This document shows positions 1-34,219 of a stretch of DNA of 34,219 bases, one piece after another (position 1 is the stretch's first letter; each line of letters opens with the position of its first letter). Source of the DNA: Rickettsiales bacterium. GTDB lineage: Bacteria > Pseudomonadota > Alphaproteobacteria > Rickettsiales > Rickettsiaceae. The stretch is taken from NCBI GenBank assembly GCA_003963235.1, contig RXKF01000085.1:1-34219 (forward strand). The letters run 5' to 3'. Under the pieces are notes generated by a model. It was not told the DNA's origin, searched no databases, and saw only the letters and a program-made list of their open reading frames with translations. The position numbers were made by a program, and so were the translations under genes.

Positions 1-1
1 G

Positions 2-1735
2 AATACTACAGATTCATCCAGATCAGCAAATCAAGGAGCTGAAACTGCTTGGAAAGCTGCAACTCCAAAAGGTATGAATAAAGATAACATTAACAACAAC
101 AGAACAGACACTGTAAAAAATAAAATTGAAAATGATAAATTAAAGCAGAGTGATCCATCTAAAACAGATAATGTTGAAGGCAAAGAACAAAATGCTGCAA
201 ATCAAAAAGGGTTGGAAAAAGGTAAAACAACTGCTACAGATTTATTTAAAGTTGCAAAAGAAGGTAATGATATTGGTGGCAAAGCTGCAACTCCAAAAGG
301 TATGAATAAAGATAACATTAACAACAACAGAACAGACACTGTAAAAAATAAAATTGAAAATGATAAATTAAAGCATAATGATCCATCTAAAACAGATAAT
401 GTTGAAGTCAAAGAACAAAATGCTGCAAATCAAAAAGAGTCAGAAAAAGGTAAAACAACTGCTACAGATTTATTTGAATCTGCAAAGAAAGGTTCTGCGA
501 ACGAGTTGGGTTCTAAGGGTTTGAAAAATCTAAATGAGAAAAATATTGAGGCAGCTAAAGAAGATATTGCAAGAATTAATGAACAAATAAAAGAAATTAA
601 AACAGCAAAGGGAGAGAGAAATACAAGCAGTGAAGATGTAAGAACAAATACTATCAAAAATAAAATTGAAAATGATAAATTAAAGCAGAATGATCCATCT
701 AAAACAGCTGATTTTGAAGGCAAAGAACAAAATGCTGTAGATCAAAAAGGGTTGGAAAAAGGTAAAACAACTGCTACAGATTTATTTGAATCTGCAAAGA
801 AAAGCTCTGAAATACCGGCGAACGAGGTGGGGGCTAAGGATTCGAAAAATCTAAATAAGAATAATATTGAGGCAACTAAAGAAGATGTTGTGGGAATTAA
901 TAAACAAATAGAAGAAGCTAAAATAGCAAGACGAGAGAAAAATAAAGGTAGTGAAGATGCAAGAACAAATACTATAGACAATAAAGTAAAACATGATGAT
1001 CTACCAAAAATAGATAAGACTAACCAAGATACACAAGACTCAGCTAAGCAAAATGTTGCAACAGATAGACAAGAATTACCGAGTGAGGACAATGCCAGAA
1101 CAAATACTGTAAAAAAGGAAATTGATAATAAATTAAAGCAGAATGATCCTTCCAAGACAGACAATATTGAAGAAAATAGACAAAATAATTCAATTAATAA
1201 ACAAGATTCATCTGATCAAAGTAGTAAATTTGAAAGAACAAATACTATAGACAATAGAGAAAAGCAGAAGAATCCATTCGAACCAAGGAATGTTGAAGAA
1301 AGTAGACAAAATGCAGCACCGCCTACACAAGAACCAGCTAAGCAAGATACACAAAATGCTGCAACAAATAACAGAGAACTAACTAATGAAGATAGTAGGG
1401 TAAAAAATGATGATTCATTAAAAACAAATGATGTTAAAGGTAATGAACAAGGTGCTGCGATAAATAGGCAAGAACCAGCTAAGAAAAATGCTGCAGGTGA
1501 TAAACAAAATGTTACACCGCCTACACAAGAGCTCTCTAATAAACAGAATAATGTTGATGATAAAACACTCGGAAAGCATAATCAAAATAAGAATGAAAAA
1601 GATTTAAATAAAGCGCAGCCAACTAAAGAATTAAATAATCATCAACCTGAAAATACAAATGTAATTGAAAAATCAAAGGCCAAAGTGACTAGAAGAGATT
1701 CTACAAAATTAAAAAATAAAGGAAATGATGATTAA
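2..1735 (+). CDS. Low-complexity repeat protein, C-terminal part (5' end outside window), next to virB6
   Basis: The frame is open from base 2. The first ATG inside the window (74) lies in the middle of a repeated unit, so it is almost certainly not the start; the gene begins upstream. The visible 577 codons are very rich in Asn, Lys, Asp, Glu and Gln, with no Cys, almost no aromatic residues and no membrane segment, so the product is probably disordered. It contains near-identical 76-codon repeats and many shorter degenerate echoes such as RTNTI/V-x-NK and NDPSKTDN. It overlaps the next gene by 11 bases, which implies co-transcription and perhaps coupled translation. In Rickettsiales several virB6 paralogues lie in tandem, and some carry long hydrophilic repetitive C-terminal tails; I infer that this is the tail of an upstream VirB6 paralogue. 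It could instead be a separate secreted repeat protein, because the membrane part is not visible here. Confidence 0.75.
   Translation, partial: NTTDSSRSANQGAETAWKAATPKGMNKDNINNNRTDTVKNKIENDKLKQSDPSKTDNVEGKEQNAANQKGLEKGKTTATDLFKVAKEGNDIGGKAATPKGMNKDNINNNRTDTVKNKIENDKLKHNDPSKTDNVEVKEQNAANQKESEKGKTTATDLFESAKKGSANELGSKGLKNLNEKNIEAAKEDIARINEQIKEIKTAKGERNTSSEDVRTNTIKNKIENDKLKQNDPSKTADFEGKEQNAVDQKGLEKGKTTATDLFESAKKSSEIPANEVGAKDSKNLNKNNIEATKEDVVGINKQIEEAKIARREKNKGSEDARTNTIDNKVKHDDLPKIDKTNQDTQDSAKQNVATDRQELPSEDNARTNTVKKEIDNKLKQNDPSKTDNIEENRQNNSINKQDSSDQSSKFERTNTIDNREKQKNPFEPRNVEESRQNAAPPTQEPAKQDTQNAATNNRELTNEDSRVKNDDSLKTNDVKGNEQGAAINRQEPAKKNAAGDKQNVTPPTQELSNKQNNVDDKTLGKHNQNKNEKDLNKAQPTKELNNHQPENTNVIEKSKAKVTRRDSTKLKNKGNDD
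53..508 (+). repeat. Two tandem 228-bp coding repeats, with a third diverged copy downstream
   Basis: Copy 1 starts at base 53 (aaagctgcaactccaaaagg) and copy 2 at base 281, exactly 228 bp (76 codons) later. They are nearly identical over about 200 bases, with a few substitutions (for example cagagt versus cataat, and the triplets near 421-450), then diverge. A third copy of the core begins near 640 (taaaattgaaaatgataaat at 661), displaced by 312 bp because about 28 codons are inserted. A shorter fourth echo lies near 1110-1160. The multiple-of-three period keeps the frame, so copy-number change would lengthen or shorten the protein without breaking it. Confidence 0.85.
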
Positions 1736-4343
1736 AAATCGGCTCATTATATTAATATTATTATTACTTGCTAGCTGCTCTGGTGATAGATGTATTGATG
1801 CTGATGATTTTGGGCATGCAAAATTCATTGTTTCATCAAGGTATGATGCTCAAGAATTAGATGGTCAAGTAGGGGATAATCAAGTAGCTCCATGGCTTAA
1901 TTCTGATTTTCGTATTAATGGTCGTCCTCTGACGGTTTCTGTCAGAGGCTGGGAATATGGTGTGGATGTCAATACTGTTTCGGAAGTTTCTGCATGGTGT
2001 CCGTGGTTTGGAACTAGTAAAGAAGCGAATAAATTATCAGATATTTGTGTTAGGTTAACTGAGTGCATGTTTGCTGATGATACGATGTGTAGTACAGGTC
2101 CTGATGCAGCAATTATGAATGCTCCGTGCTTACTTAAAAAAGGAGTCGGATTATATACATTAATAGCAGAAAAAGAGAGCGATCCAAATTTAACAAAGCA
2201 AACTCAAATTGACCCACTTGGTATAGTTTTTCATGTTGGAGAAAAAACTCCTGATTATGCAATGTACGAAGTAGATAAAAATGGAAATTTACGAGAAACT
2301 GGAGGTAGAGTTTATCATTTTGTATCTGAAGAAGAAAAGCTTCAATATATGGGTAGTAAAGTATATTTTAAAATAGCGGATAAATTTTATGATGATAATA
2401 ATGGTCAATATAAAGTAATTGTTAAGTCTGGAATTTCAAGAGTTAGTCCAGATCCAGTCACATATGCAGTAAAATTAGTCAAAGATTATATATTTGGTAC
2501 TGAAGGTAGACAAGGTGTTGTTAAAGATCTATATCTGGGTGTAGTTAATAACCCTGGATATAAATCAGCTGTTTCAGCAATAATAACATTATATATAATG
2601 TTAACAGGTTTATCATATCTGATGGGCAATATAAAAATGACTCAAACAGAGTTGATTGTTCGAGTTACAAAAATTGCAATAGTTTCAGCATTACTGAATT
2701 CGCAATATAGTTGGAGTTTTTTCAATGATTATTTATTTGTATATTTTGTTGGAGGAGCTGATCAAATTTTAAATATAATTATGGAAGCAGGAGCAACTGG
2801 TCCTGGTGCTCCTGGGATTATGGCAATGATGATTGCGCCTCAAACTTTCTCAAAATTAATCTCGATGCTGTTTGTTGACTGGCTTGGCCTGCCATATATT
2901 ATCTTGTTTTTTATAGCCATGTGCTTGGTTATTATCATATTTGTTCAATCAGCTGTGATTTACTTAAGTGCACTTATAGCTATAAGCCTTCTTCTCATAA
3001 TGGCACCAATTTTTATTTGCTTTTTACTATTTGAGTTTACTAAATCATTTTTTGAAAATTGGCTTAAGCAATTACTATCTTATGCTGTACAACCAATTAT
3101 ATTATTTACAGGCTTAATTTTTATTTCAATGTTGATCAGGCATGAATTATATGCATCTCTTGGATTTAGTGTATGCAGATATAATTTCTTAACTATGTCA
3201 ACAATGAATCCAGTAGATAGCACGACATCTTCTGTATTTGATGCAAAAACTCAGGATTCGTTAAATGGTTTAACTGATTCAATATTTTCATGGTGGTTTC
3301 CACAGCAAATGATTGGAACTAATTTCTCGCGTGAGCTTAAGTCAATACCTATTCCAATTGATCACTTTGAAAATGAGGTTTTGCTTGGTGACAATTCCCA
3401 AAGTAACTTCTGTGAAGCGTATGGTTGTATTGGTCAAAGATATCCAGATTTACCATTCTTAGATCCAGTTAAAGATATAAGGAGATTGACTCAATTTTGG
3501 AGTGGAAAGTTTGTTCAGTTGGATGGGTTATTCTTAATTTTTGCTGCAATTTATCTGTTGCATAAATTTAATGCGCTGACGGTTAAAGCTGCACAATTCC
3601 TGACTGGAACTGAAATGAATTCAGTAAAATTAAATAAAATTGGCAATGAAGCCGTCTCAGACTTGATGAGAAATGCTTCGATGGTAACTAACCCAATTAA
3701 GAGTCAAATACAAAGCATGCCTAAGCGCGCTCTTAATTTAGCATTAGGTAAAGAAAGGGTGCAAGCTATATCTGATAAACTTACTTCCATGACACCTTCA
3801 TATTTAATTGATCAAGCTCGTGTTAAATCATTAAAAAAAGAAGCTTTTGCACCAACTGCTAATAAAGCAATTCTGAAGGCAGTAACAGCTAAGACTGGAT
3901 TAACGCAAGAGTCAGTAAATAAAACAGCAATTGCCGATTATAAGAATGCATTGAAGAAAGAGCTGCTTAAGGATATTCCAACGACTCTACCTCAAGCAAA
4001 AAGAGAAAAAATTGCCGAGAAATCTGCTACTATACTGGCAAAAAAAGATCTTTCCAAAACGAGAGATGAATTTTCTCAAATTAAATTTGGTAAGAATTTT
4101 GTTGATCTTCCAAATGCAGAGAAAATTAAAGTGAATAGGGTAGTAAATAATATAGAGCTAAATGCGCTTGCTAAAGACGCCGCTCAAGCAAGAAAATTCC
4201 GTGAGGCATATGTTGATGCTTACTCGAATTTATCTAATAAAGGTGTTGGTGTTGTTGGCAAACATGTTAAACCTGTTAGAGTATTTCAAAAATTAAAGGA
4301 TGATATTAGAATTTTGGAAGAGTCAAAAAAACCAAAGAAATAA
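1725..4343 (+). CDS. VirB6/TrbL-family type IV secretion protein (RvhB6-like lipoprotein)
   Basis: This 872-residue protein is an inner-membrane channel component of the Rickettsiales vir homologue T4SS. Residues 1-18 form a lipoprotein signal peptide: basic NR, a run of I/L, then lipobox L15-A-S-C18. Residues 19-175 form a Cys-rich region typical of rickettsial RvhB6 proteins (CIDADDFGHAKF, NGRPLTV, SAWCPWFG, NAPCLLKKGVGLYTLIA). The VirB6/TrbL core has hydrophobic segments near 281-301, 311-325, 386-437 (two or three helices), 452-472 and 598-615. The remaining 250 residues are Lys-rich and hydrophilic, probably cytoplasmic. The start ATG at 1725 (or the adjacent one at 1728) overlaps the previous gene by 11 bases. 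The paralogue letter within the cluster cannot be assigned. No later vir gene follows, so this looks like the end of the cluster. The family assignment rests on remembered family motifs. Confidence 0.9.
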   Translation: MMIKNRLIILILLLLASCSGDRCIDADDFGHAKFIVSSRYDAQELDGQVGDNQVAPWLNSDFRINGRPLTVSVRGWEYGVDVNTVSEVSAWCPWFGTSKEANKLSDICVRLTECMFADDTMCSTGPDAAIMNAPCLLKKGVGLYTLIAEKESDPNLTKQTQIDPLGIVFHVGEKTPDYAMYEVDKNGNLRETGGRVYHFVSEEEKLQYMGSKVYFKIADKFYDDNNGQYKVIVKSGISRVSPDPVTYAVKLVKDYIFGTEGRQGVVKDLYLGVVNNPGYKSAVSAIITLYIMLTGLSYLMGNIKMTQTELIVRVTKIAIVSALLNSQYSWSFFNDYLFVYFVGGADQILNIIMEAGATGPGAPGIMAMMIAPQTFSKLISMLFVDWLGLPYIILFFIAMCLVIIIFVQSAVIYLSALIAISLLLIMAPIFICFLLFEFTKSFFENWLKQLLSYAVQPIILFTGLIFISMLIRHELYASLGFSVCRYNFLTMSTMNPVDSTTSSVFDAKTQDSLNGLTDSIFSWWFPQQMIGTNFSRELKSIPIPIDHFENEVLLGDNSQSNFCEAYGCIGQRYPDLPFLDPVKDIRRLTQFWSGKFVQLDGLFLIFAAIYLLHKFNALTVKAAQFLTGTEMNSVKLNKIGNEAVSDLMRNASMVTNPIKSQIQSMPKRALNLALGKERVQAISDKLTSMTPSYLIDQARVKSLKKEAFAPTANKAILKAVTAKTGLTQESVNKTAIADYKNALKKELLKDIPTTLPQAKREKIAEKSATILAKKDLSKTRDEFSQIKFGKNFVDLPNAEKIKVNRVVNNIELNALAKDAAQARKFREAYVDAYSNLSNKGVGVVGKHVKPVRVFQKLKDDIRILEESKKPKK

Positions 4344-4498
4344 AACAAATTAATTTTTGGTACTGAGATAAATTAAGCTAATTTATTAAAGAAATATTAC
4401 GAAATTAATGTTTTGGTTTTTAAAAAACAAAATAATTGTTTAAGATATTAAATAGACTCTTATATATTTAAATAATACAATTATGAGGTAATAAAATC

Positions 4499-5773
4499 AT
4501 GACAGAAGAATATGCAGAACTAAAAATTAAAGGGCAAACTTATAACTTACCCATCAGAAAATCGTCAATTGGACCTGATGTTTTGGATGTATCAAAAATA
4601 TATAGTGAATCAAAATATTTCACATATGATCCAGGCTTTATGTCGACTGCGTCATGCACATCGACAATCACATATATCGATGGCGATGCAGGTGTGCTTC
4701 GTCATAGAGGCTACGACATAAAAGATCTCGCTGATAAAAAAGACTTTCTTGAAGTATCTCATTTATTATTAAAAGGTGATTTGCCAAATTCAAATGAATA
4801 TAAAGAATTTCGAGACGATATAATTCAGCATCAATTAATTAATGAGCAAGCTCGCAATATTTTTAGCGCTTTTAGGCATACAGCTCATCCTATGGCAGTA
4901 ATATTATCAGTTGTTGGTTCATTATCTGCATTTTACCACGATTCAATTGACATGAATAGTCCAGAAGGACGAGAGCTAGCAGCCGTTCGGATGATTGCTA
5001 AAATGCCTACTATTGCAGCAATGACCTATAAATATTCAAAAAGTCAGGCTTTTGTTTATCCAAAGGCTGAACTTTCATTTACTGAAAATTTTCTGCATAT
5101 GATGTTTGCAACACCAGATAAAAAATATAAAGTAAATCCAGTTTTAGCCAAAGCATTAGATAAAATATTTATTTTGCATGCAGATCATGAACAAAATGCG
5201 TCAACTTCGACAGTTAGAACAGCTGGATCATCAGGTGCTAATCCATTTGCATGTGTGAGTGCTGGTATTGCATCTCTTTGGGGTCCTGCTCATGGTGGAG
5301 CCAATGAGGCTGTAATTAACATGCTTAAAGAAATTGGTACTGTTAATAATGTGTCAGATTGCATCAACCGAGCAAAAGCTAAAGATAAATCATTCAGACT
5401 CATGGGTTTTGGTCATAGAGTTTATAAAAACTATGATCCGCGTGCTGCAGTGCTGCGTGAAACTTGTAAAGAAGTTTTATCTGAACTAGGTCAATTAAAG
5501 GGTAATCCTCTTCTTGAAATTGCGATGGAGCTTGAAAAAATTGCCTTGCATGATCAATATTTCATTGATAGAAAACTATATCCTAATGTTGATTTTTACT
5601 CAGGCATTATATATGAAGCAATGGGCATCCCACCGCAAATGTTTACAGTTTTATTTGCAGTTGCAAGAACTGCTGGTTGGGTATCGCATTGGAAAGAAAT
5701 GTGGGTTGATCCTGAATATAAAATCACGAGACCAAGACAACTATACATAGGGCATGCTTCTAGAAAAATATAA
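4499..5773 (+). CDS. gltA: Citrate synthase
   Basis: Condenses acetyl-CoA and oxaloacetate to citrate in the TCA cycle. It has 424 residues, the usual length for the hexameric type II bacterial enzyme, and closely resembles the rickettsial GltA used for typing ([13 protein letters not shown] at 41-53, [20 protein letters not shown] at 69-79). Catalytic residues are visible: H265 in GPAHGG, H306 in GFGHRVYK and D365 in VDFYSG; the [10 protein letters not shown] segment is at 227-236. The ATG at 4499 has a GAGG Shine-Dalgarno at 4485-4488 with 10 bases spacing. The 155-base upstream gap is AT-rich; a weak promoter-like pair (TTGTTT 4436-4441, TATATA 4461-4466, 19-base spacer) is present but not convincing. 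A perfect hairpin follows the stop. It is monocistronic by spacing and feeds on acetyl-CoA from the PDH genes later in the window. Confidence 0.97.
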
Positions 5774-5825
5774 ATCACTATATAGAAAGCCGAATCTATA
5801 TCAATTATTTAAACACAAATTCGTA

Positions 5826-5853
5826 CAACGGTTTTAATTTCTTAAAACCGTTG
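5826..5853 (+). terminator. Perfect 12-bp hairpin after gltA
   Basis: CAACGGTTTTAA, loop TTTC, TTAAAACCGTTG. It is perfectly self-complementary, 52 bases after the gltA stop and before the next plus-strand gene. The downstream sequence (catttcatat) has no T-tract, so intrinsic termination is not certain; it may act as a 3'-end stabilising hairpin. Confidence 0.55.
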
Positions 5854-5926
5854 CATTTCATATAATAAAATAAATTTCAAAAATTAAAACTAATTATTGC
5901 ATATAGTTATATATTAATCTATTTTA

Positions 5927-5951
5927 GGTTAAATATAGTATCATTTTAACC
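5927..5951 (+). promoter_or_regulatory. Inverted repeat flanking a -10-like box upstream of the symporter-kinase gene
   Basis: GGTTAAA at 5927-5933 and TTTAACC at 5945-5951 are perfect inverted arms around an 11-base centre. That centre contains TATAGT (5934-5939), a good -10 candidate. No convincing -35 was found at the right distance. An AGG Shine-Dalgarno at 5954-5956 follows, 7 bases before the ATG at 5964. The arms could be an operator or a 5' leader hairpin. Confidence 0.4.
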
Positions 5952-5963
5952 ACAGGTATATTT

Positions 5964-8837
5964 ATGAACATCGATATTGCAATTGTTGTATTCTTTTCTC
6001 TGCTTACTTTAACTGTTGGTATACTAACTGGCAAAAAAGTTGCAAATATTAGAGAATTTGCGTTAGGCGGTAGAAATTTTAGTACTACAACATTAGTAGC
6101 CACCATTGTTGCCACTTGGGCAACAGGAGGAGACTTTGACATACTTGTAAATGAATCATATGAACATGGTTTATATTTTATAATATCTGGTTTGCTAGGG
6201 ATGTTAACAGTTTTATCTATAATAGGCATAGTTTTTGTACCGCGTATGGGTGAGTTTCTCGGAGATCTCAGCATTGCAGAATCAATGGGCAAAATGTATG
6301 GAGATAAAGTAAAATTAATTACTGTATTTGCGGGTTGTATTGGAACTATTGGAGTAATTGCTGCCCAATTTATAGTGGCGGGTAAATTACTAGAATATTC
6401 TTTGGAAGTTCCCAAATTTTATGGCATAATGAGTGGAGCATTAATTGTTACAATTTACTCCTCGTTAGGTGGTATTAGATCGGTTACTTTTACTGATGTA
6501 ATTCAATTTTTCACCTTTGGGGTTGTTATGCCAACTTTGGCATTCTTTATATATGGTACATTCGGTAATGCAGATCAAATCTTAAGTGTTATTTCTAGTA
6601 ATGATAATTTCAAGTTAAGTAAAGTATTTGATTTAAGTTCAGAAAAATCTTTATATTTTATATTTTTATTTTTATTCATGGCAATTCCATCATTTGATCC
6701 AGCAATTTTTCAAAGAATTTCTATGGCTAAGAATGTATTTCAAGCAAGAAAAGCTTTTGTTATTGCGGCGTTTGTTTATACTTTTTTGGGATTGACAATT
6801 GCTTGGATCGGGGTTCTTGCGTTGGTAGCTTATCCAAATTCTGTGCCAACGGAAATGGCACAGCGTGTTCTTATGGATTATTCTTTTACAGGGTTAAAGG
6901 GATTAACAATAGCTGGAATTTTAGCAATGATGATGTCATCTGCTGACTCCTTTATTAATTCTACGTCAATTCTATTTACTAATGATTTTTGTAAGGCTGC
7001 TGGCATTAAATTAAAGGATGAGCTCAAAACTTCTAGAATTATATCTTTTGTATTAGGATTTTTTGCATTTCTTATTGCTTTGTATAGCAGCAGTTTACTT
7101 AATTTGATGATTAAAACAAAATCATTTTACATGCCAGTAGTATCAGTTCCATTTATGTTTGCAATTTTCGGCTTTAGAAGCAGTACTAAGTCAGTTTTAA
7201 TTGGCATGGCGGGTGGAGTTATTACTACTGCTTTTTTCGAAATTTTTATGGGAGACAGGATTATCAGCGCTATACCTGGTATGTTTGCAAATATGGTTTT
7301 CCTTTTTGGTAGTCACTATATTTTAAAACAAGAAGGTGGCTGGGTTGGTATTAAAGATTATGGACCATTAAATATTATTCGTGCACAAAGAAAAAAGAAT
7401 TTTAATAATATTATTTCTGCTGTTAAAAACTTTAATATAAAACAATTTTGTATTGTAAATTCACCTAAAGAAGAAAGTGCGTATTTATACTTAGGTATTT
7501 TTGCTCTATTTTCAACTTACTTTTCTTCTTATACGCTGCCGCAAACTGCTACAGAAAACTATCATCTACTAATTAGCTTTATTTATCCACTAGTATTATT
7601 TACTGCAACTACATTAATCAGTTCGCCATTATGGGTGGGGTATGTGAAGAGATTTTATATAATTTCTTATATTTGGGTATTTGCTCTATTTTATATATTA
7701 GTTTGCGTAGGATTTATTCAAATATTAATTAGTGATTTTAGTAAATTTCAGCTAATGACTTTCATGCTGAATTTTGTTGTATTATCAATTTTGGTTCGTT
7801 GGCAAGCTGCTGTATTAATTATGGTTGTTGGTTGTTTTGTCAGCTTTCAGTTTTTTGAACTATATACTGGGAAAGATGTTTTAGCTGAAAATATTGGAAA
7901 TATTCAATTCACAGTTGCATATTTATTGATGCTAATGAGTTCAGTGTTAATTGCCTTTTTTAAGCCAAAGCAGGAATATGTTGAAGCCACTGAAATTGCT
8001 GTCGGTACGCTCAATAATGAAGTAACTTTTTTAAATAGTGAAGTTGGCACGCGCGAAGTTAAAATTAATAGTTTAAGCAATGAAGTGATTGATTTAAATG
8101 ATAAAATTGATTTTTTTCATAATCGTATATCTGATCAGGCAAAAGAAATTGAGCGTCTTGGTCAAACTTCGCAGCGAATATTGAATAATCTTAATCATGA
8201 ATTGCGCCTTCCTGTTGGTAATGTTATGAATTTTTCTGACATGTTGATTGAAAGCCTGCACAAGAAAGGCGACAAATATGTGAATGAACTGGCTAAGGAA
8301 GTGCATAATAATTCCACTAGATTATCAAGCATGATTCTGAATATGCTAGATTTGGCAATGCTTGATGTGAAAAAAATTCAGCTTGATAGGAAAACAATGA
8401 ATCTTGGTGAGCTGGTGAAAGAACGTGTTGAGAGATGTCGTAAGGTTTACTTAGGCGAAAAGTCAATTGATTTTAAACTAGATATTCAGCCAGAAATATT
8501 AATTTCTATTGATCCAAATTACATCAGACAAACAGTTGATAATTTGATAATCAATGCAATAAATTTTAGTGAAAAAGGTTTGATTGAGGTAAATGTATTT
8601 AGTAACGGAACCGCTGCGATATTTACGGTAAAAGATCAGGGAGTTGGAATACCTGCAACTGAGTTATATGATATATTCACGCCATTTAAAATGGGTTCAA
8701 ACACCCAATCTAAAGCTGAAGGAAGAGGAGTTGGTCTTGCATTATGTAAATCTGCGGTTGAGGCTCATAGAGGAACTATCACCGCGCAAAGTAAAGGCAC
8801 TGGTGCGTTATTTACCGTGACCTTGCCTTTTAAATGA
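5964..8837 (+). CDS. Sodium:solute symporter-like sensor histidine kinase (CbrA-type architecture)
   Basis: This 957-residue fusion starts with a sodium:solute symporter (SSS/PutP-like) domain at about 1-455. It has around 12 hydrophobic segments, the family GGR-F motif (35-38) and MMSSADSF-I-NSTS (323-335) in the Na+-site helix. A second membrane block (about 505-665) has around five or six helices. A coiled coil of about 55 residues (676-735) leads to the HisKA H-box NHELRLP with phospho-acceptor H745. The ATPase domain has an N-box (N860, N864), G1 DQGVGIP (891-897), F-box FTPF and G2 GRGVGLAL (920-927), so all kinase boxes look intact. No PAS or receiver domain is seen. CbrA of Pseudomonas has a similar overall plan. 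Ligand and response regulator are unknown; no regulator gene is adjacent. It may sense or transport a host metabolite. Confidence 0.92.
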   Translation: MNIDIAIVVFFSLLTLTVGILTGKKVANIREFALGGRNFSTTTLVATIVATWATGGDFDILVNESYEHGLYFIISGLLGMLTVLSIIGIVFVPRMGEFLGDLSIAESMGKMYGDKVKLITVFAGCIGTIGVIAAQFIVAGKLLEYSLEVPKFYGIMSGALIVTIYSSLGGIRSVTFTDVIQFFTFGVVMPTLAFFIYGTFGNADQILSVISSNDNFKLSKVFDLSSEKSLYFIFLFLFMAIPSFDPAIFQRISMAKNVFQARKAFVIAAFVYTFLGLTIAWIGVLALVAYPNSVPTEMAQRVLMDYSFTGLKGLTIAGILAMMMSSADSFINSTSILFTNDFCKAAGIKLKDELKTSRIISFVLGFFAFLIALYSSSLLNLMIKTKSFYMPVVSVPFMFAIFGFRSSTKSVLIGMAGGVITTAFFEIFMGDRIISAIPGMFANMVFLFGSHYILKQEGGWVGIKDYGPLNIIRAQRKKNFNNIISAVKNFNIKQFCIVNSPKEESAYLYLGIFALFSTYFSSYTLPQTATENYHLLISFIYPLVLFTATTLISSPLWVGYVKRFYIISYIWVFALFYILVCVGFIQILISDFSKFQLMTFMLNFVVLSILVRWQAAVLIMVVGCFVSFQFFELYTGKDVLAENIGNIQFTVAYLLMLMSSVLIAFFKPKQEYVEATEIAVGTLNNEVTFLNSEVGTREVKINSLSNEVIDLNDKIDFFHNRISDQAKEIERLGQTSQRILNNLNHELRLPVGNVMNFSDMLIESLHKKGDKYVNELAKEVHNNSTRLSSMILNMLDLAMLDVKKIQLDRKTMNLGELVKERVERCRKVYLGEKSIDFKLDIQPEILISIDPNYIRQTVDNLIINAINFSEKGLIEVNVFSNGTAAIFTVKDQGVGIPATELYDIFTPFKMGSNTQSKAEGRGVGLALCKSAVEAHRGTITAQSKGTGALFTVTLPFK

Positions 8838-8850
8838 TGTTTATGGTAAA

Positions 8851-8878
8851 CTTCAGTTATAAATAGTTATAACTGAAG
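8851..8878. terminator. Perfect 12-bp hairpin between convergent genes
   Basis: CTTCAGTTATAA, loop ATAG, TTATAACTGAAG, lying between the kinase gene stop (8837, plus) and the aspS stop (8899, minus). Its position suits a shared bidirectional terminator, but neither side has a T-run, as at the gltA hairpin. Confidence 0.6.
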
Positions 8879-8898
8879 CTTGACGTAGTTGCAACTTG

Positions 8899-10698
8899 CT
8901 ATAATTTGCTTCGAATAGAAGGTGAAAGCATAATGTTAAGCTCGCGCAACTGTTTTTCACTAACATTATTTGGTGCACGCATTAATAAATCCTCAGCTTG
9001 CTGATTCATTGGAAATGCTATTACTTCTCGAATGTTCACAGTGTCAGCAATCAACATCAGCATACGGTCAATTCCAGGTGCAACACCACCATGAGGAGGC
9101 GCGCCAAATTTAAACGCGCTGATCATTCCTCCAAATTCTTTATCAACATCCTCTCGACTATAACCAACAATTTCAAAGGCTTTATACATAAGTTCAGGAT
9201 TGTGGTTTCTGATAGCGCCACTTGATAGCTCAATGCCATTACAGACAATATCATATTGAAAAGCCTTGATGTTCAGTAATTCTTCTTGAGATTTAGCATT
9301 ATTTAGGGCTTCAAAACCGCCTTGAGGCATTGAAAATGGATTATGATTAAAATCAATACGCTTAGTTTCTTCATTCATTTCATAGAATGGGAAATCAACG
9401 ATCCAACAAAACTCAAAACTATTTTTATCAATTAATTCAAGCTCAGTACCAATTTTAGTTCTAACTTTACCAGCAATTTTGACTGCATCGTTTTTATCAG
9501 CGCATGAAAAGAATACAGAATCTTCGTCACTCAAGTTTGCAGCTAATTTAAGCGCTGTTAATTGATCATCTGTTAAAAATTTAGCAATAGGACCCTTTGC
9601 ACCTTCTTCTTTTGTAAATTGAATATAGCCCAAGCCACCAGCTCCTTCGCTGATTGCGTATTTAATCATGTCATCAAAGAACTTACGGGATTTAGAGCCA
9701 GAATTTGGCGCAGGAATAGCACGCACAATTTTGCCTTTTTTAATCGAATCACTAAATAGAGTGAATCCAGAATCCTTGAATATATCAGTTACATCAACAA
9801 TTTCGATTGGGTTACGAAGATCTGGCTTATCATTACCATATTTATACATAGATTCATCGTAAGAGATGCGAGCAAAAGGTGGCTTTGATACTTTTTTATT
9901 ACTAAATTTACTAAATGTTTCATACATTACTGGTTCAATTGTCGCAAAAATATCATCTTGAGTAACAAATGACATTTCAATATCAAGTTGATAAAATTCA
10001 CCAGGTGATCTGTCTGCTCTTGCATCTTCATCTCTAAAACATGGTGCTATTTGAAAATATCTATCAAATGATGACATCATCAATAATTGCTTAAATTGTT
10101 GTGGAGCTTGAGGCAAAGCATAGAATTTTCCTGGATGTAGCCTACTTGGAACAAGAAAATCGCGAGCACCTTCAGGTGAGCTTGCAGTTAATATTGGCGT
10201 TTGAAATTCAGTAAAACCAAGCTCAATCATTTTTGTGCGCAGGAAAGAAATTACTTTTGATCTAAGCATGATATTATTATGTAATTTCTCACGACGTAAA
10301 TCTAGAAATCTATATTTTAATCTTAAATCCTCAGGATAATCTTGATCTGAATTAACTACCACTGGGAGTGTGTCAGCAGCAGATTCTATTGTGTATGTGT
10401 CAACATCAATTTCAATTGCGCCAGTGTTCATAGACTCGTTAATGGCCTCAGCAGCGCGAGCCACAACAGTTCCCTCAACAGTAATTACGCTTTCATAGCG
10501 TAAGTAACTGGCTTGATCTTTTAAACTTAAATTTTTATCAGTAAAAACTAATTGCGTTATTCCGTAATGATCTCTAAGATCTATGAATAATAAATTACCG
10601 TGATCGCGACGCCTATGCACCCATCCCGATAGTTTAATTTTTTGACCAACGTGCTCTTTATTTAGCTCATTACAATTATGAGTTCTGAATTTATGCAT
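8899..10698 (-). CDS. aspS: Aspartyl-tRNA synthetase, probably non-discriminating (Asp/Asn)
   Basis: Charges tRNA-Asp, and probably tRNA-Asn for later amidation. This is a 599-residue class II synthetase of bacterial type: an N-terminal OB-fold anticodon domain (about 1-110, with [11 protein letters not shown] at 25-35), then the catalytic core with [23 protein letters not shown], motif 2 [15 protein letters not shown] and motif 3 [10 protein letters not shown], plus a GAD insertion domain in the middle. H33 in RRRDHG is the residue associated with non-discriminating AspRS, where discriminating enzymes such as that of E. coli have Leu; a GatCAB amidotransferase would then be needed (not in this window). 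The ATG is at 10696-10698. It is divergent from rnd across 81 bases that must hold both promoters, and converges on the kinase gene with a hairpin between them. Confidence 0.97.
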
Positions 10699-10779
10699 AT
10701 ATTTTAAAAACTTTAGTTATATTTTTTTGAAACAATAAATTTATATAGAAAATAACCACTTTTAGCAAACAAAAAACTT

Positions 10780-11646
10780 ATGCGCATAATAGATAATCAG
10801 AAAGAATTTGACCAACTCTGCTTAGACTTAGAAAAAGAATCGATCATTTTCATGGATACAGAATTTTGTAGAAGAAAAACTTATTATGCAATATTGAGTA
10901 TAATACAGATTGCGACATTAAATCAAAAAATAGTAATTGATGTTTTATCTGGAATAAAAATTGATGGTCTCAAAAATATATTGATCGATAAAAAAATTTG
11001 TAAAGTTTTTCATGCTCCGGATCAAGATTTTGATATTTTATTGCATATATTTGGAAAATTACCTGTAAATGTATTTGACACGCAAATTGCAGCTGGTGTA
11101 ATTGGTCTTGAAGAGGTGATGGGATATGGTCGCTTATGTAAAGCGATTTTGAATATTAACCTTGATAAATCTCTGCAAAAAGCAGACTGGTTAGAGCGTC
11201 CGTTATCTAAAGAATTATTAAAATACGCAATTAAAGATGTTGAATATTTAATTCCATTACATCGTGAGCTTTCAAAAGAAATTGATAGCCGCAACTTATG
11301 GGACACCTATAAAACCAGAAGTGATAAATTATCAGATCCAGCAACTTATAAAATAAATTTAGAAAAAATTATTAAAAGAGTTGGCGTGCAAGATAGATCT
11401 AAGGAATTCAAGGAAAGATTTTGTCATCTTATAATGTTTAGAGAAAATGTAGCGCAGACCATAGATCTTCCACGTGGCTATTGCGCCAGTGATTATCAAT
11501 TAATAGAGTTATGTGAAAAATTACCAATAAATGATGATGATTTATCTAAATTAAATATATATCAATTGCCAATTGCAAAAAAAATATTTAAGAATAAGTT
11601 GTTTGAGTTATGTTTAGGCTTAAGAGAAGCGGCAAAAATTAACTAG
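10780..11646 (+). CDS. rnd: Ribonuclease D
   Basis: 3'-5' exoribonuclease of the DEDDy family, acting in tRNA 3' maturation. Residues: Exo I D26-x-E28 (FMDTEF), Exo II D83 (HAPDQDFDIL), Exo III Y149 and D153 (YAIKDVEYL), plus ADWLERPLS at 135-143, the usual spacer motif before Exo III. The C-terminal 80-90 residues correspond to a single HRDC-like helical region; the total of 288 residues is short compared with the about 375 of E. coli, which has two HRDC repeats, but common in alphaproteobacteria. ATG at 10780; no strong Shine-Dalgarno. Divergent from aspS. The next plus-strand gene starts 92 bases downstream and carries its own ribosome site, so it may be a separate transcription unit. Confidence 0.93.
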   Translation: MRIIDNQKEFDQLCLDLEKESIIFMDTEFCRRKTYYAILSIIQIATLNQKIVIDVLSGIKIDGLKNILIDKKICKVFHAPDQDFDILLHIFGKLPVNVFDTQIAAGVIGLEEVMGYGRLCKAILNINLDKSLQKADWLERPLSKELLKYAIKDVEYLIPLHRELSKEIDSRNLWDTYKTRSDKLSDPATYKINLEKIIKRVGVQDRSKEFKERFCHLIMFRENVAQTIDLPRGYCASDYQLIELCEKLPINDDDLSKLNIYQLPIAKKIFKNKLFELCLGLREAAKIN

Positions 11647-11737
11647 CTATATAATTAAATTTGCAAAATTATATTAATATTAGTTGTCAAACGTTAGATA
11701 AATGTTTATTTTTAAATTCTCGGGATAATAATTTTTT

Positions 11738-12244
11738 GTGAACTATATGAATCTTATCGTTAAAATTATACTGTGCGTTGTTATATTTAATCAAGTAACC
11801 TTTGCATCTGATTACCCTAAATCCTCGCTTGAGCGAGAGATGGACGAAATGGGGTCTGTAGTGGGAGGAGAAGGTCTTGTATTTAGACCTAATAAACAAA
11901 AAAGTACTGCCACACGAGCAAAAGTCGGTAATATTAATAAGTATTTGTTTGATGCAGCTATTGAAGTTTTAAAATTTGCACCTTTAGCATCGGCTGACAG
12001 TAAAAGTGGTACTGTCATCACTGATTGGTACAATCCACAAGGACAAAAAAATGTACAGCATAAGGTAATTGTTTACATTAAAGATGAGGTGATTACGCCA
12101 GAAGGCTTAGAAGTTGTAGCGTTTGAACGTAAAAAAGTAAAAAATGAATGGTCTGAGAATAATAAGTCGGAAGCTGTTTCTAGTGTGTTAGAAGAAAAAA
12201 TTATTATTAAAGCAAGAAATTTATACTTGCAATCCTCAAGATAA
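11738..12244 (+). CDS. DUF3576-family exported protein
   Basis: 168 residues with an N-terminal signal peptide (hydrophobic 6-22, likely cleavage after TFA before SDYP; no lipobox Cys). The core NKYLFDAAIEVLKFAPLASAD (about 67-87) followed by GTVITDWYNPQG and a KVIVYI strand matches what I know of the alphaproteobacterial DUF3576 family, which has no established function and is often found just upstream of leuS, as here. The GTG at 11738 is preferred over the ATG at 11747 because GGGA (11722-11725) is 12 bases before it, though the ATG is possible. It is the first gene of a tightly packed run with leuS, a pseudouridine synthase gene, rsmD and radA; only 9 bases separate it from leuS. A role in the cell envelope is suggested by the signal peptide only. 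Confidence 0.85.
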   Translation: MNYMNLIVKIILCVVIFNQVTFASDYPKSSLEREMDEMGSVVGGEGLVFRPNKQKSTATRAKVGNINKYLFDAAIEVLKFAPLASADSKSGTVITDWYNPQGQKNVQHKVIVYIKDEVITPEGLEVVAFERKKVKNEWSENNKSEAVSSVLEEKIIIKARNLYLQSSR

Positions 12245-12253
12245 GAAATACAA

Positions 12254-14776
12254 ATGAATAGCATTGACATTGAAAAGAAATGGCAACAAATATGGGCCAA
12301 TGATAAAGCTTTTGCTACATCCGATGATTATAGTAAAAAAAAATATTATGTACTGGAAATGTTTCCCTATCCATCAGGGAAATGTCATGTTGGTCATTTA
12401 AGAAATTATACCATTGGTGATGTAATTGCTCGTTATTTCCGTCTAAATTCTTACAATGTGTTATATCCAATGGGTTGGGATGCATTTGGTCTTCCAGCTG
12501 AAAATGCTGCAATAAAAAATAATACGCATCCAGGTGACTGGACTTATGCAAATATTGACACAATGCGTGATCAATTAAAAAATGTTGGTCTGTCTTATGA
12601 TTGGAGCAGGGAATTAGCCAGTTGTTCTCCTGACTACTATAAACACGAACAGCAATTTTTTTTAGATCTTTATAATAATGGTCTAGTCTATCAAAAAGAA
12701 TCTTTAGTAAATTGGGATCCTATTGATAATACAGTGTTAGCGAATGAGCAAGTAGTAGACGGAAGAGGGTGGAGATCTGGCGCTATTGTAGAAAAAAGAA
12801 ATTTAACTCAATGGTTTTTAAAAATCACTGATTATGCAGAAGAGTTACTAGAAGATATTGATAAATTAACTCATTGGCCAGAAAATGTTCGCTTAATGCA
12901 AAAAAATTGGATTGGAAAATCTGAAGGATTACGTTTTCATTTTGCGATCAAAGATCTTGAGACAAAAATAGAAGTTTTTACAACTAAGCCAGAAGTGATA
13001 TTTGGTGCTAAATTTGTAGCAATTGCCTATAATCATCCTCTTTTGCAAGAGATTACAATTACTGAAGAAATGGCGGCTTTTATAACCAAATGTGCGCAGA
13101 ATTCTACTTCGGAATCTGTAATTGAAAAAGCAGAAAAAGAATGTGTATATACAGGTTTATATGCAATTCATCCATTTGATACCGAAATAAAAATACCCGT
13201 CATTATAGCTAATTTTGTCCTAATGGAGTATGGAACTGGTGCTGTTTATGGTTGCCCTGCACATGATGTGCGAGATTTTGAACTAATTCAAACTATTGAT
13301 GGACTTGGTTTGTTGCAAACAGTTCATACAGACAAGCAAGAAATTGACTTAAGCAAACAGGCATATATATATGCAGATGATGATATCATGATCAATTCTG
13401 ATTTTTTGAATGGAATGACTGCTATAGAGGCTCGAGTTGCTGTAATTAATAAAATTGAAGAACTTGGCATTGGTAAGCGTGAAATTAATTTCAGGCTTCG
13501 TGATTGGGGAGTATCTCGCCAACGCTACTGGGGATGTCCTATACCAATTATTCATTGTAAATTTTGTGGCGTAGTCCCTGTGCCTAGTGAGGATTTACCT
13601 GTTGAGTTACCGCAAGATATTAATTTTGATAAGCTTGGCAATCCACTGGATCATCATCCAACATGGAAATATGTTAACTGTCCGAAATGTCAATCTGAAG
13701 CTATTCGTGAAACTGATACTTTAGATACATTCTTTGAATCTTCATGGTATTTCACCAGATTTTGCAATAACAAAGCGGATACAATGACTGATAAAGAGGC
13801 TTGTGATTATTGGTTGCCAGTTGATCAATATATTGGTGGAGTTGAGCATGCAATATTGCATCTCTTATATGCACGCTTTTTTACTAAAATGATGTCTGAC
13901 ACTGGTCACTTGAATAACTTGCGTGAGCCATTTAAGAAATTATTGACGCAAGGTATGGTTTTGCATGCTACTTACAAAGATGTTTTTGGTAATTTTGTCC
14001 ATCCTGATGATGTCGTGAATCAAGGTGAAAAATTAGTTCATGCTCAGACTGGAGTTGAGTTGATTAAAGGCAAAATTGAAAAAATGAGTAAATCAAAGCT
14101 AAATGTTATTAATTTAGATACGATGTTAAAAACTCATGGAGCTGACTGTATTCGTATGTTTGCTCTATCTGATAGCCCTGTTGAAAAAGATTTTGAATGG
14201 TCAGCTGCTGGTATTGATGGTTGCCAGAAATTTATTAACAGATTAGAAAATATTGTAGAGAAAGTTCTAACTTTAGAAAATAAGCAAAATAGTAACAGTA
14301 AGCTTTCATCTTTAACACATGCAACCATTAAAAATGTGACAGATGATATTAAGAATTTCAGACTTAATAAAGCGATTGCTAGAATTAGAGAATTATTCAA
14401 TGCTTTGAATGAAGAAGTTCAACGCGAGCAATATGATCAAGAAAACGTAATTGAAGCAATCAAAATTATTATATTGCTGCTAAATCCATTTATTCCACAT
14501 ATTACTGAAGAATTATGGCAAATTCTTGGCAATGATACGCCTATTTATAAGTTGAGTTGGCCAAAATATGATGAGTCAAAACTAAAATCGGATAGCTATT
14601 TATTAGCAATTCAAGTTAATGGTAAATTAAAAACAACTCATGAATTTGCTTCGCATGTTTCAGAAGAAGAAATCAGAAACACAGTACTAGAAATTCCGGC
14701 AATTGCTAAACATATTGGTGATCAGATTAAGAAAATAATTATTGTCCCACGTAAAATTATCAATATTGTTACATGA
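12254..14776 (+). CDS. leuS: Leucyl-tRNA synthetase
   Basis: Class I synthetase of 840 residues, charging tRNA-Leu. The HIGH-equivalent is CHVGH (44-48) in [19 protein letters not shown], and KMSKS is at 610-614. A zinc-ribbon-like insert has HCKFCG and CPKC. The CP1 editing domain is present (about 220-420), with [15 protein letters not shown] at 327-341. Its threonine-rich loop reads TTKPEVIFG (243-251) where most bacterial enzymes have TTRPDTxFG, so the position equal to E. coli T252 is Val. The C-terminal anticodon-binding helices and LeuRS tail end at [12 protein letters not shown]. The stop overlaps the next start (ATGA at 14773-14776), so translation is probably coupled. The gene follows the DUF3576 gene by 9 bases. 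Confidence 0.97.
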
Positions 14777-15462
14777 GAATAGCAAAATTTATTGCTCATT
14801 GTGGTGTGTGTTCAAGACGTGATGCTGAAAAATTAATAGAAGATCGCAAAGTCTCTGTTGATGGCATTATTATTGATAAACCAGCTCTTAATGTTAGCAT
14901 TGATAATATTATAGAAGTAAATGGGAAAAAAGTTGAACTCATTGATTTGCCAAAATTATGGATTTATTATAAACCAGTTGGATTAATCACCACGCATAAC
15001 GACCCTCAAGGAAGGCAAACAGTTTTTGATGATCTTGAAGGAAGATTGCCTCGTGTGATTTCGATTGGTCGCTTGGATGTTAATAGCGAAGGTCTATTAT
15101 TATTAACTAATTCAGGAACTGTGGCGAGATTTTTTGAAAATCCAGTAAATCAGATTGAGCGCACATATAAGGTTCGAGTATTCGGTGGTGGTAGACCAAT
15201 TGAATTTTATAATAAAAAAATTGAAATAGATGGAATTATATATAAGCCAAAATCTATAAGACAAACTCAAAAAACTAATATGAATTCTTGGTATGAAGTT
15301 ATTTTAACCGAGGGTAAAAATCGTGAAATTCGTAAAATTTTTGAATATTTTGGTTTTGAGGTCAATAGATTGATACGCACAGATTTTGGTAAGTATAGTT
15401 TAGGGAAATTAAAGCCAGGACAATTTAAGGAAGTTAAGTTAGATGAAAATTATAGCAGGTAA
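14773..15462 (+). CDS. rluB: RsuA/RluB-family 23S rRNA pseudouridine synthase
   Basis: Converts a specific rRNA uridine to pseudouridine. 229 residues: an N-terminal S4 RNA-binding domain ([20 protein letters not shown], 1-20, and VSVDG), then the RsuA/RluB catalytic domain with [15 protein letters not shown] (67-81) and the active-site Asp in [15 protein letters not shown] (D102), and the final [14 protein letters not shown] and [10 protein letters not shown] motifs. By length and motif spelling it fits the RluB-type enzyme (U2605) common in alphaproteobacteria, but RluE, RluF or RsuA specificity cannot be excluded from sequence alone. The start overlaps the leuS stop by 4 bases, and its 3' end overlaps rsmD by 20 bases; all three are likely co-translated. 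Confidence 0.9.
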
Positions 15463-16000
15463 ATTTAAAAATAGAGTTATTCCAACTTTAAAAAATTCTG
15501 ATTATCGTCCTTCTACTGCAAAATTTCGTGAAGCATTATTCAGCATTCTTTCATCAGGACAATTTCAGGATGATCAGCTCATTGAGAACTCCAAGGTGCT
15601 TGATCTTTTTGCTGGTACTGGCTCACTTTCGCTTGAAGCATTATCTCGTGGAAGTCAAAATATTACTTTAATTGATAATAATAAAGAAGCGCTTGATTTG
15701 GTCAATCAATTTGTGCAAAAAATTAATTGCCAAGATAATGTAAAAACTATTGTGGTAGATGCTACTAATTTACCGCGCACCAGTCAAAAATACTCTTTAG
15801 TATTTATGGATCCACCTTATCATAAAGATTATGTAGCTAAAACTTTGGCGAGTTTAGACAAAAATGAGTGGCTTGAAGTGGGGGCTGTTATTGCAATTGA
15901 GATGAGCAAATACGATAAAATAAATTTTACTGATAAGTTTGAATTACTCAAAGAAAAGCTATATGGTAATAATAGATTATTAATTTTAAAATATGAGTAA
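15443..16000 (+). CDS. rsmD: 16S rRNA m2G966 methyltransferase RsmD
   Basis: SAM-dependent methyltransferase acting on 16S rRNA guanine 966 (E. coli numbering). 185 residues, the normal family length. Visible: N-terminal [13 protein letters not shown], the family motif RPSTAKFREALFSIL (22-36), SAM-binding motif I DLFAGTGSLSLEALSRG (54-70), acidic residue in LIDNN, VDATNL, and catalytic DPPY at 123-126. It starts inside the 3' end of the rluB-type gene (20-base overlap) and ends inside the start of radA (8-base overlap), so it is part of the same transcript. The alternative of another RlmI/RsmD-like enzyme is unlikely, given the N-terminal motif. Confidence 0.95.
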   Translation: MKIIAGKFKNRVIPTLKNSDYRPSTAKFREALFSILSSGQFQDDQLIENSKVLDLFAGTGSLSLEALSRGSQNITLIDNNKEALDLVNQFVQKINCQDNVKTIVVDATNLPRTSQKYSLVFMDPPYHKDYVAKTLASLDKNEWLEVGAVIAIEMSKYDKINFTDKFELLKEKLYGNNRLLILKYE

Positions 16001-17333
16001 AAATAAAAGTCAATTTTCATGTTCAAATTGTGGTAGCATCAGCAGCAAATGGATGGGACAATGCTCTGATTGTTTAGAGTGGGGAACTATTTCAGAAGAT
16101 ATAGTGTCTGCCAGTAAAATTGTTATTCCAAAAATAGGTAATGCTCAAAATATTGAATATTTAACGGGTGATTTAGAGCAAACAACTCGGACAAAAACAC
16201 CAATCGAGGAATTAAATCGAGTTTTAGGAGGTGGTTTAGTTGCTGGAGCTGCAATATTAATAGGCGGTGATCCTGGAATTGGTAAATCTACATTATTGCT
16301 TCAGCTTTGCACGAGCCTATCTAATTCAAATTTTGGCTGTTTATATGTAACTGGCGAGGAATCAATTAATCAAATCAAATTAAGGGCACAAAGGCTTGGT
16401 ATTGCTGATAATAAAACTGGTTTGCTTGCAGCTACTAATGTTGAAGATATAATTTCTACTATTGATAAAAATAAAAAACAGCTTAATCTTATAATTATTG
16501 ATTCTATTCAGACGATAGCATCAAGTGAATTCTCGTCTGCGCCAGGGACCGTCTCGCAAATTCGAGCATGCGCTCATCAATTAATTAGTTATGCAAAACA
16601 GAATAATATTACATTACTAATTGCGTGTCATGTTAATAAAGATGGACAATTAGCTGGTCCTAAAGTTCTTGAACATATGGTTGATACGGTTCTTTATTTT
16701 GAGGGCGAGCAGAATAATCATTTCCGAATACTTCGCTCAATGAAAAATCGTTTTGGTGCTGTTAATGAGATTGGTGTATTTGAAATGACATCAACAGGGC
16801 TAGCAGAAATATCAAATCCATCTGAATTATTTCTAATGGAGCGTGAAAATAATGTCAGTGGTAGTGCTGTTTTTGCAGGGATTGAAGGATCCAGGCCCTT
16901 ACTAATCGAAATCCAAGCTTTGATTGCTCCAACCAATATGGCAACGCCTCGTAGATCAGTTGTCGGCTGGGATAATAACCGCCTTTCAATGATTATTGCG
17001 GTTTTAGGAGTGAGGTTTGGCCTTAATTTATCCTCACATGAAGTATATTTGAGTGTAGCGGGAGGCTTGCGTGTTACTGAGCCTGCAGCAGATTTAGCTG
17101 TAGCTGCAGCATTAATTTCAGCGGCGAGTAATGTTCCTTTGCCAAAAAATAGCATTTTCTTTGGTGAAGTTGGTTTATCTGGGGAAGTGCGCAAAGTTGC
17201 TCAAACAGAAGCACGAATTAAGGAAGCTACTAAACTTGGATTTTTAGAAATGTATTGTTCTTCTAAACTAAAAATTGAATCTATTCGTCCAATTATGCAT
17301 CTTAAGCAATTAAAAAGTTTTATAATGAACTAG
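15993..17333 (+). CDS. radA: DNA repair protein RadA
   Basis: RecA-like branch-migration ATPase in homologous recombination. 446 residues, full length. An N-terminal zinc finger has C10, C13, C24 and C27; Walker A GDPGIGKST is at 92-100; the RadA-specific KNRFG motif is at 251-255, followed by GAVNEIGVFEM; and a C-terminal Lon-protease-like domain (about 285-446) contains PRRSVVGWDNNRLSM and VAGGLRVTEPAADLAVAAAL. The C-terminus is slightly short compared with E. coli. Its start overlaps rsmD by 8 bases with no clear Shine-Dalgarno, consistent with translational coupling. It is the last gene of the run; a 144-base spacer with the cydA promoter region follows, and no strong terminator was seen there. 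Confidence 0.96.
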   Translation: MSKNKSQFSCSNCGSISSKWMGQCSDCLEWGTISEDIVSASKIVIPKIGNAQNIEYLTGDLEQTTRTKTPIEELNRVLGGGLVAGAAILIGGDPGIGKSTLLLQLCTSLSNSNFGCLYVTGEESINQIKLRAQRLGIADNKTGLLAATNVEDIISTIDKNKKQLNLIIIDSIQTIASSEFSSAPGTVSQIRACAHQLISYAKQNNITLLIACHVNKDGQLAGPKVLEHMVDTVLYFEGEQNNHFRILRSMKNRFGAVNEIGVFEMTSTGLAEISNPSELFLMERENNVSGSAVFAGIEGSRPLLIEIQALIAPTNMATPRRSVVGWDNNRLSMIIAVLGVRFGLNLSSHEVYLSVAGGLRVTEPAADLAVAAALISAASNVPLPKNSIFFGEVGLSGEVRKVAQTEARIKEATKLGFLEMYCSSKLKIESIRPIMHLKQLKSFIMN

Positions 17334-17396
17334 GTTTACTACATTATTTTATATAGCTAAATATTAACTTCTTATAAGAATAATTCTATCTAATTT

Positions 17397-17411
17397 ACGC
17401 TAGTTTAGCGT
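17397..17411. promoter_or_regulatory. Inverted repeat just upstream of the cydA promoter
   Basis: ACGCTA, GTT, TAGCGT: a perfect 6-bp inverted repeat ending 6 bases before the putative -35 hexamer of cydA. The position suits an activator or repressor site controlling a terminal oxidase operon. It does not match the FNR consensus (TTGAT-N4-ATCAA). It could also be a weak hairpin at the end of the radA transcript. Confidence 0.35.
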
Positions 17412-17417
17412 GAAATA

Positions 17418-17447
17418 TGGACAAGTAAACATTGCTTATGTTATAGT
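17418..17447 (+). promoter_or_regulatory. Putative sigma-70 promoter of cydAB
   Basis: -35 TGGACA (17418-17423, 5 of 6 consensus), 18-base spacer, -10 TATAGT (17442-17447, 5 of 6). Transcription would start near 17454, about 24 bases before the cydA ATG. It is the best promoter-like pair I see in this 144-base gap. Confidence 0.5.
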
Positions 17448-17477
17448 ACTTAATTATTAATTCTATTTATACTTAAT

Positions 17478-18890
17478 ATGGAAGATTTTATTCAACTAGA
17501 TCCTATTTTACTTGCGCGCATTCAGTTTGCATTCACTATAAGTTTTCACATTATTTTTCCAGCAATTACTATAGGATTAGCAAGTTTTCTTGCTGTAGTA
17601 GAATGGAGATGGATGGTTACAAAAAATCATTTATTTCAAGACATTTATAAATTTTGGGTTAAAATATTTGCTGTAACATTTGGCATGGGTGTTGTGTCTG
17701 GTATTGTGATGTCATATGAATTTGGCACAAATTGGTCTGTTTTTTCTTATAAAACAGCAAATGTTCTAGGTCCACTGTTAGGTTTTGAAGTATTGACAGC
17801 CTTTTTTCTAGAGGCTTCTTTTTTAGGAATTATGTTATTTGGATGGGGGCGTGTAAGCAAAAGGATGCATTTCACTTCAACATGTATTGTCGCAATTGGA
17901 ACACTGATTTCTGCGTTTTGGATTTTAGCTGCTAATAGTTGGATGCAAACTCCTCAAGGTTTTGTTGTCGGAGCAGATGGTCGTTTATTTCCAACTAATT
18001 GGATAGAGATTATTTTTAATCCATCTTTTCCATATCGACTTGTACATATGATAACGGCAGCTTATCTTACTACAGCGTTTTTTGTAGGAGGAATAGGAGC
18101 ATTTTACTTATTAAAAAATAAGTTTATTTCACAATCTCGCATTATGTTGGGCATGGCTGTCATGATGGCTGCATTTGTTGCCCCTGCGCAGCTCTTAATT
18201 GGGCATGAACATGGTAATAATACTATGCGTTATCAACCTCTGAAAGTAGCGGCAATGGAAGGAAATTGGGATCATAGAAATAATGCTCCTTTATTTCTTT
18301 TTGGTATACCTAATCAGGAGAAAGAAACAATGGAATATGGCATTACAATTCCTGGAGGAGCGAGTTGGGTGCTAACTGGTGATGTAAATGGTGTCATTCC
18401 AGCTCTGAAAGATTTTCCGAAAGAAGATAGGCCTCCAGTTATATGGGTTTTTTGGAGTTTTCGTATCATGGTCGGTATAGGTATAATAATGATTGCGATT
18501 GGAATCGTCAGTGGTGTGCAATATATTCGAAAGCAGTTATTTACAAGCAAACTGCTTCATATATGGTGGGTTGCAATGATACCCAGTGGTTTTATTGCAA
18601 TTTTAGCAGGCTGGTTTGTAACAGAAATAGGTAGACAACCTTGGGTAGCATATGGAGTTATTAGAACGGCTCAATCTGTTTCTCCATCGATTACAGGCCC
18701 ACAGGTAGCTTGGTCATTAATGGCATTTATTGTAATGTATATTTTCATTTTTAGTGCTGGAGTTTATTATATTATTAAATTAATAAAAAAGGGATTTTCT
18801 GAATTCGTAGACGATGATCAGTATTATAAACACAGTTTAGAAGCTTCTATTGTAGAATCAATAGTAAAAAAAGGAGAAGCAGATGTTTGA
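17478..18890 (+). CDS. cydA: Cytochrome bd ubiquinol oxidase subunit I (CioA-like, short Q-loop)
   Basis: Quinol-oxidising, haem-carrying subunit of a bd-type terminal oxidase in the inner membrane; reduces O2 to water without proton pumping. 470 residues with about nine membrane helices. Haem ligands by alignment: H24 (SFHIIFP, b595), H190 (RLVHMITAAYL, b558) and M331 (WSFRIMVGIG, b558). E104 and E112 lie in the LGFEVLTAFFLEASF helix near haem d/b595, and GRQPW is at 385-389. The region between the H190 helix and M331 is short compared with the E. coli enzyme (522 residues), placing it with the CioA-type, often cyanide-tolerant, group; this is an inference from length. cydB overlaps by 8 bases. 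Confidence 0.95.
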   Translation: MEDFIQLDPILLARIQFAFTISFHIIFPAITIGLASFLAVVEWRWMVTKNHLFQDIYKFWVKIFAVTFGMGVVSGIVMSYEFGTNWSVFSYKTANVLGPLLGFEVLTAFFLEASFLGIMLFGWGRVSKRMHFTSTCIVAIGTLISAFWILAANSWMQTPQGFVVGADGRLFPTNWIEIIFNPSFPYRLVHMITAAYLTTAFFVGGIGAFYLLKNKFISQSRIMLGMAVMMAAFVAPAQLLIGHEHGNNTMRYQPLKVAAMEGNWDHRNNAPLFLFGIPNQEKETMEYGITIPGGASWVLTGDVNGVIPALKDFPKEDRPPVIWVFWSFRIMVGIGIIMIAIGIVSGVQYIRKQLFTSKLLHIWWVAMIPSGFIAILAGWFVTEIGRQPWVAYGVIRTAQSVSPSITGPQVAWSLMAFIVMYIFIFSAGVYYIIKLIKKGFSEFVDDDQYYKHSLEASIVESIVKKGEADV

Positions 18891-19905
18891 TTTTTCAACT
18901 TTTATAGATTTACCTTTTATCTGGGCTATCATAATAGGAACTGCTATTTTTTTATACGTTCTTTTAGATGGATTTGATTTAGGGGTGGGCATTCTTTTTC
19001 CGTTTGCGCCATCTGATGAATGTCGCAATAAAATGATGAATTCTATCGCACCTTTTTGGGATGGAAATGAAACATGGTTAGTTTTAGGTGGTGGTGGACT
19101 TTTTGCGGCTTTTCCATTGGCTTATACAATATTGCTGCCAGCATTTTATATACCAATTATTATAATGTTGTTAGGTCTCATTATGCGTGGTGTAGCATTT
19201 GAATTTCGCTTTAAAGCAGACGATAATTTCAAATGGATATGGGATTACGTATTCCATTTTGGCTCACTTTGTGCTGCATTTTGTCAGGGGCTTATTTTGG
19301 GAGGATTCATAGAGGGGGTAAAAGTTAATGGACATGATTTTGCGGGAGGGGCATTTGATTGGGCTACAGCTTTTTCTGTTGTAACTGGTATAGCTACTGT
19401 GTTTGGATATGCTCTTCTGGGTGCAACGTGGTTAATTATGAAAACTACAAATATAACGCAAAATTGGTCTCGACAAGTTGCGTCATACGCGCTATTTTTT
19501 GTGGCTGTATTTATGGTATTTGTCAGCATTGTCGTGCCATTTATGAACGAGCAAATTAAAAATTTTTGGTTCAGCGCTCCTAATATATATTATCTTTCTG
19601 TTGTTCCAATTCTAACCTTTATATTATTCATTATAGTTTGGAATGATTTGCATAAAGTGGGGCATGAATATCGACCATTTTTATGTAGTATTGGTATATT
19701 TTTTATGGGATATTTGGGGTTGGCTTTGAGTCTTTTTCCATGGTTGATTCCTTATAATTATACTATATGGGATGCAGCAGCTTATGGACCAAGTTTATCT
19801 CTTATGTTATGTGGTGTTATCCCGTTATTGCCTATCATTTTAGGGTATACTGGTTATTCTTATTATATTTTTCGTGGTAAAAGTAGTCATGAAAAAATAT
19901 ATTAA
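18883..19905 (+). CDS. cydB: Cytochrome bd ubiquinol oxidase subunit II
   Basis: Second integral subunit of the bd oxidase, pairing with CydA. 340 residues, eight or nine hydrophobic helices. Family motifs: LYVLLDGFDLGVGILFPF near the N-terminus, APFWDGNETWLVLGGGGLFAAFP (about 52-74, split here into recognisable WDGNETWLVL and GGGLFAAFP) and LIMRGVAFEFRFK. The C-terminal half is variable, as usual. It starts within the last codons of cydA (8-base overlap) after a GGAG-like site (aaggagaagcag), and its own last 17 bases overlap a small downstream membrane-protein gene. The three therefore form an operon. Confidence 0.95.
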   Translation: MFDFSTFIDLPFIWAIIIGTAIFLYVLLDGFDLGVGILFPFAPSDECRNKMMNSIAPFWDGNETWLVLGGGGLFAAFPLAYTILLPAFYIPIIIMLLGLIMRGVAFEFRFKADDNFKWIWDYVFHFGSLCAAFCQGLILGGFIEGVKVNGHDFAGGAFDWATAFSVVTGIATVFGYALLGATWLIMKTTNITQNWSRQVASYALFFVAVFMVFVSIVVPFMNEQIKNFWFSAPNIYYLSVVPILTFILFIIVWNDLHKVGHEYRPFLCSIGIFFMGYLGLALSLFPWLIPYNYTIWDAAAYGPSLSLMLCGVIPLLPIILGYTGYSYYIFRGKSSHEKIY

Positions 19906-20041
19906 ATCTATTAATCTCTGGCTTGATTCTCAGCCAAAAGTTAAGCAGTGGGTATGGTTTATTTTGTTGTGGCTTGGAGGTATGATATCATTTTTGATTG
20001 TGGCTTATCCTATCAAGCTTCTTATTAAAAGTCTTGGTTGA
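19889..20041 (+). CDS. 50-residue membrane protein linked to cytochrome bd (CydX/DUF2474-like)
   Basis: A short gene starting inside the 3' end of cydB (17-base overlap, different frame). The ATG at 19889 follows a run from 19878 (taaaagtagtc) without a strong Shine-Dalgarno, so translation is probably coupled to cydB. The 50-residue product has a hydrophilic N-terminus (MKKYIKSINLWLDSQPKV), one membrane helix at about 21-40 with several Trp residues (QWVWFILLWLGGM), and a basic end (YPIKLLIKSLG). Small single-helix subunits (CydX, CydH, and the DUF2474 proteins of CioAB operons) sit at this place in many bd operons and stabilise the oxidase. The W-x-LLW-x-G and VAYPIKLLI pattern is closest, from memory, to DUF2474. 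Confidence 0.7.
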   Translation: MKKYIKSINLWLDSQPKVKQWVWFILLWLGGMISFLIVAYPIKLLIKSLG

Positions 20042-20152
20042 CTTCTTTTTTAAAGTTTTATAAATAAATTTAATGATAAAATTTTCTTCTATCTTTTATA
20101 GAAAAAGTAACTATAATTTATAGCAAATTGCGTATAAACAAATGTTTCAAAT

Positions 20153-21697
20153 ATGAGTAAAAAAGTTTTTGATCAGGGACAAGCTCTTGAAAATAAGAAA
20201 AGTCTTGCGCGCTTGGGTGGTGGTATTGAAAGAATTACCGTTCAACATAAAAAAGGTAAACTGACTGCACGCGAACGTCTTGAAGTGCTGCTTGATCCAG
20301 ATAGTTTTGAAGAAACAGGTATGTTTGTTGAGCATCGCTGCGATAATTTTGGTATGGCTGATAAAACTTTCCCAGGAGATGGGGTTGTTACTGGTCATGG
20401 AACTATAAATGGTCGTTTGGTCTTTGTATATAGCCAGGATTTTACGGTATTAGGTGGGTCACTTGGTGAATATCATGCAAAAAAAATCTGTAATTTAATT
20501 GATGCAGCCATTAAAGTTGCTGCTCCTGTAATTGGTATTAATGATTCAGGTGGTGCTAGAATTCAAGAAGGGGTCGATGCATTAGGTGGTTACGGAGAAT
20601 TATTTCAACGCAATGTTGAAGCTTCAGGCGTTATTCCTCAGATAACATTAATTATGGGACCATGCGCGGGTGGGGCGGTTTATTCGCCAGCATTAACTGA
20701 TTTTATTTTTATGGTAAAAGGCTCATCATATATGTTCGTAACAGGACCTGATGTAGTAAAGACAGTTACTGGCGAGGAAGTAAGTCAAGAAAAGCTTGGT
20801 GGCGCTAGAATGCATACTAACAAATCGGGTGTTGCAGATCTAGCTTTTAAAAATGATATTGAAGCGCTGTTGGAAACAAGGCGCTTTTTTAATTTTCTGC
20901 CTTTATCAAATAGAGGACCTCTACCTCGGCGAATTACTAGAGATCCTGCAGATCGAGTTGATATGTCGCTTAATACGCTAGTGCCAACAATTGCAAATAA
21001 ATCCTACGATATGAAGGAATTAATAAACAGAATTGTTGATGAAGGAGAATTTTTTGAGCTACAAGCTGATTATGCTAAAAATATAATTATTGGATTTGGT
21101 TATATGGAAGGCTCACCTGTTGGATTTGTAGCAAATCAACCTCTGCATTTGGCGGGATGTCTTGACATTGATGCGTCACGCAAAGCGGCTAGATTCATTC
21201 GTTTTTGTGATGCATTTAGTATTCCAATAGTGACTTTAGTTGATGTGCCAGGATTCTTGCCAGGAGTGGATCAGGAATATAATGGTATCATAAAGCATGG
21301 GGCAAAATTACTTTATGCTTATGCAGAAGCTACTGTTCCAAAAATAACTGTCATTACTAGAAAAGCCTATGGTGGTGCTTATATTGTGATGAATTCTAAG
21401 CATTTACGTGGTGATGTTAATTACGCTTGGGTTAATTCTGAAATTGCTGTTATGGGAGCAGAAGGCGCTGCTGAGATAATTTTTCGTGAAGAATGTAAAG
21501 ACCCAGAAAGAAAGAAAGAAATTATTGATGAGTATAAAGAAAATATTACGTCACCATTTATTGCGGCCTCTCGCGGATACCTTGATGATATTATAAAACC
21601 TCATAATACGCGTGTGAAAATTTGTAAATCATTAAATTATTTGCGGACTAAAAAAGTTGAAAAGCCTTGGAAAAAACATGATAATTTACCATTATAA
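20153..21697 (+). CDS. pccB: Propionyl-CoA carboxylase beta subunit (carboxyltransferase)
   Basis: Transfers CO2 from carboxybiotin to propionyl-CoA, giving methylmalonyl-CoA, which can enter the TCA cycle as succinyl-CoA. 514 residues, full family length with both halves of the carboxyltransferase: N half with [30 protein letters not shown], and [18 protein letters not shown] half with [36 protein letters not shown] and [18 protein letters not shown]. These motifs are typical of PCC rather than the split acetyl-CoA carboxylase. The ATG at 20153 has no clear Shine-Dalgarno. TATAAT at 20112-20117 is a possible -10 with no good -35. pccA follows after 18 bases. Confidence 0.95.
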
Positions 21698-21715
21698 TAT
21701 TTTTAAATTCTTAAT

Positions 21716-23713
21716 ATGAATAAACCATTATTTGAAAAAGTACTAGTTGCAAACAGAGGCGAAATAGCTCTTCGCATAATGAGAACGCTTCGTAAGATGG
21801 GGATAAAATCTGTTGCAATATATTCAGAAGCAGATACAAATTCTAATCACGTTTCATTTGCGGATGAAGCTTATTACATTGGTAATTCGCCTGCAACAGA
21901 GAGTTATTTATCAATAAAAAATATTATTAATGCCATTAGAATTAGCGGTGCGCAGGCTGTGCATCCGGGTTATGGATTTTTAGCTGAAAATTCTCAGTTT
22001 GCTAATGTGCTAAAACGTGAAGGCATAACTTTAATTGGTCCTAGCGCAAAGGCGATTAAGCAAATGGGAGATAAGATTGAAGCCAAAAAAATTGCTATTG
22101 ATGCTGGTGTTAGTACAGTTCCTGGTTATATGGGAACTATAAATAATCTAGAACAAGCTATTGAAATTACAGAAAAAATAGGCTTTCCAATTATCATCAA
22201 AGCTGCTGCTGGTGGGGGTGGGCGTGGTATGCGCGTTGTTAATAATCATGCAGAAATTGAAAAAGCTTATATATCTGCGAAATTAGAAGCAGAGAATTGT
22301 TTTAATGATAGTAGATTATTTATTGAAAAATTGATTAAATCGCCACGACATATTGAAATTCAGCTACTTGCTGATCAATTTGGTAATGCGGTATGTCTTG
22401 GAGAACGTGAATGTTCTATTCAAAGATATCATCAAAAAGTAATTGAAGAAGCTCCTAGCTCATTTGTTGATGAAGAGACGCGTCAAAAAATGTATTTAGA
22501 GGTAATTAATCTAGCAAGAAAAGTTGGATATTATTCTGTTGGTACTGTTGAATTTATGATGGATAGTGATAAAAATTATTATTTCCTAGAAATGAATACA
22601 CGCCTTCAGGTTGAGCATCCAGTTACAGAACTAGTCACAGGTATCGATTTAGTCGAGCAAATGATTAGGGTTGCTGCAGGAGAGAAATTAAGTTTTACGC
22701 AAGATGATGTAGTGCTTAATGGTTGGGCAATTGAGTCTAGGATTTGTGCTGAAGATCCGTCTCGAGGATTCTTGCCATCAAGTGGTAGAATATTGGAATA
22801 TCAAGAGCCTCCTAAAAATGCTAATATTAGGGTTGATAGTGGAATTAGTTCTGGTGGTGAAGTTAGCATGTATTATGATGCTATGATTGCAAAACTTTGT
22901 ACTTATGCCGCTACTCGAGATGAAGCAATTGAGTTGATGAAAAGCTCACTTAGTTCTTTTATTATTAAAGGAATTTCTCATAATATCAGCTTCTTAGAGG
23001 CTTTAATTCATCATCAAAGATTTAAAGATGGTGATATTAATACTGGATTTATTGATGAGGAATATCCTGATGGATTTTCTGGCGCCCAGCTTACATCTGA
23101 AATTAGCGAAGTATTTTTATCTTCGACATTGCTTGCGTTTTTAACAGAGCAAAAAAGAGCTGCGCATGTTGTTGGTCAGATTTCTGATCAGTCAAATAAA
23201 ATAGGAACACGTTGGATTGTGTCAATTGATGGCAAGCAATTTCCAATCGTTATTAAACAAGTTGAAGATGGATATAATATCAGGCACAGCTCAAGTCGAA
23301 TATCAATTCGTAGTAATTGGAATATTGGTAATCCACTATTGAGCGCAATAATTAACGGGCGTAAAGCAAATATCAAAATTGAGAGAGCGTCAACTAAATA
23401 TAAAATGACTTATTCAGGTATTACTGTTGAATCTTATGTGCGCTCACCGCGTATGTCAGAGCTTGAGTCATTAATGCTTACACGCAATGAATCAGAGGAT
23501 CAAACTGAATTACTTGCACCATTATCTGGTCAGGTTATAAATATTAGCGTTGCAGTCGGTGATGAAGTAATTGTTGGCCAAGAGCTACTGGTATTGACTG
23601 CTATGAAAATGGAAAATATTATAACGTCTGAGAAAAAGGGTAAAATAGCAAAAATTATGATTTCTGCAATGGAAAATGTTTCAAGTGGGCAAATTCTATT
23701 GGAATTTGAATAA
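21716..23713 (+). CDS. pccA: Propionyl-CoA carboxylase alpha subunit (biotin carboxylase + biotin carrier)
   Basis: ATP-dependent carboxylation of its own biotin, which then serves PccB. 665 residues. Biotin carboxylase domain (about 1-450): KVLVANRGEIALRIMRT, HPGYGFLAENSQFA, ATP-grasp glycine loop KAAAGGGGRGMR, GERECSIQRYHQK, FMEMNTRLQVEHPVTE-like segment (FLEMNTRLQVEHPVTELVTG). A linker/BT domain of about 140 residues follows, where alpha subunits bind beta. The C-terminal biotinyl domain has the AMKME motif with the biotinylated lysine at K631. Start ATG at 21716 without a Shine-Dalgarno, 18 bases after pccB. A hairpin lies just past the stop. A biotin ligase is needed and is not in this window. 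Confidence 0.96.
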   Translation: MNKPLFEKVLVANRGEIALRIMRTLRKMGIKSVAIYSEADTNSNHVSFADEAYYIGNSPATESYLSIKNIINAIRISGAQAVHPGYGFLAENSQFANVLKREGITLIGPSAKAIKQMGDKIEAKKIAIDAGVSTVPGYMGTINNLEQAIEITEKIGFPIIIKAAAGGGGRGMRVVNNHAEIEKAYISAKLEAENCFNDSRLFIEKLIKSPRHIEIQLLADQFGNAVCLGERECSIQRYHQKVIEEAPSSFVDEETRQKMYLEVINLARKVGYYSVGTVEFMMDSDKNYYFLEMNTRLQVEHPVTELVTGIDLVEQMIRVAAGEKLSFTQDDVVLNGWAIESRICAEDPSRGFLPSSGRILEYQEPPKNANIRVDSGISSGGEVSMYYDAMIAKLCTYAATRDEAIELMKSSLSSFIIKGISHNISFLEALIHHQRFKDGDINTGFIDEEYPDGFSGAQLTSEISEVFLSSTLLAFLTEQKRAAHVVGQISDQSNKIGTRWIVSIDGKQFPIVIKQVEDGYNIRHSSSRISIRSNWNIGNPLLSAIINGRKANIKIERASTKYKMTYSGITVESYVRSPRMSELESLMLTRNESEDQTELLAPLSGQVINISVAVGDEVIVGQELLVLTAMKMENIITSEKKGKIAKIMISAMENVSSGQILLEFE

Positions 23714-23722
23714 TAATTTCTA

Positions 23723-23754
23723 AAAAACTATTTTACTTAAAGAAAATAGTTTTT
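23723..23754. terminator. Bidirectional terminator between pccA and the small minus-strand gene
   Basis: AAAAACTATTTT (23723-23734), 8-base loop, AAAATAGTTTTT (23743-23754): a perfect 12-bp stem beginning 10 bases after the pccA stop and 8 bases before the end of the convergent small gene. The T-rich 3' arm on each strand makes it a reasonable intrinsic terminator in both directions. Confidence 0.65.
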
Positions 23755-23761
23755 AGATATG

Positions 23762-23983
23762 TTACGACTTTAAGATTTTAATTTTTTTGCGCGGAGGGAT
23801 GTACAAAGTATCTTTTTTTGTTTGATTATGATTTAGTTCCATAATACCAACGTAATAGCTACCATTCTTAACCAAGCTAATAATATTCCAACCATTCTTC
23901 ATATCTTCTTGAACTTTTTCAAGTTCAGCAGGATTATCTACAAAAGAAATTAGTTTTTGCTCAACGTTGTTATTCTTGATCAT
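23762..23983 (-). CDS. Small conserved-looking hypothetical protein (73 residues)
   Basis: An ATG-started 73-codon frame on the minus strand, convergent with pccA and separated from it by a bidirectional hairpin, which supports its being transcribed. The product is soluble and has a sensible composition: FVDNPAELEKVQEDMKNGW, then IISLVKNGSYYVGIMEL, then a basic tail with IPPRKKIKIL. From memory it resembles a short protein family known from Rickettsia (possibly DUF2674), and the 'NGWNIISLV' segment is reminiscent of DUF4177 proteins; neither was confirmed by search. No clear Shine-Dalgarno. It is not a shadow of another gene, since nothing is coded opposite. Function unknown. Confidence 0.6.
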   Translation of the reverse strand: MIKNNNVEQKLISFVDNPAELEKVQEDMKNGWNIISLVKNGSYYVGIMELNHNQTKKDTLYIPPRKKIKILKS

Positions 23984-24164
23984 AATTAAGATAAATATAA
24001 ATTGATAATAGATATTAATATACTTATTATATTTGAAAAGATTAAATATGCAACATAAAAATTTATATTTTTTTTATAAATCAATTAATAAAGTAAATAA
24101 TACTATGTTAGTGGTTAATAATTATCATCGCAAAGGCAACATATGTAAAATAAACTAATTATTG

Positions 24165-24184
24165 TGTCAACGCCAATGTTGACA
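24165..24184. promoter_or_regulatory. Inverted repeat overlapping the -35 box of the pdh operon
   Basis: TGTCAAC (24165-24171), GCCAAT, GTTGACA (24178-24184): perfect 7-bp arms. The right arm contains the -35 hexamer TTGACA. A dimeric regulator bound here would block or position RNA polymerase, so this is a candidate operator for the pyruvate dehydrogenase genes. The remainder of the 251-base gap (23984-24164) is very AT-rich with nothing else I can assign. Confidence 0.45.
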
Positions 24185-24207
24185 AGGTAAAAGCTAAGTA
24201 TTATGGT
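24179..24207 (+). promoter_or_regulatory. Putative sigma-70 promoter of pdhA-pdhB-pdhC-lpd
   Basis: -35 TTGACA (24179-24184, perfect), 17-base spacer, -10 TATGGT (24202-24207, 4 of 6 including the key first A and last T). The start would be near 24214, giving a leader of about 20 bases before the pdhA ATG at 24235. Confidence 0.55.
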
Positions 24208-24234
24208 CAAAATTTATTTATAAATAAAAGATCT

Positions 24235-25212
24235 ATGTTGAATCTAGGAAAATACAAACTTGAATCTAAGCAATATGTAACGGCATATGAAAAAATGCTT
24301 TTAATTCGTAGATTTGAGGAAAAATGTGGTCAATTTTATGGGATGGGTTTAATTGGTGGATTTTGTCATCTTTATATAGGTCAAGAAGCTGTTATAACCG
24401 GCATTGATGCTGCAAAAAAAATATCTGACAGTACCATTACAAGTTACCGCGATCATGGTCATATCATCCTATCTGGAATTGATCCAAAATATGTTATGGC
24501 AGAATTGACTGGCAGAGTGACTGGTTGTTCTAAAGGCAAGGGCGGCTCGATGCATATGTTTAATAAAGATGGCAAATTTTATGGGGGGCATGGTATTGTT
24601 GGTGCGCAGGTGCCAATTGGAACGGGGCTAGCTTTTGCTGAGAAATATAATAAAACTGATAATGTATGTTTTACTTTCATGGGCGATGGCGCAGTTAATC
24701 AGGGTCAAGTTTATGAAGCATTTAATATGGCGGCTTTATGGAAACTGCCTGTAATATATGTGATTGAGAATAACGAATATTCAATGGGTACCTCTGTGGC
24801 TCGGTCTACTGCGATGACTGATCTTTATAGAAAGGGTGAATCATTTGGTATTCCGGGTTTTCAGGCTGATGGCATGGATATTAATTCGATGTATGACGCA
24901 GCAATGCAAGCAACTGAATATGTCAGAGATGGAAATGGACCAATAATTATCGAAGCAAAAACATACCGTTATAGAGGACATTCGATGTCTGATCCTGCGA
25001 AATATAGAACAAAAGAAGAGGTTGAGGAAAAGAAAAATCTTGATCCTATTACAATTATTAGGGAAAAAATTATCAGTAATTCTTATGCTTCAGAAAATGA
25101 ACTAAAAGAAATTGAAAAGAAAATTAAAGATATTATTACAGAAGTTGCAGAGTTTGCCACCTCATCTCCTCTTCCTGATGCAGATGAATTATATACAGAT
25201 ATTTTTAAATAG
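24235..25212 (+). CDS. pdhA: Pyruvate dehydrogenase E1 component, alpha subunit
   Basis: Thiamine-diphosphate-dependent decarboxylation of pyruvate, forming a heterotetramer with PdhB. 325 residues, typical for the alpha2beta2 E1 of alphaproteobacteria and mitochondria. Visible: RRFEEKCGQFYGMGLIGGF (25-43), HLYIGQEA (45-52), SYRDHGH (70-76), TPP motif GDG (150-152) through NN (179-180), and the TYRYRGHSMSDPAKYR phosphorylation-loop region. Start ATG at 24235, weak Shine-Dalgarno (aaagat). It is first in the four-gene PDH operon; pdhB follows after 6 bases. Transcription probably begins at the TTGACA/TATGGT promoter, with an inverted repeat over its -35. Confidence 0.97.
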   Translation: MLNLGKYKLESKQYVTAYEKMLLIRRFEEKCGQFYGMGLIGGFCHLYIGQEAVITGIDAAKKISDSTITSYRDHGHIILSGIDPKYVMAELTGRVTGCSKGKGGSMHMFNKDGKFYGGHGIVGAQVPIGTGLAFAEKYNKTDNVCFTFMGDGAVNQGQVYEAFNMAALWKLPVIYVIENNEYSMGTSVARSTAMTDLYRKGESFGIPGFQADGMDINSMYDAAMQATEYVRDGNGPIIIEAKTYRYRGHSMSDPAKYRTKEEVEEKKNLDPITIIREKIISNSYASENELKEIEKKIKDIITEVAEFATSSPLPDADELYTDIFK

Positions 25213-25218
25213 GAAAAA

Positions 25219-26205
25219 ATGAAAGAAGTTACAGTAAGAGAAGCGCTTGGTCAGGCAATGCGAGAGGAAATGCATAGAGATGAAAAAGTCTTTATCATTG
25301 GTGAAGAAGTGGCGGAATATCAAGGTGCTTACAAAATAACACAAGGATTATTGCAAGAATTTGGCGCTAGTAGAGTTATTGATTCGCCAATTACAGAGCA
25401 TGGATTTACTGGGCTTGCAATTGGTGCTGCTTTTGGTGGGCTTCGTCCAATAGTTGAATTCATGACATTTAATTTTGCCATGCAGGCTTTTGATCAGATT
25501 GTTAATTCTGCTGCTAAAACAAATTACATGTCTGGTGGTCAAATGGGCTGCCCAATTGTATTTAGAGGGCCAAACGGTGCTGCTGCAAGAGTTGCTGCTC
25601 AACATAGTCAAAATTATGCAGCTGCTTACGCGCACATTCCTGGTCTTAAAGTAATTGCTCCTTACAGTGCTGGGGATGCTAGAGGGTTGTTAATTAGTGC
25701 TATTAGAGACGATAATCCTGTTATTTTTTTAGAAAATGAAATTTTATATGGGCAATCTTTTGAAGTAGATGATATTGCTGAGCCAATTGAGATTGGTAAA
25801 GCTAAAATATTAAGAGAAGGAACTGACGTAACAATCGTCGCATTTTCTTTGCAAGTAGCTATGGCGCTGGAAGCGTGCACTATTTTAGCAGAGCTTGGCA
25901 TAAGTGCTGAAGTTATTGACTTAAGAACAATCAAGCCACTGGATGAACAAACTATTATTGACTCTGTAATAAAAACAGGGCGATTAGTTACTATAGAAGA
26001 AGGTTGGTTTTTTGCAGGAATTGGCGCTACAATTAGCTCAATCATTATGAGGTCTGCATTTGATTATTTAGATGCGCCTGTAGAAATCATTACTGCTAAA
26101 GATGTGCCGCTTCCATATGCAATTAATTTAGAAAAACTATCATTGCCTACTGTTGACGAAATTGTAGAGGCTGCTAAAAAAGCTTGTTACAGTAAAGTAG
26201 AATAA
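25219..26205 (+). CDS. pdhB: Pyruvate dehydrogenase E1 component, beta subunit (no lipoyl domain)
   Basis: Beta subunit of E1, completing the TPP site and binding E2. 328 residues: [39 protein letters not shown] (TPP-pyrimidine domain), [36 protein letters not shown], and a transketolase C-domain with [15 protein letters not shown] and [13 protein letters not shown]. It lacks the extra N-terminal lipoyl domain of many free-living alphaproteobacterial PdhB proteins, as in Rickettsia and mitochondria. GGAAAAA before the ATG provides a weak ribosome site. Lies 6 bases after pdhA and 32 before pdhC. Confidence 0.97.
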
Positions 26206-26237
26206 AAAATATTTAGATATATTAAAAGAGAAAACTA

Positions 26238-27482
26238 ATGCCAATAAAAATTTTAATGCCTGCTTTATCTCCCACAATGGAACATGGAAATTTAACGAAA
26301 TGGTTTAAAAAAGCAGGGGATAAAGTAAAGGCTGGTGAAGTAATTGCTGAAATTGAAACTGATAAAGCTACCATGGAAGTAGAGGCGGTGGATGAAGGAG
26401 TGATTGCTCGAATTCTTATTCAAGAAGGAACAGAAGAAGTGCCTGTTAACACCTTAATTGCCGTATTATTAGAAGAAGGTGAAGATGATGCAGCAATAAA
26501 TGATTTTATTACTAAACATCAAGCGCCATCTCAATTAAAACAAGAAATAGCCAGCGCAGAAAAAGATAATATCATTAAAGAACAACAGGTTATAGTAAAA
26601 ACTGAACAAAATAATATTGCAAATAAAACTAGAATTTTTGCCTCACCATTAGCAAAGCGTGTCGCTGCAATGGAAGGGATAAACTTAGCTCATATTATTG
26701 GCAGCGGTCCACATGGCAGAATTATTAAAGCAGATGTATTATCAGGAAATAGTTCTAAAGGAAAAATTATTAGACATCCTGAAGAATTTTATACAATTCC
26801 TAATAATAATATGCGAAAAGTAATTGCGAAGAGATTGCTTGAATCAAAACTAACTGTTCCGCATTTTTATCTATCAATTGAATGTGTTATGGATGAATTG
26901 CTTGCAGCCAGAATGAAAATTAATGACACATTTAGTGATCTTAAAAATGATAAAAATAAAAAACTTTCAGTAAATGATTTTATTATATTAGCAGCAGCCA
27001 AAGCGTTGAAAGAAGTGCCGCAGGCAAATGCTAGCTGGACAGATTCGGCAATTAAAATATATAATAATGTTGATATTTCAGTTGCAGTGGCAATTGATGG
27101 TGGATTAATCACCCCAGTGATTAACAATGCTGATCAAAAAGATATTTTTAAAATATCAGATGAAATGAAAGATCTCGCTAAAAGAGCTAGAGAAAACAGC
27201 TTAAAACCTGAAGAATATCAAGGTGGAGGCTTCAGCATTTCAAATCTTGGTATGTATGGAATTAAAAGTTTTAACGCTATTATTAATCCTCCTCAAGGCT
27301 GCATTATTGCAATCGGTATGAGTAACAAACGAGCTGTGTGTATTGATGATAAAATTGAAATTCGAACTATGATGGATGTTAATTTGTCTTGTGATCATAG
27401 AGTTGTTGATGGCGCGGTCGGTGCGCAATTTCTTGCATCATTTAAGAAATATATTGAATCACCAATATTGATGTTCATATAA
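26238..27482 (+). CDS. pdhC: Pyruvate dehydrogenase E2: dihydrolipoamide acetyltransferase
   Basis: Transfers the acetyl group from lipoate to CoA and forms the core of the complex. 414 residues: one lipoyl domain (1-78) with lipoylated K43 in [11 protein letters not shown], a flexible linker, a peripheral subunit-binding domain (about 132-170; [17 protein letters not shown] and [13 protein letters not shown]), then the acetyltransferase domain with catalytic H387 and D391 in [11 protein letters not shown]. The [18 protein letters not shown] segment shows the usual E2p core. The start [17 protein letters not shown] is standard. Between pdhB and lpd, same operon. The motif set and neighbours favour pyruvate over 2-oxoglutarate specificity. 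Confidence 0.97.
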
Positions 27483-27529
27483 GACTAAAAAACCTAGTTG
27501 ATGCATAATATTTAAAAAAGAGTAATGAT

Positions 27530-28924
27530 ATGGAAGTTTTTGATGTAGTGGTGATTGGGGGAGGGCCTGGAGGCTATGTAGCTGCAATAAGAGCAGCGCA
27601 ATTGGGTAAAAAAACTGCTGTAATTGAAAAAGAGCATTTAGGCGGGATTTGTCTTAATTGGGGATGTATTCCAACCAAATCACTACTAAAATCAGCAGAA
27701 ATGTATGAGCATATTAAACATTCTGATGAGTTTGGCCTTAGCGTTGGCGATATCAAATTCGATTTGGATAAGATTGTCGCGCGCTCTAGAGATGTCTCTG
27801 GCAAATTAGTGAAGGGAATTCATGGCTTGCTGAAAAAAAATAAAGTAACTTTGATTGAAGGATTCGCGAAAATAGAAAAATCAAAATCAGATGGAACAAA
27901 ACAAATTTCTGTAAATGGTGCGAATGCTATTTCTGCTAAAAATATAATAATTGCAACAGGAGCAAGAGCACGTATTTTATCAGGATTTGAACCTAATGAT
28001 AAAAATATTTGGTCATATCGTGAAGCATTATTACCAAAATTTATGCCAAAATCAATTGTTATAGTAGGCTCTGGGGCTATTGGTATTGAATTTGCCAGCT
28101 TTTATAATGCGTTTGGGGCTGATGTCACGGTGCTTGAATCTATGGATAGGATTTTACCGGTTGAAGATATTGAGATTAGTAATATTGCTAGAAAATCTTT
28201 TGAAACTAAGGGGATTAAATTTAAAACTGGTGTGAAATTAATAAAGCAAACTAACTCTGATAGTAAAATAACTATTAGCTTTGAAGTTGGTTCAAAAGAG
28301 GAAAAAATTGAATCCGATGTGCTTTTAATGGCAGTTGGTATTGTGGGTAATATTGAAAATATTGGTTTGGATAATACTAAAATTATTGTTGAAAATACTC
28401 ATATTGTGACTAATAATTTAATGCAAACTGCTGAAAATAATATATATGCAATTGGAGATGTTGCGGGCGCTCCTTGGCTTGCTCATAAAAGCAGTCACGA
28501 GGGAATTATTGCAGCAGAAAATATTGCTGGCAAAAAACCACATCCAATAATTAAGGCTAATATTCCAGGCTGTACATATTCAAATCCACAAATTGCTAGT
28601 GTTGGTTTAACGGAAGATCAGGCATTAAAAGCTGGTTATGAAGTAAAAATTGGCAGATTTCCATCGTATGCTAACGCAAAAAGCTTGATTTTAGGCAATA
28701 GTGATGGTTTAATTAAAACTATATTTGATAAAAAATCCGGCGAAATGCTTGGAGCGCATATGGTTGGCTTGGATGTTACCGAGTTAATTCAAGGATATGT
28801 TATTGCAAAACAAATGGAAGGGACGGAAATTGATCTTATGAATACGATCTTTCCTCACCCAACACTTTCAGAAATGATGCATGAGTCGGTGCTGCAGGCT
28901 TATGGTAAACAAATTCATATCTAA
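27530..28924 (+). CDS. lpdA: Dihydrolipoamide dehydrogenase (E3)
   Basis: FAD flavoenzyme reoxidising dihydrolipoate with NAD+, last step of the PDH complex and perhaps shared with 2-oxoglutarate dehydrogenase. 464 residues, full length: FAD motif VVIGGGPGGYVAAIRAAQLG (7-26), redox disulphide C41 and C46 in GGICLNWGCIPTK, NAD motif IVGSGAIGIEFASFYNAFG, FAD motif IYAIGDVAG, and catalytic HPTLSE with H443 and E448. The ATG at 27530 follows AAAAAAGAG with correct spacing. The 47-base gap from pdhC has no terminator, so it belongs to the pdh operon. A hairpin-rich spacer follows. Confidence 0.97.
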   Translation: MEVFDVVVIGGGPGGYVAAIRAAQLGKKTAVIEKEHLGGICLNWGCIPTKSLLKSAEMYEHIKHSDEFGLSVGDIKFDLDKIVARSRDVSGKLVKGIHGLLKKNKVTLIEGFAKIEKSKSDGTKQISVNGANAISAKNIIIATGARARILSGFEPNDKNIWSYREALLPKFMPKSIVIVGSGAIGIEFASFYNAFGADVTVLESMDRILPVEDIEISNIARKSFETKGIKFKTGVKLIKQTNSDSKITISFEVGSKEEKIESDVLLMAVGIVGNIENIGLDNTKIIVENTHIVTNNLMQTAENNIYAIGDVAGAPWLAHKSSHEGIIAAENIAGKKPHPIIKANIPGCTYSNPQIASVGLTEDQALKAGYEVKIGRFPSYANAKSLILGNSDGLIKTIFDKKSGEMLGAHMVGLDVTELIQGYVIAKQMEGTEIDLMNTIFPHPTLSEMMHESVLQAYGKQIHI

Positions 28925-28931
28925 CGCCAAT

Positions 28932-28956
28932 AATGGATAAGCAAAGCATATCCATT
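28932..28956. repeat. Hairpin repeat, copy 1 (imperfect)
   Basis: AATGGATA...TATCCATT with 9-base loop, followed by cttgggg. It matches copy 2 (29108-29136) over atggataagcaaagc-N-tatccat, apart from one base that breaks the inner stem. It lies 7 bases after the lpdA stop. Confidence 0.6.
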
Positions 28957-29060
28957 CTTGGGGAAAATAGGAATAAGCAGAGAATAATAGGCAAATAAAA
29001 ATAAATAGAAACAAAATATAAGGGCAAAATGATAAATAAGAAAGAAAAAATAAAAAAATT

Positions 29061-29092
29061 AAATCAGGCGAGGACCGCTCCAAGCCTGATTT
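29061..29092. terminator. GC-rich hairpin in the lpdA-chpT spacer
   Basis: AAATCAGGC (29061-29069), GCCTGATTT (29084-29092), perfect 9-bp arms, with an inner GGA/TCC pairing around ccgc. The plus strand continues tt-ctt-c with few T's. Read on the minus strand, the stem is followed by a long T-rich stretch (complement of 29039-29060), so its best intrinsic-terminator orientation is leftward, although no minus-strand gene enters it. It may end the pdh transcript. Confidence 0.5.
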
Positions 29093-29107
29093 CTTCAAAT
29101 TTATTCT

Positions 29108-29136
29108 GTTATGGATAAGCAAAGCTTATCCATAAC
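29108..29136. repeat. Hairpin repeat, copy 2 (perfect 13-bp stem)
   Basis: GTTATGGATAAGC, loop AAA, GCTTATCCATAAC, then tgggg. It is a perfect palindromic element 176 bp from an imperfect copy right after lpdA. It contains TTATCCATA, one base from the DnaA-box consensus, on both strands, which is more likely a by-product of the palindrome. Confidence 0.7.
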
Positions 29137-29183
29137 TGGGGTTGTCTAATCAATTAAGATTTAGATTAATTATAGGTTTTTAT

Positions 29184-29801
29184 ATGAGTGAAGCTTTAAA
29201 ACTATCGCAATCATTATGTGCAAAAATTTGCCATGATTTGGCTGGGTCAATCGGAACCATTGATAATTGTTTAAGCCTTCTTGAAGGAACTAATGAATCC
29301 ATCAGCGAGCAGGCAAAAAAACTAGTTTATTCAGAATCAAAAAATTTAATCAAACGCATTAAGTTTTTTCGAAGTATTTATAGCATATCAGATGATGATC
29401 CGGTTCATTTAGCTATTATTATTAAATGTCTGGAAGAGTTTTTTGAAACTGAAAATATCGAATTTATTTCGCATGTTAATAATGCAGAGAAAAACATTCA
29501 TAATCAAATTACCAAAGCGATATATTGTTTAATTTCGATTGTGGCTGAGCAAATTACTATTAAAGGAGAAATTAATTTTTATGTTAGCGAAGACAATCAA
29601 TTAATTAAGATTATTAGTAATAATCACAATTTAAACTTAAAGGAAGAGTCATTTTCGATTTTAAATGGTGATGATTCAATACCAATAACTGTTATGAATT
29701 GTCGTGAGCATTATATTCTTAATTTATGTGATGTTAGTGGTTATAAGTCAATGGTGCAGAAAAATAATAATTCATATGAATATTCAATTATGAAAAAATA
29801 G
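29184..29801 (+). CDS. chpT: Histidine phosphotransferase ChpT
   Basis: Phosphorelay protein that passes phosphate from CckA to CtrA (and CpdR) in alphaproteobacteria. 205 residues: N-terminal dimerising helical hairpin with phospho-acceptor H17 in CAKICHDLAGSIGTIDN, then a degenerate ATPase-like domain (about 75-200) without the nucleotide-binding glycine boxes, as expected for ChpT. I chose the ATG at 29184 because AGG (29174-29176) sits 7 bases before it and the family begins near here; the upstream TTG at 29142 would add 14 unsupported residues. fumC follows after a short gap. The partners CckA and CtrA are not in this window; whether the symporter-kinase at 5964 uses ChpT is unknown. Confidence 0.87.
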   Translation: MSEALKLSQSLCAKICHDLAGSIGTIDNCLSLLEGTNESISEQAKKLVYSESKNLIKRIKFFRSIYSISDDDPVHLAIIIKCLEEFFETENIEFISHVNNAEKNIHNQITKAIYCLISIVAEQITIKGEINFYVSEDNQLIKIISNNHNLNLKEESFSILNGDDSIPITVMNCREHYILNLCDVSGYKSMVQKNNNSYEYSIMKK

Positions 29802-29805
29802 AGAG

Positions 29806-29813
29806 TAGGTGAT
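29806..29813 (+). promoter_or_regulatory. Strong Shine-Dalgarno fixing the fumC start
   Basis: TAGGTGAT matches the anti-SD-complementary TAAGGAGGTGAT over most of its length and lies directly before the ATG at 29815. It makes the in-frame GTG at 29809, which is inside the site, an unlikely start. Confidence 0.55.
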
Positions 29814-29814
29814 T

Positions 29815-31203
29815 ATGAGTAGCTTTAGAATAGAAACTGATTCAATGGGTGAGATAAAAGTTGATAATCAATTTTATTGGGGAGCGCAAACTCAGCGTTC
29901 CATTGATAATTTTAAAATTGCAAATCAAAAAATGCCCGTAGAATTAATTACGGCACTTGCTATTCTGAAAAGATCAGCTGCAAAAGTCCACTTGGATCTC
30001 GGTGTACTTAAACCAGAGATTGCTACTTCAATAATTGAGTCTGCTGATCGTATTTTAGCAGGAGAGTTTAAAGATAATTTTCCATTAGTTATATGGCAGA
30101 CTGGGTCTGGTACGCAGACTAATATGAATATGAATGAGGTTATTGCTGGTATTTCTAATGAGAAGCTTACCGGAAATAAGGGTGGCAAATCGCCAGTTCA
30201 TCCTAATGATCATGTTAATATGGGTCAATCATCCAATGATTCATTTCCAACTGCGATGCATATAGCAACTGTGCTCACGGTGAATAAAAAATTATTTCCA
30301 GCGCTGAAAAAAATTCACAATAGTTTAGATTCAAAAGCAAAAAAATGGCAGTCCATTGTTAAAATTGGTAGAACGCACTTGCAAGATGCCACGCCTATTA
30401 CCTTGGGCCAAGAATTTTCGGGATATGCATCCCAGATTGAGCTAAGCATAGAGCGGATAAAGCAAAGCCTGCAGAGAGTGCATTATCTAGCGCAAGGAGG
30501 AACGGCTGTAGGAACTGGTATTAATTGCCACAAAGATTTTGCCCAAAATTTTGCAAACGAAGTATCAAATTTCACTGGTTATAGTTTTAAAACGGCTGAA
30601 AATAAATTTGAGTCTCTTGCTTGTAATGATGCTTTAGTGGAATTTTCTGGAGCACTTAATACTCTGGCTGTAAGCATGATGAAAATAGCTAATGACATAA
30701 GGTTACTAGGTTCTGGGCCAAGATGTGGGTTTGGTGAACTAAAATTACCAGAAAATGAGCCGGGTTCTTCAATAATGCCAGGTAAAGTAAATCCAACTCA
30801 ATGTGAAGCTATGACTATGGTGGCAGCGCAAGTTATGGGCAATCACGTTGCTGTGACTATTGGTGGATCTAACGGGCATTTTGAATTAAATGTATTTAAG
30901 CCTTTAATTATTCAAAATGTGCTTCATTCAATCAATTTACTTAGCGATGCAATGATTAGTTTGGTTGATAATTGCATTGATGGAATAGAGCCAAATATTG
31001 AGCGAATTACATTTTTGCGCGATCAGTCATTAATGCTGGTTACTGCTTTAAATCCTCACATAGGCTACGACAAGGCAGCAAAAATTGCAAAAAAAGCTTA
31101 CGTTGAAAATACAACTCTTAAGGAAGCTGCAATTTCCCTGAGTTATTTATCGGCTGAGGAGTTTGATAAATATGTTGTGCCAGAAGATATGGTTGGCTCG
31201 TAA
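29815..31203 (+). CDS. fumC: Fumarate hydratase class II
   Basis: Reversible hydration of fumarate to malate in the TCA cycle; iron-free class II homotetramer. 462 residues, the usual length: [29 protein letters not shown]-type N-terminus, [17 protein letters not shown] (94-110), [21 protein letters not shown] (129-149), proton-transfer H188 in [11 protein letters not shown], and the superfamily signature [11 protein letters not shown] (317-327) on the catalytic loop. The start ATG at 29815 has a strong ribosome site and lies 13 bases after chpT, so it is likely co-transcribed. A small hairpin followed by eight T's lies after the stop. Motifs fit fumarase better than aspartase. Confidence 0.96.
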
Positions 31204-31205
31204 TA

Positions 31206-31236
31206 AATATCAGTAAGATATTGAAATATTTTTTTT
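31206..31236 (+). terminator. Possible intrinsic terminator after fumC
   Basis: AATATC, agtaa, GATATT (31206-31222), then gaaata and a run of eight T's (31229-31236). The stem is only 6 bp and AT-rich and the T-run is slightly displaced, so the call is tentative. Confidence 0.4.
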
Positions 31237-31307
31237 AAGTCTAAACATTGACATGGTTATTGTATTGATCTAGCTTAAGCACACTATTGCAATATATAAA
31301 TTATATA

Positions 31308-32837
31308 ATGAAAAATTTATTCCTAAAGAACATTTTTATACAAAAATTTAGATATAGTAATTTAAGGTTCGCAATGTGGCCAGTTAGGTCACATGAGCTG
31401 ATAAAATTTTTGCCAATGGCATTTTTAATGCTATTTATTCTTCTTACTCAGAATCTAGCACGATCCATTAAAGATGGCTTTATTGTCACTATGATTGGTA
31501 CAGAAGTGTTGAGCTTTATCAAATTTTGGGGCGAAATGCCTATTGGAATTTTATTTGTCATAATTTATACCAAAATGTGTAATATAATGACAACAGAGCA
31601 GGTCTTTAGGATTATTGTTTCTATTTTTCTTTTAGTATTTATAGTTTTTGCCTTTGTAATTTTTCCTAATCGAGATTATTTTCATCCAGATCCATTAATT
31701 GTTAATAATTACATTGAATTATATCCACATTTAAAATGGTTTATAGTGATGTGGGGTAAATGGAGTTTTGTGTTATATTATATAATTGCTGAGCTTTGGA
31801 CTGTTACGGTCTTTTTCGTATTTTTCTGGCAATTAGCAAATAAAATAACTAAAACGGAAGAAGCAAAGAGATTTTATATTTTTTTCGGTTTATTTGGACA
31901 ATTGAATTTACTGCTTTCTGGGGTATTAATTGTTTACCTCACTCAATCTAATCATTTTTTAATGAGTTTTTTTGCTAACTCAACTGATAAGTCGGAAATG
32001 GTATTAAAATCAATGACTATATTGATTGGAAGTTCTGGAGCTATTTGTTTACTTTTACATCGGTATATTGAAGTTAGAAATATTAAAACATTAAAAAATA
32101 TCATGTTTAAAAATAAACGAACAGATATTTTGAAATTAACTTTAAGACAAAGTGCTAAAATGATATTTACCTCAAAATACTTAGCATTAATTTGTATCTT
32201 AACTATTTCATACAGCACGGCTCTAAACTTAATTGAAGGATTATGGATGTCGCGTACTAAAGCATTATACCCAGATACTAGTGATTTTATGGCATATCAC
32301 GGTAATGTTGCATTTTGGACTGGCATATCTACATTTATGTTTATTTTTATTGGCAATGGCATCATCAAGAGATTTGGTTGGTTTTGGGGTGCGGTATTAA
32401 CGCCTCTGACTTTACTAATTGTGGGCTCTGTTTTCTTTATTTTTGTTTTAGTTGAAAACAGATTAGAGCATGTATTTTCATTTTTAACTTTTGCATCTCC
32501 TTTGATGATTATCGTATTTATTGGAGGTCTGCAAAATGTGCTAGGTAAGGGCGTGAAATATTCTTTATTTGATGCAACTAAAGAAATGGTTTATATACCC
32601 CTTGATCAAGAAATGAAAACTAAAGGAAAGGCAGCAGTTGACGTGCTTGGTGCAAAGGTCGGAAAATCTTTAGGCGCAATTATACAAATTATTAGTTTTA
32701 CAATTTACCCTATGGCAAGGCATGAAGATATTGTAGGAATATTGATGAGTGTGTTTGTAGTTGTGTGCATCACGTGGATCATAGGCGTTAAGTTACTACG
32801 AGATGATTATCAACGTTTGATTTCAACTTCGACGTGA
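31308..32837 (+). CDS. tlc: Tlc-family ATP/ADP (nucleotide) translocase
   Basis: Inner-membrane antiporter that lets intracellular bacteria exchange their ADP for host ATP, or import other nucleotides. 509 residues with about 12 hydrophobic helices and no signal peptide, as in rickettsial and chlamydial/plastid NTT proteins. Family motifs: MWPVRSHEL near the N-terminus, [68 protein letters not shown] and the diagnostic [20 protein letters not shown] followed by [18 protein letters not shown]. Start: the ATG at 31308 is preferred; the TTG at 31287 adds only seven residues. TTGACA at 31248-31253 is a possible -35 but its -10 (TAGCTT) is poor. Rickettsiales carry several Tlc paralogues; ATP versus other nucleotide specificity cannot be read from motifs alone. 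Confidence 0.93.
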
Positions 32838-32951
32838 ATTATTTATTAAAATATTTATTTATATTAAATTGTTAAAAAGAAACAGTTAATAACTGATTGT
32901 TGCTTAGTAATTGGATTTTTTATAAATATTCGCAAGGTATATAAAAACTAC

Positions 32952-32960
32952 TGTTATAAT
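32952..32960 (+). promoter_or_regulatory. Extended -10 promoter before the isocitrate dehydrogenase-like gene
   Basis: TG-T-TATAAT: perfect -10 hexamer (32955-32960) with the TGn extension, which can act without a good -35 (none seen). Start would be near 32967, 34 bases before the ATG. A 13-base palindrome CAGTTA-A-TAACTG lies upstream at 32883-32895. The rest of the 163-base gap is AT-rich. Confidence 0.5.
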
Positions 32961-33000
32961 TAAAAATATTAATTTTTTAATCTGTAATGTGTAAATAGAT

Positions 33001-34023
33001 ATGTCAAAAATAGTTCCAATCACAGTTGCGTATGGAGATGGCATTGGTCCTGAAATAATGGATGCTGTACTTTATATCTTAAAAAAAGCTGAAGCTCAAA
33101 TCCAAGTTGAAGTAATTGAAATTGGTGAAAAGCTTTACAAGAAAAATTATACCTCAGGCATTGCTCCAGAAGCATGGGAGATGATTGAACGCAATAAAAT
33201 ACTACTCAAAGCTCCAATAACTACGCCACAGGGCGGTGGTTATAAAAGCTTAAATGTAACGCTTCGCAAAGCTTTAGGGCTTTACGCTAATGTGCGTCCA
33301 ACTATTTCATATTCTCCATTTGTTGAAACGCTTCATCCCAATTTAAATGTAACAATAGTTCGTGAGAATGAAGAAGATATTTATGCGGGCATTGAATATA
33401 GGCATACAAGAAACATGCGTGAATCGATTAAGCTTGTCAGTCGTGTTGGTTGTGAAAAAATTGTTAGATATGCATTTGAATACGCAGTATTAAATAATCG
33501 TACAAAAGTTTCATGTTTTAGTAAAGATAACATTATGAAATTTTCTGATGGTATCTTTCATCAGGTTTTTGATGAAATTGCTAAAGAATATCCGCAAATT
33601 AAAAATGAGCATTATATAGTAGATATTGGAACTGCGCGCCTTGCTACTAGTCCTGAAATTTTTGATGTTATTGTCACCTCGAATTTATTTGGTGATATTA
33701 TCAGCGACGAAGCATCTGTAATTACAGGTAGTTTGGGTTTGTTGCCATCTGCATCTTTAGGAAATAAAATTTCGTTATACGAGCCTATACATGGTTCTTA
33801 TCCACAAGCAGCCGGAAAAAATATTGCCAATCCAATGGCTACTATTTTGTCGGCAGCATTGATGTTGGAATATAGCTTTGGACTTTTAGAGGAAAGTGCC
33901 GCTATTACAAATGCTGTTGAAAAAGCCATGAATGAAGGATTTGTTACAGAAGATATCAATAATGGCACCTACACCACCTCACAAGTAGGCGATAAAATTG
34001 CTGAATTTATTTTGGCACAATAA
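33001..34023 (+). CDS. Isocitrate/isopropylmalate dehydrogenase, apparently chimeric (Rickettsia-type ICDH N-part, Bacteroidota-type LeuB C-part)
   Basis: 340 residues. Residues 1 to about 228 follow the rickettsial isocitrate dehydrogenase: AYGDGIGPEIM, KAPITTPQGGGYKS, the isocitrate-binding S83-L-N85 with R89 and R99, IVRENEEDIYAGIEY (119-133), SKDNIMKFSDGIF and DIGTARLATSPEIFDVIVTS. From the shared Mg-binding motif NLFGDIISDEAS (228-239, with D232 and D236) on, it changes to a LeuB style: VITGSLGLLPSASLG, EPIHGSYPQAAGKNIANP (261-278), ILSAALMLEYSFG and FVTEDIN...YTTSQVGD. This is the spelling I associate with Bacteroidota LeuB. Rickettsial ICDH has about 483 residues, with a C-terminal extension missing here. 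The frame is intact across the junction. If real, activity and cofactor choice are unpredictable; an assembly join is a serious alternative. Confidence 0.85.
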   Translation: MSKIVPITVAYGDGIGPEIMDAVLYILKKAEAQIQVEVIEIGEKLYKKNYTSGIAPEAWEMIERNKILLKAPITTPQGGGYKSLNVTLRKALGLYANVRPTISYSPFVETLHPNLNVTIVRENEEDIYAGIEYRHTRNMRESIKLVSRVGCEKIVRYAFEYAVLNNRTKVSCFSKDNIMKFSDGIFHQVFDEIAKEYPQIKNEHYIVDIGTARLATSPEIFDVIVTSNLFGDIISDEASVITGSLGLLPSASLGNKISLYEPIHGSYPQAAGKNIANPMATILSAALMLEYSFGLLEESAAITNAVEKAMNEGFVTEDINNGTYTTSQVGDKIAEFILAQ

Positions 34024-34070
34024 CGTGTATCATAATCAAGATTATAGTTGCTTTATCAACTAATGCAGAA

Positions 34071-34219
34071 ATGAAAGTTGTAATTCTCGGTTCAGCACAT
34101 CCACTTCGAGGCGGTTTGGCAGCGTACAATGAACGCTTGGCAACAGAATTTTTACGCGAGAAAGATGAAGTGAGCATCGAAACATTTTCATTGCAATATC
34201 CGGAATTTCTATTTCCCGG
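34071..34219 (+). CDS. Glycosyltransferase (GT4-like), 5' end only, Bacteroidota-type
   Basis: An ATG-started frame that runs off the window after 49 codons. The visible part is MKVVILGSAHPLRGGLAAYN followed by ERLATEFLREKDEVSIETFS and LQYPEFLFPG. The 'GSAHPLRGGLAAYNERLA' start with a GG loop is typical of GT-B fold glycosyltransferases, and this exact style (with SLQYP-FLFPG) is one I know from Bacteroidota. No Shine-Dalgarno precedes it, as is usual in that phylum. GC by hand count is about 43 percent over these 149 bases, higher than the surrounding genes. It lies 47 bases after the chimeric dehydrogenase gene. Function beyond sugar transfer cannot be stated. Confidence 0.6.
   Translation, partial: MKVVILGSAHPLRGGLAAYNERLATEFLREKDEVSIETFSLQYPEFLFP

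Follow-up and report, generated by a model that had tools for sequence, protein, structure and literature searches.

The window, that is, the whole stretch of 34,219 nucleotides analyzed here from contig RXKF01000085.1 (Rickettsiaceae), contained a symporter-kinase gene starting with ATG and encoding a protein of 957 aa (Table 1). The initial annotation had described this gene as a symporter, a membrane block and a complete histidine kinase fused in one chain. This description of a fusion in a reduced Rickettsiaceae genome was borne out by Pfam matches far beyond chance and by intact kinase boxes. The structure model of the whole protein was of moderate quality (mean pLDDT 77.6, pTM 0.59). Pfam matches to Csm1_N and DUF16 at aa 670-744 (E 0.02-0.04) were discarded as coiled-coil noise.

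Table 1. Features of the symporter-kinase gene in the window.
Feature	Position	Strand	Basis
Whole gene: SSS symporter + six-helix membrane block + histidine kinase	5964..8837	+	ORF, Pfam, genome copies
SSS/SLC5 symporter part, aa 1-472	5964..7379	+	Pfam SSF; fold matches to CHT1 and SiaT
Sodium-site motif S325-S326-x-D328-S329, aa 325-329	6936..6950	+	Alignment; position relative to vSGLT
Six-helix membrane block, aa 501-676	7464..7991	+	Predicted helices; block also in symporter-less kinases
Linker helix / coiled coil, aa 677-724; output cassette starts inside	7992..8135	+	Model and breakpoints
Exchangeable output cassette, starting at about aa 678-728 and running to the C-terminus	7995..8834	+	Identity contrasts, breakpoints, trees, dS
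DHp / HisKA domain, aa 725-805	8136..8378	+	Pfam and structure model
Phospho-acceptor His H745	8196..8198	+	Kept in 44/44 in alignment
HATPase_c / catalytic domain, aa 806-957	8379..8834	+	Pfam, model, fold search

The N-terminal part matched Pfam SSF at aa 32-418 (E 5e-18, 65.6 bits against a cut-off of 22.8), and a fold search, whose matches mostly spanned aa 1-472, retrieved CHT1 (Z 44.0, rmsd 2.6, 448 residues aligned) and SiaT (Z 38.5). The motif at aa 325-329 was placed using the sodium-site residue numbers of vSGLT. In alignment A2, 44 rows chosen as kinase-type, S325 and S329 were kept in all rows, S/T326 in 43 and D328 in 42. The SSF score, the SLC5 fold and the sodium-site Ser/Thr pair assign this part to the SSS/SLC5 family; fold and sodium-site residues are common to CHT1, SiaT and vSGLT, although identity to them was only about 17-22%. 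The loss of sodium-site residues, named in advance as an argument against transport, was not observed, and the protein would still be expected to transport. A pure receptor, in which the symporter fold senses a solute or sodium and transport has been lost, has precedent in transporter folds used as sensors; it is distinctly improbable here, as hardly any variation was seen at the sodium site or in the FQR and SFYxP motifs. Choline, prompted as a substrate by the CHT1 match, was dropped, since most positions of the presumed CHT1 choline cage were changed in the alignment.

In the C-terminal part, Pfam HATPase_c was matched at aa 850-956 (E 2.9e-21) and HisKA at aa 737-801 (E 5e-6), where the 26.9 bits just equalled the cut-off. 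Besides this barely sufficient HisKA match, the assignment to HisKA kinases was based on the DHp and CA fold and on the H, N, G1, F and G2 boxes. Among the 44 rows of A2, H745, G893, F905, F908, G922 and G924 were kept in every one, N864 in 43, N860 in 41, D891 in 40 and G895 in 39. The loss of such residues in relatives had been proposed as an argument against signalling; the boxes were kept, and signalling was not refuted. No Pfam PAS domain was found before DHp at E values up to 1, nor was a C-terminal REC present in the window protein, whose HATPase_c match extends to aa 956 and leaves a single residue of the 957 after it.

Between the two parts, six helices were predicted (505-524, 534-556, 564-589, 594-610, 613-635 and 647 onward; block 505-669), all hydrophobic and with at most two charges each. 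They occupy the place, after the last SLC5 helix, of the soluble four-helix STAC bundle of kinases such as CbrA and CrbS. The block is not a STAC domain, to judge from its helix and charge pattern and from a PDB sequence search with aa 493-679 that gave no match at E values up to 1. The initial annotation had considered this region unnecessary for a kinase, a claim that found no support, as three symporter-less kinases (L218, L215 and L229) carry the same block. Since the block was found with these kinases, it would belong to the kinase side and is best read, on sequence grounds, as the kinase's own membrane module. NCBIfam also matched residues 105-408 of L218, mostly through the kinase part, to kinases of the RegB/PrrB type (E 2.5e-7).

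The initial annotation regarded this sensor as an exception, retained where most had been lost. Three full-length copies of the gene were found in its own genome; the family is therefore expanded, and that view did not hold. Homologues were found in Ca. Megaira and Rickettsia, as well as in Ca. Amoebophilus (Bacteroidota). Of 136 candidate stretches, the 80 best were retained. At least 10 copies were present in one relative genome among those fetched, and a single-contig genome (G063) gave 28 matches to a block-plus-kinase query and four receiver matches. Copies with internal stops were also present.

Additionally, a second output was found in relatives, in which a kinase-dead module is fused or adjacent to a SpoT-type HD hydrolase. 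This hydrolase was linked only to kinase-dead relatives; in Amoebophilaceae relatives the output domain was identified by matches to HD_4 and TIGR00691. A search of open-licence PMC papers returned no report of a symporter-SpoT fusion.

Purifying selection on the gene was observed in six pairs of relatives and in the pair formed by the window protein and L002, a same-genus copy, with dN/dS values of 0.06-0.44 (at or below 0.23 in 12 of the 13 comparisons yielding a value). In the kinase half, one comparison was saturated and the other six gave 0.08-0.21 in five cases and 0.44 in the sixth. These values, together with H745 in 44/44 rows, albeit rows chosen as kinase-type, argue against a protein devoted mainly to the uptake of host metabolites, in which the kinase gates transport by feedback or persists as a decaying passenger. 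Such a protein would be consistent with the conservation of the sodium site (42-44 of 44 rows), with the kinase-dead relatives and with the copies bearing internal stops, and we regard it as unlikely.

Judged from sequence comparisons, the protein beyond about residue 680 behaves as a cassette that can be exchanged. In the closer comparison, which took 40 of 68 kinase-type proteins, the window protein was 64.0% identical to L002 before aa 678 and 30.6% after it (63.6% for the sensor and 31.0% for the kinase), and the reverse was observed with L049 (36.6% before aa 724, 67.4% after; 36.2% for the sensor, 67.5% for the kinase). The AU test rejected a single clade of the window protein and L002 on kinase data (p 1.2e-59) and a single clade of the three own-genome copies on sensor data (p 2.3e-5). 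Over all 68 proteins (71 with kinase plus block, minus three with a kinase segment below 190 aa), mean identity was 43.6% for sensors and 59.1% for kinases in within-genome pairs (n = 113), and 39.5% and 42.6%, respectively, in between-genome pairs (n = 2165), a contrast reached by none of 2000 label shuffles. The nearest neighbour lay in the same genome for 30 of 52 kinases and 11 of 52 sensors.

The joint itself was located where the membrane block ends. Sensor and kinase identities differed by more than 25 points in 35 within-genome pairs. Breakpoints were listed for 25 of these, and in 24 the best single breakpoint fell from 13 residues before to 54 residues after the block end. Sensors were 34-46% and kinases 70-99% identical in 24 of the 25 listed pairs. 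At the DNA level, paralogues of Ca. Megaira and of G018 were about 52% identical before the joint and 96-99% after it; across the breakpoint, identity rose from 53% to 98% in one G018 example and from 57% to 73% in the two other own-genome copies. Of nine pairs aligned with their flanks, seven had the alike tract confined to the cassette; in the two exceptions, one tract ran 137 bp past the stop and one longer duplication began upstream of the gene. Binning or assembly artefacts might have created the junctions, given that MAGs make up the majority of the genomes and that the kinase half, like a repeat, is where several contigs break off. This is hardly credible, as the same pattern was found for L117 and L135 on CP084576, a chromosome of Ca. 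Megaira with a title that calls it complete, and in G018 (4 contigs, 99% complete).

Recent duplication could also make the kinases of one genome alike, in a dedicated system resembling CbrA/CbrB with one private receiver. The CbrA precedent (PMC13022988), the analogy drawn by the initial annotation and L056, a relative with a 126-aa receiver 26 bp downstream, point in this direction. Nevertheless, recent duplication would make both halves alike, contrary to the 24 pairs above, and in a two-genome comparison the orthologous kinases (dS 0.226 and 0.281) were more diverged than the paralogous ones of one genome (0.116, 0.151 and 0.027, on sensors of dS about 1.5-2.0). This pattern, which is concerted evolution as read from synonymous divergence, already disfavours a dedicated system; no receiver was found in the window either, and we consider such a system quite unlikely.

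Homogenization of the cassette was not uniform. In JABSSF, mean kinase identity (48.6%) was not above that of the sensors (49.0%), and 22 of the 52 kinases had their nearest kin elsewhere. The contrast exceeded 25 points in 107 of 2165 between-genome pairs; exchange is therefore not confined within genomes. G003 contained two kinase types, so the copies of one genome need not all share a target. Kinase-cassette exchange in this symporter-kinase family was not found described in open-licence PMC papers.

As the initial annotation had noted, no response regulator lies nearby: a home-made receiver profile detected no receiver ORF in the 34-kb window. In relatives, a REC followed the kinase on the same chain in L230 (G017) and in L077, L234 and L235 (G022), which points to a receiver as the target. 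The kinase tree, in which the transceptors L079 and L044 were wrongly labelled OTH, placed soluble kinases among the near kin at a node that is an open fork. A single-domain receiver at G000:C86 adjoins a soluble histidine kinase. This receiver was first accepted as the cognate partner because it was present in 14/14 same-genus genomes, gave no match (E 1e-8) in two genomes with kinase-less fetched copies, G020 and G021, and was related to the RECs fused to symporter-kinases (joint group support only 81/73). The receiver tree was read by locus and its group table left out, as duplicate loci kept under different names had put the OTH label on most single-domain receivers. The assignment was broken by two other genera, scored by best E-values and ORF lengths rather than domain calls: in g35 the receiver was present in 0/23 genomes and the kinase half was matched at E <1e-40 in 15/23, and in g4 the receiver was present in 14/16 (E <1e-20) and a kinase-type copy in only 2/16 (G090 and G102) among the matches listed. 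This distribution speaks against one universal partner receiver, and the C86 receiver is a doubtful candidate.

After duplication, sensor kinases would normally be expected to diverge, insulating their pathways. Here the reverse seems to occur, the kinase halves staying alike on diverse sensors, and this pattern suggests that numerous uptake channels feed a few shared signals. The protein is probably a transceptor of a Rickettsiaceae-expanded family whose two halves are inherited independently and which signals to one or more shared receivers. The transport cycle of the SSS symporter would be read by the six-helix block and passed through the coiled coil to the histidine kinase; a host metabolite, as proposed by the initial annotation, is a putative ligand. 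The sensor half (symporter and block, aa 1 to about 680) would represent old divergent lineages, common to several genera and presumably serving different solutes, and the remainder, the output half that starts at about 680, would be copied between paralogues by gene conversion or recombination. Since this copying would keep the kinases of one genome alike, several symporters per cell should phosphorylate the same receiver or receivers, making a nutrient sensor of many inputs and few outputs, in line with the 28 block-plus-kinase matches and four receiver matches of G063. If so, one can test how bacteria that possess very few response regulators watch many host nutrients.

A wider reading, advanced tentatively, covers both outputs as plug-in receptors of intracellular bacteria of protists and arthropods, in a family crossing from Alphaproteobacteria to Bacteroidota. 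Divergent symporters would be the ligand-reading part, and the constant part would be a cassette, homogenized within genomes, that gene conversion renews at a fixed joint just behind the final membrane helix. Two kinds of cassette would exist: a histidine kinase, which couples nutrient uptake to phosphotransfer, and a dead kinase with a fused or adjacent (p)ppGpp hydrolase, which couples uptake directly to the stringent alarmone. In that case the SpoT-linked relatives would offer a direct handle on growth control tied to nutrient uptake in obligate intracellular bacteria. The swapping of the kinase half as a unit and its replacement by a SpoT-type hydrolase in some relatives, invisible from one window, had been missed by the initial annotation.

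Among known systems, RelA/SpoT HD hydrolases supply the output domain of the Amoebophilaceae relatives and are absent from the window protein. The Orientia tsutsugamushi 'PutP' is likewise a symporter-kinase fusion, consisting of symporter, HisKA, HATPase_c and REC, the last of which the window protein lacks; each genome has 4-8 copies of it, located both within RAGEs and between them, and the parts of the source consulted treat it as mobilome cargo and mention neither a membrane block nor cassette exchange (PMC10732058). CbrA takes up histidine and signals, and both a PAS domain and a STAC bundle, the latter soluble, follow its 13-helix SLC5 part (PMC13022988). In the window protein, a six-helix membrane block replaces the STAC bundle and no PAS was found before DHp; unlike CbrA, CrbS and RpuS, it has no adjoining receiver gene and belongs to an expanded family with cassette exchange. 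The proposed likeness to CbrA did not stand as membership, given the missing PAS and the membrane helices in place of STAC, but it did stand as an analogy: CbrA, CrbS, RpuS and the window protein all carry an N-terminal SLC5 symporter and a histidine kinase on one chain.

The reading frame that the initial annotation had described as a symporter fused to a histidine kinase was recovered with that composition (Table). An AlphaFold model (44 sequences; mean pLDDT 77.6, pTM 0.59) placed the symporter helices first, followed by six helices from residue 505, a DHp hairpin (715–801) and the catalytic domain, the sixth block helix running unbroken from 647 to 705 and pointing at the hairpin. In structure searches, the symporter part matched the folds of CHT1 (Z 44.0, rmsd 2.6, 448 aligned) and SiaT (Z 38.5, rmsd 2.9, 450 aligned), and the kinase part those of HK853 (TM-score by target 0.83) and DivL (Z 24.3, rmsd 3.1, 222 aligned).

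Table. Coordinates of the symporter-kinase gene, its domains and associated genes in the window and in relatives (L, loci of relatives).
Feature	Location	Strand	Details
VirB6/TrbL-type secretion gene	window 1725-4343		PF04610, E 4.4e-26; upstream of the symporter-kinase ORF
Symporter-kinase ORF	window 5964-8837	+	957 aa, ATG start
SSF	aa 32-418		Pfam E 5e-18
HisKA	aa 737-801		Pfam E 5e-6, exactly at curated cut-off
HATPase_c	aa 850-956		Pfam E 2.9e-21
Symporter + block + dead kinase + SpoT-type HD hydrolase, one chain	L148:460-3825; L152:5986-9324; L153:5100-8567; L154:5983-9345		Amoebophilaceae
Stand-alone SpoT-type HD genes	L151:2088-2693 and 8906-9496; L137:3314-3946; L134:4817-5437; L144:5089-5721; L122:6190-6846		beside kinase-dead symporter receptors

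Loss of sodium-site residues had been named beforehand as an argument against transport, and loss of kinase residues in relatives as one against signalling. Both sets were kept in an alignment of 44 sequences picked as kinase-type, so neither loss came true. The symporter positions held in 42–44 rows (S325 and S329 in 44, S or T at 326 in 43, D328 in 42) and the kinase boxes in 39–44 (H745, G893, F905, F908, G922 and G924 in 44, N864 in 43, N860 in 41, D891 in 40, G895 in 39). S325-S326 aligned with the sodium-site serines of vSGLT. Across six pairs of relatives and the pair of the window protein with L002, a relative in genome G003, dN/dS was 0.06–0.44, with values of at most 0.23 in 12 of 13 comparisons and one further comparison saturated. 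The window protein is a real symporter-kinase transceptor; its kinase is probably working, and the symporter part may well have kept transport.

The six block helices are hydrophobic, none carrying more than two charges, and a PDB sequence search with the block gave no match at E up to 1. The block profile also matched kinases without a symporter: a 409-aa protein of G017 (L229; E 7e-12), whose gene overlaps the symporter gene directly upstream, and, at weaker E-values that near 1e-6 may partly reflect composition between membrane segments, a 428-aa protein of G022 (L218; E 2e-6) with an adjoining receiver gene and a 635-aa protein of G019 (L215; E 1e-6), in which kinase and REC follow. Split forms, a symporter ORF and then a block-plus-kinase ORF, were found in G003 (L042) and G014 (L071). 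On the most likely interpretation, the kinase had the block as its native membrane domain, serving as sensor or for transmission, and the symporter was added in front.

The flanking genes, named by inspection, encode citrate synthase and aspartyl-tRNA synthetase, and a Pfam scan of ten other window ORFs returned leucyl-tRNA synthetase, cytochrome bd subunit I and carboxylase genes among them. Directly ahead of the citrate synthase gene lies the VirB6/TrbL-type gene, with a 553-aa ORF upstream that had no Pfam match at E 1e-5. The genome itself (1.36 Mb, 88 contigs, 87% complete) holds three full-length family copies (contigs 39, 80 and 11) and one symporter-only ORF, and a family match was obtained in 34 of 35 related genomes searched (E 0.001). 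The 78 loci named, from the best 80 of 136 candidate stretches, belong to Rickettsiaceae and Rickettsiales MAGs, Ca. Megaira (CP084576, titled complete), Rickettsia endosymbionts and Phycorickettsia, and further to two MAGs titled Francisellaceae, one titled Sphingobacteriaceae, and Amoebophilaceae of Bacteroidota. Three members (L093, L137, L144) whose contigs bear the title Sphingobacteriaceae or Francisellaceae MAG could reflect transfer or misbinning. Among 99 non-redundant symporter-bearing proteins of at least 780 aa, classified with home-made profiles, 71 had block and kinase, one block, kinase and REC, six a kinase without detected block (three with REC), 16 a kinase-dead module (four with an HD domain) and five neither module, with up to 10 copies per genome (G018). 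Several contigs end within the linker or kinase half (L106, L108, L119, L121, L128, L133), as expected if that half is an assembly-breaking repeat; MAG copy counts would then be lower bounds. In G022, an ORF that starts with an SSS symporter and is 3271 aa or longer (L078:6188-16000) extends to the end of its stretch; Pfam at E 0.1 matched nothing else in it.

The surprise lay in inheritance: the sensors (symporter plus block) are diverse and the output half is homogenised, with the joint at the block end and the output type swapped in relatives. Identities were compared for 68 of the 71 block-plus-kinase proteins (kinase segment of at least 190 aa). Within-genome pairs (113) averaged 43.6% in the sensor and 59.1% in the kinase, against 39.5 and 42.6% for between-genome pairs (2165), a contrast reached by none of 2000 genome-label shuffles. 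The sensor-kinase contrast exceeded 25 points in 35 within-genome pairs; for the 25 with breakpoints listed, the best breakpoint fell no further than 13 residues before or 54 after the block end in 24. DNA identity before and after the breakpoint was 53 and 98% in a G018 pair, 52 and 97% in a Ca. Megaira pair, and 57 and 73% for the two other copies of the window's genome. When nine pairs were aligned with their flanks, the alike tract lay within the cassette in seven, ending from 70 bp before to 1 bp after the stop codon; another extended 137 bp beyond it, and one (L068/L064) was a longer duplication starting upstream of the gene. In trees of 40 of the 68 proteins, genome labels changed 28 times for the sensor (27.7 in shuffles; 139 of 200 as low) and 20 times for the kinase (27.8; 0 of 200).

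The nearest sensor to that of the window protein, in L002, was 63.6% identical but carried a kinase of only 31.0% (L002 reaches a contig edge near its end), and the nearest kinase, in L049 (G006), was 67.5% identical on a sensor of 36.2%; the breakpoints were aa 678 and 724, respectively. AU tests on groups chosen after inspection of the trees rejected three single clades: in the kinase data the window protein with L002 (p 1.2e-59), and in the sensor data both the 16 proteins having the window's kinase type (p 1.2e-4) and the three own-genome copies (p 2.3e-5). When Ca. Megaira (G039) was compared with G018, orthologues showed sensor dS of 0.049 and 0.165 and kinase dS of 0.226 and 0.281, while paralogous kinases of one genome differed by 0.116, 0.151 and 0.027 and their sensors by about 1.5–2.0; concerted evolution is explicit between these two genomes. 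The pattern was not uniform, however: G003 has two kinase types, genome JABSSF showed no mean excess of kinase over sensor identity, 107 of the 2165 between-genome pairs had the same contrast, and 22 of 52 kinases had their nearest kin in another genome. The output half has very probably been exchanged as a cassette. Like mixing of sensor and kinase was seen in two tandem pairs of G063. These receptor tandems (L278:6482-11953, L280:1349-6804), with one full kinase match and one short (~155 aa), have sensors alike inside the tandem (79%, 73%) and kinases alike between the two loci (70%, 68%).

H745, G922 and G924 were kept in none of 16 kinase-dead proteins aligned; a model of one, L154, still had a catalytic-domain-like strand and helix order. 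Pfam scans of six Amoebophilaceae proteins gave four (Table) with a C-terminal HD domain of RelA/SpoT type (HD_4 E 1e-26 to 1e-28; TIGR00691 E 1.6e-42 for L154), in which the motifs HDxxEDT and KLADRLHNMRT are present, and the L154 model matched Rel and SpoT structures. By matched positions and ORF lengths, G035 has nine such fusions, G036 five and the Francisellaceae-titled MAG G038 one. Some other kinase-dead members adjoin a separate SpoT-type HD gene of ~200 aa, tail to tail with the receptor in four of six cases, overlapping or a few bases apart. Among 18 block-bearing proteins with a dead kinase or no output module, four were HD-fused, six had an HD gene within 500 bp and eight had neither (two of them with an HD gene ~4.2 kb off), against no fusion and no gene within 500 bp for 78 kinase-type proteins, one having an HD gene 2.6 kb off (Fisher p 3.9e-9, a guide only, the rows being related and the flanks often cut). 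A (p)ppGpp synthetase domain was detected in 11 of 14 genomes tested, both Amoebophilaceae included, and was not found in G037 or in the incomplete drafts G021 and G000 (the window's own genome).

A home-made receiver profile found no receiver ORF in the 34-kb window, in agreement with the earlier remark that no response regulator is nearby. The window's own genome gave eight receiver matches, the best candidate partner being a 128-aa single-domain receiver adjoining a soluble kinase (C86). This receiver occurs in 14 of 14 same-genus genomes, and in a tree the RECs that G017 and G022 carry on symporter-kinases grouped, with weak support, as its relatives. It was found in none of 23 genomes of genus g35, 15 of which strongly matched the kinase half. 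Genus g4, with few kinase-type copies among the matches listed, had it in 14 of 16 genomes; the receiver's partnership with the window kinase is a tentative, rather doubtful assignment. The single-contig genome G063 gave 28 matches to the block-plus-kinase query, a count that includes other kinases and possibly one gene twice, against four receivers (OmpR-like, CtrA-like, NtrX-like and one single-domain beside a PAS-type kinase), and sharing of receivers among kinases is therefore likely there; the kinase-type transceptors read in G063 were three full and two short. At L056:15569-18882 of G001, a gene for a 126-aa single-domain receiver lies 26 bp downstream of a symporter-kinase.

No published account of the six-helix block, the cassette exchange or the SpoT-linked form was found in the open-licence literature searched. 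The SLC5-STAC kinases CbrA, CrbS and RpuS work in a like manner; STAC is a feature of all three and PAS of CbrA, whereas neither was found in the window protein. A study of Orientia (PMC10732058) describes 'PutP' proteins that bear HisKA, HATPase_c and REC, gives 4–8 copies of them and treats the gene as mobile cargo; it also mentions fusions of hydrolase domains to other genes. The symporter-kinase fusion as such is therefore known in the order.
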